Positions 1 through 64,000 of a stretch of DNA of 64,000 bases are shown one piece after another. How positions within the stretch are numbered: the first letter of the stretch is position 1; every line of letters begins with the position of its first letter. Under the pieces are notes generated by a model. That model saw nothing but the letters and a program-made list of their open reading frames with translations, was not told where the DNA came from and ran no database searches. Source of the DNA: Chryseobacterium sp. 39-10 (GTDB lineage: Bacteria > Bacteroidota > Bacteroidia > Flavobacteriales > Weeksellaceae); assembly GCA_001898255.1 (NCBI GenBank), contig MKTK01000011.1, forward strand, positions 21,009 to 85,008, given 5' to 3'. The translations under genes were made by a program, and so were the position numbers.

Positions 1-114
1 GCAGAAGAAGCTCCTGCAGTAGAAGAAGCAAAAGCAGAAGAAACACCAGCTGCTGAAGCTGCACCGGAAACTCCGGAAGCAAGCGCAGACGCGGCAGAAA
101 CGCCTGCAGAATAA
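1..114 (+). CDS. rplJ: 50S ribosomal protein L10, C-terminal end (partial, Ala/Glu-rich extension)
   Basis: Open frame 1 from window edge ending AEEAPAVEEAKAEETPAAEAAPETPEASADAAETPAE*; directly upstream of rplL as in rplJL. Confidence 0.6.
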   Translation, partial: AEEAPAVEEAKAEETPAAEAAPETPEASADAAETPAE

Positions 115-200
115 ATAATGCCTTTGGCTATATGCCGAAAGCGGACTGAGATTAACTCAAAAAAATAACATAAATCGTTCAACAACAAAAACATTACAAA

Positions 201-569
201 ATGTCAGATTTAAAAAATTTAGCTGAAACGCTAGTAAACTTAACAGTAAAAGACGTAAACGAATTAGCTGCTATCCTTAAGGATGAGTACGGAATTGAGC
301 CAGCTGCTGCTGCAGTAGTAGTTGCTGCAGGTGGTGCAGGTGAAGCTGCTGAAGAAAAAACAGAATTCGACGTGATTCTTAAATCAGCTGGTGCTTCTAA
401 ATTGGCTGTAGTTAAATTGGTAAAAGATTTAACAGGTGCAGGTCTTAAAGAAGCAAAAGATATGGTTGATGGTGCTCCTGCTCCAATCAAACAAGGAATT
501 TCTAAAGACGAAGCTGAAGCTTTGAAAAAACAATTAGAAGAAGCTGGTGCTGAAGTTGAATTGAAATAA
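201..569 (+). CDS. rplL: 50S ribosomal protein L7/L12
   Basis: Translation [44 protein letters not shown]...[42 protein letters not shown]. Confidence 0.98.
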
Positions 570-591
570 TTCTTTACTCAGAAATAATGCG

Positions 592-625
592 AAACCTCAC
601 CGAATGGTGGGGTTTTGTTTTTTTT
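592..625 (+). terminator. Rho-independent terminator after rplL
   Basis: Stem AAACCTCACC-gaat-GGTGGGGTTT (10 bp with one G:U) followed by T-rich tail. Confidence 0.75.
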
Positions 626-693
626 GCAATCGGCATTTGCTGTTGATACAACCTGCGTTGCAAAGCTTTAAGAAAAATTTAGCATTTGCACTA

Positions 694-725
694 TTTGTTA
701 TTCCGGGTGTTTATTTGTACCTTTG
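694..725 (+). promoter_or_regulatory. Putative Bacteroidetes-type promoter for rpoB
   Basis: TTTG (694-697), 20-nt spacer, TACCTTTG (718-725), matching TTTG-N19/20-TAnnTTTG. Confidence 0.6.
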
Positions 726-1048
726 CACTTCTTTTGGCGCTAATAATTGTTTTTAAACCAGTAAAATATTGAAAATCGACTCTTTCGATTTCGAAAGGGA
801 TTTTGTGTTTATAGCTGGTAAAGTAATTTTTTTCGCCAAAGAATTTAAAAAAATATTTTGCACTACTCCGTGAAAAGATATACCGGCGTTGCTTAGAAAT
901 TAGATTTTAAGTAGAAGAATAAAGTACAAAGACTAATTCTGATAGCGCCAAACATCAAAGTCTTTTCTCTTTTTTTTCTTTCTTTTTCTCTCTTTTCTGA
1001 TATTTTTTAAACAAAATATTTTTTAACCCATTATTCTTCAACTTTTTT

Positions 1049-4000
1049 ATGAGTAAATCTAAAGCAGTCGCAAAAACTCAGGGGAACGAAAGAATCAATT
1101 TCTCCGCAGCCAAGGGGAAAATTGAAACACCTGATTTTTTGGACATTCAGATCCAGTCATTCAAAGAGTTTTTCCAGTTGGATACCCTTCCGGAGCAGAG
1201 AGTTCACGAGACCCTCTACAAAACCTTTGAAGAAAACTTTCCCATTACAGACTCCAGAAATCAGTTTGTGCTTGAGTTTCTGGACTATTTGGTAGATTCC
1301 CCGCGTTACTCGATCGACGAGTGTGTGGAGAGAGGATTAACCTATTCGGTTCCTTTAAAAGCGCGTCTTAAATTATACTGTACCGATCCTGAACATGAGG
1401 ATTTCCAAACAGTGGTGCAAGATGTATATTTGGGGCCGGTTCCTTATATGACACCTTCGGGATCGTTTATCATTAATGGTGCAGAGCGTGTAATCGTTAC
1501 CCAGCTTCACCGTTCACCAGGGGTTTTCTTTGGTCAAACTTATCACGCCAACGGTACCAAATTGTATTATTCCAGAATTATCCCTTTCAAAGGATCTTGG
1601 ATGGAATTTACAACCGACATCAACAACGTAATGTATGCTTACATCGACCGTAAGAAAAAATTACCGTTAACAACACTTTTAAGAGCCATCGGATACGAAT
1701 CCGATAAAGATATTTTGCAAATTTTCGACCTTGCTGAAGAAGTGAAAGTTTCTAAAGCAGCACTTAAAAAAGTGGAAGGTAGAACTTTGGCAGCGAGAGT
1801 TTTGAACACTTGGTTCGAAGATTTCGTAGATGAAGATACTGGTGAAGTGGTTTCTATTGAAAGAAACGAAATCATCCTGGATCGTGAAACCGTTTTGGAA
1901 AAAGAGCACTTGGATCTTATTCTTGATTCAGGGGTGAAATCAATTTTGATTCACAAAGAAAACTCCAACGAATTCTCGATCATTCAGAATACACTTCAGA
2001 AAGACCCTACCAATTCAGAAAAAGAAGCGGTAGAATATATTTATCGTCAGTTGCGTAACGCAGATCCACCAGATGAGGAAACAGCAAGAGGAATTATCGA
2101 AAAACTATTCTTCTCGGAGCAACGTTACTCTCTGGGAGAAGTAGGTCGTTACCGTTTGAACAAAAAATTGGGATTAAACATTCCGGAAAAAACCGAAGTG
2201 TTAACCAAAGAAGATATCATCTCTATCGTTCGTCACTTAATCGAATTGGTGAACTCTAAAGCAGAGGTTGATGATATTGACCACTTGTCCAACAGAAGAA
2301 TTAAAACAGTTGGCGAGCAATTGGCGGGTCAGTTTGGTGTAGGTCTTTCCAGAATTGCAAGAACAATCCGTGAGAGGATGAACGTTCGTGATAATGAAAT
2401 CTTCACGCCGATTGATTTGGTGAATGCCAAAACATTAACCTCAGTGATCAATTCATTCTTCGGAACCAACCAGCTTTCTCAGTTCATGGACCAAACCAAT
2501 CCGCTGTCAGAAATCACGCACAAGCGTAGACTTTCTGCACTAGGACCTGGTGGTTTATCCAGAGAAAGAGCAGGTTTCGAGGTGCGTGACGTTCACCATA
2601 CCCACTACGGAAGAATCTGTCCGATTGAAACGCCTGAAGGACCAAACATTGGTTTGATCTCCTCACTGGGAATTTATGCTAAAATCAATAATTTAGGATT
2701 CATCGAGACTCCTTATAGAAAAGTAGCCAACGGTAAAGTTGACCTTAAAAATCCTGCAATCTTCCTTAATGCTGAAGATGAAGAAGATAAGGTTATTGCA
2801 CAGGCAAACGTTGAAATGACTGATGACGGAACCATCTCTACTGAAAGAGTTATTGCCCGACTAGATGGTGATTACCCAGTAGTGGAACCTAATGAAGTTA
2901 ATTTGATTGACGTAGCACCTAACCAGATTTCTGGTATTTCGGCGTCATTAATTCCGTTCTTGGAGCATGATGATGCGAACCGTGCCTTGATGGGATCCAA
3001 CATGATGCGTCAAGCGGTGCCGTTATTGAAGCCACAAGCTCCAATTGTGGGTACAGGTTTAGAGAAACAGGTTGCAACCGACTCCAGAGTATTGATTAAC
3101 GCTGAAGGAAATGGAGTTGTAGAGTATGTAGATGCTGACAAAATCACCATTAAATACGAAAGAAGCGAAGACGATGATTTAGTATCATTCGAATCTGCGA
3201 CCAAAAGTTATAAATTAACCAAATTCAGAAAAACCAACCAAAGTACAACCATTACTTTAAGACCAAACGTAAGGGTGGGCGACAAAGTAACCAAAGGACA
3301 AGTGCTTTGCGATGGATATGCAACAGAAAATGGTGAGCTCGCTTTGGGTAGAAACCTTACCGTGGCCTTCATGCCATGGAAAGGATACAACTTTGAGGAT
3401 GCCATCGTAATCAACGAAAAAGCAGTTCGCGAAGACTGGTTTACCTCCATCCATGTTGATGAATATTCTTTGGAAGTTCGGGACACCAAACTGGGTATGG
3501 AAGAACTGACCGCCGATATTCCAAACGTTTCCGAAGAAGCCACCAAAGACTTAGACGAAAACGGTATGATCCGTATCGGTGCAGAGGTGAAACCTGGTGA
3601 CATCATGATTGGTAAAATTACACCAAAAGGAGAATCTGATCCTACACCGGAAGAAAAACTTCTTAGAGCGATCTTCGGTGATAAAGCTGGCGATGTGAAA
3701 GATGCTTCTTTGAAAGCGGATTCATCGTTAAGAGGGGTGGTGATCAACAAAAAATTGTTCTCAAGAAACATTAAGGACAAAAAGAAAAGAACAGAAGAAA
3801 AACTGAAACTTGAAGAAATCGAAAATACCTACAAGGCAAAATTCGATGAGTTAAGAGACATGCTTCTGGAAAAATTAGGAACACTGGTCAACGGTAAAAC
3901 TTCTCAAGGCGTTAATAACGATTTAGACGAAGAAATTATCGGTAAAGGAGTGAAATTTACCACTAAATTACTACAAAGTGTTGAAGATTATGTAAATGTA

Positions 4001-4876
4001 AGTGGTTCGGATTGGACTGTTGATGCTGATAAAAATGAGCTCATCAAGCAATTGATCCATAATTACAAAATAAAATACAACGACATTCAAGGGGTTAAAA
4101 ACCGTGAGAAATTTGCGATTTCCATTGGAGACGAGCTACCTGCAGGTATCATTAAGCTAGCAAAAGTTTACATCGCTAAGAAACGTAAACTAAACGTTGG
4201 AGATAAAATGGCAGGTCGTCACGGTAACAAGGGGATTGTATCACGTATCGTTCGTCAGGAAGATATGCCTTTCTTAGAAGACGGAACACCAGTAGATATC
4301 GTATTGAACCCACTTGGCGTACCTTCTCGTATGAACATCGGGCAGATCTACGAAACTGTTCTTGGATGGGCTGGTAAAAACTTAGGTCTTAAGTTCGCAA
4401 CGCCAATCTTTGATGGAGCTTCTTTGGAGCAGATTACCGAATACACCGAGCAAGCAGGCGTACCTCAATTTGGTAGCACTTACCTTTATGATGGTGGTAC
4501 TGGTGAGCGTTTTGCGCAACCAGCAACCGTTGGGGTCATCTACATGTTGAAGTTAGGACACATGGTTGATGATAAAATGCACGCACGTTCTATTGGACCA
4601 TACTCATTGATCACGCAGCAACCTCTTGGTGGTAAAGCACAATTTGGTGGACAAAGATTTGGTGAGATGGAGGTTTGGGCACTGGAAGCATTCGGTGCAT
4701 CCAATATCCTTAGAGAAATTCTTACCGTAAAATCGGATGATGTAATTGGTAGGGCGAAAACGTACGAAGCAATTGCGAAAGGAGAAGCAATGCCAGAACC
4801 AGGTATTCCGGAATCCTTCAACGTATTGCTGCATGAGTTACAAGGTCTTGGACTTGATGTAAGACTTGAGGAATAA
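1049..4876 (+). CDS. rpoB: DNA-directed RNA polymerase subunit beta
   Basis: 1275-aa translation with canonical RpoB motifs ([56 protein letters not shown]). Confidence 0.99.
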
Positions 4877-4891
4877 TTTTTTAGTAATTAA

Positions 4892-4946
4892 TGAATTGAG
4901 AAATCAGAAAGTGAGATCATATGAAATTATTTTCTGACTCTCAATT
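4892..4946. repeat. Imperfect inverted repeat downstream of rpoB
   Basis: gaattgagaaatcagaaa / ttttctgactctcaattc arms (about 17 bp with mismatches), 19-nt loop. Confidence 0.6.
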
Positions 4947-4972
4947 CTCGAAAATTATTTTTAATATTAGTA

Positions 4973-6202
4973 ATGAAAGAACTAATTTTTAGAAAGGAAA
5001 ATTTTATCTTACTATTTTTTTTAGCAATCTACATTTTTTCGGTGGGTTCTGATCCTATATTGGGTGATAGCTTGCCATTTACAGTAGGTGCCTCCAAAGG
5101 TTATGAGTTAGAGTCGAACGCAACTAATCACTTTCTGTATATAAATTTTTTGGCATTAGTCCACAAGATTATTCCATTTATAAACCCACATTATCTTTTT
5201 TCGGGAATCAGTGTGATTTGTTCTGTTTTGTCTTTGCTAATACTTCGAAATATCTTATTGCTCTTCAACTTCAGTAACATCGTTTGTAATGTAGTAACTG
5301 TTTTGTTTGGGTTTTCGTTTACCTTTTGGCGGATTTCCATTTTTACAGAAGTGTATAGTTTTTACATCTTGTTTGTGACCATATTTTTGTATAATGTTTT
5401 TTCTTATATTAAAGAGCAAAGAATAGATAATTTATATGGGGCGGCAATATTTTTTGGGATCATGTTTTTAATTCATATTCAGACAATATTATTAATACCT
5501 TTTTATTTGTATTTTTTGTACAAAAATTTACATGAAAAATCAAAAACAGCGATTGCTGTTTTGATACCTATTGTTTTTTTTTCAGTACTGTTAATCCCTG
5601 TAGTTTTGGGGAGGAATAACTTTATTGCAATATTTACGGATAATGCTTGGGGAAGTTCTTTTTTTAGTCTTGAATTAGAATCAATATTGAGAAGCGCAGT
5701 ACGTAATACGGGGTTTTTGCTTTATAATTTTATGTTCTTTATCGCTTTTGCATTCAAAGGTTTCAAAGATTTAGAAAACAAGGAATATTTTTTTATTGGA
5801 ATTATACCCTATATTTTTTTTATATTGAAACATGATGTTTCCGACTCTTATGTATTTCAGTTGGTTCCTTATCTTTTTTTATTAATCATGATAGCAAGTG
5901 GATTATCAAAATTGAATGATTTCAAGTGGATGTATATTGCTGTGTTTTCGTTTCCGCTTGTTTATTTTATAAATTATAAAATAGTAGAATGTACTGATGT
6001 AGGAAAGAGAATAGATCGTGAAACTGGCTTTAAAGGCGGTACAAAATATTTCTTTTTCCCACCGCTTAAAGGAAACCCAAGTATTGAAGAGTTTATTTCA
6101 GCTTATGAAAAGGGACAGTTTAAGAAATTACCTGTCTTGGAACAAGAAAACTATAAAAGAATGTATTTATACGCAAAAGAATGGAGATTAATTAAAACTT
6201 AA
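4973..6202 (+). CDS. Polytopic membrane protein, DUF2723/GT-C-like
   Basis: 409 aa, many hydrophobic helices; N-terminal [15 protein letters not shown] and [17 protein letters not shown] resemble DUF2723-type proteins; located between rpoB and rpoC. Confidence 0.6.
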
Positions 6203-6212
6203 ATATTATTAT

Positions 6213-7380
6213 ATGAAATTTAAATTATGTTTTATGAGTATGATGGTAAGTGTTATACTCCACGCACAAGATTGGGCTTTGTTTGGTAATGCAAACACTA
6301 CGCCTCAACAAAATTTTATTGGTACTACTGATAATCAAGATTTATTGCTTAAAACCAATAATATCGAAAGACTTCGAATCTCTAATACCGGCAGATTTAT
6401 TTTTCAAGGTGTTATAGGAGGGGAAAATGTATGGAACAAAAATTTATTTTTTGGCGGGGGGGGTAGATTATCCCACTCGAGGCAATAACACAGTTTTCGG
6501 TTTCGGTGCTTTAGCACTTAATATTAATGGTGAAGGGAACACAGCATTTGGAACTAATTCTATGTCACAACTTATAAGTGGAAATGAGAATACTTCAATA
6601 GGAGTAAATAGTATGGGTAAAGCTAATAATGCAGGAGGAAATGTGAGTTTTGGGAACAATAGCATGGAGGGCTTGGGGGGGTACAATGAGAATGTAGCAA
6701 TTGGTTTTATGTCCTTTAGAAGAGAGTTTGGACAATCATCAGAGAGTGTTTCGTATAATACTGTTATTGGTAGTAGGGCTCTTGCGTATTTAAGAACTGG
6801 TCAAAATAATATTGCAATTGGTTATAGCTCTATTAAACCTATTGTTTCAGGAGATAATAATGTATCTATTGGTGCAAATACTGGACTTAATCTCATTACA
6901 GGAAATGGAAATATTCTAATAGGAAATAATACGTCAACCTCTTCAAGTAATTCTAATAATGAATTAAATATTGGCAATTGGATATATGGGAAAGGAGGAA
7001 CAATTGGTATTGGAACTTCAAATGTAAATTGTAGTAATTGTACGGGTTACAAGTTGTTTGTAAAAGAAGGGATAAAAACCGAAAAGATAAAAGTTGAGTT
7101 TGCTGATATGAATGGTTGGGCAGATTATGTTTTTGAGAAAGATTACCCACTAATGTCTATAAAAGAAGTTAAGAATTTTATAGAAAAAAATAAGCACTTA
7201 CCCGAAGTTCCTACCGCTGAAGATGTTATGAAAAATGGTTTGGAATTGAAAGAGTTTAATACTTTGTTATTAAAAAAGATCGAAGAACTGACTTTACATA
7301 TTATATACCTACATGAAAAGTTGGAAGAACAAAATGACAAAATGGACAAATTGGAAAAATTGGAACAAAAAAATAAATGA
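6213..7380 (+). pseudogene. YadA-head-repeat surface protein with signal peptide, frameshifted at a G8 tract (possible phase-variable gene)
   Basis: 6213-6488 encodes signal peptide and N-terminus; 6427-7380 in another frame encodes [31 protein letters not shown] head repeats and a coiled C-terminus (KTEKIKVEFADMNGWADYVFEKDYPLMSIKEVKNFIEKNKHLPEVPTAEDVMKNG). Removing one G from G8 (6456-6463) joins them in frame. Confidence 0.75.
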
Positions 7381-8981
7381 TGAGAACTGTTCTTTGCTTT
7401 TTATTTTTTTTTAGTGGATTTTATTTTTTCTCCGCACAAGAGAAAGATCCTTTCCACAGAACTTGTGCCCTTAATGCACCTGCTGAAGTTGAGGATTTTT
7501 TGCTATCAGGTCGTAACTGCGGGAATACTTCAGCGTATTATAATCCTAATCAACATGCAAATCCTTTATATATTCCTCAAATTAGTGATGATATTATATA
7601 TATAAAGATTAACTTTATTTTTTTAACAAAACCTGATGGAACGGGTAATTTCGAGGAAAATAATCTCGAACATCAGGAATTTATTAATAATTTAATTGCA
7701 GCTTTTAATGGAAGATTAGCACATATTGATCCATCTGTGAGTGGTTGTGAAGTTTTTCCGCAATCAGTTATTGATACTAGAATAAGGGTAATTGTTAATA
7801 AGATATGGAAAGTGGATCCTGCTTGGGATTATCTAGTAACAGGATTTAATCCCTCGGCAAATAATCCATATGATAATAATAGCGTTTTAATCCCTGGTTC
7901 AACTTATTACTATTCTTATTTGGATTATGATGCTTCCATTCCGAAAGGGTTAAATATCACTTTTGCTAATAATGGAACCATTTATTCGCAGTACCAGACT
8001 GGGGATTTTTCTAAAACGCCATTAGATTGGGCTGTTTCGGAGTTTCCGTTTTTTAATGAGTTAAGTAATAAATCAAGACAATTTTGGCCTGATGTATATA
8101 ATGGTTTTTTACGGAGAAAGCATTTTATTGTAAATAATCCAAATTACGGAAATCCTAGTTGGGAAACAGTTAAAGCGTGGTATTACGGAGATATGGGATA
8201 TAGAGGAATGGTACACGAATTAGGGCATAGTTTGGATTTATATCATCACGATTGTGGAGCTAATATTATGAGTTATTCTGCTGGTAATCATAACTATTTG
8301 AGTATTGAAGATATTTCAAGAATGTACCAAAGTGCATCAGTTTCGAGTGTGAGACAATATTTTACAGAAAATTCTTTTAAAAGCAACAGTATCTATGTGA
8401 ATATGGACGAGCTTTGGGATATTAATTTTAGAAATTATTCTAATGTTAGAGTTGATAACAACTCAAGTTTAAGAACAACATGTAGAATTATAATGGCTCC
8501 TGAAAGTAAAGTTATTGTAAGAAATGGAAGTAATTTCATTATTGAGGGCGCAGATGTTAGTTCTGCAAATAATACATCATGGAATGGTATTAAAGTCGAA
8601 GGGAATGGATATTGCTTGATATTACCGGATACGGCGATTGATAATGGCTATTTTTATGCTTATACTGATAATACAATTTTACCAAATGGCAAATCTACAG
8701 ATGATAATTTCAGCAATATTAAAATGAGTGCCGAAACATTAGAAGGGCTACATTCTCAAAACTTATTCAGTATTTACCCTAATCCAACAGGAGAATTTAT
8801 TTATATTAAATCCAGTGAAAAAATAAGAGTTTTATCTGTTTATGATAGAATGGGGCAAAAAATAATCAGTATTAGAGACGAAGCAAACAAAATTGATGTG
8901 AAGAATGTCCCAAGCGGAGTTTATATTTTGGAGGTTAAGACGGATCAAGGCATCATAACAAAGAAATTTATAAAAAAATAA
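7377..8981 (+). CDS. Secreted zinc metalloprotease (metzincin) with T9SS type A sorting domain
   Basis: Signal peptide; [13 protein letters not shown] (HExxHxxxxxH) and NIMSY Met-turn; C-terminal [17 protein letters not shown]...[21 protein letters not shown]. Confidence 0.88.
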
Positions 8982-8998
8982 TAGATAAAATATTTTTT

Positions 8999-11900
8999 AT
9001 GTCAAATAAAAATAAATCAAGCAAATTTAGTAAGATCGCGATCGGTCTGGCTTCACCAGAATCCATCCTTCAGGAGTCAAGAGGAGAGGTGCTGAAGCCC
9101 GAAACCATCAACTACAGAACGCACAAACCCGAAAGAGACGGTTTGTTCTGTGAAAAAATATTCGGTCCTGTAAAGGATTACGAATGTGCCTGCGGAAAAT
9201 ACAAACGTATCCGTTATAAAGGTATCGTTTGCGACCGTTGTGGTGTAGAAGTTACCGAGAAAAAAGTACGTCGTGAGCGTATTGGTCACATTAATCTTGT
9301 GGTTCCTATTGCTCACATCTGGTATTTCCGTTCGTTGCCGAATAAAATTGGTTACTTGTTAGGATTGCCTTCCAAGAAATTGGATATGATTATCTACTAT
9401 GAAAGATATGTAGTTATTCAGCCAGGTATCGCTAAAAAGGCAGATGGTTCCGATTTCGATGATATGGAATTTTTAACAGAAGAAGAGTATCTTGATATTT
9501 TGGATACGCTTCCTGTAGAAAACCAATATCTTGACGATTCGGATCCCAATAAATTTGTGGCAAAAATGGGTGCAGAGGCCGTTGAAGGATTGCTGAAAAG
9601 AATCGATCTGGATGCATTGTCTTTCGACCTTCGTCACAAAGCACACAACGAATCATCAAAGCAAAGAAGAACAGAAGCGCTGAAAAGACTGAACGTGGTA
9701 GAAGCACTTCGTGGTGCCAACACCAGAATGATCAATAAACCAGAATGGATGATCATGCGTGTACTTCCAGTTATTCCACCAGAATTAAGACCATTGGTTC
9801 CGTTGGATGGAGGACGTTTTGCAACCTCAGACTTGAATGATCTTTACCGTCGTGTGATCATCAGAAATAACCGTTTGAAAAGATTACTGGAAATTAAAGC
9901 TCCAGAAGTGATCTTGAGAAACGAAAAACGTATGCTTCAAGAATCTGTAGATTCGTTGTTCGATAACACCAGAAAATCTTCTGCTGTAAAATCGGAATCC
10001 AACAGACCATTGAAATCACTTTCTGATTCTTTGAAAGGTAAACAAGGTCGTTTCCGTCAGAACTTATTAGGTAAGCGTGTTGACTATTCAGCTCGTTCGG
10101 TAATTGTTGTTGGTCCAAACCTACAACTTCACGAATGTGGTATTCCTAAAGATATGGCAGCCGAATTGTACAAACCATTCATCATCAGAAAATTGATTGA
10201 GAGAGGAATTGTAAAAACGGTAAAATCAGCAAAAAGAATCATCGATAGAAAAGAACCTGTCGTTTATGATATCCTTGAAAACGTGATGAAAGGTCACCCA
10301 GTTCTTCTGAACCGTGCGCCTACGCTTCACCGTTTGGGTATCCAGGCATTCCAGCCGAAGATGATTGAAGGCAAAGCCATCCAACTTCACCCATTGGTAA
10401 CAACGGCATTCAACGCCGATTTCGATGGTGACCAGATGGCGGTGCACTTACCTTTGGGCCCAGAAGCTATTTTGGAAGCTCAGTTATTGATGTTAGGTTC
10501 TCAAAATATCCTTAACCCAGCGAATGGTTCTCCAATTACCGTACCTTCTCAGGACATGGTATTGGGGCTATACTTCATGACGAAACAGTTGGATTCTACT
10601 GATGAGGTTAAAGTGAAAGGAGAAGGACTTGCTTTCTACTCTCCGGAAGAGGTAGAAATCGCTTATGCAGAAGGACAAGTTTCTCTTAACGCAAAAGTAA
10701 GATGTAAACTTCCTGTAAAAGAAGAAGGAGAATTGGTGATTCGCCTTATCGAAACTACTGTTGGCCGAATTTTATTCAACCAAATCGTGCCAAAAGAAGT
10801 TGGTTTCGTTAACGAATTGCTTACCAAAAAATCTTTGAGAAATGTAATCGGTAGAATTCTTGCAGACACGGACTTCCCAACAACAGTGAAGTTCTTGGAT
10901 GATATGAAAAATCTAGGATACTCTAACGCATTCAAAGGAGGACTTTCGTTCTCATTGGGCGATATTGTAATTCCAGCCGAGAAGAAAAAAATGATCGCTA
11001 CCGCAGTAGAAAATGTGGATGAAATTAAAGCGAACTATAACATGGGTCTTATCACCGATACCGAAAGATACAACCAGGTAATCGACGTTTGGACCAATAC
11101 CAACGCAGGACTAACCGAGATGATTATGAGCAGAATGAAAACCGACCAAGGTGGGTTCAACTCTGTTTATATGATGCTTGATTCCGGGGCGAGGGGTTCT
11201 AAAGAACAGATTCGTCAGTTATCCGGAATGAGAGGTTTGATGGCCAAACCACAAAAAGCCGGTTCTACAGGAGCAGAGATCATCGAAAACCCGATTGTGG
11301 CGAACTTTAAAGAGGGACTTTCCATTTTGGAATACTTCATCTCCACCCACGGTGCTCGTAAAGGTCTTGCGGATACCGCACTTAAAACCGCCGATGCTGG
11401 TTACTTAACCAGAAGATTGGTAGACGTTGCACAAGATGTTATCATTACAGAAGACGATTGTGGCACTTTAAGAGGTACCGAAATTACGCCATTGAAGAAA
11501 AACGACGAAATCGTTGAGAAAATTTCTGAAAGAATCTTGGGTAGAGTTTCTCTGCACAACATTTATCATCCAGAAACCGACGAAATCATCATGGAAGCAG
11601 ATACACTGATTGATGAAGTTTATGCAAAACAAATCGAGGAAGCAGGTATTGAAGTGGTAGAAGTTCGTTCTCCATTAACCTGCGAAGCCAAAAAAGGAAT
11701 TTGTGCAGCATGTTATGGTAGAAACTTAGCGACGGGTAAAACAATTCACATGGGTGAAGCTGTAGGGGTAATTGCCGCTCAGTCCATCGGTGAACCAGGA
11801 ACACAGTTGACGCTTAGAACCTTCCACCAAGGGGGAACTGCAGGTAACGTTTCGGTGAATCCGTTTATTGAAGCAAGAAGAGATGGTATCGTAGAAATGG

Positions 11901-13264
11901 ACGAAGTGCGTACCGTAACTTCTGAAAACGAAGAAGGTAAGAAAGCAGAAATCCTTGTGTCACGTTCTACAGAATTCCGTTTGGTAGCAGATAATTCGAC
12001 AAGAACACCATTGATGGTAGCCAACGTTCCTTATGGTTCCGAAATCTTCGTGAAGCCGGGCGAAAAGGTGAAAAAAGGTGATATGATCGCCAAATGGGAT
12101 CCTTATAACGCGGTAATTATTGCAGAAACTTCTGGTAAAGTAGAATACGAAGATATTATTCAGGGTATTTCATTCCAGTTAGAAATTGACGAGCAAACCG
12201 GTTTCGAAGAAAAAGTAATCTCCGAATCCAGAAATAAAAAAGCAGTACCAACGCTGAAAGTGGTTGATGCCAAAGGCGTTGAGCAGAAAGCATACAATTT
12301 ACCGGTTGGTGCCCACTTAATGGTAAACGATGGTGAGAAAATTAAGGCAGGTAAAGTTTTGATCAAGATCCCTAGAAAATCTGCGAAAGCAGGGGATATT
12401 ACCGGTGGTTTACCAAGGGTAACCGAATTGTTCGAAGCAAGAAACCCATCAAATCCAGCGGTTGTTACAGAAATCGACGGGGTAGTTTCTTACGGTAAAA
12501 TTAAAAGAGGTAACCGCGAATTGATCGTGGAAGCTAAAACCGGGGAAATTTCTAAGTATTTGGTGAAACTATCCAACCAAATTTTGGTGCAGGAGAACGA
12601 CTTCGTGAGAGCAGGTTCGCCACTTTCTGATGGTTCCATTACGCCAGACGATATCCTTAAAATTAAAGGGCCAACTGCAGTACAGGAATATCTTGTGAAC
12701 GAAATCCAAGAGGTTTACCGTTTGCAAGGGGTGAAAATTGATGACAAACATTTCGAAATCATCGTTCGTCAGATGATGACTAAAGTAGAAATTGTTGATG
12801 GTGGAGATACCCAGTTCTTGGAAGGTGCATTGGAGCACAAATACGACTTCTTAGAAGAAAACAACAGAGTTTTCGGTCTAAAAGTAGTTGTAGAAGCTGG
12901 AGATTCTAAAGAATTTAAACCAGGACAAATGATCACCGCAAGAGAGTTAAGAGACGAGAACTCTAAACTGAAACGCGAAGATCTGCAATTGGTTGAAGTT
13001 CGTGAGGCACTTCCTGCAACGGCAACTCCGGTGCTTCAAGGTATTACCAGAGCGGCATTGCAAACCAAATCGTTCATGTCGGCTGCATCATTCCAGGAAA
13101 CTACAAAAGTACTGAACGAAGCTGCGGTTTCCGGTAAAATCGATTACCTTGGTGGTCTTAAAGAAAACGTTATCGTAGGACACAGAATTCCTGCAGGTAC
13201 CGGTCTTAAAGATTACCAAAGCATCATCGTCGGTTCTAAAAAAGAATTCGAAGACATTAACTAA
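8999..13264 (+). CDS. rpoC: DNA-directed RNA polymerase subunit beta'
   Basis: 1421-aa translation with [15 protein letters not shown] catalytic motif and zinc-binding N-terminus [23 protein letters not shown]. Confidence 0.99.
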
Positions 13265-13369
13265 CAAAAGGAGTTAGAAGTTAGATTTTAGATATTAGAT
13301 TTGTATATTTGCGATGAAAGTTATCTAATTTCTAACTTCAAATTTCTAACATCAAAAAATTATTTTAAA

Positions 13370-13675
13370 ATGGACAACAACCAAAATCAAGATCCAAACA
13401 ACATCAACATTGAACTTAACGAAATGGTAGCTGCAGGCGTTTATGCTAACCTTGCATTGGTAAACCATTCTCCTACAGAATTTGTGGTAGATTTCATCCA
13501 AATGATGCCAGGAGTTCAGCAAGCAAAAGTAAGATCAAGAGTAATCTTGGCTCCGCTTCATGCAAAAAGAGTACTTGCTGCTTTGCAACAAAACATCAAC
13601 AACTACGAGCAACAATTTGGTGAAATTAAAGAAGTTGAACCATTCGTGTTAGGACAAAACAACGTTCAGGCGTAA
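13370..13675 (+). CDS. DUF3467 domain-containing protein
   Basis: MDNNQNQDPNNINIELNEMVAAGVYANLALVNHSPTEFVVDFIQMMPGVQQAKVRSRVILAPLHAKR; follows rpoC. Confidence 0.85.
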   Translation: MDNNQNQDPNNINIELNEMVAAGVYANLALVNHSPTEFVVDFIQMMPGVQQAKVRSRVILAPLHAKRVLAALQQNINNYEQQFGEIKEVEPFVLGQNNVQA

Positions 13676-13719
13676 TATTCAAATCATCAAAGTCATCATC
13701 TTTGGTGCTTTTATATCAC

Positions 13720-13749
13720 AATCCCGATTCGCAAGAGTCGGGATTTTTT
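13720..13749 (+). terminator. Rho-independent terminator after DUF3467 gene
   Basis: AATCCCGATTC-GCAA-GAGTCGGGATT 11-bp stem with GCAA tetraloop and T6. Confidence 0.85.
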
Positions 13750-13856
13750 GATCATGATTTTTGAAGGATGGATAAAAGGTTTGAAGGAGGATATAATGTA
13801 AATGTTGCTTAGCATAAGCCAATGAAAATTCGTAACTTGAAAACTTAAAATTCCCC

Positions 13857-14351
13857 ATGAATAAAGGATTATTATTGCTTCTGATGTTGATAAGTAATGC
13901 CGTACTACCCGGAACATTTCAGGCCAACCTCAACGCGCTGACTTTAAAAATGAAAATCATCGGGGTGAAAGATGGCGATACGGTGGAAGGATTATACTAC
14001 CAATTCCCGATCAACATTCGACTTCAGCATATTGATGCCCCGGAAAAAAAGCAGGCCTTTGGCACCAAATCCAAAGAAAAATTATCTGAGCTTTGTTTTG
14101 GAAAAAATGTAACCATCATCAGCAGCGGAAAAAATGGTTCGTATGATTCTCGAGGTCGTCTAATTGCTGAGGTTTTCTTGGAAGATGGCACCAATGTGAA
14201 TAAGGAAATGGTAAAGTCGGGCTTGGCGTGGCATTACAAAAAATATTCGTCGAGCAACGAGTATGAAAGATTGGAGGAATTCGCAAAAACTCGCCGTCTG
14301 GGTTTGTGGAGTGATAGCAATGCCGTATCACCTTGGAGTTTCAGAAGATAA
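13857..14351 (+). CDS. Secreted thermonuclease-family (SNase-like) protein
   Basis: GVKDGDTVEGLYYQFPINIRLQHIDAPEKKQAFGTKSKEKLSEL and GLAWHYKKY; signal peptide. Confidence 0.85.
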   Translation: MNKGLLLLLMLISNAVLPGTFQANLNALTLKMKIIGVKDGDTVEGLYYQFPINIRLQHIDAPEKKQAFGTKSKEKLSELCFGKNVTIISSGKNGSYDSRGRLIAEVFLEDGTNVNKEMVKSGLAWHYKKYSSSNEYERLEEFAKTRRLGLWSDSNAVSPWSFRR

Positions 14352-14367
14352 ATTTTGACACTTAATA

Positions 14368-14398
14368 AAAAACCCGATTCATTTAGTGAACCGGGAGT
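14368..14398. terminator. Bidirectional terminator hairpin between nuclease gene and ribBA
   Basis: CCCG-a-TTCA tttag TGAA-c-CGGG between convergent genes. Confidence 0.6.
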
Positions 14399-14418
14399 AT
14401 TTTGTGATGGGAAATGCT

Positions 14419-15540
14419 TTACAATGCTACCATTTCCGTTACTTCCACGTCGTAGCCGCCAACCAACGGTTTTTGATTAATGTTTTGGGTAATGACACGG
14501 AAATTATTAATGCCTAAGTTTTTAAGAATCTGCGTTCCGATACCATAATCACGGAAGTTCGAGGCCAAGGTAGGGCGTTTCTGTTGTCCGTCTTGATAAT
14601 CCAAAAACTGTTGCAATTTGCGCATCGTATTCTCGGAGTTCGACACGTTATTGATGAATATTAATGCACCTTTTCCTTCATCGTTAATCATTTTTGTCAC
14701 TTTTTCAAGCAACGGTTTTTCTCCAGAAATCAATCGGCTTAATGCATCAAAATAGGAATTTGAAGATTGTACGCGAACCAGCACGGGTTCATTTTCTTTC
14801 CAGCTGCCTTTCGTCAGTGCAAAATGCATTTGCTCGGTACTGGTCTCTTTAAAGGCGAAAAAATCGAAATCGCCATAGTAGGTTTTCACGGGTCGTTCTT
14901 CAATGCGCTCAATTAAATTTCCTTTTCTAAGTTGATACTCGATTAGATCCTCAATCGACACGATTTTGAGGTCATGTTTCTTTGCCAATTCAACCAATTG
15001 AGGTAAGCGCGCCATCGTGCCATCTTCATTCATGATTTCGCAAATTACACCCCCTTCTTTAAGGCCGGCAAGTTTGGTAAGATCGATTGCAGCTTCAGTG
15101 TGGCCGGCTCTTTTCAGTACGCCACCTTTTTTGGCACGGAGCGGAAAAATATGGCCGGGCCGCATAAAATCAGTGGGTTTGGTTTTTTCGTCCATCAATG
15201 CCAGAATTGTTCTGCTTCGGTCGCTTGCCGAAATTCCGGTGGAAACGCCTTTGCCCAATAAATCCACCGAAACTGTAAAAGCCGTTTCTTTAGGATCGCT
15301 GCTGCGGGTCACCATGATGTCGAGGCCCAATTCGTCGCAACGTTTTTCTGGAAGTGGTGTGCAGATTAATCCTCTCCCATGAATCGTCATGAAGTTGATG
15401 ATTTCTGGTGTCGTCAGTTCAGCTGCCGAAAGGAAATCGCCTTCATTTTCGCGGTCTTCATCATCCACCACGATGATGATTTTGCCATTTTTCAAGTCTT
15501 CAATGGCTTCGGGAATCGTATTCAGTTTTATATCAGACAT
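14419..15540 (-). CDS. ribBA: 3,4-dihydroxy-2-butanone-4-phosphate synthase / GTP cyclohydrolase II-like bifunctional protein
   Basis: [59 protein letters not shown]-terminal RibA-like domain. Confidence 0.9.
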
Positions 15541-15560
15541 TTTACTTTCTTAAATTTTTG

Positions 15561-15568
15561 CAAAGATA
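15561..15568 (-). promoter_or_regulatory. -7 element (TATCTTTG) upstream of ribBA
   Basis: Reverse complement of caaagata, about 20 nt upstream of ribBA start. Confidence 0.45.
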
Positions 15569-15627
15569 CTCACAAATCGACCCAACTGCAATTTTTATTT
15601 GGAATGCGGGTCGCTGTTATTCCTTCC

Positions 15628-16629
15628 TTATTTCAATATTGAATCCACTGCGTTTCTAATGATTTCGTACGATTTTTTTCTTTCTTGATGATCGTAAATA
15701 TGAGAGGTGATCATTATTTCATCAACATTGAAGTGTTGTTGGAAGTTTTCAATTTGCCGGGAAATCGTTTCCTGGCTTCCAATAAAACTGTAGCGAAGTT
15801 TTTGCAGGATGCCCGCTTTCTCCATCGGGTTCCATAAATCATCCATATCATCTGCTGGCGGCGCGTATGGTTTTCGGTCATTACGGATGATGTTCAGAAA
15901 TGCCTGATAAAGTGTGGTGGCTAGCTTTTGTGCTTCCTCATCGTTTTTTGCGGCAATTCCGTTAACGCATGCGATGACGTACGGCTCCGGAAATCTTTCA
16001 CTGGGCTTATAATTTTCGCGATAAATTTCGAAGGCGAAGCTCATCATTTCTGGTGCAAAATGTCCTGCAAAAGCATAAGGTAAACCCATTTTTGCAGCAA
16101 GCCAGGCACTATCGGTGCTGGATCCCAACACGTAAATAGGTACATCGCATCCTTCCCCAGGAATTGCCCGCACAGCACTTTCTGCATTATCTGCCGAGAA
16201 ATACTGTTGAAGTTCCCGAATTTGCTGGGGAAACTGTTCATTAATGATCATTGGATTTCTACCCAATGCTTTGGCCGTTAAACCGTCGGTTCCGGGTGCT
16301 CTTCCCACCCCTAAATCGATTCGGCCGGGGAATAAACTTTCCAGCGTTCCAAATTGTTCAGCGATAACCAGTGAGCTATGGTTCGGCAACATCACACCAC
16401 CGGAACCTACCCTTATTTTTTCGGTGCCATTGGCAATAAAGCCAATCAGTACTGAAGTGGCAGAACTGGCAATGGAGGCCATGTTATGATGTTCGGCAAG
16501 CCAAAACCTTTTGTAATTCAACTTTTCTACGGCTCTGGCCAAATCAAGACTGTCATTAAAGGTTTCGTGGATGGTTTTATCTTGTTTTACAGGAGCAAGA
16601 TCGAGTACTGATATTTCAAATGTTTTCAT
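15628..16629 (-). CDS. LLM class flavin-dependent oxidoreductase (luciferase-like)
   Basis: RFWLAEHHNMASIASSATSVLIGFIA...VRVGSGGVMLPNHSSLVIAEQFGTLESLFPGRIDLGVGRAPGTD. Confidence 0.92.
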   Translation of the reverse strand: MKTFEISVLDLAPVKQDKTIHETFNDSLDLARAVEKLNYKRFWLAEHHNMASIASSATSVLIGFIANGTEKIRVGSGGVMLPNHSSLVIAEQFGTLESLFPGRIDLGVGRAPGTDGLTAKALGRNPMIINEQFPQQIRELQQYFSADNAESAVRAIPGEGCDVPIYVLGSSTDSAWLAAKMGLPYAFAGHFAPEMMSFAFEIYRENYKPSERFPEPYVIACVNGIAAKNDEEAQKLATTLYQAFLNIIRNDRKPYAPPADDMDDLWNPMEKAGILQKLRYSFIGSQETISRQIENFQQHFNVDEIMITSHIYDHQERKKSYEIIRNAVDSILK

Positions 16630-16773
16630 GACGTGATTTTTATAGTCAATTGCTTGGTAATTTGCTCAAAAGCTGTTCCATGATTCCGCTGATAAAAAAT
16701 ATGGTCGAAAAGTCATCTTTTTTTCTGTTGTATATCATTTTGCTGAAATTTGCGTTTCAAACAAAAAAGAAAA

Positions 16774-18147
16774 ATGAGAAATTTTTTACTGTTGGCATTT
16801 TTTACACTAATGGCTAAAGTGAGTTCGCAGCAGTCTGCCACTGTTGTTGGGAATTATGACTTTCCAAAGATTAAATCTTCCGTGACGATGCCTGTGAAAA
16901 TTCCGCTGGCAGAGATTGCTAATGTCATTAATGCCAATGTTCCGCAGTTAATTTTCAGTGATGATTCTTATACCGATAACAATAATGACCAGTTTAAAGT
17001 AAAAGTATGGAAAACCAGGCCCGTACGCTTAGTGGGCGGTACGAAACAGAATTTACTTATCGAAGTTCCCCTTAAAATTTGGGCAGAAAAGGGAATCGGA
17101 ACCTTGGGTATGTACACTTATCAGGATACTACATTCGAAGCTGTTTTGTATTTTAATTCGCAACTCACGCTCAATAACAATTGGACAGTTACCACCAAAA
17201 CCTCACCTATGGGTTTTAAATGGGTGACCAAACCAGTTTTGGATTTTGGAAAGATTCAGGTGCCTATCAGTGGGTTGATTGAGTCGAGTTTGGCTAAACA
17301 GCAATCGGATTTTTGTAATACCATTGATGCCATGATGCTGAAGCAGCTTAATTTTCAGCCGTATGCGCTGATGGCGTGGAATCAGTTTTCGGAGCCCTTC
17401 AGTATTTCTGATCAATTCTCTACTTGGCTGAAGATTTCGCCCCAGAAAATTAATATTTCTCCTTTGGTTTTTTATGGGAACCAAATTGAAGTCAATATTG
17501 GAGTTGATACCTATTCAGAAACATTTACAGGAGCGAAACCTGCTTCGTCGCCTATCGTTAAAACCGTTCCCGATTTTAGTTCAGTGGCTGTGCTGCCACA
17601 ACGGTTTCTGTTGCAAACCACTGCCAATGTTCCGTACGCTGAAGCAACAAAAATTGCTGAGAATATGTTTTTGAACAAAAGCTTTGATTTCAGGGGCGGC
17701 TCCAAGATTAAAGTCAGCGGTATCAAGGTATATGAAGAGAAAGAACGGTTAACGATTGAGGTGAAGTGCGAAGATGCTGTACAGGGAACGGCGTTCATTT
17801 CGGGTATTCCTGTTTATGATAGTTCAAAAAGAAGTATTGTGCTGACGGATACAAAATTCCGCCTCAAGACTAAAAATATTCTACACAAGACGGCAACTCT
17901 TCTTTTTCAGGGAAAAATTGTGAGGATGATAGAAGAGGAGTATGGAATTCCGATGGCGGCGCTTGAAGATTCTTCGCGAGTAAGTATTGAGCAGAATCTG
18001 AGCAAAACCTACTATAAGGGGCTCAAGATGCAAGGAAAAGTGTTTGATTTAAAACCCTCGAACATCCTGCTCGGTTCCGGTGGTATTACTGCAGTAATCG
18101 ATACAGAAGCGCAGCTGAAGCTTCTGGTACAGGGTCTGCAGTTTTAA
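16774..18147 (+). CDS. DUF4403 family protein
   Basis: Signal peptide then long beta-rich protein with SSVTMPVKIPLAEIANVINANVPQLIF and repeated lipid-binding-like modules. Confidence 0.7.
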   Translation: MRNFLLLAFFTLMAKVSSQQSATVVGNYDFPKIKSSVTMPVKIPLAEIANVINANVPQLIFSDDSYTDNNNDQFKVKVWKTRPVRLVGGTKQNLLIEVPLKIWAEKGIGTLGMYTYQDTTFEAVLYFNSQLTLNNNWTVTTKTSPMGFKWVTKPVLDFGKIQVPISGLIESSLAKQQSDFCNTIDAMMLKQLNFQPYALMAWNQFSEPFSISDQFSTWLKISPQKINISPLVFYGNQIEVNIGVDTYSETFTGAKPASSPIVKTVPDFSSVAVLPQRFLLQTTANVPYAEATKIAENMFLNKSFDFRGGSKIKVSGIKVYEEKERLTIEVKCEDAVQGTAFISGIPVYDSSKRSIVLTDTKFRLKTKNILHKTATLLFQGKIVRMIEEEYGIPMAALEDSSRVSIEQNLSKTYYKGLKMQGKVFDLKPSNILLGSGGITAVIDTEAQLKLLVQGLQF

Positions 18148-18183
18148 TTTTTCAGATGAGGCGTCGAAATCTGGAAAAATTAC

Positions 18184-18191
18184 TATATTTG
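18184..18191 (+). promoter_or_regulatory. -7 element TATATTTG upstream of tRNA-Cys
   Basis: TAnnTTTG 12 nt upstream of tRNA 5' end. Confidence 0.5.
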
Positions 18192-18202
18192 CAAACCCAA
18201 AT

Positions 18203-18273
18203 GGTACTTTGGCCGAGTGGTTAGGCAGTGGTCTGCAACACCATCTACAGCGGTTCGAATCCGCTAGGTACCT
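18203..18273 (+). tRNA. tRNA-Cys (anticodon GCA)
   Basis: GGTACTT/AGGTACC acceptor stem, anticodon arm GTGGT-CTGCAAC-ACCAT, GCGGTTCGAATCCGC T-arm; no encoded CCA. Confidence 0.95.
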
Positions 18274-18277
18274 CATT

Positions 18278-18328
18278 AATCCCTCAATTTATTTGATTTT
18301 CAAATAATTGGGGGATTTCTTTTTTATT
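18278..18328 (+). terminator. Terminator after tRNA-Cys
   Basis: AATCCCTCAATTTATTTG / CAAATAATTGGGGGATT hairpin and T-run. Confidence 0.8.
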
Positions 18329-18608
18329 ATTGCAGTCAGCTTAAAACCATTTCGACACTAGGAATAAGTGTGGTTGGATTTGAGTTAAACCCTCAAGGAA
18401 AAAAGATTGAATTTTTAAAATGGGTTCTTATTGCGTACACAATACTAGCTAGAACTGATGCACTATTCTTTGACTCACTCAATTGATATACGCTATTATT
18501 TTAACATATTTTAGTAATTTTAACTTTTCTTTAAGGCGTAATTGGTTTCGTTTTTGGCTTAGCACATAAAACGATAAAAACCCTAACGACTCATTAAATT
18601 TCAAAATT

Positions 18609-19151
18609 ATGAAAAAGATAGTAGCAGCAGGTTTGTTGTCGGTAATGATGCTGGCGGCCTGCAAAAAAGACAATACAGTTGCGGAAAAAACCCTCGAACA
18701 GCAAAAATTAGAATTCCAACAAAGACAACTGGAGATTGAACAGCAAAAACTTGCCATCGAGAAGGAAAGAATTGCTTATGAAAGCCAGAAAAAAAACGAT
18801 AGTATTGCTGAGGTCAATAAAGCAAAAGCAACAGCAGCGGCTTCAAAACCAAAGGTAATAACCAAAACCAAAACGGTTTATGTCAATAGGGGAAAACGTT
18901 CAGGTGCGGAAAGCTATGCCAGTTCTTCCGGTTCTCAGGGTGCTTCACAAGGAACCACCCAGCATAAAGGAATGAGTAAGGCAGCCAAGGGAACAATTAT
19001 TGGCACCGTGGGTGGTGCAGCAGCCGGAGCAATAATAAGCAAGAATAATCGTGGCGCAGGGGCAGTGATAGGAGGTATTGTGGGTGGTGCAACTGGTTAC
19101 GCCATTGGCCGTTCTCAGGATCGGAAAGACGGAAGAGTGCAAGCCAAGTAA
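18609..19151 (+). CDS. Lipoprotein with glycine-zipper (YMGG-like) domain
   Basis: MKKIVAAGLLSVMMLAAC lipobox; Glu/Gln-rich coiled coil; GTIIGTVGGAAAGAIISKNNRGAGAVIGGIVGGATGYAIGRSQDRK. Confidence 0.8.
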   Translation: MKKIVAAGLLSVMMLAACKKDNTVAEKTLEQQKLEFQQRQLEIEQQKLAIEKERIAYESQKKNDSIAEVNKAKATAAASKPKVITKTKTVYVNRGKRSGAESYASSSGSQGASQGTTQHKGMSKAAKGTIIGTVGGAAAGAIISKNNRGAGAVIGGIVGGATGYAIGRSQDRKDGRVQAK

Positions 19152-19176
19152 AAGAACCAAATCAACATATATATTA

Positions 19177-19208
19177 AAAGATTGCTTATTTTTAGGCAAT
19201 CTTTTTTG
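19177..19208 (+). terminator. Terminator after glycine-zipper lipoprotein gene
   Basis: AAAGATTGC..GCAATCTTTTTT hairpin. Confidence 0.75.
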
Positions 19209-19223
19209 TTGCTACTGTAGTAC

Positions 19224-20864
19224 GTGTTTTATATTTTACTTTCATCAATTCTGCTTTTGCCTTCTTTATGGGGATTGGGCACTGTTTTTTCTGGAATTTT
19301 CAACCTGAAAACTCAAGGAATTGCCATGAAAATAATTCTGTCAATTTTTGGCATAACGCTGCTCTTCACTATGGTTGCTTTCTTTATGCCATTGAATGGG
19401 GTAGTCGAGGCGCTTACCGTTAGCATTGGTTTAGGCAGTTTTTTTTGGTACAAAGGATTTCTTCGCTTTTGGACGTTTTTCTCGAGGCAGAATTTGTCTT
19501 TCTATTTTTGCTGCGTATTTGTTTTGTTTTTTGGCTCGTTTTATCCGTTCATCCTCGATCATTTTGGCTATTATGTCCCGACCATCAAATGGATTTCTGA
19601 ATATGGCTTGGTGAAAGGAATTGCCAATCTCGATCTTCTATTGGGACAAATGTCGGGATGGCATGTTTTTCAGGCCGGTTTTTCTCATTTCGCGGATCCG
19701 TTTCTACGAATCAATAGCGTTTTGCTGCTGGTTTACCTCATTTGGATTTATGAAAAAAAATCATGGATTCATCTCGCTTTCCTGCCGTTTTTATTTCTGT
19801 TTTCGCAGTCGCCCAACACAGATTTGCCCGTGATGGTTTTCTCATTAATTCTGCTTCAGGAAATGGTGGAACGTAACCGAAATGTCGGCTTCATTTTTGC
19901 GTTTTCGGTCTTTGTTTTCCTTATCAAACCCACGATGATGTGGTTGCCTTTGCTAAGTTTTTTTTATGCTGTTTTTATCCTCAAAGCACACTTAAAATTC
20001 ATCATACCAGGAATTCTTATCCTGATGCTCTTCTTTTTTAAAAATATATGGACATTTGGATTTCCAATTTTTCCGGTGCAGTTTGCCGACTTTGGAGTTT
20101 CGTGGAAGCCCAATGCTCAATTGCTACAAAATTCAGCTGATATGGCGTTGCTGAAAAGTTATGATTTGCAATACAACATCGAACAAATCAGGAGTTTTTC
20201 CATTATGGAAAGGGTGAAAAATTGGTTGCTTTTGCCTGGAATAAAAGGATGGATCAATTCATTTTTTGTTTTAAGTTTAATGGTATTTTTTGGTTATACC
20301 GTGCAAAAAAGATCAAGATGGGTAACCCTCGTTTTTATCACGCTTATGATCAAAAGCGTTTTGGTACTCATTTTTTCGGCGCAGTACCGGTTTTTTACGG
20401 ATGTGTTTTTTGTTATCTTTTTTATTATTTGTTTTGATAAGATTTCGGCCAATTATTCTCGGTTGGTTTTTATCGGTACATCGGTTCTTTTAGCGATTGC
20501 TTTCTCATTTCCGGTGGTTTTTAAAACAGTTATTCCCGATTTTAGGGCAGGTGGTTTTATGGCTGGTTTTTATGCGGAGCAGTTGGTGTATCCATCTACT
20601 TATCAGTGGAATAAGTACCAGAAGTATCAGATAGGCAACCTTAAATTTAATGTTGTAAATGGATATCAGTACAGTTTCGATACGCCACTTCCATCCATCT
20701 CGCCTGGTTTTTTAAAGGAAGACTTAGATGCCGGTATTTTTCCACAATTAAAAACTCAGTCGCTAAAAGATGGTTTTATATGGAAAAAAATGGATGAATC
20801 CGAAAAAACTCAGCTGCAACAGTTACTTGAAGAATACCGTCAATCTTTTCCACAAAATCCTTGA
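19224..20864 (+). CDS. Polytopic membrane protein (LIC_10190-like)
   Basis: 546 aa, many TM helices; GTG start; N-terminus LLSSILLLPSLWGLGTVFSGIF. Confidence 0.55.
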   Translation: MFYILLSSILLLPSLWGLGTVFSGIFNLKTQGIAMKIILSIFGITLLFTMVAFFMPLNGVVEALTVSIGLGSFFWYKGFLRFWTFFSRQNLSFYFCCVFVLFFGSFYPFILDHFGYYVPTIKWISEYGLVKGIANLDLLLGQMSGWHVFQAGFSHFADPFLRINSVLLLVYLIWIYEKKSWIHLAFLPFLFLFSQSPNTDLPVMVFSLILLQEMVERNRNVGFIFAFSVFVFLIKPTMMWLPLLSFFYAVFILKAHLKFIIPGILILMLFFFKNIWTFGFPIFPVQFADFGVSWKPNAQLLQNSADMALLKSYDLQYNIEQIRSFSIMERVKNWLLLPGIKGWINSFFVLSLMVFFGYTVQKRSRWVTLVFITLMIKSVLVLIFSAQYRFFTDVFFVIFFIICFDKISANYSRLVFIGTSVLLAIAFSFPVVFKTVIPDFRAGGFMAGFYAEQLVYPSTYQWNKYQKYQIGNLKFNVVNGYQYSFDTPLPSISPGFLKEDLDAGIFPQLKTQSLKDGFIWKKMDESEKTQLQQLLEEYRQSFPQNP

Positions 20865-20875
20865 AACCTTTTCAC

Positions 20876-20883
20876 TAACTTTG
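20876..20883 (+). promoter_or_regulatory. -7 element TAACTTTG immediately upstream of aroC start
   Basis: TAnnTTTG 4 nt before ATG. Confidence 0.45.
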
Positions 20884-20887
20884 TCAA

Positions 20888-21949
20888 ATGTTCACTTTAG
20901 GAAATTTTATTTCGCTTTCCACCTTCGGAGAAAGCCACGGCGCTGCTTATGGCGGCATTGTCACTAATTTTCCAGCCGGTTTATCCGTCGATTTTGAAGG
21001 TATTCAGCATCAGCTCGATCGCAGGAAGCCAGGGCAAAGCGCAATCGTCACCCAACGAAAGGAAAGTGACACGGTAAAGTTTCTTTCCGGTATTTTTGAA
21101 GGAAAAACAACTGGGACGCCTATTGGTTTCATCATCGAGAACGAAAATCAGAAATCCAAAGATTACGGTCATCTCGAGCATGCGTACCGGCCTTCTCATG
21201 CAGATTTTACTTACGATCAGAAGTTTGGAATACGCGACCATCGAGGGGGTGGAAAATCATCAGCGCGTGAAACGGTGAATTGGGTGGTTGCAGGTGCATT
21301 GGCCAAACAGATTTTACCTGCCGACATTGCCATTAATGCCTATGTTTCGTCTGTTGGTGAAATTTTCTGCGAAAAACCCTATCAGGATTTAGATTTTTCG
21401 AAGACAGATTCCAATGAAATTAGGTGTCCCGATGAGGAAGCAGCAGCGAAGATGATTTCGAAGATCAAAGCCATTAAAAAGCAAGGCAATACCATTGGAG
21501 GCACTGTTACCTGTGCCATCAAGAATTTGCCCACAGGAATTGGCGAACCGGTTTTCGGAAAGTTGCAGGCAGAACTTGCCAAAGCAATGATGAATATCAA
21601 CGCTGCAAAAGGTTTCGAATATGGCAGCGGATTTTGTGGCGCAAAAATGACAGGGCAGGAGCATAACGATCTGTTCAATGATGATTTCACCACCAAAACA
21701 AATCTTTCAGGCGGAATTCAGGGAGGTATTTCCAACGGTATGGATGTTTATTTTCGGGTTGCATTTAAACCGATTGCTACTATTTTAAGGCCACAGGAAA
21801 GCGTCGATAAAAATGGAAATCGCGTCACGCTGGAAGGCAAAGGTAGACACGATCCTTGTGTTTTGCCAAGAGTGATTCCTGTCGTGGAAAGCTTGGTAGC
21901 ATTTGTTCTGGCAGATCTTTTCCTTATCAACCAAATCAGAAAACTATAA
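20888..21949 (+). CDS. aroC: Chorismate synthase
   Basis: [70 protein letters not shown]. Confidence 0.98.
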
Positions 21950-21987
21950 ATACGTTGCTGAAAATAGCAACACATTGACATCATAAC

Positions 21988-22554
21988 ATGAAAAATTATT
22001 GGAATCAGGCAATTACTTTTCAGCAATATTTGCAAGTTGCTGAACAAAGACTTCATCACCCTCTTGATGATGAACAAAAGGAATTTCATGGGTATTACGA
22101 ACTGGGTGTGCAGCGAATGGAGCGTGCCCTGAAAACTTTCAAAGTGGATGACGAACTGCTGAAATCTCTAAAAGCAAAAAATTTTGAGGGCAAGTTGCTC
22201 ATTATTTCTGAGCCATGGTGTGGTGATGCAAGCGCCACTGTTCCTGCCGTTACCCAATTTTTTGAAGCAGCGGGTAACGAAGTAAAGATTTTTCTTAGAG
22301 ATTCTGACCCTTCGCTCATTAATCAGTTTTTAGTGAATGGAACCCAATCAATTCCCATTGTCATTGTGCTTGATGCTGATTTTCAGGTATTGGCACATTG
22401 GGGGCCACGGCCGCAATATGGAAACGAATTGCTCCTTAAATTCAAACAAGATCCTGAGAGCTATCCTCGCGAAGATTTTTACAACGACTTACAGGTGTAT
22501 TATGCAAAAAACCGGGGCAATGATGCCATTAGCGAAATCATTAAGCTTATTTAA
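21988..22554 (+). CDS. Thioredoxin family protein
   Basis: LLIISEPWCGDASATVPAVTQFFEAAGNEVKIFLRDSDPSLINQFL. Confidence 0.85.
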   Translation: MKNYWNQAITFQQYLQVAEQRLHHPLDDEQKEFHGYYELGVQRMERALKTFKVDDELLKSLKAKNFEGKLLIISEPWCGDASATVPAVTQFFEAAGNEVKIFLRDSDPSLINQFLVNGTQSIPIVIVLDADFQVLAHWGPRPQYGNELLLKFKQDPESYPREDFYNDLQVYYAKNRGNDAISEIIKLI

Positions 22555-22566
22555 TTAACATATCCT

Positions 22567-23118
22567 ATGAATTTCCTGCGAAAAAATATTTTATACATTG
22601 TGGCTATCGGTATTTTAACAGTGATAGTACTGGTTCCGTCCGTTCGTGAAAAAATTAGTGCGCAGTTGTTTCCCATTGCTGCAGTGGAACAGGCCATTAC
22701 CCTTACCGATGCCGATTACGATATTCAGCTCAAAGGGATCAATGTTCCTAATACCAATCTCAAAAATTTTAAAGGGAAAAAAATGGTGCTGCTCAACTTT
22801 TGGGGAACTTGGTGTCCACCTTGTAGATTAGAGTGGCCCACGATCCAGAAACTTTACGATAGCAAAAAAGACAAAGTCGATTTTGTGCTTATCGCGATGC
22901 AGGATAAAGAAGAAACAGTGAAAAAATTCCTGGAAGATAATCATTATACAGTGCCGGTGTACATCGCGGAAAGTCCGGTTACTGCCAACGTTTTGCCCAA
23001 GGCATTCCCTACCACTTTTCTGCTCGATAAAAACGGCAGAATTATCCTGAAAGAAGACGCCTCCAAGGACTGGAACGATAAATCGGTGCACGAAATGATC
23101 GATGCCGTTGCACCATAA
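22567..23118 (+). CDS. TlpA-like thiol-disulfide oxidoreductase
   Basis: N-terminal TM; MVLLNFWGTWCPPCRLEWPTIQKL motif. Confidence 0.92.
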   Translation: MNFLRKNILYIVAIGILTVIVLVPSVREKISAQLFPIAAVEQAITLTDADYDIQLKGINVPNTNLKNFKGKKMVLLNFWGTWCPPCRLEWPTIQKLYDSKKDKVDFVLIAMQDKEETVKKFLEDNHYTVPVYIAESPVTANVLPKAFPTTFLLDKNGRIILKEDASKDWNDKSVHEMIDAVAP

Positions 23119-23194
23119 AAACTGACCCAGTTTCCCAATATTGGTACAGAATTTGTGAAAAAGGAAGTAGCATTAAAAAATCACAAATAAAGAA

Positions 23195-23533
23195 ATGAAA
23201 GTATCAAAAATTCAATTGGCAAAAGAGGCGTTCAAGCACAAAGGATTCATTCAAAAAATCCCTGTCATCGCTAGAATGATCAAGTCTGTTATGAGCAAAG
23301 GCGGTTACAAACCCGAGTTAAAAAATATTATTTTACCAGGTTTGGTGCTGCTCTACCTCATTTCTCCACTCGATTTTATCCCCGACTGGATCCCTGTTAT
23401 CGGTGTTTTCGACGATCTTGCGCTGCTGGCACTCGCCATTCCAATGCTCACCTCGGAAGCCGAAAGATTCATCGCCTGGGAAACTTCACACCAAACAGAT
23501 TCCAATATTTCCGAAGCCGAAATTATCAGTTAA
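23195..23533 (+). CDS. YkvA/DUF1232 family protein
   Basis: LPGLVLLYLISPLDFIPDWIPVIGVFDDLALLALAI. Confidence 0.93.
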   Translation: MKVSKIQLAKEAFKHKGFIQKIPVIARMIKSVMSKGGYKPELKNIILPGLVLLYLISPLDFIPDWIPVIGVFDDLALLALAIPMLTSEAERFIAWETSHQTDSNISEAEIIS

Positions 23534-23603
23534 ACAACCAGCCGTTCAAGAATTTGAGCGGTTTTTTTATGGAGCAACACTACAGGTTTACCTTTCCACG
23601 ACA

Positions 23604-23693
23604 TGTCCCGCTTTCCGCTTCTACTCCTCGTTTCGCCGCTCCGCTTCGCTCCGCGGCTCACTGCGGGGTAACCGCTGCAATCGGGGCTAGGAA
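23604..23693. repeat. GC-rich REP-like intergenic element
   Basis: GC-rich imperfectly palindromic block (GCCGCTCCGCTTCGCTCCGCGGC) bounded by tgtcccgctttccgc and cggggctagga; composition contrasts with surroundings. Confidence 0.6.
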
Positions 23694-23792
23694 TAGAGAG
23701 GTGGTTTTTCTTTTGGCGGCAAAATGCTCAACGCATCACAAAGACCTATCAAAATAATTGCTCTTTCAGAAATATTTCAGGAAATTTATGCC

Positions 23793-24698
23793 GTGAAAAC
23801 CCTTATTTCAATCATTGGCACCACAGGAATCGGTAAAACAAAACTTGCCATCCAATTGGCTAAGCATTTTCGAACCGAAATTATCTCCTGCGATTCGCGG
23901 CAGTTTTTTAGGGAAATGAAAATTGGTACGGCCACGCCTTCGCTTGAGGAACTTGCTGAGGTTCCTCATCATTTTATCGGGCAGCTTTCCGTTCAGGATT
24001 ACTATTCCATTGGGCAGTTTGAGAAAGAAGCAGATCAAAAAATTGCTGAGCTTTTTCAGATGAATGATGTCGTTATCTTGGTCGGCGGAAGTATGATGTA
24101 CGAAAAAGCGGTCATCAGGGGATTAAACGATTTGCCGCAAGCCAATGACGACCATCAGAAGAAGCTTACAGGAATTTGGGAAAACCACGGCATCGAGGCG
24201 CTTCGGAATCTATTGGAGGCATTAGATCCTCAGTATTACGCAATGGTAGACCGCAACAATTCGCGCCGTTTGCTACGTGCTATCGACATTATTTGGCAAA
24301 CCGGAAAAACCTACACCGAGAATATTGCAGCACAAGTAAAGCAAAAAAAATTTCAAGTGGTACGCATTGGTATCGAAGCACCGCGCGAAATTATATACGG
24401 AAAAATCAATCACCGTGTGGATGTGATGATGGATGACGGACTGCTGCAGGAAGCCCAGCAACTGATGAATTTTCGAAATCTTGTTGCCCTGCAAACCGTT
24501 GGCTATACCGAACTTTTTAGATACTTTGATGGCGAATGGACGCTGGATTTTGCCATTGAAGAAATCAAGAAGAATTCCCGACGTTTCGCAAAACGGCAAC
24601 TTACCTGGTATCGGAAAGAAGAGGATATCCATTGGGTAAATTTTCAAAATTCACTTGAAGAATCCTTATCTTTGCTTCAAGGTTTAAATATACAATAA
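23793..24698 (+). CDS. miaA: tRNA dimethylallyltransferase
   Basis: LISIIGTTGIGKTKLAIQLAKHFRTEIISCDSRQFFREMKIGTATPS; likely GTG start. Confidence 0.93.
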   Translation: MKTLISIIGTTGIGKTKLAIQLAKHFRTEIISCDSRQFFREMKIGTATPSLEELAEVPHHFIGQLSVQDYYSIGQFEKEADQKIAELFQMNDVVILVGGSMMYEKAVIRGLNDLPQANDDHQKKLTGIWENHGIEALRNLLEALDPQYYAMVDRNNSRRLLRAIDIIWQTGKTYTENIAAQVKQKKFQVVRIGIEAPREIIYGKINHRVDVMMDDGLLQEAQQLMNFRNLVALQTVGYTELFRYFDGEWTLDFAIEEIKKNSRRFAKRQLTWYRKEEDIHWVNFQNSLEESLSLLQGLNIQ

Positions 24699-24731
24699 CC
24701 GATTTTTATAAAATAATAAACCAAAATCATC

Positions 24732-25292
24732 ATGGCCAATACTCCTTCTAATATGCTTGAACTGGGCACTAAAGCTCCGTTTTTTGAATTGCCGAATCCT
24801 TCGCATGCTAACGAACTTCAGTCGCTTGCCGATTTGAAAGGCGAGAAAGGAACCTTGGTGATTTTTATGTGCAACCACTGTCCGTTTGTGTTGCATGTTA
24901 TCGATAAACTCACCGAGCTGCATGAAGATTATCAGCCATTGGGCATCGAATTCATCGGGATCAATGCCAACGATGTAGAGAAATATCCGGCAGATTCTCC
25001 AGAAAAAATGGTGGAGTTTCAGGTGGAACGTAAATTCGATTTTCCATATCTTTATGATGAAAGTCAGGCCGTGGCAAAAGCGTATGATGCTGCCTGCACA
25101 CCGGATTTTTATTTTTTTGATGATAAACTAGACCTTGTTTACCGCGGGCAAATGGATGATTCAAGACCGGGCAACAACAAAGAAATTACTGGCGAAGATC
25201 TCATTATTGCCTTTGAAAACCTTCTGGCAGGCGAACCTCAGGAAGAAACGCAACGGCCAAGTATGGGTTGCGGAATTAAATGGAAAGGGTAA
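24732..25292 (+). CDS. Thioredoxin family / AhpC-TSA-like protein
   Basis: TLVIFMCNHCPFVLHVIDKL..FIGINANDVEKYPADSPEKM. Confidence 0.9.
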   Translation: MANTPSNMLELGTKAPFFELPNPSHANELQSLADLKGEKGTLVIFMCNHCPFVLHVIDKLTELHEDYQPLGIEFIGINANDVEKYPADSPEKMVEFQVERKFDFPYLYDESQAVAKAYDAACTPDFYFFDDKLDLVYRGQMDDSRPGNNKEITGEDLIIAFENLLAGEPQEETQRPSMGCGIKWKG

Positions 25293-25317
25293 GTTCCCTC
25301 GAGACACTCAAAAAAAA

Positions 25318-25959
25318 TTAGCGCTTAAGAAAAGGATTATGGCTTTTCTCAAAACCAATGGTTGTGGAGTTTCCGTGTCCGCTGTACACTCGCGTGTTGT
25401 CATCTAACACGAAAAGCTTAGTTTGAATACTGTCGATAAGCTGTTCGTGATTTCCTTTGTAAAGATCGGTTCTGCCGATGCTGCCTTCAAAAAGAACATC
25501 ACCGGAAATCAACAGTTTCTGGGCTTCATTATGGAAAGCGATATGACCCGGCGAATGTCCCGGAACAAAAAGGATTTTGAAAATATCGTTGCCTAAATGA
25601 AGAGTGTCATTTTCAGCAATAAACTGAATTTCACCTTCAAAAGGTTTAAAGAAAAAGCCGAACCGATTTGCATCCATTGGGTTTCGGTCAAGAATTTCTT
25701 TTTCGGTAGCGTGGAGCAGAACTGGAACCCGGAATTGGTCGTATGCCGATTGCAGTCCTAAAACATGGTCGATGTGTGCGTGTGTTAGTAATATATTCTT
25801 GATTATCAATTTATTATCTTCGATAAACTCATGGAGTTTTTTTGTTTCCTCTTCACCGAAATTTCCCGGATCGATTAAGAACGCCTCCCTATCGTCATTA
25901 AAAATAATATAGGTGTTTTCTGAAAAAGGATTGAAGGTAAATGATTTTAGATGAAGCAT
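25318..25959 (-). CDS. MBL-fold metallo-hydrolase (glyoxalase II-like)
   Basis: NILLTHAHIDHVLGL, FVPGHSPGHIAF, LISGDVLFEGSIGRTDL, YSGHG. Confidence 0.93.
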   Translation of the reverse strand: MLHLKSFTFNPFSENTYIIFNDDREAFLIDPGNFGEEETKKLHEFIEDNKLIIKNILLTHAHIDHVLGLQSAYDQFRVPVLLHATEKEILDRNPMDANRFGFFFKPFEGEIQFIAENDTLHLGNDIFKILFVPGHSPGHIAFHNEAQKLLISGDVLFEGSIGRTDLYKGNHEQLIDSIQTKLFVLDDNTRVYSGHGNSTTIGFEKSHNPFLKR

Positions 25960-25977
25960 TTTCTGTAAATTTTAGTG

Positions 25978-25985
25978 CAAATTTA
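25978..25985 (-). promoter_or_regulatory. -7 element (TAAATTTG) upstream of MBL-fold gene
   Basis: Reverse complement of caaattta, 18 nt upstream of start. Confidence 0.45.
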
Positions 25986-26063
25986 AATTTTTTCTTGGTC
26001 TCTTCATGGTTCGAAAGAAGGATCCTTCAATAAGTTGGGTGTTTTTTCGTTATCTTCGTATCA

Positions 26064-27275
26064 ATGAAAAAATTATCTTGTCTTTTACTACTTTGCTCCA
26101 TTTTAAATTTTGCTCAGCAAATCAGGAGCGTTCAGTTGTTCAATCCCCAAACCAACGATGAAACGCCGGTGATTGGTTTTAATGAACAGTTGATTTTGCG
26201 CTTTGACGATCTTTCAAATGGGAGTAATGTATATCGTTACACATTGCGACATTTCGACCGAAACTGGAATGATGACGGATTGTTTTTTACGGAATTTGCT
26301 ACTGGAAGTTTAAACGGTTTAATCGATCAGTTCCAGTATTCCTTTAATACCATACAGCAATACACCCATTATACGCTGAGTTTCCCGAATGATAAAATCA
26401 GACCAAAAATCTCAGGAAATTTCGAATTGTTGGTGTATCTGGATTCTGCCTCTAATCCCCTTTTTACCAAGCGATTTTGCATCGTGGAAGATGGCGCTAC
26501 TGTTGGTTTAAATGTAAGCAGAACTTTGGACGCAAGAAAACCACAAATGAACCAGCGCGTACAGGTACAAGTAATAGGCAGTTCCGAATCTTTGACTTCT
26601 AATGTAAATACCGTTTCGCTCAACGTCATCCAGAACAATAACTGGAATATCACAGTGAACGACCAAAAGCCGAGTTCTACCTTAGGTAATAAATTGCTTT
26701 TTCAGCAAATGAACTTGGTTTTTCCGGGCAATAACGAATTTTATTATTTTGATAATAAGAATATGAATGGCAGTTTCGATATGATTGCTGGAGGTGAAAC
26801 TATTGATAACGTGAATTATACCTATCTTTTCCCCGTGTTGGCTTACCCACTCAATTATCAGTATATGCCTGATGTAAACGGCGCTTTTTATTTTAGGCGC
26901 AATGATTTGGGAATAGAACGTGATGCAAATCGTGAAGCCGACTATTCGTGGGTTTATTTCGCTTTAGATTCCGAAAAAACGGATAAAGATCTCTATGTTT
27001 TGGGTGCATTCAACGACTTTACGCCCTCCAAAGAAAACCAAATGTTATATGATGAGGCCAAAAAGAAATACATTGCAAAAATATACCTAAAGCAGGGTTT
27101 CTACAACTATATGCTTGCCACAAAAGATGCGGATGGAACGTTAAACTATGGTGAAGTAAACGGAAATTTTTGGCAAACAGAAAACCTCTATCAGGGATTT
27201 CTCTATTACCAGCCATTTGGCAGAAATTATGATGGACTCCTTGGTTATGGTGAATTCAGAACACCAAATCAGTAG
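26064..27275 (+). CDS. DUF5103 / type IX secretion system plug-like protein
   Basis: RSVQLFNPQTNDETPVIGFNEQLILRFDDLSNGSNVYRYTLRHFDRNWNDDGLFFTEFATGS..., typical of the DUF5103 family. Confidence 0.8.
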   Translation: MKKLSCLLLLCSILNFAQQIRSVQLFNPQTNDETPVIGFNEQLILRFDDLSNGSNVYRYTLRHFDRNWNDDGLFFTEFATGSLNGLIDQFQYSFNTIQQYTHYTLSFPNDKIRPKISGNFELLVYLDSASNPLFTKRFCIVEDGATVGLNVSRTLDARKPQMNQRVQVQVIGSSESLTSNVNTVSLNVIQNNNWNITVNDQKPSSTLGNKLLFQQMNLVFPGNNEFYYFDNKNMNGSFDMIAGGETIDNVNYTYLFPVLAYPLNYQYMPDVNGAFYFRRNDLGIERDANREADYSWVYFALDSEKTDKDLYVLGAFNDFTPSKENQMLYDEAKKKYIAKIYLKQGFYNYMLATKDADGTLNYGEVNGNFWQTENLYQGFLYYQPFGRNYDGLLGYGEFRTPNQ

Positions 27276-27284
27276 TAATTTTCT

Positions 27285-28313
27285 TTATACGAGATAGAAA
27301 TCATTCATCTTTTCTTCGCAAAGTGTTTTTACCACTTCAATCCAATGGTCTTCATCATTAAGACAAGGAATGTAGTGGAAATTCTCGCCACCCGCATGAA
27401 GAAAATGTTCTTTGCCTTCCACAGAAATTTCTTCCAGCGTTTCAAGACAATCCGATACAAATGCCGGGCAAACGATTGCCAGGTTTTTTACTCCATTCTT
27501 GGGGAGATTCGCCAAGGTTGCATCAGTATAGGGTTCTATCCATTTGTCTTTGCCTAAACGAGATTGGAAGGAGATGATTGCTTTATCTCTAGGCAAACCG
27601 AGTTTAGCCAAAACCAACTCGGTGGTCTTAAAACATTGGTGGCGATAGCAAAACTGATGGCTCGGATTGCTTTCCCTGCTACAGCAGTCATTCAGGTTGC
27701 AGGTATGGGTGGGGTCCGTTTTGTATAGATGCCTCTCCGGAACACCATGATACGAGAACTGCAATGCATCGAAGTTTTCAGGCAACTTTTCCCGAATGCT
27801 TTCTGCTAAGCAATTGATGTAGATTTCCCTGTTATAAAACGGCTGCACATAGCTTATTCTGGTTTGCGGAAAAAACGCCTTTCGAACTTCCTCAGCTTTA
27901 TCAATCACCGTTTCTGTAGTACTCATGGCGTATTGCGGATAAAGCGGAAACAGCACAATGTCAGTAACTCCCTGATCCACGAGTTTCTGGATTCCTGCTT
28001 GGATGCTGGGCTCGGCATATCGCATACCTATTTCCACGGGTACATCAACCAGCTTTTGGAGTTTTTTTTGGATTTGTTGAGTAATGACGATCAGGGGCGA
28101 TCCATCCTCCGTCCAAACCGTTTTGTAGGCCTCCGCCGATTTCTGAGGGCGGGTTTTTAAAATAATTCCTCGAACCAGTAAAGTACGAAAAAACCAACGA
28201 TAATCAATGACTTTTTCGTCCATCAAAAATTCATCAAGATATGTTTTTACGTCTTCAACCTCAGTTGATTTTGGCGATCCCAGATTCACCAACAAAATTC
28301 CTTTTTTAGCCAA
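27285..28313 (-). CDS. hemH: Ferrochelatase
   Basis: GILLVNLGSPKSTEVEDVKTYLDEFLMDEKVID; LQFSYHGVPERHLYKTDPTH. Confidence 0.97.
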   Translation of the reverse strand: MAKKGILLVNLGSPKSTEVEDVKTYLDEFLMDEKVIDYRWFFRTLLVRGIILKTRPQKSAEAYKTVWTEDGSPLIVITQQIQKKLQKLVDVPVEIGMRYAEPSIQAGIQKLVDQGVTDIVLFPLYPQYAMSTTETVIDKAEEVRKAFFPQTRISYVQPFYNREIYINCLAESIREKLPENFDALQFSYHGVPERHLYKTDPTHTCNLNDCCSRESNPSHQFCYRHQCFKTTELVLAKLGLPRDKAIISFQSRLGKDKWIEPYTDATLANLPKNGVKNLAIVCPAFVSDCLETLEEISVEGKEHFLHAGGENFHYIPCLNDEDHWIEVVKTLCEEKMNDFYLV

Positions 28314-28382
28314 AATATTATTTTTTAAACCCCAACGGTCTTATTGTAAAAATAACTGTCAATCTTAAATGATATGATGAAT

Positions 28383-29261
28383 TTACCCATTAACAGCTTC
28401 AACTTTCTCGACTAAGTCGGGAACAAACTGTTTCAGGATATTTTCAATGCCTCCCTTCAATGTAGCGGTAGAGCTTGGGCATCCGGAACACGCCCCTTGA
28501 AGCAGCATTTTTGCGGTTTTGTTTTCTTCATCATATTCAATGAGTGATATTTTTCCGCCATCGCCTTCTACTGCCGGCGCAACGTACTCATTCAGAATAT
28601 CCGATATCTTCTGTTCGTTTTCGTTATAATCACGATTAATGATTTTCTCAACGGGATTTTCGTGTTTTGATGCTTCGATGTTTGAGATCTTGCCGCCTTT
28701 CTGCAAATAATCGGCAACGAAAGCACGAACGGGAACCATCACTTCATGCCACTGATAGGTATCGTCTTTGGTAATGGCCACGAAATTATCCGAAATAAAA
28801 ACCTGCACGGCAAATTCAAATTCATTAAAGATCGCCTTTGCCAAAGGCACATCATCAGCTTCATCTCTTGATTTTACTTCAATGAAACCTTCAAGCAAAA
28901 ATTTATTCGAAACAAACTTCATCACGTTCGGATTTGGTGTCATTTCCGAGTAAACCTGGTAAAGCTCTTTTTTCTTCTGCAGATAAATTCTGGGATTTGC
29001 CAGCAATTCGTCCTCAATTACTCCCTTTAAACTTTCGGCAACATCTTCCCATTGCACTGCGTCTTGCTTTGCTATAGCCACAAAATTAGCAGTGATGAAA
29101 ATTCTTTCCACAAACGGATACTTCAAAAGCTCCTGTGCCATAGGAACTTCGGAAAGGTCGCTGTCACGGTCCAGTTCTAAAGAGCCCGGAATAAGGTTGT
29201 AGTTGGCTACAAATTTCATGACTTTCGGATTCTCCGTAGGTTCTATGATGATGTTTGTCAT
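28383..29261 (-). CDS. NifU family protein with tandem Nfu N-terminal domains
   Basis: Two copies of TxNPxVMKFV domain; C-terminal GACSGCPSSTATLKGGIENIL. Confidence 0.93.
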   Translation of the reverse strand: MTNIIIEPTENPKVMKFVANYNLIPGSLELDRDSDLSEVPMAQELLKYPFVERIFITANFVAIAKQDAVQWEDVAESLKGVIEDELLANPRIYLQKKKELYQVYSEMTPNPNVMKFVSNKFLLEGFIEVKSRDEADDVPLAKAIFNEFEFAVQVFISDNFVAITKDDTYQWHEVMVPVRAFVADYLQKGGKISNIEASKHENPVEKIINRDYNENEQKISDILNEYVAPAVEGDGGKISLIEYDEENKTAKMLLQGACSGCPSSTATLKGGIENILKQFVPDLVEKVEAVNG

Positions 29262-29282
29262 TTTATTTTTAAATTTGAGATG

Positions 29283-29290
29283 CAAAAATA
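29283..29290 (-). promoter_or_regulatory. -7 element (TATTTTTG) upstream of NifU-family gene
   Basis: Reverse complement of caaaaata, about 21 nt upstream of inferred start. Confidence 0.4.
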
Positions 29291-29377
29291 CGGATAAAAT
29301 TACGGATGTAAAATCTCTTTAGTAGATATCATCAATCCCTTAAAAATCAATTATCAATTAATATCAATATAGTTAGT

Positions 29378-29890
29378 ATGGCAATTATACGCGAGCTCTT
29401 AGGCAAAACACCTCAAATTGGTGAAGGAACATTTCTGGCAGAAACCGCTACTGTGATCGGTGATGTAGTGATGGGTAAACAATGTAGTGTTTGGTACAAT
29501 GCGGTCATTCGTGGCGATGTGCATTCCATTAGGATGGGCGATAAGGTGAATGTTCAGGACAACGCGATGTTGCACTGCACTTACGAAAAATTCCCACTCA
29601 ACATCGGCAATAATGTATCGATTGGACATAATGCCATCGTTCACGGATGCACGATTCAGGACAATGTGTTAATCGGCATGGGCGCCATTGTGATGGACGA
29701 TTGCTTGGTAGAGAGCAACTCTATTGTGGGTGCAGGATCGGTGGTGACGCAGGGAACACATATAAAGTCCGGTGAAGTTTGGGGCGGTGTGCCTGCAAGA
29801 AAAATTAAAGATATTTCCGCTGAATTACTGGAAGGCGAGGTGAACCGCATCGCTAATAATTATGTGAAATATTCGTCTTGGTACGAATAA
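29378..29890 (+). CDS. Gamma carbonic anhydrase family protein
   Basis: Left-handed beta-helix hexapeptide repeats; GDVVMGKQCSVWYNAVIRGDVHSIRMGDKVNVQDNAMLHCT. Confidence 0.93.
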   Translation: MAIIRELLGKTPQIGEGTFLAETATVIGDVVMGKQCSVWYNAVIRGDVHSIRMGDKVNVQDNAMLHCTYEKFPLNIGNNVSIGHNAIVHGCTIQDNVLIGMGAIVMDDCLVESNSIVGAGSVVTQGTHIKSGEVWGGVPARKIKDISAELLEGEVNRIANNYVKYSSWYE

Positions 29891-29957
29891 TGAAGCATAA
29901 CCTACAGCAATGAACTTTAAAAAAGAGTCGATCTTGGTTGTTTTGTAATTTTTAGAA

Positions 29958-30908
29958 ATGAAAAAAATAAAGGAAATCGTTGGGCTGTTGAGGGAAACCT
30001 TTACGCAATGGAATAAATCTTCTGCTGCGGCAGACTCTGCCGGTATTGCCTACAACGCTATTTTTTCCTTGCCAGGTCTTTTGATTATCGTGATATGGAT
30101 TGCCGGATTTTTCTTCGCTGATGAAGCGATTCGTGGTGAGATTAATCGCCAAGTAAGCGAAGTGGCAGGAGAAGAAATTGGCAACAGTATTCAGGACATG
30201 GTTCGCAGCGCCGTTTGGGATCGGGAAAATGTATGGATGAAGATCATTGGTGTTTTTTCACTGGTTTTCGGGGCAACGACTTTGTTTTTTCAAATGCAAA
30301 AAAGTTTAAATGAGTTGTGGGGCGTGGAGGCCGCGCCCAAAAGGGCGCTCCAGAAATATGTGCTCGATCGGGCCAATTCACTGGGGATGATTCTCATCAT
30401 TTCCTTTTTGCTTCTCATCAGCATGATGCTTACTTCTGTGCTGGGCATTGCAAGCAACTGGATTACTACCGAGTTTGGTTTAGAGACATTTATACTGATT
30501 CAGGTGGTTAACTTTTCTGTCAGTTTTGTGGTGGTTACCCTTCTTTTTGGTTTAATGTTTAAAATTTTACCCGATGTGGAAATACGATGGAATTCCGTTT
30601 GGATTGGGGCAATTGTTACTGCATTCTTATTTACCATTGGTAAATTCTTAATCGGTATTTACTTCGAAATTGCCAAGCCTACATCCGTTTTTGGTGCGGC
30701 GGGAACCATTATTTTGCTGATGATGTGGATCAATTATTCCTGTCAGTTGGTTTTCTTTGGTGCAGAGTTCACCAAAGTGTATGCAATTAAGAAAGGATAT
30801 TCCATTCGTCCTTCCAAATTTGCCAAATGGAACGCCGAAAAGTTACAGCAGAACATCTTAGAACAGCGAGAAGGGGAAGCCCATGCCAACGAAAGTAAAA
30901 CCAGCTGA
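29958..30908 (+). CDS. YihY/virulence factor BrkB family membrane protein
   Basis: FFQMQKSLNELWGVEAAPKR, multiple TM, VFGAAGTIILLMMWINYSCQLVFFGAEFTKVYA. Confidence 0.9.
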   Translation: MKKIKEIVGLLRETFTQWNKSSAAADSAGIAYNAIFSLPGLLIIVIWIAGFFFADEAIRGEINRQVSEVAGEEIGNSIQDMVRSAVWDRENVWMKIIGVFSLVFGATTLFFQMQKSLNELWGVEAAPKRALQKYVLDRANSLGMILIISFLLLISMMLTSVLGIASNWITTEFGLETFILIQVVNFSVSFVVVTLLFGLMFKILPDVEIRWNSVWIGAIVTAFLFTIGKFLIGIYFEIAKPTSVFGAAGTIILLMMWINYSCQLVFFGAEFTKVYAIKKGYSIRPSKFAKWNAEKLQQNILEQREGEAHANESKTS

Positions 30909-31005
30909 TATCCCCTGATCTACCCTTTATTTTTTTCAGCGAAATGTGAGGGTGAAGTACTTTTCTTTAACCAACAGCCAACAGGCAATACTCAAACATT
31001 TTCAG

Positions 31006-31013
31006 TAATTTTG
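31006..31013 (+). promoter_or_regulatory. -7 element TAATTTTG immediately upstream of helicase start
   Basis: TAnnTTTG 4 nt before ATG at 31018. Confidence 0.4.
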
Positions 31014-31017
31014 AGGG

Positions 31018-33150
31018 ATGAATGAATCGCTCTTCAATCTTGCCGAACATACCAACAGAAGTATCTTCCTCACCGGGAAAGCAGGGACAGGGAAAACGAC
31101 TTTTCTGAACGACTTCGTCCGGAAAACACACAAAAAGCATATTGTGGTGGCGCCTACCGGAATTGCAGCCATCAATGCAGGTGGCGTTACGATTCACTCC
31201 ATGTTTGGTTTGCCGCCACGCACCTTTGTGCCCACAACAGACAGAATTGATGGCAATCTTGCAATGAACATTGCCGATTTGATGCATCATTTCAAATACC
31301 GGAAAGATAAACAAAAACTCCTTCGCGAAATCGACATGGTCATCATTGATGAGGTTTCCATGCTGCGCGCCGATGTTCTGGACATGATGGATTTTGCGCT
31401 TCGTTTTGTACGTCGGAATCAGCAAAAGTTTGGAGGAGTACAGATGTTGTTGATAGGCGATTTGTACCAGCTTCCGCCCGTGGTGCGCGACGAAAATTTA
31501 CTGAGTCAATACTATGATTCACCCTTCTTTTTCGATAGTTGGGCGCTGAAGGAAGTGCCGCTAATTACCATAGAACTTACCACTGTTTACCGCCAAAAGG
31601 ACGAGAAGTTTTTGGATATTCTCAACGAAATTCGGGATGGCGAAATTCGTGACATCGACTTCGATACACTCAATGAAAGATACATCCCCGATTTTGAGCC
31701 CACTGATGAACCGTATGTTTATCTCACTTCTCACAACCGAATGGCGGATGAAATTAACAGAAAAAAATTAGTAGAGCTGCCTGGAAAGTCCAGCTTTTTT
31801 AAAGCTGATATTGTCGGCGATTTTAATGAGAACCAATATCCAAACGATGAAACGCTGGAATTGAAAGTGGGTGCGCAAATTATGTTCATCCGAAACGATG
31901 CCAGTGGTGAAAAACGGTATTTTAACGGGAAACTTGCCGAAATAATGGAGCTGGATGATCAGGGAATCACCGTGCTTATTGATGGAGAAGATGAAGTTTA
32001 TACCCTGAAGAAGGAAGTATGGGAGCAAAAGCGCTATGCAATGGATGATCAAAAAAACATTACTGAGAAGGTTTTGGGGAGTTTCAAACAATATCCCATT
32101 CGTTTGGCGTGGGCGGTTACCATTCATAAAAGTCAGGGACTTACTTTTGACCGGCTCATTATCGATGCCGGAAAATCCTTTGCTTCAGGACAAGTCTATG
32201 TCGCGCTTTCTCGTTGCCGTACCCTGGAAGGAATTGTGTTAAAGTCCAGAATTACCGCCGACGTGATTTTTGCCGACCGAAGAGTCGCAAAGTTTCAAGA
32301 TGAAACCCATGCTAACGATCGTGTGGAGGAAATCCTGAATGCCGAAAAGTTTGATTACAGCATCAGGAAAATATTGAATAAACTGGATTGCACTTGGTTT
32401 ACTGCTTCGCTTTTGGGTTGGAATCATGCCGCGTCAAAAAGTAAATCAATCGATAATGACGCAGCAAAAATGCTGTACCAAGCGATGAAAGCGGAGGCGG
32501 ATAATTTTAGTTCTATTTTTAAAAAATTCGAGAGCATCATCCGTCAGAAAACCCGTAGATTTATACTGGGAGATGAGCAGTGGGATGAGATTGAGAACAA
32601 ATGCCGCGGTGCAGTCAATTTCTTTTTTACGCAAGTTAATGAAAAGTTCTTCAGGCCATTGTTCGAATTTTATGCACAGTCTAAAGCAGTAAAAGGACTC
32701 AAACAATACAATGAGGATTTTCGTGTGTTTCTGGATGATCTGGAAGATTACCTGAACGATTTAAAAGGCATTTATCTTTTGGATGTGAAGCTCTTCGATG
32801 CCGAAAACGAAGTGAAAATCTCAACAAAAGTAGCCAAAGTTCCTTCGCATATTCTCAGTTTTCAATTGTTTGAGGAAGGTAAAAGCATACCTGAAATAGC
32901 CCGTGAACGCGGTTTAGTAACAGAAACCATTTTCGGCCATTTGGCTAAATTCGCATCTCTGGGTTTGCTGGATCTTAGCAGGATTCTTCCGAAAGAGAAA
33001 ATTAAAATTTTTGAAAAAGAATTCCAAAATGCAGATTTGCATTCGTCCCTAAACGACTGGAAAAGCGCGCTGCCTAAAGAGTTTGAATTTAATGAAATCC
33101 GTTTGTTGCTCAATCATTACATGAGAGAATCCAACGAAGAGACCGATTAA
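31018..33150 (+). CDS. PIF1/RecD-like helicase with C-terminal helix-turn-helix
   Basis: FLTGKAGTGKTTFLNDFV, APTGIAAINAGGVTIHSMF, VIIDEVSMLRADVLDMMD, AWAVTIHKSQGLTFD; C-terminal HTH_40-like GKSIPEIARERGLVTETIFGHL. Confidence 0.9.
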   Translation: MNESLFNLAEHTNRSIFLTGKAGTGKTTFLNDFVRKTHKKHIVVAPTGIAAINAGGVTIHSMFGLPPRTFVPTTDRIDGNLAMNIADLMHHFKYRKDKQKLLREIDMVIIDEVSMLRADVLDMMDFALRFVRRNQQKFGGVQMLLIGDLYQLPPVVRDENLLSQYYDSPFFFDSWALKEVPLITIELTTVYRQKDEKFLDILNEIRDGEIRDIDFDTLNERYIPDFEPTDEPYVYLTSHNRMADEINRKKLVELPGKSSFFKADIVGDFNENQYPNDETLELKVGAQIMFIRNDASGEKRYFNGKLAEIMELDDQGITVLIDGEDEVYTLKKEVWEQKRYAMDDQKNITEKVLGSFKQYPIRLAWAVTIHKSQGLTFDRLIIDAGKSFASGQVYVALSRCRTLEGIVLKSRITADVIFADRRVAKFQDETHANDRVEEILNAEKFDYSIRKILNKLDCTWFTASLLGWNHAASKSKSIDNDAAKMLYQAMKAEADNFSSIFKKFESIIRQKTRRFILGDEQWDEIENKCRGAVNFFFTQVNEKFFRPLFEFYAQSKAVKGLKQYNEDFRVFLDDLEDYLNDLKGIYLLDVKLFDAENEVKISTKVAKVPSHILSFQLFEEGKSIPEIARERGLVTETIFGHLAKFASLGLLDLSRILPKEKIKIFEKEFQNADLHSSLNDWKSALPKEFEFNEIRLLLNHYMRESNEETD

Positions 33151-33152
33151 AA

Positions 33153-34787
33153 TCAACTTTTTTTCTTCCGCGCCTGGTACTTCTTAATGATGGTGTAAAA
33201 AACCAAAAAGCCAAGAACAAAGATCGAAATTCGTGAAAGCAAATCACCGGTTCTGCTGTAAAAAGTCTTTGTGTCGTAGAGATTGATTTTTGCAAAAAGT
33301 GCCGTTTGATCGCCATACAGTGTGTCGGCCAACACATCGCCCCTTGCGTTGATGTGGGCAGAAATACCGCTGTTGGCAGACCGCGCAATTTCGCGACGAG
33401 TTTCTATCGCGCGAAGCCGCGCATAAGACATCAGTTGCTCATGTCCCTGCGTAACGCCCCACCAAGAATCGTTGGTCATAATGGCCAGGAAATTTGCTCC
33501 TTTTTTCACGTAATCGGTAGTGAATTCGCCATAAATACTTTCATAGCAAATAATGGGTGCGAGTTGACCAGCATTAAATGGATTAGTGAAAACTTTTCGT
33601 TCAGGATCCGTGGCAAGTGATGAAACGGTGCCTCCCAAGTTGAGCATCGCATCGCCTAAAATTGGCTTCAATACGTTGATATAGGGAAAAATCTCCACAC
33701 CAGGAACGAGCTTTCCTTTGTGATAAACCTCCACTTTTTGATTTGGAATTATTTGTACAGCACTGTTATAACTGTCCACAAAAGAACCGTCCGATACCTC
33801 GTAAGAAGTTGCCGTTTTTTCTGCCGGATTATGGTAAAATTTGTGCGAAGAGATGCCGGTCACAAAAGCAGATTTGGGATGTTGGCTGAGGAAATTTTTG
33901 ATGCTGTTCAGCAGTTGGCTGTTTTCGAAGCCACGTTCTGAAATGGAACCATAGCCGGGAAGTGAGGTTTCCGGGCCAATGTAATAATCAATTTTTCCTT
34001 TTGAATTTTGCGCTGCCAAAGTGAGCAGATCATTGAGGATGGTAATGCTGTCTTTGGAATATTTTTCGGCGTAAGGATCAAGTTCCGGCTGCAGCATTAA
34101 TACATTCACCGAACCTATGGGTTTTTCATTAAACTGATTGTATTTAATAACGGAAACCAGCATGGGCAGAACAACGGCCAATACCAAAACCGAAGTGTTG
34201 ACGATGAGTGATTTGCGTTTTCTGCCGGCTTCCCAAATTCTTAAAGTATAAAATGCATAAACATTTATAAGTAAAATCCAGAAGCTGCCTCCTGTGGCGC
34301 CCAAACTATCGTACCACTGAATGAGTTTTGGGTAATCCGAAAAAACATTTCCCAAGTTGAGCCATGGCCAGGTTAACTCCCAGCTCAGATGAAATTTCTC
34401 GAAACTCATCCATATGGCAACAAAAAAAACAAGTCCCCAATAGGTGCCTTGCGCATTTTTGTACCAATGATACAGTTGAAAAACCAATGAATACAACAAC
34501 GAATTTACAATCACAGGAAACAAAACCGCCATAAGGGAATGGGTGCCGTCCGGATTTTTGGAGCCATAAAGCCATCCGGTTGTTACAATATTCCAGATCA
34601 CAAAACAGAGGTAACTGAGGCCAAAAACAACCCAACCTTTATGTTTGAAATTTGAAAATTTGGAGATGTCGTGTTCCATCATCAGCAACGGAACCAGCGC
34701 CACAAAGATGAAAAACGGCACGCCGTATGTAGGCCACGAAATGCTGAGAAGTACCGCCGATAAAAGCGAGAGAAAGATATATTTCAT
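33153..34787 (-). CDS. lnt: Apolipoprotein N-acyltransferase
   Basis: N-terminal TMs, nitrilase-like domain YYIGPETSLPGYG..YHKGKLVPGVEIFPY..PIICYESIYGEFTTDYV. Confidence 0.93.
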   Translation of the reverse strand: MKYIFLSLLSAVLLSISWPTYGVPFFIFVALVPLLMMEHDISKFSNFKHKGWVVFGLSYLCFVIWNIVTTGWLYGSKNPDGTHSLMAVLFPVIVNSLLYSLVFQLYHWYKNAQGTYWGLVFFVAIWMSFEKFHLSWELTWPWLNLGNVFSDYPKLIQWYDSLGATGGSFWILLINVYAFYTLRIWEAGRKRKSLIVNTSVLVLAVVLPMLVSVIKYNQFNEKPIGSVNVLMLQPELDPYAEKYSKDSITILNDLLTLAAQNSKGKIDYYIGPETSLPGYGSISERGFENSQLLNSIKNFLSQHPKSAFVTGISSHKFYHNPAEKTATSYEVSDGSFVDSYNSAVQIIPNQKVEVYHKGKLVPGVEIFPYINVLKPILGDAMLNLGGTVSSLATDPERKVFTNPFNAGQLAPIICYESIYGEFTTDYVKKGANFLAIMTNDSWWGVTQGHEQLMSYARLRAIETRREIARSANSGISAHINARGDVLADTLYGDQTALFAKINLYDTKTFYSRTGDLLSRISIFVLGFLVFYTIIKKYQARKKKS

Positions 34788-34887
34788 AACGAATGAGCTT
34801 TACAAAGGCAACTGATCGGCTGTTGCCATCATTTTATGCCGCACAAATTTAATCAAAAATATCAAGCGCCATTTAATCTGCTATCCT

Positions 34888-35256
34888 TTAAAAGGAGCGC
34901 TCAAATTCCACGCTTGCGCCTTTCAATTCGCCTTTCATAGGAGGTGCGGTCTTGGTGATTTTTATTTTAATGAATGAAATCTTAGGGAACGCTTCGTGCA
35001 CCGCGTTCAGAATTCGTCCAGCTACATGCTCCAAAAGTTTCGACGGAATCGACATTTCTTCATGGATTATATCATTGATTTCTGCATAACTGATGGTGTC
35101 TTCCAAAGCATCAGTATCGGTGGCTTTCCACAAATCGGCATGGAGTTCGAGCGTAATCCAATAGTAGGTGCCAATAAGGTTTTCTTCCGGAAGAACCCCG
35201 TGGTGGGCGTAAATCTTAATCTCTTCTAAGATAATTTTTGAAGTCATTGTTGTCAA
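34888..35256 (-). CDS. folB: Dihydroneopterin aldolase
   Basis: IILEEIKIYAHHGVLPEENLIGTYYWITLEL...DTISYAEINDIIHEEM. Confidence 0.93.
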   Translation of the reverse strand: MTTMTSKIILEEIKIYAHHGVLPEENLIGTYYWITLELHADLWKATDTDALEDTISYAEINDIIHEEMSIPSKLLEHVAGRILNAVHEAFPKISFIKIKITKTAPPMKGELKGASVEFERSF

Positions 35257-35259
35257 TCA

Positions 35260-36561
35260 TTAATGCGTTAACAAAAATCGTTTTAATTCTTCAAAATCCG
35301 GCTGAATTTCCACCGATTTTTTATCTTTTTTCATTAAATCATTTAGAGTTGCTGGGAGGTGAACCTTACATTTTGTTGCCTTTTCTACTGCTTCAGGGAA
35401 TTTCACTGGATGTGCAGTTTCCAGAATCAGCCCTTTGTTACCGGGATTTTCATGCATGAATTTTTTCAAGGCAGCGTAGGCAACTGCACCGTGTGGTTCC
35501 AATATATAATTAAATTTTTGATGAACGTCCGAGATCGTTCTCAATGTTTTCTCGTCATCAATAGCGTAGCCAGAAATGGCATCCTGCATGTCCTTAAACT
35601 GATGCTGAAACAGCTCTAGAATCCTGACGAAATTACTCGGGTTTCCGACATCCATTGCATTGGAAAGTGTTGCCACGGTTTTTTTGATTTCAAATTTTTG
35701 TGTTTTTAAATAATGGGGAACCACATCATTTTCATTGCAGCCCGCAACAAAATGTTCCACGGGAAGACCTCGGAAATAGGATAAAATTCCGGCGCAAATA
35801 TTACCGAAATTTCCACTCGGAACACTGATGACCGGTTTTTCTGAATGGTTCTGCTGCCATTGTTTCAAAGCAAGCAGATAGTAAATTTGCTGAGGAAGCC
35901 AACGCGCTACGTTGATGGAATTCGCAGAGGTAAGCAATCGCTCAGTATTGATATTTTCATCTGCAAATGCCATTTTAACCAAATCCTGACAGTCGTCAAA
36001 ACTTCCACTTACTTCCAGTGATGTAATGTTTTCGCCAAGCGCGGTGAGTTGTTGCTCCTGCACCTTGCTCACTCGGTTTTTGGGATACAGAATCACCACT
36101 TCAACGTTAGGAATTTTGTAAAATCCATTCGCCACGGCACCTCCGGTGTCCCCAGAAGTAGCCACCAAAACGGTTACTTTTCTCTTCTCATTTTTCAAAA
36201 AATAAGATAAACAACGGCTCATGAATCGGGCGCCAATATCTTTAAATGCCAACGTGGGTCCATGGAAAAGTTCTAAAACATCAATGTTTTCATTGATTTT
36301 CTTTAACGGAATTTCAAAATTGATGGTTTCGGAGACAATGGTTCTGAGGTTATATTCTGGGATTTCATCACCTACAAAGTCCTTCATGCAGCGAAAGGCG
36401 ATTTCATCATCAGAAAACTGCCCGAGATTGGCGATAAAGTCTTTGTCAAATAGAGGAATAAACTCAGGGAAAAAAAGACCTTTGTCATTGCCCTGCCCTT
36501 TAATGGTGGCTTCTTTAAAGGAAACTTTTTCGTTCTTATCTTTTAAATTATAGTATTTCAT
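35260..36561 (-). CDS. thrC: Threonine synthase
   Basis: FHGPTLAFKDIGARFMSRCLSYFL, VATSGDTGGAVANGFY, VPSGNFGNICAGI. Confidence 0.97.
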   Translation of the reverse strand: MKYYNLKDKNEKVSFKEATIKGQGNDKGLFFPEFIPLFDKDFIANLGQFSDDEIAFRCMKDFVGDEIPEYNLRTIVSETINFEIPLKKINENIDVLELFHGPTLAFKDIGARFMSRCLSYFLKNEKRKVTVLVATSGDTGGAVANGFYKIPNVEVVILYPKNRVSKVQEQQLTALGENITSLEVSGSFDDCQDLVKMAFADENINTERLLTSANSINVARWLPQQIYYLLALKQWQQNHSEKPVISVPSGNFGNICAGILSYFRGLPVEHFVAGCNENDVVPHYLKTQKFEIKKTVATLSNAMDVGNPSNFVRILELFQHQFKDMQDAISGYAIDDEKTLRTISDVHQKFNYILEPHGAVAYAALKKFMHENPGNKGLILETAHPVKFPEAVEKATKCKVHLPATLNDLMKKDKKSVEIQPDFEELKRFLLTH

Positions 36562-36591
36562 TGGGACGAAGTAAGCGTTTAAAATTGGGTT

Positions 36592-37509
36592 TTAGATGAG
36601 TTTTATTCCTTCATTGTTGATTTTGGAAACGTACACCAAACTCTCAATGCCGATGGAGGTAAATTCAGCTTTCATCATTTCAACAATGTTTTGTGCAACG
36701 GTTTCGTTTTCGCTCAGCATAAAAATGGAGGGTCCTGAACCCGAAATTCCTCCACCCAAAGCCCCAAGCTCTAAGCTTCTTGTTTTAATCATATCAAATT
36801 TGGGAATAAGAATACTGCGAACAGGTTCTACAATAACGTCGTTCATGCTTCTGCCGATAAGCGCGTGGTCGTTTTTCAAAATACCAGCCACCAATCCTGC
36901 AACATTTCCCCATTGGGTTACCGCATCTTTCAGTTGAATATGTTTTTTGAGAATTTGTCGGGCATCCGATGTTTTTACTTCCACCTGGGGATGCACGGCA
37001 GCAACGTATAAATTGGGCGAACTTAAAGGAATAATATCAATAGGATCCGATGATTTCACCAATGTAATGCCACCATAAATGCAAGGGGCAATGTTGTCGG
37101 CATGGCGAACGCCGGAAGCCAATTCTTCGCCATACATGGCAAAATGGACCAGTTCTTTTTCGGAAAGCGGGTTGCCCAATAATTTGTTCAGACCAAAAGC
37201 GGCACCTGCTGCACTGGCTGCACTGGAACCCAAGCCGCTCCCGGGTTTTATGTTTTTATGAATGCTGACTTCAACACCCAAGTTCAGGTTGAGGTATTCT
37301 AAAATTTTGAGAATCACTACACCGGCTACATTTTTTTCTGGTTCGGTGGGCAAACCAAAAGAATCGGTATGATTGATGATGATTTTTGGTTCTTCTAAAA
37401 GGCGAAATTCCATTTCATCAAATGGTTCATTCATTGCCATCCCAAGAATATCGAATCCGCACACCAAATTGGCAATGGTAGCAGGAACTTTTAATTGTAT
37501 TTTTTCCAT
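36592..37509 (-). CDS. thrB: Homoserine kinase
   Basis: GHMP kinase motif IKPGSGLGSSAASAAGAAFGLN; between thrA and thrC. Confidence 0.96.
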   Translation of the reverse strand: MEKIQLKVPATIANLVCGFDILGMAMNEPFDEMEFRLLEEPKIIINHTDSFGLPTEPEKNVAGVVILKILEYLNLNLGVEVSIHKNIKPGSGLGSSAASAAGAAFGLNKLLGNPLSEKELVHFAMYGEELASGVRHADNIAPCIYGGITLVKSSDPIDIIPLSSPNLYVAAVHPQVEVKTSDARQILKKHIQLKDAVTQWGNVAGLVAGILKNDHALIGRSMNDVIVEPVRSILIPKFDMIKTRSLELGALGGGISGSGPSIFMLSENETVAQNIVEMMKAEFTSIGIESLVYVSKINNEGIKLI

Positions 37510-37518
37510 TTTTAATTT

Positions 37519-39966
37519 TTAAACTGATCTTACTATGTCTGCAAAAACGCCACTGGCAGTCACTTCAGCACCAGCGCCCGCACCTTTCACCACCAATGGC
37601 TGCTCGGAGTAGCGAAGCGTTTTGAAGATCACAATATTGTCTTTTCCGTAGAGATGAAACAGGTCGCTTTCGGGTGAGATTTGCTGGAGGCCGACTTTCG
37701 CTTTTCCGTTATTAAACTCGGCGACATACTTTAGTATTTTCCCCTGTTTTTTTGCCTCATCCAAAATCGATTTGAAATGTGTTTCATATTTCAGTAAACT
37801 ATCATAAAAATCGACCACGCTTCCGTGCATGCATTCATCTGGCAGGAAGCTGTCATTTTCTATTTCGCTAAATTCCAATGGGAAGCCAGCTTCTCGTGCA
37901 AGAATTAAAATTTTTCTCGCAACATCAGTTCCTGCCAAATCCAGCCGAGGGTCGGGTTCGGTGTATCCTTCTTTCTGTGCCTGTTTCACCACTTCGGAGA
38001 AACTTCGGTTTCCATCATAATGATTAAAAACAAAATTGAGCGTTCCGCTTAATACTGCCTGAACCGACACAATCTGGTCGCCGCTTCTCATGAGATCATT
38101 AATGGTTCCGATGATGGGTAAACCTGCGCCCACATTGGTTTCAAAGTAAAAATTACATTGATGGTTCTTTGCGGAATTTTTGAGTTGAAGATAAAAATCG
38201 TAGTCTGATGCTGCAGCAATTTTATTGCACGCGACGATGTTGATGCTTCTTTTCAGCAGACGTTCGTAAATGTTGATTACTTCGGCATTGGCGGTAACAT
38301 CCACAAAAACCGAATTGCGAAGGTTGCGATCAATGATTTGTTCTGCAAACTTTTCGGGCGAATAATCTAAACCGTTTTCCTTTAAACTAAACATCTCGTT
38401 TTCAGATAATCCGTCTTCTGAGAGCATCATTTTTTTACTGTTAGCAATACCTGCAATTTTCAGGTTAGTCCGCAAGTGGTGTTTTAAATATTCATTTTGT
38501 CTGAAGATTTGATCAATCAGCTTTGAGCCCACGTTTCCAACGCCGCAAATGTAGACGTGTACCTGTTTGGTTTCATTCTCGAAGAAATTTTCGTGAAGAA
38601 CGTTGATGGCCTTTTTTACATCATTTTCAGCAATTACGACGCTGATGTTCTTTTCGGAAGAACCTTGTGCAATAGCGCGGATGTTGATGCCGTTATTGCC
38701 TAATGCACCAAACATTTTTGCACAAACACCGCTTTTGCTTTTCATGTTTTCGCCCACCAAAGCCACGATGGAAAGTTGATTTTCAATTTTCACCGGATGA
38801 ATTCGGCTTAGTTTTACATCGTCTTCAAAAGTTGTATTGATGGCGGTTTCGGCCTTGGAGACCTCGTTTTCACTTATGGCGATTGTGATGGAATGTTCTG
38901 ACGAGCTTTGGGTAATCAGGATGACGTTTATTTTTTCGTTGCTGAGGCACTGAAAAAGTTGTGCAGAAATGCCGGGAATTCCCACCATTCCGCTTCCTTC
39001 TAATGTAAGCAGTGCAATTTTGCTCATATTGGAAATGCCGACCGCCACTTGGTTTTCATTTTTCTTCACATTATTCCGGGAAGAAACAAGTGTTCCGTGA
39101 TTTTCTGGGTGAAAGGTATTTTTAATCCAGAGATCAATGTTTTTGTTCATCACCGGATGAAGCGTCGGTGGATACAATACTTTTGCTCCAAAATGGGATA
39201 ATTCCATCGCTTCCTGATAGGAAATATTGGGGATGCTTTTGGCGTTGGAAACGATGCGTGGGTCGGCAGTCATCATGCCGTTCACATCGGTCCAGATCTG
39301 TAATTCGTCTGCTTGTAGTGCAGCCGCTATAACAGATGCCGTGTAATCGGAACCGCCTCGGCCAAGTGTTGTGGCATTGCCGTTTTCGTCACTTGCTACA
39401 AAACCCGGAACAATAGTGATTTGATGATGATTATCTTTGAAATAGGATCGCAGATTTTGGTTGGTAGTATCGAAATTTATTTTTGCGTGGGTAAAGTGGG
39501 CATCTGTTTTAATCAGATCAGGCGCATTCATCCACACGGCATCCAAACCATCCGATTGTAGTTGGGCAACGATAATATTAGACGATAGAAATTCACCGTA
39601 AGAGGTAATTCTGTCTTTTATCTTGTCGGTAAATTCTCCCAACACAAAAATGCTGTTGCAAAGGTCTTCAATATCGTTAAAGTGTTTTTTCACAAAACTT
39701 AACCATGCACTTTGCCCAGAAATAGGGATTAAATTTTGAACCAGTGTCAGGTGCTTTTCTTCAAGTTTTTTGACGATTTGGGTATAGTTTTCATTCTTCT
39801 GGGCAGCGAAGGTGGAGGCGTTAATCAGCGAGTCGGTAACCCCTGACATTGCGGAGACAACCACTATTACTTTATCTTTTTTGGCCTGTTTTTCAATGAT
39901 GTTTTTAACGAGAAGGATAGGATTGGAATCTGCCACCGAAGTTCCCCCAAATTTCAACACTTTCAT
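37519..39966 (-). CDS. thrA: Bifunctional aspartate kinase / homoserine dehydrogenase
   Basis: MKVLKFGGTSVADSNPILLVKNII; ACT-like repeats; C-terminal homoserine dehydrogenase GTLNFVFNHY...EPDPRLDLAGTDVARKILILARE. Confidence 0.98.
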   Translation of the reverse strand: MKVLKFGGTSVADSNPILLVKNIIEKQAKKDKVIVVVSAMSGVTDSLINASTFAAQKNENYTQIVKKLEEKHLTLVQNLIPISGQSAWLSFVKKHFNDIEDLCNSIFVLGEFTDKIKDRITSYGEFLSSNIIVAQLQSDGLDAVWMNAPDLIKTDAHFTHAKINFDTTNQNLRSYFKDNHHQITIVPGFVASDENGNATTLGRGGSDYTASVIAAALQADELQIWTDVNGMMTADPRIVSNAKSIPNISYQEAMELSHFGAKVLYPPTLHPVMNKNIDLWIKNTFHPENHGTLVSSRNNVKKNENQVAVGISNMSKIALLTLEGSGMVGIPGISAQLFQCLSNEKINVILITQSSSEHSITIAISENEVSKAETAINTTFEDDVKLSRIHPVKIENQLSIVALVGENMKSKSGVCAKMFGALGNNGINIRAIAQGSSEKNISVVIAENDVKKAINVLHENFFENETKQVHVYICGVGNVGSKLIDQIFRQNEYLKHHLRTNLKIAGIANSKKMMLSEDGLSENEMFSLKENGLDYSPEKFAEQIIDRNLRNSVFVDVTANAEVINIYERLLKRSINIVACNKIAAASDYDFYLQLKNSAKNHQCNFYFETNVGAGLPIIGTINDLMRSGDQIVSVQAVLSGTLNFVFNHYDGNRSFSEVVKQAQKEGYTEPDPRLDLAGTDVARKILILAREAGFPLEFSEIENDSFLPDECMHGSVVDFYDSLLKYETHFKSILDEAKKQGKILKYVAEFNNGKAKVGLQQISPESDLFHLYGKDNIVIFKTLRYSEQPLVVKGAGAGAEVTASGVFADIVRSV

Positions 39967-40050
39967 ATATTTTGAGTTTAAATTTTTAAAAAAAAGTTTT
40001 TGATTTCTTTTCAGCGAAAAGAATGCAGCGCAGTGATGATATGTGAAATT

Positions 40051-40155
40051 TTACCCCAGAAAAGGGGTTGTGGTAGTTGTTGTTGTGGTTACGGAAAAAT
40101 CAGCAGAATTGAAGTCCTGCTTGGTGAAAAAAGATATGTTGCTTTTGTTTTCCAT
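40051..40155 (-). CDS. thrL: Threonine operon leader peptide
   Basis: Small ORF MENKSNISFFTKQDFNSADFSVTTTTTTTTPFLG* with 8 consecutive Thr codons (ACC ACA ACA ACA ACT ACC ACA ACC), 84 nt upstream of thrA; absent from supplied ORF track because of size. Confidence 0.85.
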   Translation of the reverse strand: MENKSNISFFTKQDFNSADFSVTTTTTTTTPFLG

Positions 40156-40166
40156 AAAAACTTGAA

Positions 40167-40197
40167 CAAATATAGAAATCTATTTGTAATTCACAAG
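40167..40197 (-). promoter_or_regulatory. Promoter of thr leader/operon
   Basis: On minus strand: CTTG (40194-40197)-N19-TATATTTG (40167-40174), matching the Bacteroidetes TTTG-N19-TAnnTTTG consensus except first base. Confidence 0.75.
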
Positions 40198-40239
40198 TCA
40201 AATATGAGGTTTTGTTGAAAAAACAGTAAAATCAATAAC

Positions 40240-40273
40240 AAAAAAACCTTTCCATAAAATATGAAAAGGTTTG
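40240..40273 (-). terminator. Terminator downstream of nadA
   Basis: Minus strand AAACCTTT..AAAGGTTT hairpin followed by T-run. Confidence 0.75.
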
Positions 40274-40363
40274 GTAAACTTAAAATATCTTCCATCCATT
40301 CTTTTTAGAAAAAACTTTATTAAAAAAGAATGAAATATATGCTGAGGGCAATATTTCTTTGAT

Positions 40364-41383
40364 TTACTTAATGGTTTTAGAAAGTTCCAGCATTGCTTCA
40401 ATGGGTTGCAGTGCTTTCAGCCGAAGTTCTTCATCCATCAGTATTTCCGGTAATTCGTATTTCATGCACAGGTAAAGTTTTTCCAATGTATTTCGTTTCA
40501 TGTAAAAACATTCCGAACAGTTGCAGCTTTCATCAAAAACCAATGCCGGAATCAGCGATTTTTGTGGCGCACGTTTTTTCATTTCGTGCAGGATTCCTTC
40601 TTCTGTTGCCACAATAAATTCCTGGCAGTCGTCTTTCTCCACATAATTAAGCAAAGCAGATGTGCTGCCAACAAAATGAGCCAAATCCAAAACGGCCGAC
40701 TCACTTTCAGGGTGAGCAATGAGTTGAGCATGAGGATGATTTGCCAATTGCTGGGCGATTCGCTCCATCGAGAATGCTTCGTGTACAATGCAGCTGCCGT
40801 CCCAAAGAATCATCTCGCGTCCGGTTTTTTTCATCAAATAACGGCCTAAATTTTTATCTGGTGCAAAAATAATGGGTCGGTCATCGGGCAATGCTTTAAT
40901 GATGGTTTCCGCGTTGGAGCTGGTAACGATGATGTCGGATTCTGCCTTGGTTTCTGCATTGCAGTTGATATAGGTGGCCACTAAAGCATTCGGATACTGT
41001 TCGCGCATTTTCTTCAGCCCTTCGCCGCTGCAGCCGTCTGCCAAAGAGCATCCTGCTTGTGTGTCGGGAAGAACCACTTTCTTGGTCGGGTTCAGTATTT
41101 TTGCCGCTTCTGCCATAAAATGCACGCCACAGAATGCAATCATATCGGCGTCGGTGTCGCGAGCGGCTCTTGCTAATTGCAGGGAATCTCCCAAGTAGTC
41201 GGCAATGTCCTGGATGTCACCAGGTTGATAGTAATGCGCCAAAATCACGGCGTTCTTTTCTTTTTTCAGCTTGAGGATTGCTTTCACCAGTGCTTCACCT
41301 TGCGGAATAATGAGGTCGTCAATTTTCAGAAATCCTTTTACCGGAAGGTTGTTGATGGCTTTATCTAATGTTGTTGTGCTCAT
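40364..41383 (-). CDS. nadA: Quinolinate synthase
   Basis: AVILAHYYQPGDIQDIADYLGDSLQLARAA, FCGVHFMAEAAKILNPTKKVVLPD, GCSLADGC. Confidence 0.97.
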   Translation of the reverse strand: MSTTTLDKAINNLPVKGFLKIDDLIIPQGEALVKAILKLKKEKNAVILAHYYQPGDIQDIADYLGDSLQLARAARDTDADMIAFCGVHFMAEAAKILNPTKKVVLPDTQAGCSLADGCSGEGLKKMREQYPNALVATYINCNAETKAESDIIVTSSNAETIIKALPDDRPIIFAPDKNLGRYLMKKTGREMILWDGSCIVHEAFSMERIAQQLANHPHAQLIAHPESESAVLDLAHFVGSTSALLNYVEKDDCQEFIVATEEGILHEMKKRAPQKSLIPALVFDESCNCSECFYMKRNTLEKLYLCMKYELPEILMDEELRLKALQPIEAMLELSKTIK

Positions 41384-41413
41384 TGAGGAAGAAAATTAAA
41401 TTCAAAGTTAAAA

Positions 41414-41977
41414 TTAAGCATTTAGAAATTGATGCACCGTTTTTTCTATTTCGGTTTTGGCATCTTCCAAATCGGTGTTCACCACTACCTGATCAAACTG
41501 GTTCTGAAAAGTCATTTCATGCTCGGCTTTTTCCACTCTGGTTTGGATGGTTTCTGCATCATCAGTAGCCCTGGAGATCAATCGTCTCTCTAATTCTTCA
41601 ATAGAGGGCGGCATGATGAAAACCGAAAGTGCCTGATCAGCAAAATAGTTTTTGAGGGCAATTCCACCTTTTACATCAACGTCAAAAATAACGGTTTTGC
41701 CTTTATTCCAGATTCTCTCAACTTCGGATTTCAGGGTACCATAATACTTATCTTCGTACACTTCTTCAAATTCAACAAATGCATTTTCCCAGATTCTTTG
41801 GCGAAAAACTTCTGGGGTCAGAAAGTAGTAATCAACGCCGTCTTTTTCGTTTCCGCGCGGTTGTCGGGTGGTGCATGAAATTGAAAATTCAAGTGCTGGG
41901 AAATTCTCAAGGCAGTGCTTTACCAATGTGGTCTTTCCGCTTCCGCTGGGTGCTGAAAATATAATGACTTTATTCAT
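41414..41977 (-). CDS. gmk: Guanylate kinase
   Basis: VIIFSAPSGSGKTTLVKHCLE; SISCTTRQPRGNEKDGVDYYFLTPEVF. Confidence 0.97.
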   Translation of the reverse strand: MNKVIIFSAPSGSGKTTLVKHCLENFPALEFSISCTTRQPRGNEKDGVDYYFLTPEVFRQRIWENAFVEFEEVYEDKYYGTLKSEVERIWNKGKTVIFDVDVKGGIALKNYFADQALSVFIMPPSIEELERRLISRATDDAETIQTRVEKAEHEMTFQNQFDQVVVNTDLEDAKTEIEKTVHQFLNA

Positions 41978-42835
41978 TTAAAGTACGTTTAAGGTTTGTT
42001 CTTTTATTTTTTCCAGATCATCTTTCATCATCACCACTAATTTCTGAATTTGTGCGTGGTTGGCCTTGGAGCCAAGGGTGTTGATTTCGCGACCAATTTC
42101 CTGCGCAATGAATCCGAGTTTTTTTCCGTTGAAATCTTCGGTTTTCATCACCTCGTCATAATATTTTAAGTGCTGGGAAAGCCGTACCTTTTCTTCGGAA
42201 ACATCCAGTTTCTCAGTAAAATACGCCATTTCCTGATAGAATCGTGTTTCATCAATATGGTCGAACTCACTGAGTGTTTTGCGGTAACGCTCTTTCACGC
42301 CCACCATTCTTTCGTGTTCAAAAGGATCAACTTGCGACAGATAATTTTGAATATTTCCGATACTTTTTGCAAGATCATCCTTCAAAATCTCACCTTCTGT
42401 TTTTCGGAAATTGTCGAATTTCTCAAGCGCATCGTTCAGTAAACCGGTGAGCAAAAGCCACTCACTTTCGTGCAGTTCATCACGTTTTGTGGAAACCGCT
42501 TCCGGAAAACGGATGGCCATTTTCAGGTACTCGAAATCGGGACCGTCGCTTGTTATCTTTTTTAATTCGGAGATGTAAGATTTTACTAAGTCATGATTAA
42601 TGCTTACATCATTGCTGTCGGTCAAAGTTTCCAGATTAATGAAGCAATCTACTTTTCCACGCAGAATCTTGTCGTTCAGCATTTTTCGAATTTCAAATTC
42701 TTTTTCTTTATAACGCAACGGAATTTTAATGTTCAGATCAAAAGATTTGCTGTTGAGCGATTTCACTTCAACGGTAATTTTTTTTCCTTCAAACACGCCT
42801 TCACTTCTGCCGAAGCCAGTCATCGATAAAACCAT
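41978..42835 (-). CDS. YicC family protein (endoribonuclease-like)
   Basis: MVLSMTGFGRSE..ITVEVKSLNSKSFDLNIKIP; C-terminal EINTLGSKANHAQIQKLVVMMKDDLEKIKEQTLNVL. Confidence 0.95.
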   Translation of the reverse strand: MVLSMTGFGRSEGVFEGKKITVEVKSLNSKSFDLNIKIPLRYKEKEFEIRKMLNDKILRGKVDCFINLETLTDSNDVSINHDLVKSYISELKKITSDGPDFEYLKMAIRFPEAVSTKRDELHESEWLLLTGLLNDALEKFDNFRKTEGEILKDDLAKSIGNIQNYLSQVDPFEHERMVGVKERYRKTLSEFDHIDETRFYQEMAYFTEKLDVSEEKVRLSQHLKYYDEVMKTEDFNGKKLGFIAQEIGREINTLGSKANHAQIQKLVVMMKDDLEKIKEQTLNVL

Positions 42836-42852
42836 AGGGTAAATTTAGGGCA

Positions 42853-42860
42853 CAAAGATA
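42853..42860 (-). promoter_or_regulatory. -7 element (TATCTTTG) upstream of yicC
   Basis: Reverse complement of caaagata, 17 nt upstream of yicC start. Confidence 0.5.
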
Positions 42861-42926
42861 AGGATTTCATGGTTGTAAGGATGAAAATCGGATGGTTTGA
42901 TGCTGATGGGCGAAAAGATTATTTTA

Positions 42927-42934
42927 TATATTTG
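42927..42934 (+). promoter_or_regulatory. -7 element TATATTTG upstream of PASTA protein gene
   Basis: TAnnTTTG 28 nt upstream of ATG. Confidence 0.5.
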
Positions 42935-42962
42935 CAAAGATATTTTTAAAACGAAAAGTTCT

Positions 42963-43997
42963 ATGCTTAAATCACTTTTCCACTGGAAAGTCCTGGTGAA
43001 TTTACTTTTGGCCGCCGTAGTTTTCACGGGATTGGTTTGGCTTACTTTCCGTTGGCTGGAGCTGCATACCAATCATGGCAAAGAAATTCCTGTTCCTAAT
43101 GTGATGAACAAATCAGTTCATGAAGCCATCAAGATTCTTGACGATTCTGGGTTGGAGTATGAAGTGGATAGCTTTAAATATGACCCTCGCTACAAACCTT
43201 TTCAGGTATTGCAGGTGTATCCATCGCCGGGTTCAAGGGTAAAAGACGGCAGAACGATTATTTTAAAAGTGAATCCAAGAACCTATGCGCAGGTTTCTGT
43301 GCCTGATGTTTTAGATCGTTACAAAGGATTGGCCTTCCGACAGCTGGAACAAGTAGGTTTAAAAGTGGGCGATACCATTTACGAACCCAGCATTCAGCGA
43401 GATGCGGTACTGCGTATGATTTATAATGGAAATGTACTGAAACCTGGCGCACTGTTGCCAAGATTTTCTACCATCGACTTGGTCATCGGTGCAGGACCAA
43501 AGAGAAATATAACAGTGCCCAATTTGGTAGGATTAACGGTGCAGCAAGCCAAAGCAATTATTAGCCAAAATCTTTTTGAAGTGGGCTTGGTGGAGCATGA
43601 TGATGGCAGCTCGGACGAATCTGATATCGTCTATTATCAGGATCCTGCTGCATTTGATGTACGAGATCAGGGAATGCAGATTGACATTTGGGTAAGCAAG
43701 AAAACACCAGCTGAACTCAGCGGAAAAATAGCGCAACTGAATTCCATTTACAGAATTAAAATAGATACTACCAGTACCTATGTAGAGCCACCGGTTTACC
43801 GCGAGCCCGTGCCCAAACCAATGCCTAAGGTAGAGACCTATGATGAGGTGCCAAAAGTGGAGAAAACCAAAGTGGAAAAACCTAAAGCAGAAACACCGAA
43901 ACCTGCTGCAGAAGCTACCAAGAAAGTAGATCTGCAAACGAAAACAACGGTGAAGAAAGAAGAAAAGCCAAAAGCCAAGAAAGTTATTGTAGAATAA
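42963..43997 (+). CDS. PASTA domain-containing membrane protein
   Basis: One N-terminal TM, three PASTA repeats (PVPNVMNKSVHEAIKILDDSGLEYEV; VPDVLDRYKGLAFRQLEQVGLKVGD; VPNLVGLTVQQAKAIISQNLFEVG), Lys/Glu/Pro-rich tail. Confidence 0.9.
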   Translation: MLKSLFHWKVLVNLLLAAVVFTGLVWLTFRWLELHTNHGKEIPVPNVMNKSVHEAIKILDDSGLEYEVDSFKYDPRYKPFQVLQVYPSPGSRVKDGRTIILKVNPRTYAQVSVPDVLDRYKGLAFRQLEQVGLKVGDTIYEPSIQRDAVLRMIYNGNVLKPGALLPRFSTIDLVIGAGPKRNITVPNLVGLTVQQAKAIISQNLFEVGLVEHDDGSSDESDIVYYQDPAAFDVRDQGMQIDIWVSKKTPAELSGKIAQLNSIYRIKIDTTSTYVEPPVYREPVPKPMPKVETYDEVPKVEKTKVEKPKAETPKPAAEATKKVDLQTKTTVKKEEKPKAKKVIVE

Positions 43998-44017
43998 CAT
44001 TCTTTAAAATATAACTG

Positions 44018-44047
44018 AAGCTTCAACGAAAGTTGGAGCTTTATTTT
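44018..44047 (+). terminator. Terminator hairpin after PASTA gene
   Basis: AAGCTTCAAC-GAAA-GTTGGAGCTT then TATTTTT. Confidence 0.75.
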
Positions 44048-44057
44048 TCAGGATACC

Positions 44058-45113
44058 ATGACCAGCGACCACGACGAGATTTTAGACGATGAATTACAGA
44101 ATCAAGGAACTGCAGATGCGGAATCTGAAGGGCTGTACGAACATTTTAGCATTAAGGTGGATCGCGGCCAGGAGCCACTTAGGATAGACAAATTTCTGCA
44201 AAACTTTCGTCAGAACTCATCCCGAAACAAAATCTCACAGACGTGTCGCGCTGGAAATGTGGTGGTGAACGGTCAGCCCGTAAAACAAAATTACCGCGTA
44301 AAACCAGGCGACGAGATTTCCGTACTTCTTACAAGGCCGCCACGAGAAAATGTGATCATTCCGCAAGATATTCCTATTCATATCGTGTATGAAGATGATG
44401 ACGTGGTGGTAGTGGACAAAGCTGCCGGGATGGTGGTGCATCCGGGACACGGGAATTGGGACGGAACACTGGTAAATGCCCTTGCTTTTCATTTCGAAAA
44501 AAATGGTCAGAAATCAGATTTGGATCGTGTAGGTTTGGTGCACCGCATCGATAAAGACACCTCCGGACTTTTGGTGGTGGCCAAAAATGAATTTGCGCTC
44601 AGCTTCCTTGCCAAGCAATTTTTTGAGCGGAAAACTAAACGATTGTATTGGGCATTTGTCTGGGGAAATATGGAAGATGATGAAGGTACCATCCGTGGAA
44701 ACATTGGAAGGAATTTGAAAAACCGAATGCAGATGGCTGTTTTTGAAGATGGAAGCATGGGAAAACACGCCGTAACACATTACAAGGTCATCGAACGTTT
44801 CAAATACATTACCTGGGTGGAATGTAAACTGGAAACCGGCAGAACACATCAGATTCGTGCACATTTTAAACATATCGGCCATACACTTTTTAATGATGAA
44901 AGATATGAAGGGCATCAAATCCTGAAAGGCGTCAATTTGCCAAAGTACAGGCAGTTTGTGAACAATGTTTTTGAGGTGTTGCCACGGCATGCACTTCATG
45001 CACACACGCTGGGCTTTATTCACCCTACAACCCGGGAGGAAATGTATTTCGAAAGCCCGATGCCTGCCGATATGGAAGAAGCCATTATAAGGTGGAGAAA
45101 ATATTTGGAATAG
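44058..45113 (+). CDS. rluD: RluA/RluD family pseudouridine synthase
   Basis: S4 domain plus VGLVHRIDKDTSGLLVVAKNEFALSFLAKQF; ETGRTHQIRAHFKHIGH. Confidence 0.92.
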   Translation: MTSDHDEILDDELQNQGTADAESEGLYEHFSIKVDRGQEPLRIDKFLQNFRQNSSRNKISQTCRAGNVVVNGQPVKQNYRVKPGDEISVLLTRPPRENVIIPQDIPIHIVYEDDDVVVVDKAAGMVVHPGHGNWDGTLVNALAFHFEKNGQKSDLDRVGLVHRIDKDTSGLLVVAKNEFALSFLAKQFFERKTKRLYWAFVWGNMEDDEGTIRGNIGRNLKNRMQMAVFEDGSMGKHAVTHYKVIERFKYITWVECKLETGRTHQIRAHFKHIGHTLFNDERYEGHQILKGVNLPKYRQFVNNVFEVLPRHALHAHTLGFIHPTTREEMYFESPMPADMEEAIIRWRKYLE

Positions 45114-45130
45114 ATTGTTTTAAAAGTTTT

Positions 45131-45138
45131 TATATTTG
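45131..45138 (+). promoter_or_regulatory. -7 element TATATTTG upstream of porP/sprF-like gene
   Basis: TAnnTTTG 24 nt upstream of ATG at 45163. Confidence 0.45.
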
Positions 45139-45162
45139 TCGGAAATTCACTTTAAATTGATT

Positions 45163-46113
45163 ATGAAAAAAGTATATGCATTGTTTTTTACCTTAGTTTT
45201 ATTAGGATTTGCAAAAAGCCAGGAAACGTTGCCTTATTATCAACAGTACCTTTTGGAAGGCGACTTTCTTTTTAATCCTGCACTTTATGGTAAAACGGAT
45301 GATGTTGTGGTGAATTTAAATTATCAGAAACAGTTTTCAAACTTTGATCAGTCGCCCAATGTGCAGTCCATTGGCATCCACGCCAATGTTTTCGACAGAG
45401 TGGGAGCGGGCTTGTCTTTTTTTAGAGATCAAAACGGAGCTGTCTCTTCTAACGGAATTTCAGCAGGTGCTTCCTATTTTATTCCTATTGATGATGATGG
45501 CGAAAGAAAGAGCCAGTTTTCCTTCGGTACCAATGTTAATTTTTACAACATGCACATCGATATGGGTATGCTAAATCCCAAAGATCCTGGTGATACAACT
45601 CTTGCTTCGGATGTCAACTCCCTTTTTCTGGTGTATGCCAATTTGGGTTTAGCGGTAACCTACCGTAATTTTTTTACGGGTTTTTCCATTAATGATATTG
45701 CGATTACCAATGACATTCCTATTGTAAACGGCATTGAGCCCGAACCTACCAAGTTTTTGGTGAATGCGGGTTACAACTATTACATTGGTGAACAGTTTTT
45801 TGTGACGCCTTCCGTTTTGGTGAATTTCAATACCAATTCTTCCAAAATGATGGATCTCAACCTCATGGCTACCATCTTGGGCGATGAAAACTCCTTTTCA
45901 GCAGGTGCAAGTTTACGAACATCGAGCAACCAGTTTGGCAACCAGAATTTAGGTATTACGCCAATCATCAAAGCAACCGTTAACCGTTTCTTTTTTGGAG
46001 CAAGTTATAATTTTGGGCTATCCGATATTCAGCAGTATGCCGGAAGCAGTTTTATGCTGAGTGTGGGCTACAACGTAGAAAACTTTATTAACACGAGAGG
46101 TTTCCGCTATTAA
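45163..46113 (+). CDS. PorP/SprF family type IX secretion membrane protein
   Basis: QETLPYYQQYLLEGDFLFNPALYGKTDDVVVNLNYQKQFSNFDQSPNVQSIGIHANVFDRVGAGLSFFRDQNG. Confidence 0.93.
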   Translation: MKKVYALFFTLVLLGFAKSQETLPYYQQYLLEGDFLFNPALYGKTDDVVVNLNYQKQFSNFDQSPNVQSIGIHANVFDRVGAGLSFFRDQNGAVSSNGISAGASYFIPIDDDGERKSQFSFGTNVNFYNMHIDMGMLNPKDPGDTTLASDVNSLFLVYANLGLAVTYRNFFTGFSINDIAITNDIPIVNGIEPEPTKFLVNAGYNYYIGEQFFVTPSVLVNFNTNSSKMMDLNLMATILGDENSFSAGASLRTSSNQFGNQNLGITPIIKATVNRFFFGASYNFGLSDIQQYAGSSFMLSVGYNVENFINTRGFRY

Positions 46114-46269
46114 TTGAGCCCGCTGAGAAGTATTCAAAATTCAAGTCCGGAGTTGTGAATCAAAATAGGGTGTTCGCCTCAAAATTCTTGCTTTCTCTCA
46201 TTGCAATTGGCTGTGATAGCACATGTGCGTAAAATTTGTTTCATTTTTTTGGGCTGTATTTAAAACCTT

Positions 46270-47394
46270 ATGATCTACGTTCATATTCCCTTTTGTAAGC
46301 AAAAATGCAGCTATTGCAACTTTCATTTTTCTACTTCTTTCAACTTTAAAGAAGAAATGATTGCGTCCATCAAAAGAGAAATTTTCCTGCGGAAAGACGA
46401 ACTCTCGGTCAATGCCCTGTCTTCCCTTTATTTTGGCGGCGGCACACCTTCTCTCCTTACAGTGGACGAGCTACAATCATTGACGGATGAGGTTTTGAAG
46501 TATTTTTCCTTTAATTCCAATATTGAAATTACCCTTGAAGCCAACCCGGACGATTTGAATGAAAATTTTCTTAAAGCACTTTCAGGAACGAATATTAATC
46601 GGTTGTCGATTGGGACACAAAGTTTTTTTGATGAAGATCTGAAGATGATGAACCGTGCCCATAATGCTTCAGAAGCGGAAAGTTCCATCAAGAGAGCGCA
46701 GGATTTTGGTTTCGAAAACATCAGCATCGATCTCATTTATGGTTCCCCTACTTCCAACTTTGAGGGTTGGAAAAGTAACCTGCGCAAAACTATCGAGCTG
46801 CAGGTGCCTCATGTTTCGTCCTATGCGTTGACGGTGGAACCTAAAACCGCTCTCAACCAATGGATTGCGCAAAAGAAAATTGCAGCACCCGAAGAATCCG
46901 AGCAAAATAGAGAGTTTTATTACCTATCCGGATTTTTGAAAGAGCATGGTTTTGATCATTATGAAATCTCTAACTTTGGGAAACCGGGGTTTTATTCTCA
47001 GCACAATTCCGGCTATTGGAAGTATCAGGAATATTTGGGAGTTGGCCCTTCCGCTCATTCCTATAATGGTAAAAACCAACGCAGCTGGAATCTCGCCAAT
47101 AATAAAAAATACATCGATCTTCTTCAACAAAACAAGCTGGCCAATGAAACAGAAATCCTGTTAGAAAAAGATCAATTCAATGAAATGCTAATGATTGGTT
47201 TAAGGACCTCATGGGGAGTGGATCTGGATGCGCTAAAAAGAAAATTTAGCCCCGAATTTTTTGGTTTTTTGAACGACGAAATTCAGCCCAAATTACAAGA
47301 AGGTATTCTAGTAATTGAAGATGGACATTTGAAAATTCCTGAAAAACATTGGTTTTTGGCCGATGGAATTGCCTCGGATCTGTTTATGGTATAG
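46270..47394 (+). CDS. hemW: Radical SAM heme chaperone HemW
   Basis: MIYVHIPFCKQKCSYCNFHFST; LYFGGGTPSLL; SIDLIYGSP. Confidence 0.95.
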   Translation: MIYVHIPFCKQKCSYCNFHFSTSFNFKEEMIASIKREIFLRKDELSVNALSSLYFGGGTPSLLTVDELQSLTDEVLKYFSFNSNIEITLEANPDDLNENFLKALSGTNINRLSIGTQSFFDEDLKMMNRAHNASEAESSIKRAQDFGFENISIDLIYGSPTSNFEGWKSNLRKTIELQVPHVSSYALTVEPKTALNQWIAQKKIAAPEESEQNREFYYLSGFLKEHGFDHYEISNFGKPGFYSQHNSGYWKYQEYLGVGPSAHSYNGKNQRSWNLANNKKYIDLLQQNKLANETEILLEKDQFNEMLMIGLRTSWGVDLDALKRKFSPEFFGFLNDEIQPKLQEGILVIEDGHLKIPEKHWFLADGIASDLFMV

Positions 47395-47466
47395 GTTCTT
47401 TTTCTTCTTCGAATAGTTATTGTTACTACAGCTTTCCTTACTGATGACTATTCTTTGCAAAATAGC

Positions 47467-47474
47467 TATTTTTG
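47467..47474 (+). promoter_or_regulatory. -7 element TATTTTTG upstream of murI
   Basis: TAnnTTTG 17 nt upstream of TTG start. Confidence 0.4.
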
Positions 47475-47491
47475 TATAAATATATTTTCAG

Positions 47492-48322
47492 TTGAAAAAT
47501 AAAAAACCCGATTTCAGCCACCTTTCACCCAATCAGCCCATTGGAATTTTCGATTCGGGAGCAGGCGGGCTTACCGTAGCAAAGGAGATAAAGCGGCTGT
47601 TGCCCAATGAAGATTTTATTTATTTTGGTGACACCAAACATCTTCCGTATGGCGAAAAATCGAAGGAAGCTATTGTGGGTTATTCTACCCAAATTGCCGA
47701 TTTTTTACTGTCTAAGAATTGTAAAGCCATCGTCATCGCTTGCAATTCGGCAACGGCTAATGCACTTAAAGAAGTGCAGGATTGGGTTGCAGGTCATGTT
47801 CCGGTGATTGATGTTATCAACCCGGTTGCTGAAAAAGTTGCGTATGAGATTCACAACAATGTGGGTGTTATTGCCACCAAAGCAACGGTAAATTCTGGGC
47901 TTTATAAAAAATCTATACGAAAGCACAATAAGTTCATTAAGGTGGATGAATTGGCTACACCTCTGTTGGTTCCGGCTATTGAAGAGGGCTTTAAAAATCA
48001 TCCCATTACGCATGCAATTGTTTATAACTACCTTAGCAATAGCAAATTAAAAAATATAGAAACGCTTATTCTTGGGTGCACACATTATCCCTTGCTTATC
48101 GACGAGATTAAGCAATACTATGGGAACCGTGTTCGCGTCATCGATTCGCCCAATATTGTGGTAAACCAGCTGCAAATGATTTTAGATAAACACCATTTGC
48201 TTCGCGAAAATAATTCAAAACCCACTTATCGTTTTTATCTTTCGGATAAGACCAAGAATTTTGAGAAAATTTCGAAGAAATTTTTTGGTAAAGCTGTTGA
48301 AGTGGAGATGAAACTTCTCTGA
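47492..48322 (+). CDS. murI: Glutamate racemase
   Basis: PIGIFDSGAGGLTVAKEIKRLLPNEDFIYFGDTKHLPYG; IVIACNSATA; LILGCTHYPLL; TTG start. Confidence 0.96.
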   Translation: MKNKKPDFSHLSPNQPIGIFDSGAGGLTVAKEIKRLLPNEDFIYFGDTKHLPYGEKSKEAIVGYSTQIADFLLSKNCKAIVIACNSATANALKEVQDWVAGHVPVIDVINPVAEKVAYEIHNNVGVIATKATVNSGLYKKSIRKHNKFIKVDELATPLLVPAIEEGFKNHPITHAIVYNYLSNSKLKNIETLILGCTHYPLLIDEIKQYYGNRVRVIDSPNIVVNQLQMILDKHHLLRENNSKPTYRFYLSDKTKNFEKISKKFFGKAVEVEMKLL

Positions 48323-48408
48323 TGAGCTTTGTTCAGTGTTTTTTTTATCATTTTTTTTCGTTCCGATTTTCAGTTGACCGCCAATCGGCAGTTTCTTATT
48401 TTTTTAGT

Positions 48409-48416
48409 TAAATTTG
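48409..48416 (+). promoter_or_regulatory. -7 element TAAATTTG upstream of DUF3822 gene
   Basis: TAnnTTTG 15 nt upstream of ATG at 48432. Confidence 0.45.
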
Positions 48417-48431
48417 TGCGCACAGATCATC

Positions 48432-49148
48432 ATGCAGAAACTCTTTCTACTTTTTACCCACGATGGGCTTCAGTACCTCCTCACGAAAAACAAAACAGTT
48501 TTGGAGGAACAGGATTTTTTCGTGAGCGATGAAACTCCCCAAGATTTTATTTTTTCGAAACTCACGGAAATACTTTTGCAGAAGCAGTTTTCAGAGATTA
48601 ATGTCATTTCTGCGCTTAATCATTTTACGATGATGCCGGAAGGTTTTTCACAGCATGATGCCGGTTTCGATTTGATTGGCTTTAATGCCGATGCCGACCG
48701 GAATAATGAAGAGTTGATGTTGGCGGTGAACAAAAAATTTGCTGTGCAGTTTTATTATACAATGCCCAATCATTTATACCTAAAGATTAAGGAAGCCAGC
48801 AAAACTACGCGGTTTAATTTTTCTGGGGAAAAATTCCTGAGCAGTATTAATGTGAAAAATCAGAAAGAAATCCATATTAATTTGTACCATCACCAATGTG
48901 AGTTTTTTTGTTTTGATCAGAAAAAAGTGGTGCTCTACAATAATCTCGATGTTAATTCGGAAGTAGATTTCCTTTATTTCATCATGTTTACATTGAGTAA
49001 GATTGGTTTTGGAACCGCCGAAACTCAGTTTTTCGTGTATGGTGAAACCACCCGAAACGAGACATTTATCTCTGAGCTAAGGAAATTTGTGAAGAACCTG
49101 AAAATAGTGTTCGACAATATTCCGAATAAAAATTTTATCCTTAATTAA
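48432..49148 (+). CDS. DUF3822 family protein
   Basis: 238 aa, position directly upstream of rsmD as typical in Flavobacteriia; LNHFTMMPEGF, TQFFVYGE. Confidence 0.7.
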   Translation: MQKLFLLFTHDGLQYLLTKNKTVLEEQDFFVSDETPQDFIFSKLTEILLQKQFSEINVISALNHFTMMPEGFSQHDAGFDLIGFNADADRNNEELMLAVNKKFAVQFYYTMPNHLYLKIKEASKTTRFNFSGEKFLSSINVKNQKEIHINLYHHQCEFFCFDQKKVVLYNNLDVNSEVDFLYFIMFTLSKIGFGTAETQFFVYGETTRNETFISELRKFVKNLKIVFDNIPNKNFILN

Positions 49149-49165
49149 AGCAGCAAACCGCAATT

Positions 49166-49750
49166 ATGTACAGAATCATCAGTGGCCGCTGGAAATCTAA
49201 ACGGATTTCCGCACCCAAAAATTTTGATGTGCGCCCCACAACCGATTTTGCAAAAGAGGCGCTCTTCAGCATTATAGAAAACCGTTTTCACATGGACGCA
49301 GAATTTATTTCCGTACTCGACCTTTTTGCGGGCATCGGTTCTGTAACGCTGGAGTTTGCCTCTCGAGGTTGTCAACATGTGACTTCGGTGGAGATGAATG
49401 CCAAACATGCCGCATTCATTAGCGCTACCGCCGCCCAATTGGAAATGGCATTGCAGGTGAATGTGCAGCGTGCCGACGTCTATGAGTATCTGAAGAAAAA
49501 CCGCAACCATCAGCAATATGATCTGGTAATGGCAGATCCTCCGTTCGATACAGAAGAAAAAAAATATAACGAACTGATTGCTCTGGTTTTGAATAATAAA
49601 TTTCTGAAACCCAACGGTATTTTTATTTTGGAGCATCAGAGCCGCAATAAGTTGACACATTCTAACCTGATGGATACCCGCAAATATGGTAACGTAAGTT
49701 TTTCATTTTTTAAACCCAATGAAGAGCAGTCCGAAATCGTGATCGACTAG
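49166..49750 (+). CDS. rsmD: 16S rRNA (guanine(966)-N(2))-methyltransferase RsmD
   Basis: RIISGRWKSKRISAPKNFDVRPTTDFAKEALFSIIENR; VLDLFAGIGSVTLEFASRG; VMADPPFD. Confidence 0.95.
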   Translation: MYRIISGRWKSKRISAPKNFDVRPTTDFAKEALFSIIENRFHMDAEFISVLDLFAGIGSVTLEFASRGCQHVTSVEMNAKHAAFISATAAQLEMALQVNVQRADVYEYLKKNRNHQQYDLVMADPPFDTEEKKYNELIALVLNNKFLKPNGIFILEHQSRNKLTHSNLMDTRKYGNVSFSFFKPNEEQSEIVID

Positions 49751-49756
49751 AAATAT

Positions 49757-50170
49757 CTACAGATCGGTCACTTTTCTGTCTATTTTATAAACAGTTCCTC
49801 GAAAGGTGGCTACCAAATCCTTGTTCTGGTTGGTGATGGTAATATCGTAGATGCCGGTTTTGCGCGTGTCGGCAATCAATTTGCTTTCGGCGGTCAGTGT
49901 ATCACCTAATTTCACGGCCTTAGTGAAATTAATAATGCAATGAAGTGCGACTGAAGCGTCGTTTGTGTTGTTGCTCGAAAAAGCAAGCGCCGAGTCGGCA
50001 AGAGAAAAGGTAACGCCGCCGTGCACGGTTTTCAGCCCATTGATCATTTCTTTTTTAATGGGCATTTTAATAAGACAATATTTTTCGCGGACTTCGATGA
50101 GTTGAATATTCATCCATTTTGAAAACTCATCCTGATTAAGCATGTATTGTGCAAGTTCGTGTGGCGTCAT
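49757..50170 (-). CDS. paaI: Hotdog-fold thioesterase PaaI
   Basis: INGLKTVHGGVTFSLADSALAFSSNN; end of paa gene group. Confidence 0.85.
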   Translation of the reverse strand: MTPHELAQYMLNQDEFSKWMNIQLIEVREKYCLIKMPIKKEMINGLKTVHGGVTFSLADSALAFSSNNTNDASVALHCIINFTKAVKLGDTLTAESKLIADTRKTGIYDITITNQNKDLVATFRGTVYKIDRKVTDL

Positions 50171-50188
50171 TTGGAAAATTTAAGTATT

Positions 50189-51322
50189 TTAAAGTTTTCG
50201 GAGTAGGGGGCTTTGTCGGTAACGTTCTTCTTGGTAATCGTTGTAAAGCAGTTGCAATGTTTCACTAATTTGCTGGTAGCCGATTTCCTGTCCCCATGCC
50301 AATAAACCTTTGGGGTAATTTAACGCTTTTTGAACAGCCAATTCTATGGCATTGTCATCGGCGATACCCAAGCGCTTGGCTTCTACTGCTTCATTGATCA
50401 GCATCGAAATAATACGATTAAAAATCATTGTGTACAGCTCATCGTTCTGTTGTGGTTGAGGTTTTGCGGCATTTTCAGAGTAGTTGTAAAATCCTTTTCC
50501 GGTTTTTCTTCCCCACAACCTTGCTTCGCTCATGCGCTGCTGCAAAAGCGATGGTTTGTATTTTGCGTCAAAGAAGTAATCGGTATAAACGGTTTTGGTA
50601 ACGGCAAAATTCACATCAATTCCGATGAGGTCCATCAGTTCAAAGGGGCCCATTCGGAAGTTTCCCAATGTGCGCATGGCATCATCAACTTGTTCGTGTG
50701 TAGCCAGATTTTCTTCAACAATTCGCAATGCTTCACCATAGAAAGGACGCGCGATTCGGTTCACAATAAATCCAGGAACATCTTTTGCGATCACCGGGAT
50801 TTTACCCCAACTTTTCATGATCATTTCAATTTCTGTAGCCAGCTTTTGGCCGGTTAAAAGCCCAGGGATAATTTCTACCAAAGCCATCACTGGCGCGGGA
50901 TTAAAAAAATGAATACCAATAAAACGCTCCGGATTTTTCAGTTCGGCCGAAAGCGAAGTGATGGATATAGAAGATGTGTTGCTGGAAATAATGCACCTGT
51001 CCGACACTACACTTTCGATTTCAACGTAAACCTTCGTTTTAACCTCTTTGTTTTCCACAATGGCTTCAATAACGAGGTCGCAAGGTGTAAACTCAGAAAG
51101 CGTTGTACAGGGATGAATACTGGAAATAATAGCATTGCATTCTTCCACCGAAAGCTTTAGTTTTTCAACGAGACGATCCAAGGTTTGTTTCAAATCAACA
51201 AGTGATTTTTGGATCTGTTCAGGTTTCGTGTCATACAAATAAACCTTGCATCCTGCGGAAGCTGCAACTTGCGCAATTCCAATTCCCATGGTTCCAGCGC
51301 CAATAATTCCTATATTTTTCAT
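50189..51322 (-). CDS. paaH: 3-hydroxyacyl-CoA dehydrogenase (phenylacetate pathway)
   Basis: NIGIIGAGTMGIGIAQVAASAGCKVYLYD; FIGIHFFNPAPVMALVEII. Confidence 0.9.
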   Translation of the reverse strand: MKNIGIIGAGTMGIGIAQVAASAGCKVYLYDTKPEQIQKSLVDLKQTLDRLVEKLKLSVEECNAIISSIHPCTTLSEFTPCDLVIEAIVENKEVKTKVYVEIESVVSDRCIISSNTSSISITSLSAELKNPERFIGIHFFNPAPVMALVEIIPGLLTGQKLATEIEMIMKSWGKIPVIAKDVPGFIVNRIARPFYGEALRIVEENLATHEQVDDAMRTLGNFRMGPFELMDLIGIDVNFAVTKTVYTDYFFDAKYKPSLLQQRMSEARLWGRKTGKGFYNYSENAAKPQPQQNDELYTMIFNRIISMLINEAVEAKRLGIADDNAIELAVQKALNYPKGLLAWGQEIGYQQISETLQLLYNDYQEERYRQSPLLRKL

Positions 51323-51370
51323 TGAATGTAATGATAGTTCTACTGCTGTAGATGATGATCTTGGGGAATG

Positions 51371-52171
51371 TTATCTTCCTTTATACGTAGGTTTTCTTTT
51401 CTCAATAAATGCAGAAATTCCCTCCATGAAATCTTCGGTTTCGGCGGCTTGCTGTTGCAAAATCCCTTCCAGATCCAGCTGTTGAGAAAGGTTGTTATCG
51501 TAAGATTCGTTGAAGGCGCGTTTGGTTAATGCAATGGCTTTCGTGGGTTGGTTGGCGATTTGTTCCAGAATTGCCATCGTGTTTACGGCGAAATTCTCAT
51601 CTTCGAAAACATCAGCAATGAGTCCTAATTCTTTGGCTTCGGCAGCCGATATTTTTTTGCCCGTAAAAGCAAGGTAGTTTGCTAGTTGACGGCCTAAAAG
51701 TTTTGGCAACCAGAACGTTCCGCCGGTATCAGGAATCAAACCGATGTTGACAAACGCTTGGGAAAAGTAGGAAGATTCGGTGGCCAGCGCAATATCGCAG
51801 ATCAATGCCAGCATTGATCCGGCTCCTACTGCAGGACCATTTACCAATGAAATCACAGGTTTTTTGCTTCGGTAAATTTCATTTACCAAAGGATTGTAAT
51901 ACTCGATCACCATGCGCTGAATAACAAGATCTTCCTTCGGGTTACCCATCGATAAGGCATCTTTCAAATTTTGGCCCGAACAAAACGCTTTACCTCGGCC
52001 AGAAATACCGATGCACCGAACTTCTGCCATTGCGTTGCATTCGTGCACGAAATTCTTCAGTTCCGAAAGCATTGTTTTGTTGAGACTGTTGAAACTGTCC
52101 GGTTGGTTCAGGAATGCAATGACCAATTTACCATCCAGATGTGTTTCTATTTCGAGTTGGGTATAATTCAT
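51371..52171 (-). CDS. paaG: Enoyl-CoA hydratase/isomerase (PaaG/PaaB-like)
   Basis: GKAFCSGQNLKDA, VNGPAVGAGSMLALICDIALATESSYFSQAFVNIGLIPDTGGTFWLP. Confidence 0.85.
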   Translation of the reverse strand: MNYTQLEIETHLDGKLVIAFLNQPDSFNSLNKTMLSELKNFVHECNAMAEVRCIGISGRGKAFCSGQNLKDALSMGNPKEDLVIQRMVIEYYNPLVNEIYRSKKPVISLVNGPAVGAGSMLALICDIALATESSYFSQAFVNIGLIPDTGGTFWLPKLLGRQLANYLAFTGKKISAAEAKELGLIADVFEDENFAVNTMAILEQIANQPTKAIALTKRAFNESYDNNLSQQLDLEGILQQQAAETEDFMEGISAFIEKRKPTYKGR

Positions 52172-52232
52172 TTTTTAAGGATTTTTCGATTCAGTAATTT
52201 AGTATTATTTTTTTTGGTTTTATATTGTTGAT

Positions 52233-52697
52233 TCAGTGGCATTTAAAATAATCAAACGGTTCAAGGCAATCGTTGCACTGATAACTTGCCTTGCAAAGCG
52301 TTGATCCAAAGCGACTGATCTGCTTGGTGTTTTCTGACCCGCATCTCGGGCATTTTTTTGGAACTTCCAGATGCGTTTTATTGGCACCTTTTTCAGGTGG
52401 AGCAATTCCATATGCATGCAATTTTTCGCGCGCTTCATCAGTGATCCAGTCGGTGGTCCAAACTGGTGCTATTTGTGTGGTAACTTTTGCAATAATGCCA
52501 TGTTTATGAAAGATGTTGATGATGTCTTGTTCAATGGTAAACATTGCTGGGCAAGCTGAATAGGTAGGCGTAATGACAATTTCTACCTCGCTGTCGGCAA
52601 TCATTTTGACGTCTCTTACCATGCCGAGTTCCACGATATTGATCACCGGAATTTCAGGATCGGGAATTGTTTTAAGTAAGTCGATGGCATTTAGCAT
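52233..52697 (-). CDS. paaD: Phenylacetyl-CoA epoxidase subunit PaaD
   Basis: TIPDPEIPVINIVELGMVRDV, TYSACPAM; C-terminal CPRCGSENTKQISRFGSTLCKASYQCNDCLEPFDYFKCH. Confidence 0.95.
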   Translation of the reverse strand: MLNAIDLLKTIPDPEIPVINIVELGMVRDVKMIADSEVEIVITPTYSACPAMFTIEQDIINIFHKHGIIAKVTTQIAPVWTTDWITDEAREKLHAYGIAPPEKGANKTHLEVPKKCPRCGSENTKQISRFGSTLCKASYQCNDCLEPFDYFKCH

Positions 52698-52773
52698 TGG
52701 TTTAGATGGGCTGCGATTGTTTTAAAATTTCGGTCATTCAAAGAGCATTGATGATGAATTCATGGTATTTTTA

Positions 52774-53523
52774 TCACCAAACACAGTCGGGGTAGGTGCG
52801 TTGCATATATTGAAGTTCACAAAGTATAAACCCAAAATATTCGGTATGATATCCTGTTCTGGAACGTTTCTGCATAAAACTGTTCTCGGGGATTTCAATT
52901 CCGAACTCGAGGAAATCGTTGGTCACTAAAGTTTTCCACTTCTCATACAATACTTTGGCATCGGGAACGATGTCAAACCTTACCAAATCCTGTTCTCCTT
53001 CGGTTTCTGCAAAAATTCCGGCGGTATATTCCCAAAGATTTTCTACCGCATTTTTCAGCCGTTGGTTGCTTTCCTCAGTTCCTGTTGCAAACATTTTAAT
53101 CCACGTCGAAGCATGGGTATAATGATATCTGACCTCTTTTAGTGATTTTTCTGCAATCGCTGCAAGATGCGTGTCGGTGCTGCTCATTAATCCTTGATAA
53201 AGCAGTTGTAAATACACTGAAAAAAAGTAAACTTTTAGGATGGTTTGCGCATAATCTCCGTTGGGCAATTCGGACAAATGGCAGTTTAGATAATCTTTTT
53301 CCACCCTTAGAAAAGCCAGGTCATCTTCAGTTTTTCCCAGCTGCTGCACCTGCGCTGCATATTTGAATAAATAACTGGACTGCCCCAGATAATCCAGCGC
53401 AATATTGGTAAGCGCAATATCTTCTTCCAGGTACGGACCTTTGCCGCAAAGCTCTCCAAGACGTTGCCCAAAAATCAGGGCATCGTCGGCAAGTTTCAGG
53501 AGGTAGTTGAATAGTGGATTCAT
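52774..53523 (-). CDS. paaC: Phenylacetyl-CoA epoxidase subunit PaaC
   Basis: LADDALIFGQRLGELCGKGPYLEEDIALTNIALDYLGQS; HASTWIKMFATGTEES. Confidence 0.95.
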   Translation of the reverse strand: MNPLFNYLLKLADDALIFGQRLGELCGKGPYLEEDIALTNIALDYLGQSSYLFKYAAQVQQLGKTEDDLAFLRVEKDYLNCHLSELPNGDYAQTILKVYFFSVYLQLLYQGLMSSTDTHLAAIAEKSLKEVRYHYTHASTWIKMFATGTEESNQRLKNAVENLWEYTAGIFAETEGEQDLVRFDIVPDAKVLYEKWKTLVTNDFLEFGIEIPENSFMQKRSRTGYHTEYFGFILCELQYMQRTYPDCVW

Positions 53524-53568
53524 TGCTTGTTTTAATAAAAGATCATAATTAAACAGTTATTCAGTCCG

Positions 53569-53850
53569 TTACATGTTTTTCACGTCGTTCGGAATTTCAT
53601 AAAAAGTGGGATGACGGTAAAGTTTGTCATCGGCAGGATCAAAAAAAGCCGCCTGATCTACTCCTTCCGAACTTACCAAATAGCGACTGGGAACCACCCA
53701 AATTGAGGTGCCTTCCTTTCTTCTGGTGTACACATCTCTTGCGTTTTGCAATGCCATTTCAGCAGTCGCCGCCTGCACTGTTCCGGCGTGTTTATGAGAT
53801 AATCCGGGTTTGGTTTGTATGAAAACTTCCCACATTTCTAAGTTGCTCAT
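53569..53850 (-). CDS. paaB: Phenylacetyl-CoA epoxidase subunit PaaB
   Basis: WEVFIQTKPGLSHKHAGTVQAATAEMALQNARDVYTRRKEGTSIWVVPS. Confidence 0.96.
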   Translation of the reverse strand: MSNLEMWEVFIQTKPGLSHKHAGTVQAATAEMALQNARDVYTRRKEGTSIWVVPSRYLVSSEGVDQAAFFDPADDKLYRHPTFYEIPNDVKNM

Positions 53851-53886
53851 TCGTACAAAATTTATCGTTTAAATATAAGAATATTT

Positions 53887-55122
53887 TTATATTTTTTGGC
53901 CGTTAATGAAGGTGTGTGACGCTTTAAGACTTCCCTGATGATACAAGATATTTTGGAAATCATCGGTGGCAAAGGTCACAAAGTCCGCCTTCATTCCTTT
54001 CTCCAGCTTTCCCCTGTCTTCTAATCCTAAAGCGAAAGCCGCCCGAAAAGTAATCCCTGCAAGCACTTCTGCAGTAGATAATTTTTGGTAAGTCGCCAAA
54101 ACCGCACATTGGGTAATGAGATTTCCCATGGGTGCAGAACCTGGATTCCAGTCGCTAGCAATGGCAAGAATTCCTCCTGCATCCAATATTTTTCGTGCTG
54201 GTGTAAACTTCTCGCCTAAGCCCAAACTGGCGCCGGGAAGTGCAGTGGCCACAGTATCTGAATGCGCTATAAAGGCAATATCTTCATCAATTGTTGCTTC
54301 GAGGTGGTCTGCAGATTTCGCTCCAACTTCAACGGCAATTCTGGAACTTCCCGGTGTAAACTGATCGGCATGAACCGTGATTTCAAACCCTAAATCTTTC
54401 GCTTTTAGCAGAAATTCTTTGCTTTCTTCTGGCTGAAATGCAGACTTTTCGATAAAGATATCAACACGATTGGCGAGGTTTTCTTCTTTTACTTTCGGAA
54501 GAATTTCATTGACGATAAAATCTAAATATTCTCTATTCGTTCCGTAGAAATCTTTCGGTTTCAAATGCGCAGAAAGACAAGTGGGTACCAGTGTAGCCGG
54601 GGTTTTTGTTTGCGCTTTTTTAATGGCACGAAGCATTTTAAGTTCATTCTCTACATCCAAGCCGTAGCCGGATTTTATTTCAATGGTTGTAATGCCCAAA
54701 TTGAGCAAAAATTGAATACGTTCTAAAAGTGTTGCTAAGAGTTCATCTTCGGAGGCGTTTCTCGTATGTTGCACCGAACTCCAGATGCCGCCGCCGCTTT
54801 CTGCAATTTCGAGGTAGGTTTTTCCGGCATTACGCATTGCAAAATCTTTCGCCCGATTTCCGCCGAAACAAATATGCGTGTGCGAATCGGTAAATGCAGG
54901 AAGACAGATTTGTTCATCCTCGATAAATTCAATGGCACATGGTGTAGCGTTTTTTTCAATTGCTGAAAGTAATGTTTCGAAAGTGCCAATATCGACGATT
55001 TTTCCATTGTCGGTGATAATTCCTCCGTTTTCTACAATTTCGAGTTGATCGTCGGAAATTTTACCACGCAATGGAAGATGGGCTAAGGTAACGATTTGTT
55101 TAAAAGGACCGGTTAATTTCAT
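53887..55122 (-). CDS. hutI: Imidazolonepropionase
   Basis: LPAFTDSHTHICFGGNRAKDFAMRNAGKTYLEIAESGGGIWSSVQHTR; TVHADQFTPGSSRIAVEVGAKSADHLEA. Confidence 0.96.
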   Translation of the reverse strand: MKLTGPFKQIVTLAHLPLRGKISDDQLEIVENGGIITDNGKIVDIGTFETLLSAIEKNATPCAIEFIEDEQICLPAFTDSHTHICFGGNRAKDFAMRNAGKTYLEIAESGGGIWSSVQHTRNASEDELLATLLERIQFLLNLGITTIEIKSGYGLDVENELKMLRAIKKAQTKTPATLVPTCLSAHLKPKDFYGTNREYLDFIVNEILPKVKEENLANRVDIFIEKSAFQPEESKEFLLKAKDLGFEITVHADQFTPGSSRIAVEVGAKSADHLEATIDEDIAFIAHSDTVATALPGASLGLGEKFTPARKILDAGGILAIASDWNPGSAPMGNLITQCAVLATYQKLSTAEVLAGITFRAAFALGLEDRGKLEKGMKADFVTFATDDFQNILYHQGSLKASHTFINGQKI

Positions 55123-55260
55123 ACTTGTAAAAATAGCGATTTATTGCAAGTGGTGAAATTTGTTTTCATAAGACTGTATAATAATGATGGCGGCTTTCTA
55201 TCTGGGTATTTTAAATCTGTTTACCACTTTTCTTCAGCCAGAATTTCGTGCGAAAATCAT

Positions 55261-55268
55261 TATCTTTG
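55261..55268 (+). promoter_or_regulatory. -7 element TATCTTTG upstream of ruvB
   Basis: TAnnTTTG 19 nt upstream of ATG at 55288. Confidence 0.5.
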
Positions 55269-55287
55269 AACGAAATTGATACATAAA

Positions 55288-56310
55288 ATGCCCGATTTTT
55301 TACATCCCGATAAGGAGAATTTTTCCGATGATGAGCTGGTGCAGGAAGAGAAAATTCGGCCGCAGAGTTTTCAGGATTTTGCCGGCCAGCGAAAGACGCT
55401 GGACAACTTGGAAGTTTTTGTTGCCGCTGCCAAAAAGCGTGGCGGGGCTTTAGATCATGTCCTTTTACATGGTCCACCAGGATTGGGTAAAACAACATTG
55501 TCTCATATTATTGCAAACGAATTGGGGGTGAATTGCAAAATTACCTCGGGACCGGTGCTTGATAAACCAGGAAGTTTAGCAGGACTCTTGACCAATCTTG
55601 AAGAAAACGATGTGCTTTTCATCGATGAAATTCATCGGCTTTCACCAGTGGTAGAGGAATATCTCTATTCAGCGATGGAAGATTACAAAATTGATATTAT
55701 GCTGGAAACTGGCCCGAATGCAAGGAGCGTTCAGATTGGTTTGAATCCCTTCACTTTAGTAGGTGCCACCACGCGAAGCGGAATGCTGACCAAACCGATG
55801 CTTGCCAGATTTGGCATTCAGGCGCGGCTGGAATATTATACCGTCGAGCTTTTAGGGATGATTATCGAACGGAGTGCAAGGGTTTTAGGGGTTAAGATTC
55901 ATGAAGATGCAGCATTAGAAATTGCCAGAAGAAGCCGTGGAACTCCCAGAATTGCCAACGCGTTGCTGAGGCGAGTGCGCGATTTTGCAGAGATTAAAGG
56001 CAATGGTGACGTCGAAATCGGTATTACCCAATTTGCACTCAATTCGCTAAATGTTGACGAATTCGGGCTGGATGACATGGACAATAAAATTATGCGGGTC
56101 ATGATTGAAAACTTTCGTGGAAAACCGGTAGGTATTTCGGCATTGGCAACCTCCATTGGGGAAAATCCGGAAACACTGGAAGAGGTGTATGAGCCGTTTC
56201 TGATTCAGGAAGGATTCATCATCCGAACACCACGTGGAAGAGAAGTGACGGAGAAAGCATACCAGCATCTGAAAATTTCGAAACCAAAAAATCTGGGTGA
56301 ATTGTTTTAA
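55288..56310 (+). CDS. ruvB: Holliday junction branch migration helicase RuvB
   Basis: [78 protein letters not shown]. Confidence 0.98.
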
Positions 56311-56312
56311 AA

Positions 56313-56924
56313 ATGTACATCCCTAAAATCTATAAAAGTGAAGATAGTGAACTGATGAAGAAAATCATCAGCGAGAATGGTTTTGCTCTTTTAATTACTG
56401 GAAAAGAGAAGCTATCTGCAACCCATTCGATGTTTTTGCTGAACGAAAATGAAAACGGTTTTTATCTGGAAACCCATATTTCGAAAGGGAATTTTCAAGC
56501 CAAAGTATTACAGAATGGCGATGAAGTTTTGTGCGATTTTCTGGGTGCACATGCCTATATTTCTTCGTCATGGTATGATCATGAAAATGTATCTACATGG
56601 AATTATGAAGCCGTTCAGATTCGCGGAACGGTAGAATTGATGACTGATGAAGAACTTTACGAGCATCTTCGGAAACTGACTTTCAAATATGAAAAAATTC
56701 AGAAATGCCCGGTGTTTATGGAGAATATGGGCGATGAGTTTGTGAGAGAGGAAATGAAAGGTGCTTTTGGTTTAATGATTATTCCGACTGAGATGTTCAT
56801 TGTCCAAAAACTTTCGCAAAACAGAAAAGAAGAAGATTTTAAAAACATCATTTCCCAACTCGAAAACGGTGATGAAAACGAAAGGGAGATTGCGAAAAAA
56901 ATGAAGAGGATTAATAAATTTTAA
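56313..56924 (+). CDS. FMN-binding negative transcriptional regulator (PaiB-like)
   Basis: MYIPKIYKSEDSELMKKIISENGFALLIT...SWYDHENVSTWNYEAVQIRGTVEL. Confidence 0.88.
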   Translation: MYIPKIYKSEDSELMKKIISENGFALLITGKEKLSATHSMFLLNENENGFYLETHISKGNFQAKVLQNGDEVLCDFLGAHAYISSSWYDHENVSTWNYEAVQIRGTVELMTDEELYEHLRKLTFKYEKIQKCPVFMENMGDEFVREEMKGAFGLMIIPTEMFIVQKLSQNRKEEDFKNIISQLENGDENEREIAKKMKRINKF

Positions 56925-56954
56925 AATTTGTATTTTTACATAAAATCATCAATT

Positions 56955-57206
56955 ATGGATATAGCAACCAGAAAATACAGGTTCATCGAAAAATTCATCA
57001 ACAGCATTAATGATGATCGTATTGAGTTGTTCGAATCGCTTTTGGCAACTCAATCCGAAGAAAATGATATTGTGGCTTTCAGTGTTTCCGGCGAACCGGT
57101 GACCAAAGCGCAGTACATTCAGCAAATAAAAGAAGCGGAGAAAGATATTGAAGAGGGACGTTTCAAAACAGTTTCCGATTTGGAAAAAGAAGTAAAAAAC
57201 TGGTAA
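56955..57206 (+). CDS. Putative antitoxin of a RelE/ParE-type module
   Basis: MDIATRKYRFIEKFINSINDDRIELFESLLATQ..., ends 1 nt before the toxin gene. Confidence 0.7.
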   Translation: MDIATRKYRFIEKFINSINDDRIELFESLLATQSEENDIVAFSVSGEPVTKAQYIQQIKEAEKDIEEGRFKTVSDLEKEVKNW

Positions 57207-57207
57207 A

Positions 57208-57516
57208 ATGATCCTTAAACCGCTTCAGATAATCTGGTCTGAAAGTGCGATTTCGGACTTAAAAATAATTTGCGACTGGATATTGGAAATGTCCGACTCA
57301 GAAGAAACATCCGAAAGAATCAGAACAAAGATTATAAAAAAATCGAAACGGATTATCTTCCCCGAACAATATCAAACAGATGAGACTTTAGGAACTCCTT
57401 ATCGCAGAATGTTTGTGAGCCATTATAAAATCGTTTATAAACAGGATAATGAAAATATTATTCATATTCTTAAAATCTTCGACACCTTACAAGATCCTCA
57501 AAAAATAAAGAAATAA
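57208..57516 (+). CDS. RelE/ParE family toxin
   Basis: IIWSESAISDLKIICDWILEMSDSEETSERIRTKIIKKSKRIIFPEQYQTDETLGTPYRRMFVSHYKIVYKQDNENIIHILKIFDTLQDPQKI. Confidence 0.8.
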   Translation: MILKPLQIIWSESAISDLKIICDWILEMSDSEETSERIRTKIIKKSKRIIFPEQYQTDETLGTPYRRMFVSHYKIVYKQDNENIIHILKIFDTLQDPQKIKK

Positions 57517-57521
57517 ATACT

Positions 57522-58388
57522 ATGAAGCTATACCCAATTCAATGCGGAAAATTTAAATTGGACGGTGGTGCCATGTTTGGCGTGGTGCCCAAAACATTAT
57601 GGCAGAAGACCAATCCTGCAGATGAAAATAACCTCATCGAACTCGGAACCCGTTCTCTATTGGTAGAGGATGGTAAAAAATTAATCCTGATCGATTGCGG
57701 ACTTGGCCATAAACAAGACGAAAAATTCTTTGGTCACTACTCGCTGTGGGGTGATGATTCGTTGGACAATAACCTGAAAAAATATGGATTTGTAAGGGAT
57801 GATATTACGGATGTATTTCTTACCCATTTGCATTTCGACCATTGTGGTGGAGCGATAGAGTGGAACGATGATAAAACGGGTTACCGACCGGCGTTCAAAA
57901 ACGCACATTTCTGGAGCAATGAAAATCATTGGAAATGGGCTACAGAGCCCAATCCGCGAGAGAAAGCCAGTTTCCTAAAAGAAAATATTTTGCCCTTGCA
58001 GGAAAGTGGCCAGCTTAATTTTCTCCCGATACCACAGAATGGAAACTATGGTTTTGCACCCGATTTGAAAATGGACGTAATTTTTGTGGATGGACATACC
58101 GAGAAGCAAATGCTTCCCGTGATTCAGTATCAGGAAAAAACAATCGTTTTTGCTGCTGATCTTATTCCTACGGTAGGCCATATTCCTCAGGTTTATGTGA
58201 TGGGATACGACACGCGACCGCTGCTGACAATGGAAGAAAAAGGAAAATTCCTAAAACAGTGCGTGGATAATGAATACCTGCTTTTCTTCGAGCATGATGC
58301 ACACCATGAACTGGCGAGCTTGAAAATGACCGAGCGCGGCGTACGGCTCGATGAAACATTTTCAATGAATGATGTTTTTGGATATTAA
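57522..58388 (+). CDS. MBL-fold metallo-hydrolase
   Basis: ILIDCGLGHKQDEKF; VFLTHLHFDHCGGAIEW; VDGHTEKQM; FAADLIPTVGHI. Confidence 0.93.
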   Translation: MKLYPIQCGKFKLDGGAMFGVVPKTLWQKTNPADENNLIELGTRSLLVEDGKKLILIDCGLGHKQDEKFFGHYSLWGDDSLDNNLKKYGFVRDDITDVFLTHLHFDHCGGAIEWNDDKTGYRPAFKNAHFWSNENHWKWATEPNPREKASFLKENILPLQESGQLNFLPIPQNGNYGFAPDLKMDVIFVDGHTEKQMLPVIQYQEKTIVFAADLIPTVGHIPQVYVMGYDTRPLLTMEEKGKFLKQCVDNEYLLFFEHDAHHELASLKMTERGVRLDETFSMNDVFGY

Positions 58389-58403
58389 TACCCGAAAAGC
58401 AGG

Positions 58404-59024
58404 ATGGAAATAGAACAGGAGTATTTTGGTAAAAAAATTATAGGATTAACCGGCGGTATTGGTTCGGGTAAAACTACCGTGGCAAAGTTTATTGAGGAAC
58501 TGGGTTTTCCCGTGTATTATTCTGATGAGCGTGCCAAAGATATTGTGAATGATGATGATCTTCTCAAGGAAAGAATTATCCAGTTGCTTGGTGAAAATGC
58601 ATATGATGAAAACGGTATTTACAACCGGAAGTATGTTGCCGAACTGGTATTTAATAACAATGATTTGTTGCAAGAGCTGAACGGGATGATTCATCCGGCG
58701 GTGAAATATGATTTCGAAAAGTGGATTCAGCACCAACAAGGTAAATTGCTTTTCAAAGAAACTGCATTGTTGTTTGAGCTTCGGCTGAATCAGCACTGCT
58801 ACAAATCCATTCTCATCACCGCAGATGATAATTTGCGGCTGAAAAGGGTGATGCAACGCGATGGCAAAACGTACCGTGAAGTAGAAAAGATCATGGACAA
58901 GCAAATGCCCGAAAAGGAGAAAGTGAGGAAGGCCGACTTTGTTATTTTTAATAATGACGGCATGCAAGAACTGATGCTGCAAACAGAAACCATTATCCAA
59001 AAGCTGCTTTCCGAAATAGAATAA
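58404..59024 (+). CDS. coaE: Dephospho-CoA kinase
   Basis: KIIGLTGGIGSGKTTVAKFIEELGFPVYYSDERAKDIV. Confidence 0.96.
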   Translation: MEIEQEYFGKKIIGLTGGIGSGKTTVAKFIEELGFPVYYSDERAKDIVNDDDLLKERIIQLLGENAYDENGIYNRKYVAELVFNNNDLLQELNGMIHPAVKYDFEKWIQHQQGKLLFKETALLFELRLNQHCYKSILITADDNLRLKRVMQRDGKTYREVEKIMDKQMPEKEKVRKADFVIFNNDGMQELMLQTETIIQKLLSEIE

Positions 59025-59043
59025 ACCATATTTAGCGATTAAT

Positions 59044-59080
59044 AAAAAACCTGAACTTCAGACGAGTTCAGGTTTTCTTT
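59044..59080. terminator. Bidirectional terminator between coaE and adhesin gene
   Basis: AACCTGAACT-tcagacg-AGTTCAGGTT hairpin flanked by A-run and T-run between convergent genes. Confidence 0.85.
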
Positions 59081-59091
59081 ATGATTTCATT

Positions 59092-62000
59092 TTATTCTCG
59101 GTTTTTCACCAGGATCCAGCCACTGTATTGATTGACAGTTGGTGTACCCGGCTCTCGCCATTTCATAACATACCAGTAACTTCCTGTTGAAAGTTCTTTT
59201 CCAAAAGCTCTTCCGTCCCAGATGTAATTATTGCTCTTGTTACCAGTAAAGAGGAGCTTGCCATAGCGATCGAAAATCTGCATGAATGAATCCTCTTTCT
59301 TCAGTAATCCTGAATAATCCAGTATATCGTTTACGCCGTCACCATTCGGGGTAATCACATTGTAAAGTTCAATGACGTTAATGTTGGTAGAAACCGGTGC
59401 GCAATTGTCGGCCGAAATTACATAGATCGTATGATCGCCACCACGAACGTTGGTGAACACATTCGATGATTGATAATTATTGTTGTCCATCGCGTATTGG
59501 TATGGTGGGTTTCCACCGCTTACCTGCACCGTAACGGTTGTTCCCTGTATTTCTACAGAAGTAATTACAGGTAAATCAAAAGCGGTTACCGATACATGCT
59601 GCTTGTACACACAGGTTCCTGTTTTCAGCTCTACCCAATAATCACCCACCGGAACAGTCACTGTTTGTGAGGTTGCGCCCGTACTCCATAGGTATCCGTC
59701 GAATCCTCCACCTGCATCCAAGGTTGTCGTAGTTCCGGGGCATATTGGTTTATCTATCAAAAGGTCAGATTTTCTCGGTACCTGGAAAGAAACATTCAGC
59801 TTGCCGATAACATCGCAGAATCCTGTTTTAGAGAACCTGATGTAAAAGACCTGATCACCCGTGACCGTTTGTGCCGAAGATACCGGGCCAATATTGTTTT
59901 CTGCATCATGTTGGCTCATGTAATATTTTAAGGACACCGCGTTATCATTGGTAAATCGTGATTTGTAAGTGTTAAGCGTGATGTTTTCGGTTCCGTTGCG
60001 GTCATTGTCACATACCGTTACGGTTTCATTGTTTGAAAGCAGCGGAATATTATTACCGAACTTAAACTCGATTTGTTTCACATCCGCCGGACAATACTGC
60101 GAAACTGCATACACATAAACCTTGGTATTGGCAGTATAAGACCATGTTGCCGGATTTTGAATATAGTTGTTGTTTCCTACTGCTGCATCTCCAGGATTGA
60201 GGTAATAACGAACCGTGAACAGCGATGCATTACCGATGATGGAATTGGTAATGTTATCCAGATTCACCGGAATGGAACCATCAAAATCATCATCACAAAG
60301 GGTTCCTGCATAATTGGTGAGTTTCCATATCGGTTTTGGAGATTCTACAATGGTAATCGTTTTGGTGAAAACACATGTTGAAGCGTTGGTGAAGGAAACC
60401 GTATAAACACCAACCCCTAATGTTGCGGTATTGGTCGTGGAAACCACCGTGCTTCCTTTTTTCCATAGCCACGCGGTATAGGTCGTTTCCGCGTTTAGCG
60501 TGATAGTACTTCCTTGACAAATCGTGTAAGTATCGAGCAGTGCAGTAGGAGTAGATTGTTTGAACAATACTTTCAACTCACCAATGGCATCACAGAAACC
60601 TGCTTTTTTGAAACGGTAGTAGAACGTTGTATTTGCAGTAATCGGTTGATTAGCACCAATTGTAGGAGTACCGTTTTGTGCATTTGCCAAAGTAGTATAA
60701 TATTTTGCTGAAGCAATTACAGCAGGATCTGTACTAAACAGATTTCTATAATTGGCAAGGTTAATGTTTTCCGTTCCGTTCAAATCATTATCACAAACGG
60801 TAGTAGTTTCGGAGTTTGAGATTAAAGATAAATCGGTTCCGAATTTAAACTCAATCGGGAAGACTTCACCCGGGCAATACTGCGATTCTGCTCTTACCCA
60901 AATCTTAATATTGCCAGAATATGACCAACCTGCAGGATTTTGAATAAAGTTTCCGTTACCTAAATTCGCATCAGTTGGATTCAGATAATAGTGAACCGTA
61001 AACAGCGTGTGATTGGTAATGATAATCGGTGTAACGTTATTGAGATTCACGGGAATGATACCGTCGAAATTCTCATCACAAAGCGTAGAGTTGTACGCGG
61101 TGAGATTCCAGATTGGTTTTGGAGAATCAACGATGGTAATCGTTTTGGTAAATATACATCCCGATGAATTGGTGAAGGAAACGGTATAAACTCCGGCACT
61201 TAAGGTTGCGGTATTGGTCGTGGAAACCACCGTACTTCCTTTTTTCCATAACCATGCGGTATAGGTCGTTTCCGCATTCAGTGTAGTGGTGCTTCCTGCA
61301 CAAACGGTATAGGAATCGCGTAATGCTGTGGGTGTAGCAGCTTTAAATACAAGGTTCAGTGTGCCAATCACGTCGCAGAAACCGGCTTTGGTAAAGCGAT
61401 AGTAGAAGGTCTTGTCTGCTGTAATGGTTTGTGCTGCGGTAATCGCTCCGGTGTTGTTTTGTGCATTTTGGAGCGTTGCGAAATAGCGAACTGTTACCGA
61501 AGTATCGGCGGTAAACAATGATCGGTAATTACCGAGGTTGATATTTTCGGTGCCGTCAATATTATTGTCACAAACGGTCGGATTTACGGTGTGGTCGATC
61601 AAAGGCAGGTCGGTTCCGAACTTAAACTCGATCTGTTTCACTTCTGCAGGGCAATACTGCGAAACTGCATACACATAAACCTTGGTATTGGCAGTATAAG
61701 ACCATGTTGCCGGATTTTGAATATAGTTGTTGTTTCCTACTGCTGCATCTCCAGGATTGAGGTAATAACGAACGGTAAACAGCGTTGGATTGCCGAGAAT
61801 CACCGGTGTCACCTGATTCAGGTTTACATTAATAATGCCATCAAAATTACTATCACACAGTGCGCCATTGAATGCTGCCAAATTCCAGATCGGTTTCGGC
61901 GATTCCACAATGGTGATATTCTTGGTGAAAATACATCCGTCTCCATCTGTAAACGAAACCTTGTAAACACCTAACCCTAAGGTCGCAGTATTGCTTGTAG

Positions 62001-64000
62001 AAACAGTAGTACTTCCACTTTGCCATAACCATGAAGTATAGGTCGTCTCCGCATTGAGTGTAATCGTGCTTCCCTGACAAACGGTGTATGAGTCATGTAG
62101 AGCCGTTGGTGTTCCTTGCTTGAACTGAAGATTCAATACCCCAATCTCGTCGCAGAAACCGGCTTTGGTGAAACGGTAATAGAAGGTTTTATCTCCGGTA
62201 ATGGTTTGGGTTGGTGCAATGCTGGGTGTATTATTCTGCGCGGCCTGCAACGTCGCGAAATATTTAACCGTTGCGGCAGCATCTGTTGTAAACAAAGAGG
62301 TCATGGTGGACAGGTCAACATTTTCAGTATTATTGTGGTCATTGTCGCACACTATTTTGGATTGTGGAGTTGCGACAGTGAATTTGGTTCCTGTTTTTAG
62401 CTGAATTTCTTTGATGGTGGTGGGGCAGCCATTGGGTGCATCCACACGAATCCATACCGAAGTGTCGGCTGTAAAGCTGAAAATTCCAGTTAAATTATTG
62501 GTTCCGTTCGCTGTTGCAAAAGCCGAAGTGGCATAATATTTCACCACAAAATTGGAGGGCTGCACCAAAACAATAGGCGTTATGGTACTGAGATCTACTT
62601 TGTAAACGCCGTCAATTTTTCCGTCGATATCCTCATCGCAATGAAGCTTGGTGTAAAGGGTTTCCTTCACTTCCGGTGCTAATTTCGATTTGAGTTCCAC
62701 TTTTGCAACGGAAACACAATTCATTGAATTGACTAATCGTACATAGATGAAACCATCCGCCGAAGTATAATTGGTGAAATTAAGAATCTGATTGGCAGCA
62801 ATGTTATTTTGTGCACCGTTTTGAGTGGTGAAGTAAGTTTTGGTGAGTGTTCCATCGGGTGATACATTCGCAGTGGAAAGGTCGTAGGTGGCAACTCCAT
62901 TGGTAGAACATTGCTGCAATACAGCATCGTCACGCTTTTCAATCATGTGAACGGTAGTTTGTACTGTTTCGCAATCCGGAATAGCACCCATTCCACAGAA
63001 AGAAAATTTGAATTGATCGGTACCCGACGCACCAGGATTAGCATTGTAGGTAATGGTTCCGTTTGGATTCACCACCACAGTACCTTTTGAAGGAGCAGTT
63101 ACAATGGTTACTGTGGCAGGATTGACGGCCTGTGAACTAAGTGCAAATGCAGGCGTAATAATTTCGTTAATTCCACAACTGTTAATATTGTTATTGGTAT
63201 AGGTGGTACAGTTATAGAATTTATAATCCTGTGTTTGAATCTGCGAACAAGAGCCCTGCTGAATTCTAACAGCATAAATTCCTGCTTGTGGTGGTTCGTA
63301 GGTATTAGTTCCTGTTGCGCCTGGAGCAGTACTATAAGTGCCGTCTGGATTTTTTATAAGCCATTGATAGCTGTCGAATCCTTCAGTTACCGCCAATTTA
63401 ACACCCGGTAAACAATCGCCGCTCACTTTTAGGATTAACGGAATAGCTGAAAAACCAGCGAAGTAGCCGCCGTAACCGAATGCCGCATTGCCACTTGCAA
63501 TACCGGCTGTTACAGCTTTTGTGGATTGTACGGTAATATTTCCGGTTACATTAGGAATGGAATATGTTACCCATTTTTGTTCTGCCGGAATGGTCGAAAT
63601 ATCATAAGGACCATAAGTTAAAGCAGGTGTATTACCATTAACAGTTACGGCTGCTCCTTTTTCGGTAATAATGTTGAGCTTGGTTGTAAATGTCGGACTG
63701 TGAGGTACATTTGATAGATAGTTAATATAGCTTATCTCGTCAATCTTCCTCGGTAGGTAGCAGTTCAGCGGCGGTATATAATTCATACCTCCTGTTGCAA
63801 GAGGTGCTGATCCGAATTCCACCCCTCCCAAAAGCTGAAATACATATACTTTTTTTCCGCTTGCCGTGCGGATATGCAAATTGTAATGATTATTGCCTCG
63901 GAGTACAAAACTACTTTCTGGCACGCGGTAGTAGTCACCCGGGTTAGCGAGTGTAGTGACAGCGGTAGGCGAGTCATTCAAATAAATTGGCGTATTGGCT
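59092..64000 (-). CDS. Large secreted adhesin-like protein with T9SS type B (gliding motility-associated) C-terminal domain; 5' end beyond window
   Basis: Over 1600 aa; C-terminus NVITPNGDGVNDILDYSGLLKKEDSFMQIFDRYGKLLFTG...GKELSTGSYWYVMKWRE; frame open to window edge (..TPIYLNDSPTAVTTLANPGDYYRV), IgGFc-binding-like N-terminal region. Confidence 0.92.
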   Translation of the reverse strand, partial: ANTPIYLNDSPTAVTTLANPGDYYRVPESSFVLRGNNHYNLHIRTASGKKVYVFQLLGGVEFGSAPLATGGMNYIPPLNCYLPRKIDEISYINYLSNVPHSPTFTTKLNIITEKGAAVTVNGNTPALTYGPYDISTIPAEQKWVTYSIPNVTGNITVQSTKAVTAGIASGNAAFGYGGYFAGFSAIPLILKVSGDCLPGVKLAVTEGFDSYQWLIKNPDGTYSTAPGATGTNTYEPPQAGIYAVRIQQGSCSQIQTQDYKFYNCTTYTNNNINSCGINEIITPAFALSSQAVNPATVTIVTAPSKGTVVVNPNGTITYNANPGASGTDQFKFSFCGMGAIPDCETVQTTVHMIEKRDDAVLQQCSTNGVATYDLSTANVSPDGTLTKTYFTTQNGAQNNIAANQILNFTNYTSADGFIYVRLVNSMNCVSVAKVELKSKLAPEVKETLYTKLHCDEDIDGKIDGVYKVDLSTITPIVLVQPSNFVVKYYATSAFATANGTNNLTGIFSFTADTSVWIRVDAPNGCPTTIKEIQLKTGTKFTVATPQSKIVCDNDHNNTENVDLSTMTSLFTTDAAATVKYFATLQAAQNNTPSIAPTQTITGDKTFYYRFTKAGFCDEIGVLNLQFKQGTPTALHDSYTVCQGSTITLNAETTYTSWLWQSGSTTVSTSNTATLGLGVYKVSFTDGDGCIFTKNITIVESPKPIWNLAAFNGALCDSNFDGIINVNLNQVTPVILGNPTLFTVRYYLNPGDAAVGNNNYIQNPATWSYTANTKVYVYAVSQYCPAEVKQIEFKFGTDLPLIDHTVNPTVCDNNIDGTENINLGNYRSLFTADTSVTVRYFATLQNAQNNTGAITAAQTITADKTFYYRFTKAGFCDVIGTLNLVFKAATPTALRDSYTVCAGSTTTLNAETTYTAWLWKKGSTVVSTTNTATLSAGVYTVSFTNSSGCIFTKTITIVDSPKPIWNLTAYNSTLCDENFDGIIPVNLNNVTPIIITNHTLFTVHYYLNPTDANLGNGNFIQNPAGWSYSGNIKIWVRAESQYCPGEVFPIEFKFGTDLSLISNSETTTVCDNDLNGTENINLANYRNLFSTDPAVIASAKYYTTLANAQNGTPTIGANQPITANTTFYYRFKKAGFCDAIGELKVLFKQSTPTALLDTYTICQGSTITLNAETTYTAWLWKKGSTVVSTTNTATLGVGVYTVSFTNASTCVFTKTITIVESPKPIWKLTNYAGTLCDDDFDGSIPVNLDNITNSIIGNASLFTVRYYLNPGDAAVGNNNYIQNPATWSYTANTKVYVYAVSQYCPADVKQIEFKFGNNIPLLSNNETVTVCDNDRNGTENITLNTYKSRFTNDNAVSLKYYMSQHDAENNIGPVSSAQTVTGDQVFYIRFSKTGFCDVIGKLNVSFQVPRKSDLLIDKPICPGTTTTLDAGGGFDGYLWSTGATSQTVTVPVGDYWVELKTGTCVYKQHVSVTAFDLPVITSVEIQGTTVTVQVSGGNPPYQYAMDNNNYQSSNVFTNVRGGDHTIYVISADNCAPVSTNINVIELYNVITPNGDGVNDILDYSGLLKKEDSFMQIFDRYGKLLFTGNKSNNYIWDGRAFGKELSTGSYWYVMKWREPGTPTVNQYSGWILVKNRE
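59780..62400 (-). repeat. Tandem ~780-bp (about 260-aa) repeats within the adhesin gene (three full and one partial)
   Basis: Repeated VCDNxxxGTENxxLxxYRSLFTxD...FYYRFTKAGFCDxIGxLNLxFK...SYTVCxGSTxTLNAETTYTxWLW...SPKPIWNL modules at about 780-bp spacing. Confidence 0.85.

Follow-up and report, generated by a model that had tools for sequence, protein, structure and literature searches.

A poly-G tract at the frame junction of a split surface-type protein gene between rpoB and rpoC: a candidate contingency locus in a Chryseobacterium genome

Between rpoB and rpoC of the stretch analyzed here (the window, 64,000 nucleotides), the gene for a surface-type repeat protein is divided between two reading frames, with a run of eight G residues where they meet. 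Does this tract belong to an ON/OFF switch that was captured in the OFF state, or is the gene broken, either in the cell or in the assembly? An earlier reading of the sequence alone had proposed a switch. We confirmed the coordinates on which that proposal depends, as the tract lies where the two frames overlap out of register, and the register difference between them is that of a one-base insertion or deletion. The parts of the gene are as follows.

6213-6488, + strand: 5' frame of the split surface gene, encoding a signal peptide and a conserved N-terminal domain (open reading frame; 35 to 54% identity to the N termini of intact orthologs)
6427-7380, + strand: 3' frame, encoding 17-residue NTxxG repeats, a conserved C-terminal domain and a terminal helix (open reading frame; 44 to 49% identity to 15 orthologs; repeats; structure model)
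6456-6463, + strand: G8 homopolymer at the junction of the two frames (sequence; one of four G8 tracts in the genome)
6675-6681, + strand: second poly-G tract of the same gene, G7, in frame with the 3' reading frame (sequence)

The tract is a G homopolymer of about seven bases or more inside a coding region, and a change in its length alters the frame. On either side of it the gene is otherwise intact, since both frames are open and each is homologous to one part of the intact orthologs. The 5' frame reaches its stop 25 nt past the tract. The 3' frame stays open for 317 codons with no other lesion in this assembly, and its homology to the orthologs starts near the tract and reaches close to the end of the frame. 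Counted from the ATG at 6427, the first eight codons of the 3' frame do not share the register of any ortholog, and therefore this ATG is not the natural start of the gene.

Full-length orthologs are present in many Chryseobacterium species, based on a search of GTDB genomes. In each of 15 Chryseobacterium orthologs the protein is encoded by a single intact gene of about 380 to 410 aa, with identity of 44 to 49% over the full length. The two frames meet at a conserved FFGGG motif of these proteins, and the motif falls on the tract. The orthologs encode the glycines of this motif with mixed GGN codons and without a long G run; the longest G run in any of the ortholog genes is six. These orthologs are secreted proteins with the 17-residue repeat. 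They share the N-terminal, repeat and C-terminal domains of the split gene, and differ from it in being intact and in lacking a long G run. An Amniculibacterium relative is annotated as a "cell wall anchor protein." The signal peptide and these relatives suggest that the split gene encodes a surface-type repeat protein located at the cell surface.

The proposal had also described the protein as having a YadA-type head, and this label did not hold up as a finding. The split-gene protein, with nine copies of the 17-residue repeat, was not assigned to any credible family by Pfam, NCBIfam, PDB sequence search or Foldseek. Profiles for YadA head repeats and anchor had no match in the window's frames or in the intact orthologs, even at E<=1, and a Foldseek search with the structure model of the protein retrieved no solved YadA structure. 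This last negative carries little weight, as the model, which includes the terminal helix, is of only moderate confidence (pLDDT 63). What is left is a resemblance: like the heads of YadA-type trimeric adhesins, the protein has short, Gly/Asn-rich beta repeats followed by a helical C terminus. YadA-type head repeats, however, are 14 residues long, and the 17-residue repeat of the split gene has no Pfam match.

The split gene has a closely spaced neighbor in the same orientation on each side, and the three genes together form a cassette in the RNA polymerase operon.

4877-8998, + strand: cassette of 30.8% GC, interrupting rpoB (1049-4876) and rpoC (8999-13264) (rpoB-rpoC spacers of the genus; GC contents)
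4973-6202, + strand: cassette gene 1, TMEM260/PMT-like membrane glycosyltransferase (Pfam matches just under the cut-off; 49% identity to a homolog on an Amniculibacterium plasmid)
7377-8981, + strand: cassette gene 3, putative HExxH zinc protease with a T9SS type A sorting domain (Por_Secre_tail, 2.4e-12; TIGR04183; 47% identity to a homolog in genome G028)

The glycosyltransferase gene ends 10 nt upstream of the split gene. Both rpoB and rpoC have a GC content of 41%, and the C terminus of the window's RpoB is 93 to 95% identical to that of Chryseobacterium genomes. In 28 of the 29 other genus genomes examined, the spacer between rpoB and rpoC is 70 to 112 nt, and the 4.1-kb cassette was found at this position only here. 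The one exception to the short spacer carries a different, unrelated insert of 1 kb with a 312-codon frame, which we take to encode a dioxygenase-like protein. Elsewhere, too, relatives of the cassette genes are found side by side. In G028, a homolog of the split gene adjoins the protease homolog at another locus, and on the 16-kb Amniculibacterium plasmid NZ_CP060699.1, the glycosyltransferase homolog adjoins the split-gene homolog (the "cell wall anchor protein"). Thus, the cassette is probably mobile and recently acquired. On the plasmid, these homologs lie next to genes for a T9SS protein and an RHS-repeat protein.

The tract is not conserved in the orthologs of other species, which speaks against a switch and makes a fixed frameshift in a newly acquired cassette possible. 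The gene would then be a recent pseudogene, brought in horizontally and inactivated when a mutable G run gained or lost bases by chance, and switching would not be under selection. The low GC content of the cassette, its occurrence here only among the genus genomes examined and the presence of homologous genes on a plasmid and at loci elsewhere all fit such an origin, as does the lack of the tract in the orthologs. Against it, the 3' frame has accumulated no further lesion over its whole length, and two genes outside the cassette, described below, bear the same lesion at the same type of tract. We therefore consider a fixed pseudogene unlikely, although it is the most serious of the alternatives.

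The switch proposal had relied in part on the rarity of poly-G, and this argument stood only for the position of the tract. By a first-order Markov estimate, about 0.6 runs of at least eight G or C are expected per 64-kb window and 0.05 in the split gene, so that a G8 tract somewhere in 64 kb is unremarkable. The placement of a G8 tract at the exact junction of the frames, together with a second tract of seven in the same gene of 32% GC, is remarkable; the earlier reading had passed over this second tract. There was no excess of poly-G over chance in the window or in the genome (ten G tracts of at least seven in 3 Mb). Among 36 genomes of the genus, exact G8 tracts are most numerous here, with four, and the others have zero to three. 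We also asked whether the choice of glycine codons is a sign that the tract is under selection. Both of the GGG-GGG pairs among the 72 Gly-Gly pairs of the window fall in the split gene, and GGG makes up 7 of its 42 glycine codons, compared to 23% in its neighbors and 9% elsewhere; as GGG is commoner throughout the cassette, this sign was not convincing. The flanks of the tract had no match in viral contigs.

We examined every G tract of at least seven in the genome (3.07 Mb, 41 contigs); six are G7 and four are G8, the greatest length present. Two further genes, candidates for a contingency type, are split exactly at such tracts. In a type I restriction-modification locus, a G8 tract divides hsdS into two halves, both Methylase_S (G000:C7:108000-124000, tract 8621-8628 therein). 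The order of this locus is hsdM, hsdS1 (196 aa), hsdS2 and hsdR, with the poly-G at the 3' end of hsdS1, and a TAEL tandem repeat lies near the end of hsdS1. A G7 tract splits the gene of a secreted RCC1-repeat protein (G000:C8:195000-210000, tract 6089-6095 therein), whereas the homolog in a second species of the genus is encoded by a single uninterrupted frame of 680 codons. In two other genes the tract is in frame: a G8 in a SusC-type receptor gene, and a G7 at the end of a gene for a DUF3575 outer membrane protein. The last G8 lies 77 nt upstream of an AraC-type regulator (C8 at 5903-5910 of its stretch). Of the remaining G7 tracts, one is intergenic and two are in a low-complexity stretch near a contig end. 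The G8 tracts at the SusC-type gene and the AraC-type regulator are possible further contingency loci. In another species of the genus, we additionally observed a G9/C9 tract between two frames of an AAA-ATPase-like gene, possibly a further poly-G split.

Counting the two tracts of the split gene itself, the frame is broken at three of the six coding G tracts of at least seven. As a control for sequencing error, we collected coding A/T tracts of at least seven from about 146 kb of this genome, made up of the window and seven further stretches. None of these 66 tracts breaks its gene, which argues against general homopolymer error; we rejected that explanation on this basis. The difference from the G tracts gives a Fisher p of about 3e-4, a value limited by the comparison of G tracts taken genome-wide with A/T tracts taken from the sample only. 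Three A/T splits called automatically had other explanations: one is the normal boundary between the protease gene and rpoC, and the other two involve spurious frames, of which one lies opposite an intact gene and the other between genes. A mismatch-repair defect was likewise rejected, as the MutS frame is open over 874 codons.

An error specific to G runs is a narrower proposal, under which the real tract would be in register and the gene intact. The assembly is a draft in 41 contigs of unstated technology and has three splits at G tracts, and exact G8 tracts in the coding frames of other genus genomes appear unbroken. Such unbroken tracts are as expected for required genes, and equally so if this assembly is special. 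However, the intact A/T tracts count against an error of this sort, and so do the SusC-type G8, the DUF3575 G7 and the second G7 of the split gene, all of which are in frame. We judge a G-specific error improbable. In two other genus assemblies, poly-G runs of 20 to 76 bases occur at contig ends and look like sequencing artifacts.

Alternatively, the gene could be out of frame and still yield some full-length protein, through slippage of RNA polymerase or the ribosome at the G run. Such recoding requires a particular geometry, which a homopolymer placed where two frames overlap provides. The orthologs, however, lack the run and need no recoding, and the hsdS and RCC1-repeat genes would also have to be recoded. 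Thus, recoding seems to us hardly credible.

We favor, with some reservation, the reading of the G8 tract as a poly-G contingency locus that is OFF in this assembly. Phase variation, as originally proposed, gains support from the two other genes split at G7 or G8 tracts (one of them hsdS, in the NgoAV layout described below), the unbroken A/T tracts and the undecayed 3' frame. It is weakened by the lack of conservation in other species, by the coding G8 tracts that appear unbroken in other genus genomes and by the chance-level number of poly-G tracts in this genome. It is read from one assembly, with one genome per species. In this mechanism, the surface-protein gene would contain, in its G8 tract, a simple sequence repeat prone to slippage, and slipped-strand mispairing at replication would alter the length of the tract. 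With the tract in register, the full-length secreted protein would be made; out of register, as in the assembly, the product would be a truncated stub of 91 aa. A lineage would then alternate between full-length protein and stub, and the split gene would be one of a small poly-G contingency set, together with the split hsdS and the secreted RCC1-repeat protein. Reversible change of tract length among the cells of a population, and selection for such change, are our inference.

Phase variation by slipped-strand mispairing at poly-G is well established in Campylobacter and Neisseria. As in the poly-G and poly-C surface genes of C. jejuni and Neisseria, the split gene is of surface type and carries, amid AT-rich sequence, a G run of at least seven within its frame; it would give a truncated product out of register, and it is one of several such genes in its genome (here, ten tracts). 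It differs in that the tract is short, the tracts are few, the organism belongs to the Bacteroidota and the state is read from a single assembly. C. jejuni has 12 to 29 tracts per genome, and a G8 tract there switches at about 0.004 (PMC4965091). Eight bases are thus enough for switching in C. jejuni, and by analogy the mechanism suggested here would work like a known kind of switch.

The companion hsdS locus has its own precedent in NgoAV of Neisseria gonorrhoeae, an experimentally established poly-G switch in which a change in the number of G residues fuses the hsdS halves and alters specificity (PMC9577141). The layout is the same: a poly-G run closes hsdS1 and sets it apart from hsdS2. The locus differs from NgoAV in an extra AAA-type gene between hsdS2 and hsdR, and the likeness concerns this companion locus and not the window gene. 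In word searches of a partial literature collection, we found no description of phase variation by poly-G for Chryseobacterium-like Bacteroidota. Should the tracts vary, these bacteria would have a set of contingency genes open to testing; it would include a restriction system with the potential to act as a phasevarion, and one of the switches would be placed inside the RNA polymerase operon.

This last placement raises the question of an effect on rpoC. The protease gene and rpoC are 17 nt apart, and no Bacteroidota-type promoter was found before the cassette or before rpoC (matches in the window are at chance level). Thus, rpoC may depend on transcription that reads through the cassette. A broader proposal would combine the surface protein, the RCC1-repeat protein, hsdS and perhaps the SusC-type receptor and the leader of the AraC-type regulator into one contingency set, with one switch within the rpoB-rpoC operon. 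In its OFF state, a stretch of nearly 900 nt ahead of rpoC would be poorly translated, and polarity could then alter expression of the RNA polymerase beta-prime subunit. We give this combined proposal little credence, and any polarity of the OFF state toward rpoC is speculative. In the spacer after rpoB (4877-4972), we observed a long imperfect hairpin with a z-score of -2.2.
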